A stretch of 10,080 bases of DNA from Flavobacteriaceae bacterium TMED68 (lineage in GTDB: Bacteria > Bacteroidota > Bacteroidia > Flavobacteriales > Flavobacteriaceae). Positions 1 through 10,080 of this stretch are shown here, piece after piece; the first letter of the stretch is position 1, and each line of letters starts with the position of its first letter. Location of the stretch: NCBI GenBank assembly GCA_002167525.1, contig NHDV01000017.1:20616-30695 (forward strand), written 5' to 3'. Made by a program: the position numbers and the translations under genes. The notes under the pieces were generated by a model. The model ran no database searches. It had not been told where the DNA came from and saw only the letters and a program-made list of their open reading frames with translations.

Positions 1-188
1 ATATCTTCAACCATTTTTTTGAAATCTTTCCATCTTGTTTTATCCTTCATCTCTAAAAAGCCCGCATACCATTCTAATCCCTGAATATCAAGCTTTGAGG
101 CTAATGAAATCCATTCTGAGATTTTCATGGACCCGTCCTTACACAAGGATTTCATATATGCTTTTGGGAAAACAGCTAATTTTGGCAT
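1..188 (-). CDS. Sugar phosphate isomerase/epimerase-like TIM-barrel protein (N-terminal fragment)
   Basis: Only the first 62 codons are present; the gene continues past the left edge. The reading starts with ATG at 188-186, giving MPKLAVFPKAYMKSLC and then ISLASKLDIQGLEWYAGFLE. An opening strand, then a helix, then D-x-x-GLE(W/F)Y is the usual N-terminus of the xylose isomerase-like / AP endonuclease family 2 TIM barrels annotated as sugar phosphate isomerase/epimerase. No signal peptide is visible, so a cytoplasmic enzyme is likely. It lies 26 bases downstream of the short-chain dehydrogenase stop, in the same direction, and is probably the last visible gene of the five-gene operon. Members of this superfamily isomerise or epimerise keto-sugars, and some act as lyases on 3-keto-glycosides; which applies here cannot be told from the fragment. 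Its metal ligands would lie outside the window. Confidence 0.75.
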   Translation of the reverse strand, partial: MPKLAVFPKAYMKSLCKDGSMKISEWISLASKLDIQGLEWYAGFLEMKDKTRWKDFKKMVED

Positions 189-214
189 TTTAAAAGTTTA
201 ACTGTAAAACATTT

Positions 215-1006
215 CTAGGTTAAATTTAAAGGGTCCTTAGAGATATTCCTTCCAATCATTGGATATTGTTCAAGATCAATTACTTGTCCACTGACAGGAC
301 CACTCTCATCTGAAAGCCAATAAGTCGCTAATGATGCAATTTCTTCAGGTAAAAGAATTCTACCTGAAGGAGCATAAATATTAGGCAAGTTTTTGTACCA
401 ATCATGTTTTAGACCATGATTTTTTTTTCGCTCAATCTCCTTTTCTGTTAAAACCCATCCTGGATTAATTTGATTAACTCTCACTTTATTTTTTCGATGA
501 AGACTGTCACCTAAATTACGAGTCATAGTCATTAAAGCTCCCTTTGAAATACTGTAAGCTAATAAATTTGGTTCTCCACTCCATGCATTTACAGATCCAA
601 TATTTAATACGGAGCCCTTGGATTTTGTTAAATAAGGTAAAGCAGACTTAATAAGAAAAAACGGAGTAAAGGTATTTACTTTCAATACTTCATTTAAAAG
701 TTTTTCATCAGTATTATCAATATTGGAATTAATTACCATAGCAGCATTATTTACAATCCCGTCGATTTTGTTCCATTTTTTTATTGCTAGTAACACTAAT
801 CTATCAGAACATCCATCGTTCGAAAGGTCCTCTACATGAAAAATACAATTTTCTTTTCCCAGGATGTTTCTAAGATTCTCAGCTAATTCTTTCTCTAAAC
901 CATGGATTACCAATTTGGCCCCCTCAGAAACAAATTTTATTGCTATTGCCTTTCCAATTCCCATTGTACTTCCTGTAATTATAATGACTTTATCTTTTAA
1001 CCTCAT
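215..1006 (-). CDS. Short-chain dehydrogenase/reductase (SDR), classical type
   Basis: The protein has 263 residues, normal for a classical SDR. Visible motifs are the cofactor loop TGSTMGIG (residues 11-18), NNAA (86-89), Asn111, and the catalytic set Ser138, Tyr151 and Lys155 (YSISK), followed by NPG at 181-183. It is soluble with no export signal, so it should oxidise a sugar or polyol hydroxyl, or reduce a keto-sugar, in the cytoplasm with NAD(P). The start is fixed by context: its ATG directly follows the TAA stop of the upstream dehydrogenase with no base between, which suggests translational coupling. It sits in an operon with another dehydrogenase, an HPS/KGPDC-type enzyme and a TIM-barrel isomerase. 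The family is certain. The substrate is not visible, although the context argues for a sugar or sugar acid rather than a fatty acid or steroid. Confidence 0.9.
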   Translation of the reverse strand: MRLKDKVIIITGSTMGIGKAIAIKFVSEGAKLVIHGLEKELAENLRNILGKENCIFHVEDLSNDGCSDRLVLLAIKKWNKIDGIVNNAAMVINSNIDNTDEKLLNEVLKVNTFTPFFLIKSALPYLTKSKGSVLNIGSVNAWSGEPNLLAYSISKGALMTMTRNLGDSLHRKNKVRVNQINPGWVLTEKEIERKKNHGLKHDWYKNLPNIYAPSGRILLPEEIASLATYWLSDESGPVSGQVIDLEQYPMIGRNISKDPLNLT

Positions 1007-2044
1007 TTAAATCGGTTTTAAAATACTTTTTATAATTTTTCCAGAATGCATTTCACTAAATGCCTTTTCCCATTCTTCGATTGACCAAACCCCACCAATA
1101 ATTGGTTTTACATTTAAAGTTCCTGCAGACAACAATTGAATAACTTTTTCCCAAATAGGCCAATTGTGACTAAAACTCCCTTGCAAACGAATATTTTTTT
1201 GAACAATCATGTCTAAAGAAAAATCTAATGGTTGTGGACCCCAGCCAACCTTAGTTATCTGCCCATTTGGTCTTACATTATCCATAGCAATTTTAAGAGT
1301 ATGGCTAACTCCAGCTGCATCAATTACTAAATCAACTCCTAAACCATCTTTTTCTTTAGCCCAGCTTGAAACATTTTTTACTATTGAATTGATATTGTAA
1401 TTTTTCAATTTAGCAAGTCTTGACCTATCACTTTCAAGACCTAAGACAGCAACATCTGCACCACATATTTTTGCAATTACGGCACAAAGAATTCCAATTG
1501 TTCCTGGGCCAATAACTAGAACTTTGTCTCCTGGTTTTATTTTTGAGTTTACTACAACAGCATTATATGCAACACAACATGGCTCTGTCAAACAAGCTTC
1601 TTCAAATGATAAATTGTCAGGAATATGGTGAAGACACCTAGCAGGTGTTCTAACATATTTGGTCATAGCACCATCAACACCATAACCAAAACCTTTTCTT
1701 GTGGGGTCAAGATTGTAAAGACCTGCTTTGGTTAAAGGGCTTTCAGTGTCAATAATAGCAGCAGTTTCGCTGACTACTCGATCTCCAACTTTCCATTTTT
1801 TTACTTTGTTTCCTATTTTAGATATTAAACCCCCAAACTCATGTCCTAAAACTACGGGGTAATTTACTTTCCAACTGTGATCTGAAGTCCATTGATGAAG
1901 ATCAGAACCACATACACCAACATTTTCTACTTGTAATAGAACATCGTGATCACCTATTTCAGGTAATTTGATTTCTCTTAACTCGACTGATCCCCTTACA
2001 CTAGAGTAATTTACAACTGCTGCTATTTTATTTGGAGACAACAT
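1007..2044 (-). CDS. Zinc-type medium-chain dehydrogenase (sorbitol/threonine dehydrogenase-like) lacking structural zinc cysteines
   Basis: The 345 residues match the medium-chain dehydrogenase family. The GroES-like N-terminal half carries the catalytic zinc ligands: Cys45 in GVCGSD, His68-Glu69 in GHEFGG, and Glu154 in TEPCC. The Rossmann half carries GPGTIG at 179-184. The arrangement resembles sorbitol, L-threonine and galactitol dehydrogenases, so the likely reaction is NAD(P)-dependent oxidation of a secondary hydroxyl on a sugar, sugar acid or polyol. An oddity is the structural-zinc loop. Its four cysteine positions, with the usual 3-3-8 spacing, are Asp99, Ser102, Thr105 and Asp113, so that site is gone while the catalytic site is intact. 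The gene abuts both neighbours, with stop TAG of the preceding gene touching its ATG and its own TAA touching the next ATG. Family assignment is firm; the substrate is unknown. Confidence 0.9.
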   Translation of the reverse strand: MLSPNKIAAVVNYSSVRGSVELREIKLPEIGDHDVLLQVENVGVCGSDLHQWTSDHSWKVNYPVVLGHEFGGLISKIGNKVKKWKVGDRVVSETAAIIDTESPLTKAGLYNLDPTRKGFGYGVDGAMTKYVRTPARCLHHIPDNLSFEEACLTEPCCVAYNAVVVNSKIKPGDKVLVIGPGTIGILCAVIAKICGADVAVLGLESDRSRLAKLKNYNINSIVKNVSSWAKEKDGLGVDLVIDAAGVSHTLKIAMDNVRPNGQITKVGWGPQPLDFSLDMIVQKNIRLQGSFSHNWPIWEKVIQLLSAGTLNVKPIIGGVWSIEEWEKAFSEMHSGKIIKSILKPI

Positions 2045-2749
2045 CTAATTTTTATTGTGTAGTACTTTTTGAGAATGAATAGCATTACATATTTTTTTCA
2101 AAGATGATTCTAAATTTCCATCAGCGGTTTTAAATGAATCTGCATCAATTACAAGCGGAGCTCCTAAAACAACTAAAGGTGCTCCATACTGAGGACACTT
2201 TATTGCTTGCTCAAGTGTTAATCCACCTACAGCTTGAACAGGTACATCTACTGCCTTTACAACTTCTAGCAGCTGATCTAGCGGACTTGGCATTTTCTCC
2301 CCTTTTGCACTAATACCTCTTCTTTCATCATACCCTATATGATGGATAATGTAATCACATCCTAAATCTTCTAATAATTTTGCACCGTCAATCATATTAT
2401 CACTAATCATATTATCACCCATTACTTTTATACCAAAATCTTTTCCTGCCTGAACAACGCATTTGATAGTTTCAGGATGAGCTCTGGCCATTACAACTAC
2501 GTGAGTAGCCCCAGCCTTTGCCATCATCTCTGCCTCAAGGTAACCTCCATCCATAGTCTTTAAGTCTGCAACTATAGGTACGTTAGGAAATGAATCTCTT
2601 AAATTTCTTACACCATGCAATCCTTCAGCTAAAATTAAAGGTGTACCAGCTTCTAGCCAGTCTACACCAGCTCTTAAAGCCATTGATGCAGTTTCTATGG
2701 CCTCATCTATATTTGTTAAATCAAGAGATATTTGAACTAAAGGATTCAT
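2045..2749 (-). CDS. HPS/KGPDC-family enzyme (OMP decarboxylase superfamily; 3-hexulose-6-phosphate synthase-like)
   Basis: This is a 234-residue (beta/alpha)8 barrel of the OMP decarboxylase superfamily. Residues that can be placed are Asp10 (ISLD), Glu33 in LEAGT (32-36), and the D-x-K-x-x-D signature Asp62-Lys64-Asp67 in ADLKTMD. These are the Mg2+ and enediolate-stabilising residues of 3-hexulose-6-phosphate synthase (HPS) and 3-keto-L-gulonate-6-phosphate decarboxylase (KGPDC). The later motif reads HIGYD (137-141), like the H-x-G-x-D of HPS, and lacks the arginine that KGPDC has in H-R-x-R-D. Chemistry through a 1,2-enediolate, either aldol cleavage/formation or decarboxylation of a keto-sugar phosphate, is therefore expected. 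No hexulose-phosphate isomerase partner or sugar kinase is visible, so formaldehyde fixation is not implied. It follows the Gfo/Idh/MocA gene by 15 bases and abuts the dehydrogenase gene. The superfamily is clear; the reaction is open. Confidence 0.85.
   Translation of the reverse strand: MNPLVQISLDLTNIDEAIETASMALRAGVDWLEAGTPLILAEGLHGVRNLRDSFPNVPIVADLKTMDGGYLEAEMMAKAGATHVVVMARAHPETIKCVVQAGKDFGIKVMGDNMISDNMIDGAKLLEDLGCDYIIHHIGYDERRGISAKGEKMPSPLDQLLEVVKAVDVPVQAVGGLTLEQAIKCPQYGAPLVVLGAPLVIDADSFKTADGNLESSLKKICNAIHSQKVLHNKN
2390..2419. repeat. 15-bp tandem duplication inside the HPS/KGPDC-like gene
   Basis: Two adjacent 15-base units, 2390-2404 and 2405-2419, agree at 14 of 15 positions. Because 15 is a multiple of three, the repeat encodes DNMIS followed by DNMID in residues 112-121, and the frame is preserved. 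It lies in the loop and helix just before the conserved HIGYD strand. It could be a recent duplication or chance similarity in AT-rich coding sequence. Confidence 0.6.
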
Positions 2750-2764
2750 TTCTAGAATTAGTTT

Positions 2765-4126
2765 TTAAAGAGACCAACCTTTTCGATATTCCTTATGAAC
2801 TAATTCATTAGCCATTTGATTATTAGTAAATCTTAAATTTTTGGAATCCCAAATTAATCTTTGATCTTTAAAACGAATGGCTATCATCCCCAAAAGAGCC
2901 ATTTCTGTTAAAGGTCCGCCATAGTCAAAATTTGATGAAGCTTGTTTTCCATCCTTGCAAGCACGTATCCAATCACCTTCATGAGACGTTTTAATGCGGG
3001 GAATTGTTTTTTTAGGTTTGACGTATTCGTTCATTTTTTGCTCTGGTAAGATTCTTAAACCACTAGCCCCATGAGAATCATGTATTATTTTACCTTTGTC
3101 ACCAACTAGCATTGCTCCACTTAAAGTAAACCTTTCACCTGGTTTGAATTCCTCTGGAATAGGGGGCAAAATCCTACCATCAGACCAAGTAAGATTGACT
3201 TCGGGGTGCTTACCTCTTTTTGGAAACTTCATTCTTACTATTGAAGCGGAGGGGTATGTTTGAGTTGAAATTTCAGGAATCCAATGAGTAGATGTTGCCT
3301 GTATTTCTGTCGGTGAGCCTAAATCAAGTGCATAAAATGAAGGGTCTAAAATATGACACCCCATATCTCCCATAGAACCCGTACCAAAATCTAACCACGC
3401 TCTCCATGACAAAGGATGATAATCAGGGTGATAATTACGATAAGGAGCTGGTCCAAGCCAAAGATCCCAATCAAGGCCTTCAGGTACCGGTGGCTTTTCT
3501 TTAGACATAGCTTTTACAGCAAATGTATCCCAAGCATGTCCCCCAACAGGCCTATCCGTCCATGCATGAATCTCTCTAACAGGTCCAATCGCATCATCAT
3601 TTATCCATTCCTTTAGACTTCTTATTTCATCAGAAGATCTGCCTTGATTACCCATTTGTGTTTGCACTTTATATTCTCTTGCTGCTTCAGTAATTTTCCT
3701 CGCCTCAAAAACAGTGTGAGTAAGTGGTTTTTGACAATAAACATGCTTGCCTAATTTGATCGCCATCATCGTAATTACAGCATGGTTATGATCAGGTGTG
3801 GCAACAATAACAGCATCAATATCCTTTTGTTTTTCAAACATTTTTCTAAAATCCTTGTATACTTTTGCTTTAGGATATTTTTTAAATGTGGATGCTGATT
3901 GTGTAAAATCAACATCACATAAAGCAACGATGTTCTCTTCTCCACAAGCACGTAGATTCACAGATCCCATTCCATATTTCCTAACACCTACTCCAGCAAT
4001 ATTGAGCTTATCACTTGGTGCCTTGAAACCCTTTCCACCTAAAACATGTCTCGGTAAAATAAACAATCCAGGTATAACAGATGTTTTTTTTATAAAGTTT
4101 CTACGGCTATTATTCTTTTTATTCAT
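2765..4126 (-). CDS. Tat-exported Gfo/Idh/MocA-family oxidoreductase (copy 1)
   Basis: The 453-residue protein opens with a twin-arginine signal, SRRNFIK (Arg8-Arg9), then a hydrophobic stretch to about residue 25, so it should be exported folded with its NAD(P) bound. The Rossmann domain (about 40-170) shows LNIAGVGV, VALCDVD (67-73), ATPDHNH (109-115), VYCQKPL (129-135; Lys133 is the conserved EKP-type lysine) and MGNQG (158-162). The C-terminal alpha/beta domain carries GDMGCH with Asp254 and His258 near the active site. Families of this kind oxidise or reduce a sugar hydroxyl, often at C3, using a retained cofactor. The glycine loop is unusual, reading GVGVRKYGMG. This gene is first in the minus-strand operon and is a clear paralogue of the gene at 8443-9891. 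GH109 glycosidases share the fold, but the QKP motif argues for the dehydrogenase type. Confidence 0.9.
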   Translation of the reverse strand: MNKKNNSRRNFIKKTSVIPGLFILPRHVLGGKGFKAPSDKLNIAGVGVRKYGMGSVNLRACGEENIVALCDVDFTQSASTFKKYPKAKVYKDFRKMFEKQKDIDAVIVATPDHNHAVITMMAIKLGKHVYCQKPLTHTVFEARKITEAAREYKVQTQMGNQGRSSDEIRSLKEWINDDAIGPVREIHAWTDRPVGGHAWDTFAVKAMSKEKPPVPEGLDWDLWLGPAPYRNYHPDYHPLSWRAWLDFGTGSMGDMGCHILDPSFYALDLGSPTEIQATSTHWIPEISTQTYPSASIVRMKFPKRGKHPEVNLTWSDGRILPPIPEEFKPGERFTLSGAMLVGDKGKIIHDSHGASGLRILPEQKMNEYVKPKKTIPRIKTSHEGDWIRACKDGKQASSNFDYGGPLTEMALLGMIAIRFKDQRLIWDSKNLRFTNNQMANELVHKEYRKGWSL

Positions 4127-4139
4127 TTTATTTTGGTTT

Positions 4140-4147
4140 CAAACATA
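4140..4147 (-). promoter_or_regulatory. Possible Bacteroidota -7 promoter element before the Gfo/Idh/MocA operon
   Basis: On the minus strand 4147-4140 reads TATGTTTG, a full match to the Bacteroidota -7 consensus TAnnTTTG. It lies in the 51-base gap between the DUF1643 stop and the ATG at 4126. A good -33 TTG at the usual spacing is not seen, and the resulting leader would be only a few bases long. The match could therefore be chance in AT-rich DNA. Confidence 0.35.
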
Positions 4148-4177
4148 TAATATACATCAAAAATTAAAAATTTGCGC

Positions 4178-4705
4178 TTATTTAAAATCTTTTAATTTTA
4201 ATTCATTGACTCCACCTAAAAACCGATTAATAGAGAGTGGACTTGGATGGAATGGATTACCAAGTTTTGTTATCCCAATACAAGAAAAAGAAAGATTTGA
4301 CTCTTTTAAAATTTTTAAAATTATTTCCATTTGATTTTTAAGATAATCATGTTTATTTACATTATTCCCCCAGCATAAAAGAACATTCTTGATCTTAAAA
4401 TCTCCATTTTTTACAATTTTATTAATCATTTCAAGATTTTCTTTTAAGTAAATTTTGTTTGGCTTATTAGGCAAATATTTAGGTTTAGAATACCTGCCCG
4501 GATAAAGATTTATTATCCACCAACCATCAAATCCATTTTGATTTGCAATAGATTCTATATTCTTTGAAGTAGGATCCATAGATGATTCATTCGCAGTGCT
4601 TGGATTTAATCCTATTACTAGTAGCTCTGAATTGCCTTTCCGCCCAAATAAAAATCTTTTCCTTCCATCTTTTTTAGGGCAACAAATAATTTCATTTGAA
4701 ATCAT
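4178..4705 (-). CDS. DUF1643 domain protein
   Basis: The 175-residue soluble protein has the whole DUF1643 pattern: an N-terminal R-x-x-L-F region, GLNPSTANE (32-40), DPT (44-46), WWIINLYPGR (62-71), LLCWGNN (109-115) and GITKLGNPFHPSPLS (144-158). The conserved residues cluster as for an enzyme active site: Asn33, Ser35, Asp44, Asn66, Arg71, Trp112-Gly113 and His153. No biochemical role for the family is known to me, so none is assigned. No signal peptide is visible, so it is cytoplasmic. It lies upstream of the minus-strand sugar operon with a 51-base gap, and head to head with the small membrane protein gene. Its content has no evident link to glycan breakdown, so it may be an unrelated gene caught between two carbohydrate clusters. 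Confidence 0.85.
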   Translation of the reverse strand: MISNEIICCPKKDGRKRFLFGRKGNSELLVIGLNPSTANESSMDPTSKNIESIANQNGFDGWWIINLYPGRYSKPKYLPNKPNKIYLKENLEMINKIVKNGDFKIKNVLLCWGNNVNKHDYLKNQMEIILKILKESNLSFSCIGITKLGNPFHPSPLSINRFLGGVNELKLKDFK

Positions 4706-4779
4706 ATTTAATTTTCATTTCATATAAAATTAGATATACTAATTTTAATGTAAATAAAAAGTATAAATATTACTGTCTA

Positions 4780-4965
4780 ATGGAATTATTGGGATATGTC
4801 TTAGGTATTTTTGGATTATTTGTTTTTGCTAAAGGGATTAAACCTACTTTAGAATTTATAAATAAAACAACTGAGAAAGAGTTAGTTAAATTTTTTGGAC
4901 TAATGGCTACGTTTGCAACTCTGATTTTTTATTTCTACTTACTATTTAACTTTTTAACGAAATAG
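4780..4965 (+). CDS. Small two-helix membrane protein, unknown function
   Basis: From the ATG at 4780 this encodes 61 residues. Residues 2-19 (LLGYVLGIFGLFVFAK) and about 38-58 (FFGLMATFATLIFYFYLLF) are hydrophobic and look like two membrane helices. They are separated by a charged segment, KPTLEFINKTTEKELVK. The open frame extends upstream to a TTG at 4696, but that extension overlaps the start of the DUF1643 gene and reads as AT-rich low-complexity sequence, so the internal ATG is preferred. The stop is 21 bases before the GH16 start, and no terminator intervenes, so the two may be co-transcribed. I do not recognise the family. A chance reading frame is possible, but the clean two-helix layout argues for a gene. 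Confidence 0.5.
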   Translation: MELLGYVLGIFGLFVFAKGIKPTLEFINKTTEKELVKFFGLMATFATLIFYFYLLFNFLTK

Positions 4966-4986
4966 ATTTAAAACTATATATAATAA

Positions 4987-5781
4987 ATGAAAAAATTACT
5001 TTTTATAATTTTTATTGTCTTGTCGTCTTGCAAAACAAATATTAAAAAAGAAAAATCATATCAACTTATTTGGAGTGACGAATTTAATCAGCAGGAAAAA
5101 AGATTAGATTCCTCCAAATGGTTCCTAGAAACTATTGCACCGAATAATGGAAGCTGGTACAATGATGAATTGCAACACTATACTGATAGAATTGATAACG
5201 TTTATGTTAGTAACGGGACCCTAAAAATAGTCGCTAAAAGTGAGGAATTTCAATCTTCCGGTACAATAAAATTTTATACCTCTGCACGGTTAAATTCAAA
5301 ATTATCATTTACTTACGGTAAAGTTGAGGTTAGCGCAAAACTTCCAAGAGCAAAGGGAACATGGCCAGCAATTTGGACTTTGGGTAGTAATTTCGAAACG
5401 GTAATATGGCCTGCATGTGGTGAAATTGATATTATGGAACAACTTTTTGAAGACTTTGAAATGGTTCAATGTGCAGTTCATACAACAGATACAAGTGGAG
5501 ATAATACAATTGTGAAACAAATAAGTGTTTCAGATGTAACTGAAAATTTTCACACCTATGGTTTAGAGTGGACAAAAGAAAACCTCAAGTTTTTTGTAGA
5601 TTCTGTTCATTATTTTACCTATGAGCCAAAAAATAAAACCCCAAAGAATTGGCCTTATGTTAATGACCAATTCATTTTATTAAATATCGCAATGGGGGGG
5701 AATCTAGGAGGCTCAGTTGATCCCAATTTCACTAAAGATGAAATGGAGGTTGATTTTGTAAGAGTTTATAAAGAAAAATAG
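4987..5781 (+). CDS. Glycoside hydrolase family 16 lipoprotein (laminarinase-like beta-glucanase)
   Basis: The 264-residue protein starts with a lipoprotein signal: basic MKK, a hydrophobic core, and lipobox LSSC with Cys15 as the lipidated residue. The rest is one GH16 domain without accessory modules. Landmarks are WSDEFN (29-34), the ELQHYT segment (61-66), GKVEVSAKLP (111-120), GTWPAIWTLG (124-133), the catalytic motif EIDIME with Glu146 as nucleophile, Asp148, and Glu151 as acid/base, and a C-terminal VDFVRVYK. The six-residue EIDIME form and the WPACGEIDIME context are typical of endo-beta-1,3-glucanases and laminarinases. Retaining hydrolysis of beta-1,3- or mixed-linkage glucan is therefore expected at the cell envelope. 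Other GH16 activities (agarase, carrageenase, porphyranase) are less likely but not excluded. The gene ends two bases from the convergent esterase gene. Confidence 0.9.
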   Translation: MKKLLFIIFIVLSSCKTNIKKEKSYQLIWSDEFNQQEKRLDSSKWFLETIAPNNGSWYNDELQHYTDRIDNVYVSNGTLKIVAKSEEFQSSGTIKFYTSARLNSKLSFTYGKVEVSAKLPRAKGTWPAIWTLGSNFETVIWPACGEIDIMEQLFEDFEMVQCAVHTTDTSGDNTIVKQISVSDVTENFHTYGLEWTKENLKFFVDSVHYFTYEPKNKTPKNWPYVNDQFILLNIAMGGNLGGSVDPNFTKDEMEVDFVRVYKEK

Positions 5782-5799
5782 TTTTAAGGGGTCTTAAAA
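5782..5799. other. Short hairpin at the convergent GH16/esterase junction
   Basis: TTTTAAG (5782-5788) and CTTAAAA (5793-5799) are perfect inverted repeats around a GGGT loop. They start immediately after the GH16 stop and overlap the last codons of the esterase gene. A second, GC-richer pairing is possible between GGGTCT (5789-5794) and AGACCC (5812-5817). No clear T-tract follows in either direction, so this is at best a weak bidirectional terminator. Confidence 0.3.
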
Positions 5800-7835
5800 G
5801 ATGAGGCTGGCAGACCCGCTTTATTAAACAAAGTTGCATCAAAATAATTTTGCCAACCATATCTTACAGTTTTAGGATTTTTTACTTTTTTAGAATATAC
5901 TCTAACTTTTTTATCTATAATTCTTGCTTTCGCAGGATAATAAACAGAGTCAGATCCTGCAATCTCAAATCCATCTAAATACCCTTTGGAGACTAGCCCA
6001 GACCCAGTAAAATCAAAATAAACATCTATATAGTTTTCAAATATTTTTTTTGATTTATACAATGGTCCACTTGCTATAACATCTGATTTACCATAATCAT
6101 TTGCTAAAGCTAGCTTTGCTAATCTCAAACCAACATCTTGTTTATTTGCAGGGTGTATATCATTTTTTTCTCCTATATCTAAAGTAACTGCCATTCCTGT
6201 TTTTTCAAGATCTAAAGTTTTTCTTTGTGCTTCTCTCAATTCCTGTGAAAATTCATTTTTAGTATATATGTATGGTGCTATTTGTACAAAATAGAAGGGT
6301 AATTTCTCATTCCATTTATCTCGCCAATCATCTATCATTCCAGATAGAAGTTCTTTGTAATCATAATAGTTTGTAACATTTGCTTCTCCCTGATACCACA
6401 AAAATCCTTTAATTTTATAGGGAATTAAAGGGTCTATCATTTTATCATATAAAATACTATAGGTATTTGGGTTTTGAGTAGAAATACCTTTATTGATTTT
6501 CGCCTTTAGAATATCGTCTTCATTTAAAAGTTTATTAGTTGGAAAATTATGTTTTTGAATCGATGAAGCAAGATAAAAAGCTGTATGCTTAAAACGCCAA
6601 ACACCAGGATCGAAGTTTATACTATCATTTTCAGATCTAAGATATACAGGTCCTCTAAAAGCACCTTCACCAACAATATCAAGAACTCGTATTGCCAATA
6701 AATTGTTACCCTTTTTTAATAGATTTTTAGGTATCGTATATGACCTTTTCTTGCAACAGGCAAAACCCTTTCCAATTAATTTTCCATTTATGTAAGTATA
6801 ATCAAAGTCATCTATTCCACCTTCAACTATAAACACGTAATCTTTATGTGGGTCATCTATATCAAAATCCTTTCTTATCCACATTACACCTTCCTCTGCC
6901 AAACTCCCATCTTTAAATATATTTTCATAAGTAAAGATTTTATTTTCAGAAATTTTAGTGTCAAAAGTATCCCAATTTGAATCATCAAAATCTATAGACG
7001 AAAAGTCTAAATCATCTAAATCTAACTTTGACCAATCTTCAATACTTTCTGGAATGTTATAGCTTTTTGCGCTAAAATAATTTTCATTTTCTTCTCTTGC
7101 TTTTTTGTTATATTTTTCCTCTTTCAGCCTTATTTCATCTAGCCCTCCCTCACTAAGAATTCTTTTTGCTTCGCTAGAACTTCCCTTCATACTTTCTAAT
7201 TTTTCAATGCTTGTCCACGCCTCAATAGGTGTTCCCCCCCATGAACTATTTAAAATTCCAACAGGTACACCAAGTTTTTGGTATATTTCACGAGCAAAAA
7301 AATAACCTACTGCACTGAAATCTTCAATATTTTCTCTATTTGCAATTTCCCATTTCGCATCATAAATATTTTTACCATTTAGATTTCTTGGTACAGAAAA
7401 CATTCTAATTTTTGGATAATTTGCATTATTGATCTCATCATTTTGATTTAATATTCTTGCACTCATTGGCCACTCCATATTTGATTGTCCAGATGTAAGC
7501 CAAACTTCGCCAATCATAACATCCTCAAAAATAATTTCCTTTTCACCTGAAATAATTTTTACCTCATAAGGACCACCATATTTTGGTGTTTTTAATAAAA
7601 CATTCCAACTACCATCCTCTGCAATTTTATTTTTTGATTTTTCACCCCAACTAGAAGTTACCTCAATATTATATCCTGGATTACCGCTACCCCAAATAGT
7701 AACGTCTGATTTTTGCTGAAGTACCATATGGTCTGAAAAAACTGGAGCTACTTTTAATTCATTATGATTTAAGTAGCATGAAATATGTAAAACTGATAGA
7801 ACAATTAAATAGATGTAAATTTTATAGATTCTCAT
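5784..7835 (-). CDS. Sialate O-acetylesterase-family (SGNH) carbohydrate esterase
   Basis: The 683-residue exported protein has an N-terminal hydrophobic signal with a possible, non-canonical lipobox (HISC, Cys20). A beta-sandwich follows (about 28-105: APVFSDHMVLQQ to VMIGEVW). The SGNH esterase blocks are GQSNM (116-120, nucleophile Ser118), NSSWGGTPIEAW (196-207), WYQGEAN (480-486), and DIH (559-561) with Asp559 and His561 completing the triad. Between blocks II and III, about residues 280-405 form a galactose-binding-like beta-sandwich (DDSNWDTF, WIRKDFDI, YINGKLIG, NLLAIRVLD), an insertion common in this family. The expected reaction is removal of acetyl or similar esters from glycans in the envelope. 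Despite the family name, sialic acid need not be the substrate. It lies 24 bases after the small secreted protein gene and probably shares its transcript. Confidence 0.88.
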   Translation of the reverse strand: MRIYKIYIYLIVLSVLHISCYLNHNELKVAPVFSDHMVLQQKSDVTIWGSGNPGYNIEVTSSWGEKSKNKIAEDGSWNVLLKTPKYGGPYEVKIISGEKEIIFEDVMIGEVWLTSGQSNMEWPMSARILNQNDEINNANYPKIRMFSVPRNLNGKNIYDAKWEIANRENIEDFSAVGYFFAREIYQKLGVPVGILNSSWGGTPIEAWTSIEKLESMKGSSSEAKRILSEGGLDEIRLKEEKYNKKAREENENYFSAKSYNIPESIEDWSKLDLDDLDFSSIDFDDSNWDTFDTKISENKIFTYENIFKDGSLAEEGVMWIRKDFDIDDPHKDYVFIVEGGIDDFDYTYINGKLIGKGFACCKKRSYTIPKNLLKKGNNLLAIRVLDIVGEGAFRGPVYLRSENDSINFDPGVWRFKHTAFYLASSIQKHNFPTNKLLNEDDILKAKINKGISTQNPNTYSILYDKMIDPLIPYKIKGFLWYQGEANVTNYYDYKELLSGMIDDWRDKWNEKLPFYFVQIAPYIYTKNEFSQELREAQRKTLDLEKTGMAVTLDIGEKNDIHPANKQDVGLRLAKLALANDYGKSDVIASGPLYKSKKIFENYIDVYFDFTGSGLVSKGYLDGFEIAGSDSVYYPAKARIIDKKVRVYSKKVKNPKTVRYGWQNYFDATLFNKAGLPASSFKTP

Positions 7836-7859
7836 ATTTTTATTGGATTATATGGGTAA

Positions 7860-8276
7860 CTAAGGTTTGAAAAATTCTTCTTCAGTAATTAAAAAATAGT
7901 TTTCGTTTTGTCGCGGATCAAAATAAAAATTAAATATGTGTTGGTCCCCAAAGTTGATTGTTGTCCTTTCATAATCTTCAAAATAAAATTCTTTTGACTT
8001 GAATTGAACATATAGCCGTGTAATAGGTAATTCCTCAAATTTGTATTTTTCTCTATTTCTAATGTAGACATGACGGATATATTTTTTTCTTTGATCTCGA
8101 ATTACAACTATAATATCATGATCCACCTCATTTACTATTTCTAATGATGCATTCGATATCTCGTTAAATTTATCTTCGGGGAATCTTGAAACAAAAGTCT
8201 TATCACCCGTAATTCCTCTTTGAGAAAATGCTAGCGTAAAAAAAGAAAGGTAAAAAACTAGAAAGTTAATTTTCAT
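7860..8276 (-). CDS. Small secreted protein of unknown function
   Basis: The 138-residue protein begins with a typical signal peptide, MKINFLVFYLSFFTLAFSQ, with likely cleavage after Ser18 (A-F-S before Gln19). The mature part of about 120 residues alternates charged and hydrophobic residues as in a small beta-sandwich: ASLEIVNEVDHDIIVVIRD, KYIRHVYIRN, KYKFEELPITRLYVQF and HIFNFYFDP. It has no cysteine. It lacks obvious catalytic motifs and I do not recognise a family. Its position suggests that it is first in a two-gene unit with the esterase (24-base gap), under the promoter candidate at 8312-8319. A glycan-binding or envelope role is a guess from context only. The start ATG is supported by the signal peptide following it directly. 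Confidence 0.75.
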   Translation of the reverse strand: MKINFLVFYLSFFTLAFSQRGITGDKTFVSRFPEDKFNEISNASLEIVNEVDHDIIVVIRDQRKKYIRHVYIRNREKYKFEELPITRLYVQFKSKEFYFEDYERTTINFGDQHIFNFYFDPRQNENYFLITEEEFFKP

Positions 8277-8311
8277 GAGACTTTTTTTAAAATTTAATTA
8301 CTAAGCTCTTC

Positions 8312-8319
8312 CAAATATA
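8312..8319 (-). promoter_or_regulatory. Bacteroidota -7 promoter element for the secreted protein/esterase unit
   Basis: On the minus strand 8319-8312 reads TATATTTG, a full TAnnTTTG match. It ends 35 bases before the ATG at 8276, which gives a plausible leader of about 30 bases. A -33 TTG at ideal spacing is not obvious. It is the best promoter candidate in the divergent region. Confidence 0.5.
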
Positions 8320-8338
8320 AAAATAGAAACCTTAATTG

Positions 8339-8365
8339 GACCTATGATCTAATCAATATTAGGTC
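8339..8365. promoter_or_regulatory. Interrupted inverted repeat in the divergent intergenic region (possible operator)
   Basis: GACCTATGAT (8339-8348) faces ATCA (8352-8355) and TAGGTC (8360-8365). The outer arms GACCTA/TAGGTC and inner arms TGAT/ATCA are both perfect, with a 3-base centre and a 4-base asymmetry on the right. It lies between the minus-strand -7 element and the plus-strand Gfo/Idh/MocA gene, where a regulator controlling both directions would bind. No regulator gene is in the window. It could also form an RNA hairpin in the leader of the plus-strand gene, if transcription of that gene starts upstream of 8339. Confidence 0.4.
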
Positions 8366-8442
8366 GACTTAAAATACAGTTTTATTTTTTTTAAAAAATA
8401 ATTATCTTTATTTACGAATTGACTAAACAAAGGATAAACAAA

Positions 8443-9891
8443 ATGAAACCAAATAAAAAAAATTCTTCAAGACGAAGTTTTATCAAAACAGGAATAGCTG
8501 CGTCTTCTATAATGATAGTACCAAGAAATGTTCTTGGTGGAAAAGGTTATATTTCTCCAAGTGACCAATTGAATATCGCAGCTATAGGCTCCGGAGGAAA
8601 AGGTGCGAGTGATATTAGTAACGCATCAGTAAGGGGAAGAGAAAGAGTTGTAGCTCTTTGTGATGTAGACTTTTCTGGTAGTGCCTCAAGTACTGTAAAA
8701 AAATTCCCTAAAGCTAAACTTTATGACGACTACAGAAGAATGCTTGACAAACAAAAAAATATAGATGCTGTCACAATTTCTACGCCAGATCATGTTCATG
8801 CACCTGCTGCGACATATGCCATGTTAAGAGGTAAACATGTATATGTTCAAAAACCAATGACTCACAATATTAGGGAAGCTAGAATTTTAACTGAAATGGC
8901 TCGAGAACAAAAGGTTGTTACTCAAATGGGAAACCAGGGGGGGTCTAACCCTCTTCTAAATATGGTTCAAGACTGGATTGATAAAGGTAAATTAGGCGCT
9001 ATATCAGAAGTTAAAATTTGGACAAATAGACCAGTTTGGCCCTCTGGAATTTCTATGCCAAAACCTGATATTTCAAAGAAACCAAGTGCGCTGAATTGGG
9101 ATTTATGGCTTGGTCCTGCAAAATTAAAACCTTATACTCCTAATATGCATCCCTTTAATTGGAGAGGTTGGTGGGATTATGGGACTGGTGCTTTAGGTGA
9201 TGTAGGATGTCACCTAATTGATATTCCCTTTAGGACACTTGGCCTAAAGTATCCAAAGGCTGCAGAATGCAGTATTGGAAGTGTTTTTTCTAAAATGTGG
9301 TCTCCCGATTTCAATCCTGAAAGCTGTCCTCCTTCATCATTTATAACTATAAATTTCGATGCTACTTCAAAATCAAAGTCACCTATAGTAATGACATGGA
9401 GCGATGGAGGTATAAGACCATCTCACCCTAGTGTCATTCCTGCAAATAGTGATATTGGTGGAAAAAATAGTGCTAATGGAGTATTAATAATTGGAGAAAA
9501 AGGAGTTATTTCAACAAATATTAACGACAGTGAACCGCTAATGCCTAAACTATATCTTAATGATGGTACAACTGATTTTGGACCTGAAGTAGAAAAAATG
9601 ACTGAACCTGAGTATGGTCATCAAAGAAAATGGGTAGATGCTTGCAAAGCTGGATTCAATAGTAAAGAACATTTAGCATTAACTTCATCTTTTGATTATG
9701 CCGGACCAATGACAGAAACAGTTCTTATGGGTAATCTTGCTATTAGAAGTTATATGCTAAGAGATGAAAGCACAAAAGAATTTTTAGCTAGAAAGAAACT
9801 TTTATGGGATGGTGATAATATGAAAATTACCAATTTAGAAGCTGCTAATCAATTTGTCACAAGAGGTTACAGAGATGGGTTTACAGTTTGA
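8443..9891 (+). CDS. Tat-exported Gfo/Idh/MocA-family oxidoreductase (copy 2)
   Basis: The ATG at 8443 is chosen over an in-frame TTG at 8419 because an AAAGGA lies 8 bases upstream of it and the Tat signal follows at once; this gives 482 residues. SSRRSFIK (Arg10-Arg11) and a hydrophobic stretch form the twin-arginine signal. The Rossmann domain has a regular glycine loop, IGSGGKG (48-54), then VALCDVD (70-76), STPDHVHA (113-120), VYVQKPM (133-139; Lys137) and MGNQGG (162-167). The C-terminal domain has GALGDVGCHLID, with Asp253 and His257 equivalent to those of copy 1. The shared signal-region sequence LGGKG and long identical blocks show that it is a paralogue of the gene at 2765-4126. A sugar oxidoreductase acting in the periplasm with bound NAD(P) is expected. 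It stands alone, with a divergent upstream unit and a terminator directly downstream. Confidence 0.9.
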   Translation: MKPNKKNSSRRSFIKTGIAASSIMIVPRNVLGGKGYISPSDQLNIAAIGSGGKGASDISNASVRGRERVVALCDVDFSGSASSTVKKFPKAKLYDDYRRMLDKQKNIDAVTISTPDHVHAPAATYAMLRGKHVYVQKPMTHNIREARILTEMAREQKVVTQMGNQGGSNPLLNMVQDWIDKGKLGAISEVKIWTNRPVWPSGISMPKPDISKKPSALNWDLWLGPAKLKPYTPNMHPFNWRGWWDYGTGALGDVGCHLIDIPFRTLGLKYPKAAECSIGSVFSKMWSPDFNPESCPPSSFITINFDATSKSKSPIVMTWSDGGIRPSHPSVIPANSDIGGKNSANGVLIIGEKGVISTNINDSEPLMPKLYLNDGTTDFGPEVEKMTEPEYGHQRKWVDACKAGFNSKEHLALTSSFDYAGPMTETVLMGNLAIRSYMLRDESTKEFLARKKLLWDGDNMKITNLEAANQFVTRGYRDGFTV

Positions 9892-9918
9892 TATTTTTTA
9901 AAATAAATAAGAAATAAG

Positions 9919-9945
9919 AACCCTGTTAAAAAGCAGGGTTTTTTT
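9919..9945 (+). terminator. Intrinsic terminator after Gfo/Idh/MocA copy 2
   Basis: AACCCTG (9919-9925) and CAGGGTT (9934-9940) form a perfect 7-bp stem with an 8-base loop, followed at once by T9941-T9945, so T runs unbroken from 9939. It sits 27 bases after the stop at 9891. The last T bases are also part of the stop codon of the convergent DUF1080 gene. On the minus strand the hairpin is followed by a less pure T-rich stretch, so it may work in both directions. Confidence 0.88.
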
Positions 9946-10080
9946 ATAGCTTTCGCATCCAGATATTTCTATAGCTAACCTTACCATTTTTATCGTGATC
10001 TTGAAGGATTAATACTTTTCTTGTACCTTTTTCTATACCAAGTGTGGGGCCATTAAATTTAACACCATTTTGTATAATTA
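9944..10080 (-). CDS. DUF1080 (3-keto-disaccharide hydrolase family) protein, C-terminal fragment
   Basis: The last 44 codons of a minus-strand gene are visible and end with TAA at 9946-9944; the rest lies beyond the right edge. The readable tail includes GVKFNGPTLG, KVLILQDHDKNGKVSYRN and then IWMRKL at the very end. LQDH followed by (V)xYRNIW(I/M)R at the C-terminus is the hallmark closing strand of the concanavalin-like DUF1080 fold. This family is known to act on 3-keto-glycosides produced by Gfo/Idh/MocA dehydrogenases, and members are often exported. The neighbouring Tat-exported oxidoreductase fits such a partnership. Signal peptide and active-site residues cannot be checked here. This stretch is too short for most gene callers, but the C-terminal motif makes the family call good. 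Confidence 0.8.
   Translation of the reverse strand, partial: IIQNGVKFNGPTLGIEKGTRKVLILQDHDKNGKVSYRNIWMRKL

Follow-up and report, generated by a model that had tools for sequence, protein, structure and literature searches.

The unusual feature of the window, by which we mean the whole 10,080-base stretch of DNA analysed here, is an operon that an earlier note on this DNA had passed over: a gene for a predicted exported oxidoreductase (GMO2), followed on the same strand by genes for a HUMPS-family protein, a zinc-type alcohol dehydrogenase (ADH), a short-chain dehydrogenase/reductase (SDR) and a TIM-barrel protein. A second oxidoreductase gene, GMO1, lies near the right edge beside the end of a DUF1080 gene. 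Protein families, export motifs, operon layout, conservation and gene linkage are all taken from sequence. We give a probability of roughly 0.5 to the explanation as a whole, namely that GMO1, GMO2 and a DUF1080 protein form a 3-keto-glycoside route and that the four-gene cassette behind GMO2 feeds the released sugar into central metabolism. The features are as follows.

3..188, minus strand: N-terminal portion of a PF01261 TIM-barrel protein resembling sugar isomerases/epimerases, truncated at the left edge (from its L001 orthologue)
215..1006, minus strand: SDR (PF13561, 144 bits; abuts the ADH gene)
1007..2044, minus strand: zinc-type ADH (PF08240 and PF00107; abuts the HUMPS gene)
2045..2749, minus strand: HUMPS-family (OMPdecase suprafamily) protein with a DxKxxD motif, not clearly assignable to either HPS or KGPDC (PF00215, 79 bits; TIGR03128, 137 bits; alignment)
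2765..4126, minus strand: GMO2, the other Tat-exported BT2158-like protein, opening the left operon (NF058561; 8tdf; 15-base gap to the next gene)
4987..5781, plus strand: GH16 protein with an EIDIMEQ motif, a variable neighbour and probably no fixed part of the route (PF00722, 88 bits)
8443..9891, plus strand: GMO1, Tat-exported Gfo/Idh/MocA protein, BT2158-like predicted glycoside 3-dehydrogenase (open frame; NF058561; 8tdf; QKP and CH motifs)
about 9920..9946, no strand: hairpin with a T-run, lying where GMO1 and the DUF1080 gene converge (by eye)
9944..10078, minus strand: end of a DUF1080 (PF06439) gene convergent to GMO1, covering its last 44 residues and truncated at the right edge (weak PF06439 match; full orthologues at L001, L002 and L006; fold of one L006 homologue)

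Results

Two exported BT2158-like oxidoreductases

The earlier note had described a Tat-exported Gfo/Idh/MocA enzyme ending beside the C-terminus of a DUF1080 protein, with a second Tat-exported paralogue in the same window, and our reading of both genes agrees. GMO1 is an open frame of 482 residues with PF01408 (63 bits) and PF19051 (51 bits) domains in the Pfam scan and SRRSFIK close to its N-terminus; GMO2 has 453 residues, carries the twin-arginine motif SRRNFIK and is 42% identical to GMO1 in an alignment. Both motifs are by-eye readings, the Pfam TAT model matching GMO1 at an E-value of only 0.2. Each protein combines its export motif with a nearly full-length alignment to NF058561, the model for the BT_2158 glycoside 3-dehydrogenase: GMO1 scores 446 bits (residues 9-472, profile positions 1-439 of 487) and GMO2 506 bits (profile positions 1-437 of 487), both short of the curated cut-off of 750 bits. 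PMC11300592 describes BT2158 itself as a periplasmic glycoside 3-dehydrogenase.

The best solved relatives of both proteins are 8tdf and 8tdh, titled just as dehydrogenases, with 8tdf matching GMO1 at E 3.5e-91 and GMO2 at E 6.2e-101. GMO2 aligns with 8tdf at an (E/Q)KP lysine and a CH histidine, and both motifs also occur in GMO1 (there as QKP); we take the two residues to be catalytic, as in 8tdf. In a quick tree, GMO2 clusters with three proteins that score above the BT2158 cut-off and are 45-47% identical to it, and GMO1 falls in a different clade from GMO2 and those proteins.

The DUF1080 gene at the right edge

Only 52 bases separate the GMO1 stop from the convergent DUF1080 frame. On its own, the 44-residue tail inside the window matches PF06439 weakly (15 bits, under the gathering cut-off of 26.8, with E 0.026 and covering profile positions 155-187 of 187) and could do so by chance. 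Its identity as a DUF1080 gene, claimed in the earlier note, is borne out by full-length genes in relatives. L001 and L002 have a complete gene in the same convergent slot, 82% and 80% identical over the tail, respectively, and L006 has a tandem pair there, of which the nearer gene matches 34 tail residues at 53% identity and the farther one 44 residues at 68%. Against PF06439, the L001 gene and the L006 pair reach 105-124 bits, above its cut-off, and the L001 and L006 proteins begin with a hydrophobic, signal-like stretch that has no twin arginine by eye. Tandem DUF1080 pairs stand beside GMO1 homologues at L006:11495-13113 and L048:1570-3213, and the window may likewise run into a second copy.

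Structure prediction had been proposed as a check on this gene, and a model of the farther L006 homologue (pLDDT 82.7) does have the DUF1080 fold, with 4qhz, 8v31, 3hbk, 3osd and 8rr2 among its matches. The best fold match is 4qhz (45% identity, TM 0.74). Four entries within ranks 1-20 concern 3-keto chemistry, at 17-20% identity and TM ~0.57: 8v31 and 8tda are titled 3-keto-2-hydroxy-glucal hydratase, and 8rr2 and 9fbe are titled 3-keto-glycoside eliminase/hydratase. The remainder of these ranks carry putative glycosyl or sugar hydrolase titles, one of which (3hbk) names DUF1080, and 3osd, also matched, is BT2157; from rank 21 onwards the titles are those of other proteins, at E 1e-5 or worse. 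In sequence searches, 4qhz was the only solved match to the L001 protein at E 0.001 (E 8.3e-50), the characterised 3-keto DUF1080 structures giving none at that threshold, and this closest relative carries no stated activity. Because the L006 model shares its fold with 3-keto-glycoside eliminase/hydratases, elimination and hydration are favoured over plain hydrolysis.

Since the two genes converge and a hairpin with a T-run lies between them, GMO1 and the window's DUF1080 gene are best regarded as neighbours rather than parts of one transcript. A single GMO1-DUF1080 operon is thus ruled out in the window, and same-strand neighbours exist in other lineages.

Linkage of GMO1 homologues with DUF1080 and with GH16

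Linkage was counted at 79 of the 80 fetched GMO1 loci, L076 being left out because its predicted frames held no recognisable GMO1 match. A DUF1080 gene is present in the fetched stretch at 28 of these 79 loci and lies within 3 kb of the GMO1 homologue at 21. The two genes share a strand and are at most 77 bases apart, or overlap, at ten loci (L015, L038, L039, L041-L045, L047 and L080). In the window's close relatives the DUF1080 gene is convergent, as it is here, and a neighbour block is common to them, so that these loci are not independent. Family, fold and repeated linkage together make oxidation followed by elimination and hydration the best reading for the exported enzymes, which probably cut sugars by first oxidising them rather than by plain hydrolysis.

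At seven loci (L038, L039, L041, L042, L044, L045 and L047) a GMO1 homologue, a DUF1080 gene, a GMC oxidoreductase gene and a Gluconate_2-dh3 gene form a one-strand series, with the GMC domain scanned in L044 and Gluconate_2-dh3 in L042; sugar oxidases of two types may be encoded together in a single operon in this L038-L047 series.

The earlier note placed a non-hydrolytic 3-keto-glycoside route beside a classical GH16 hydrolase. Family, fold and linkage give the route good support, and the tie to GH16 and laminarin has proven loose. GH16 occurs at 4 of the 80 GMO1 loci (L003, L006, L007 and L067) and was not found in the stretches fetched for L001 and L002, the closest loci by GMO1 (95% identity), which keep GMO2, DUF1643, an 89-residue protein (in part), a SASA esterase and a 138-residue protein; it is present in L006, the closest locus by GMO2 (97%) and HUMPS (98%). 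The laminarin link is accordingly loose, but it may still hold. As a gene that comes and goes among relatives, GH16 was rejected as a fixed component of the route. Two smaller genes accompany these groups in the window. A DUF1643 gene at 4178-4705 sits between the two groups of sugar genes and is kept in some relatives (PF07799 in the L001 orthologue), and the gene for the 138-residue protein, at 7860-8276, recurs at 10 of the 80 GMO1 loci, all of them close relatives.

Layout and conservation of the HUMPS cassette

In the left operon, GMO2 is followed after 15 bases by the HUMPS gene, which abuts the ADH gene, which in turn abuts the SDR gene; the TIM-barrel gene begins 26 bases further on. 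The window's piece of the TIM-barrel protein is 94% identical over 62 residues to its L001 orthologue, whose whole gene scores 117 bits against PF01261. Beyond the position of the window's left edge, L001 continues with the rest of the TIM-barrel gene, an SMP-30 lactonase gene and a gene for a PF10142 protein. Past the latter two, on the opposite strand, the L001 genome has a GH3 gene (PF00933, PF01915; L096:16694-19108).

A match to the HUMPS protein at E 1e-20 or better was found in 10 of 149 genomes of the family of the query genome (G001), with at least 77% identity in six, and matches at E 1e-40 or better in 5 of 395 genomes of its class, 12 of 395 of its phylum and 20 of 291 of the order of G247, these samples overlapping. 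The cassette sample is the full set of 35 genomes whose match reaches E 1e-40 or better; four distant matches from the query's family and a second fragment in G712 lie outside it. The stretches fetched were 18-20 kb long, or shorter (5.0-16.4 kb) at L094, L133, L137, L139 and L146. HUMPS, ADH, SDR and TIM-barrel genes stand on one strand within 7 kb at 32 of the 35 loci, with the order, as read from the rows, maintained. The exceptions are L104, L133 and L137, the last two on short contigs. At L104 the HUMPS gene (9527-9964) looks broken and an SDR gene was not found, and the cassette there may be decaying. An SMP-30 gene follows the cassette at 11 of the 35 loci.

The HUMPS protein keeps the family's DxKxxD motif as DLKTMD, conserved across the 35 cassette sequences, and its closest solved relatives are hexulose-6-phosphate synthases (9lj9, 3ajx). 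Its score of 137 bits against TIGR03128 (3-hexulose-6-phosphate synthase) falls short of the cut-off of 200. Three signatures, HHIGYD, VMGDN and GAP, are conserved in all 35 sequences and differ from the corresponding residues of two HPS sequences and, in the alignable part, from those of one engineered KGPDC. For UlaD (KGPDC) we assume Glu112, Arg139 and Arg192, with functional roles at positions 112, 139, 169 and 192. Relative to the engineered KGPDC sequence, UlaD-type residues are missing from the HUMPS protein, which has Asp at 112 and Tyr at 139; at the GR site, which lies past the end of the KGPDC fragment compared, it presumably has Ala, judging by eye. Score cut-offs and residue differences led us to reject both HPS and KGPDC as its identity. 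The ADH matches models for L-threonine dehydrogenase and IolM, both below their cut-offs. Neither a 6-phospho-3-hexuloisomerase, sought among the cassette genes of the 35 loci, nor a kinase is among the four genes of the cassette, and the HUMPS enzymes known to us so far act on phosphorylated sugars. A literature search, covering few subscription papers, returned no report of a HUMPS protein in 3-keto-sugar catabolism.

Ties of the cassette to DUF1080 and BT2158-like genes

To count DUF1080 genes near the cassettes we used a profile of our own, followed by a check against Pfam. Such genes occur in the fetched stretch at 8 of the 35 loci (L091, L093-L096, L131, L132 and L142, where L096 is the L001 locus), all PF06439-confirmed, and were not found in the stretch at the other 27. 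From genome-wide counts 1.96 would be expected (P ~6e-4); with the query genome left out, 7 of 34 loci have one (P ~0.002). Within ~2.5 kb, a distance chosen after the fact, there are 4 against 0.61 expected (P ~0.003). All of these chance figures presuppose an even spread of DUF1080 genes and independent genomes. The gene lies directly upstream of HUMPS on the same strand at L095, L131 and L142, and at L132 (11321-12202) it separates ADH from SDR within the cassette, giving four of 35 loci with a same-strand DUF1080 gene inside or directly upstream.

BT2158-like genes adjoin the cassette as well. A GMO1-type gene stands downstream of the TIM-barrel gene at L147 (76% identity) and L154 (47%), and GMO2 is upstream of HUMPS at L096. 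Taken together, 7 of 35 loci (6 of 34 without the window's closest relative) have a same-strand DUF1080 or BT2158-like gene within or next to the cassette, and no such gene was found at the other 28. All 35 cassette genomes have matches to DUF1080 and to the BT2158 model, the latter passing its cut-off in three, and each has 7-26 DUF1080 matches. In the query's family, 89 of 149 genomes carry DUF1080; by raw per-genome counts, the six with a close HUMPS match have from 9 to at least 20 copies, and the remaining 143 have a median of 2.

Other neighbours vary. At L103 the cassette adjoins a twin-arginine Gfo/Idh/MocA gene outside the BT2158-like group (21-23% identity). At L101, L104, L143 and L155 its neighbours are a LacI regulator, an MFS transporter and a GH13-type gene (LacI scanned in L104, the GH13-type gene in L101, the remaining copies assigned by clustering), which suggests an alpha-glucoside setting for these four. 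A single strand of L131 (580-14606) carries DUF1080, HUMPS, ADH, SDR, TIM-barrel, GMC-type, Gluconate_2-dh3, deacetylase-like and FGGY pentulose kinase genes.

Discussion

We propose that exported GMO1 and GMO2 would act in the periplasm, using bound NAD to oxidise C3 of a glycoside, that the DUF1080 protein would carry out elimination and hydration of the 3-keto-glycoside to release a 3-keto-sugar, and that the cytoplasmic cassette (HUMPS, zinc ADH, SDR and TIM barrel, with the SMP-30 lactonase in L001) would convert that sugar for entry into central metabolism. We infer C3 oxidation, elimination and hydration, and the action of the cassette on the same sugar, from the family assignments and linkage described above; a role for the cassette in using the released product is a fair inference from its linkage to DUF1080 and BT2158-like genes in a minority of loci. 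By analogy only, the cassette chemistry might run through oxidation at C1, opening of a lactone and HUMPS-type cleavage beside the C3 ketone, yielding a pentulose for the TIM-barrel protein to epimerise. Weighing against the explanation as a whole are the NF058561 scores under 750 bits, the lack of a stated activity for 4qhz and the 28 of 35 loci without an adjoining partner gene, as well as the lack of a kinase in the cassette although the HUMPS enzymes known to us use phosphorylated substrates. If the cassette does cleave 3-keto-sugars, it would represent a second way of using glycans without plain hydrolysis or return to glucose, and a conserved HUMPS cassette beside 3-keto-glycoside enzymes in several lineages provides concrete candidate genes.

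It is possible, if on balance unlikely, that the pathway is redox-neutral instead, with GMO1/GMO2 and DUF1080 cutting the glycoside, the same or a related dehydrogenase reducing the 3-keto-sugar to hexose, and the HUMPS cassette serving another sugar. There are precedents for this: PMC11239390 describes DgpA/D3dgpA as oxidising glycosides when a 3-oxo-sugar is present, PMC10628242 describes an Agrobacterium tumefaciens operon in which 3-keto-glucose is reduced to glucose, and the 27 cassette loci whose fetched stretch lacks DUF1080 point the same way. A separate function for the cassette is, however, disfavoured by a HUMPS gene starting 15 bases downstream of GMO2, and by GMO1-type and GMO2-type genes both adjoining the cassette in different lineages. 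We also consider it unlikely that the cassette is a general polyol, inositol or aldonate route, or a formaldehyde-fixing 3-hexulose-6-phosphate synthase system, that comes near DUF1080 genes only through the abundance of sugar genes in these genomes. Hexulose-6-phosphate synthases are indeed the closest solved relatives of the HUMPS protein, the ADH has its sub-threshold matches to L-threonine dehydrogenase and IolM, and cassette genomes have 7-26 DUF1080 matches each; yet the four cassette genes include no 6-phospho-3-hexuloisomerase, the HUMPS protein departs from two HPS sequences at conserved positions, and same-strand DUF1080 genes lie inside or directly upstream of the cassette at 4 of 35 loci.

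That GMO1, GMO2 and the window's DUF1080 protein have all drifted to other chemistry and form no C3 ketone seems improbable. Scores far under the curated NF058561 cut-off would fit such drift, as would a nearest solved DUF1080 relative, 4qhz, of no stated activity and the description in PMC9007349 of the DUF1080 protein THTE_1561 as an endo-xanthanase/lichenase. Against it stand the retained lysine and histidine motifs of GMO1 and GMO2, the repeated linkage of GMO1-type and DUF1080 genes and a fold that the L006 model has in common with 8v31, 8rr2 and 8tda.

As to what the HUMPS protein itself does, we suggest very tentatively, and as a doubtful case, that it belongs to an uncharacterised isofunctional group that would cleave the C1-C2 bond of a 3-keto-sugar or 3-keto-aldonate to yield CO2, formate or formaldehyde plus a pentulose. 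If so, periplasmic 3-keto-glycosides would pass into pentose metabolism, bypassing reduction to hexose. The L131 kinase bears on this point. It scores 661 bits against TIGR01315 (cut-off 408.7), and at E 1e-80 a single cassette genome of the 37 has such a kinase, namely L131's own (G674), beside its cassette; among the matches scored at that threshold there were none in the 149 genomes of the query's family or the 291 of the order of G247. Its same-strand position in L131, with no such match scored in these two background samples, was counted in favour of C1-C2 cleavage, and the 36 of 37 cassette genomes without a TIGR01315-type kinase, in which another kinase would be needed, were counted against it, leaving our assessment of this cleavage unchanged. 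At E 1e-80, then, the idea that cassette genomes generally carry this pentulose kinase was not borne out.

A close counterpart to the exported part of the proposed route is BT2157/BT2158 of Bacteroides thetaiotaomicron, with which the window shares the NCBIfam model for the exported Gfo/Idh/MocA 3-dehydrogenase and the fold of the DUF1080 protein. It differs in that GMO1 and GMO2 are below the equivalog cut-off, with GMO1 in a separate clade, and in that the operon opened by GMO2 includes a HUMPS-family protein; to our knowledge, no such protein is part of the BT2157/BT2158 route. HPS (9lj9, 3ajx) has the DxKxxD motif and overall similarity in common with the window's HUMPS protein, which has the HHIGYD, VMGDN and GAP signatures in place of HPS residues. 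The Ula route for L-ascorbate (UlaG, UlaD, UlaE) unites a lactonase, a HUMPS decarboxylase and a PF01261 epimerase in one pathway. The cassette similarly combines HUMPS and PF01261 proteins, with a lactonase at some loci, but its genes include no kinase or phosphotransferase, and the UlaD-type residues are absent.

The GlycDH operon of A. tumefaciens, as far as the available part of PMC10628242 describes it, proceeds by oxidation, elimination, hydration and reduction and includes sugar-isomerase-like proteins. The window shares this route logic and such proteins, but the A. tumefaciens eliminase is a TIM barrel, and that part of the paper describes neither DUF1080 nor HUMPS. In Caulobacter, the available part of PMC9007349 gives LacABC as performing periplasmic C3 oxidation, with a DUF1080 protein and with sugar epimerases and a reductase nearby, and states the fate of 3-ketogalactose as unknown. 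C3 oxidation, as proposed here, and DUF1080 are common to both systems; the window differs in having Gfo/Idh/MocA enzymes, and a HUMPS protein is not mentioned for LacABC in that part of the paper. A GMC and Gluconate_2-dh3 gene pair does adjoin the cassette at two loci, divergent from it at L102 and downstream on the same strand at L131, where a second GMC-type gene lies divergently beyond the FGGY pentulose kinase gene.
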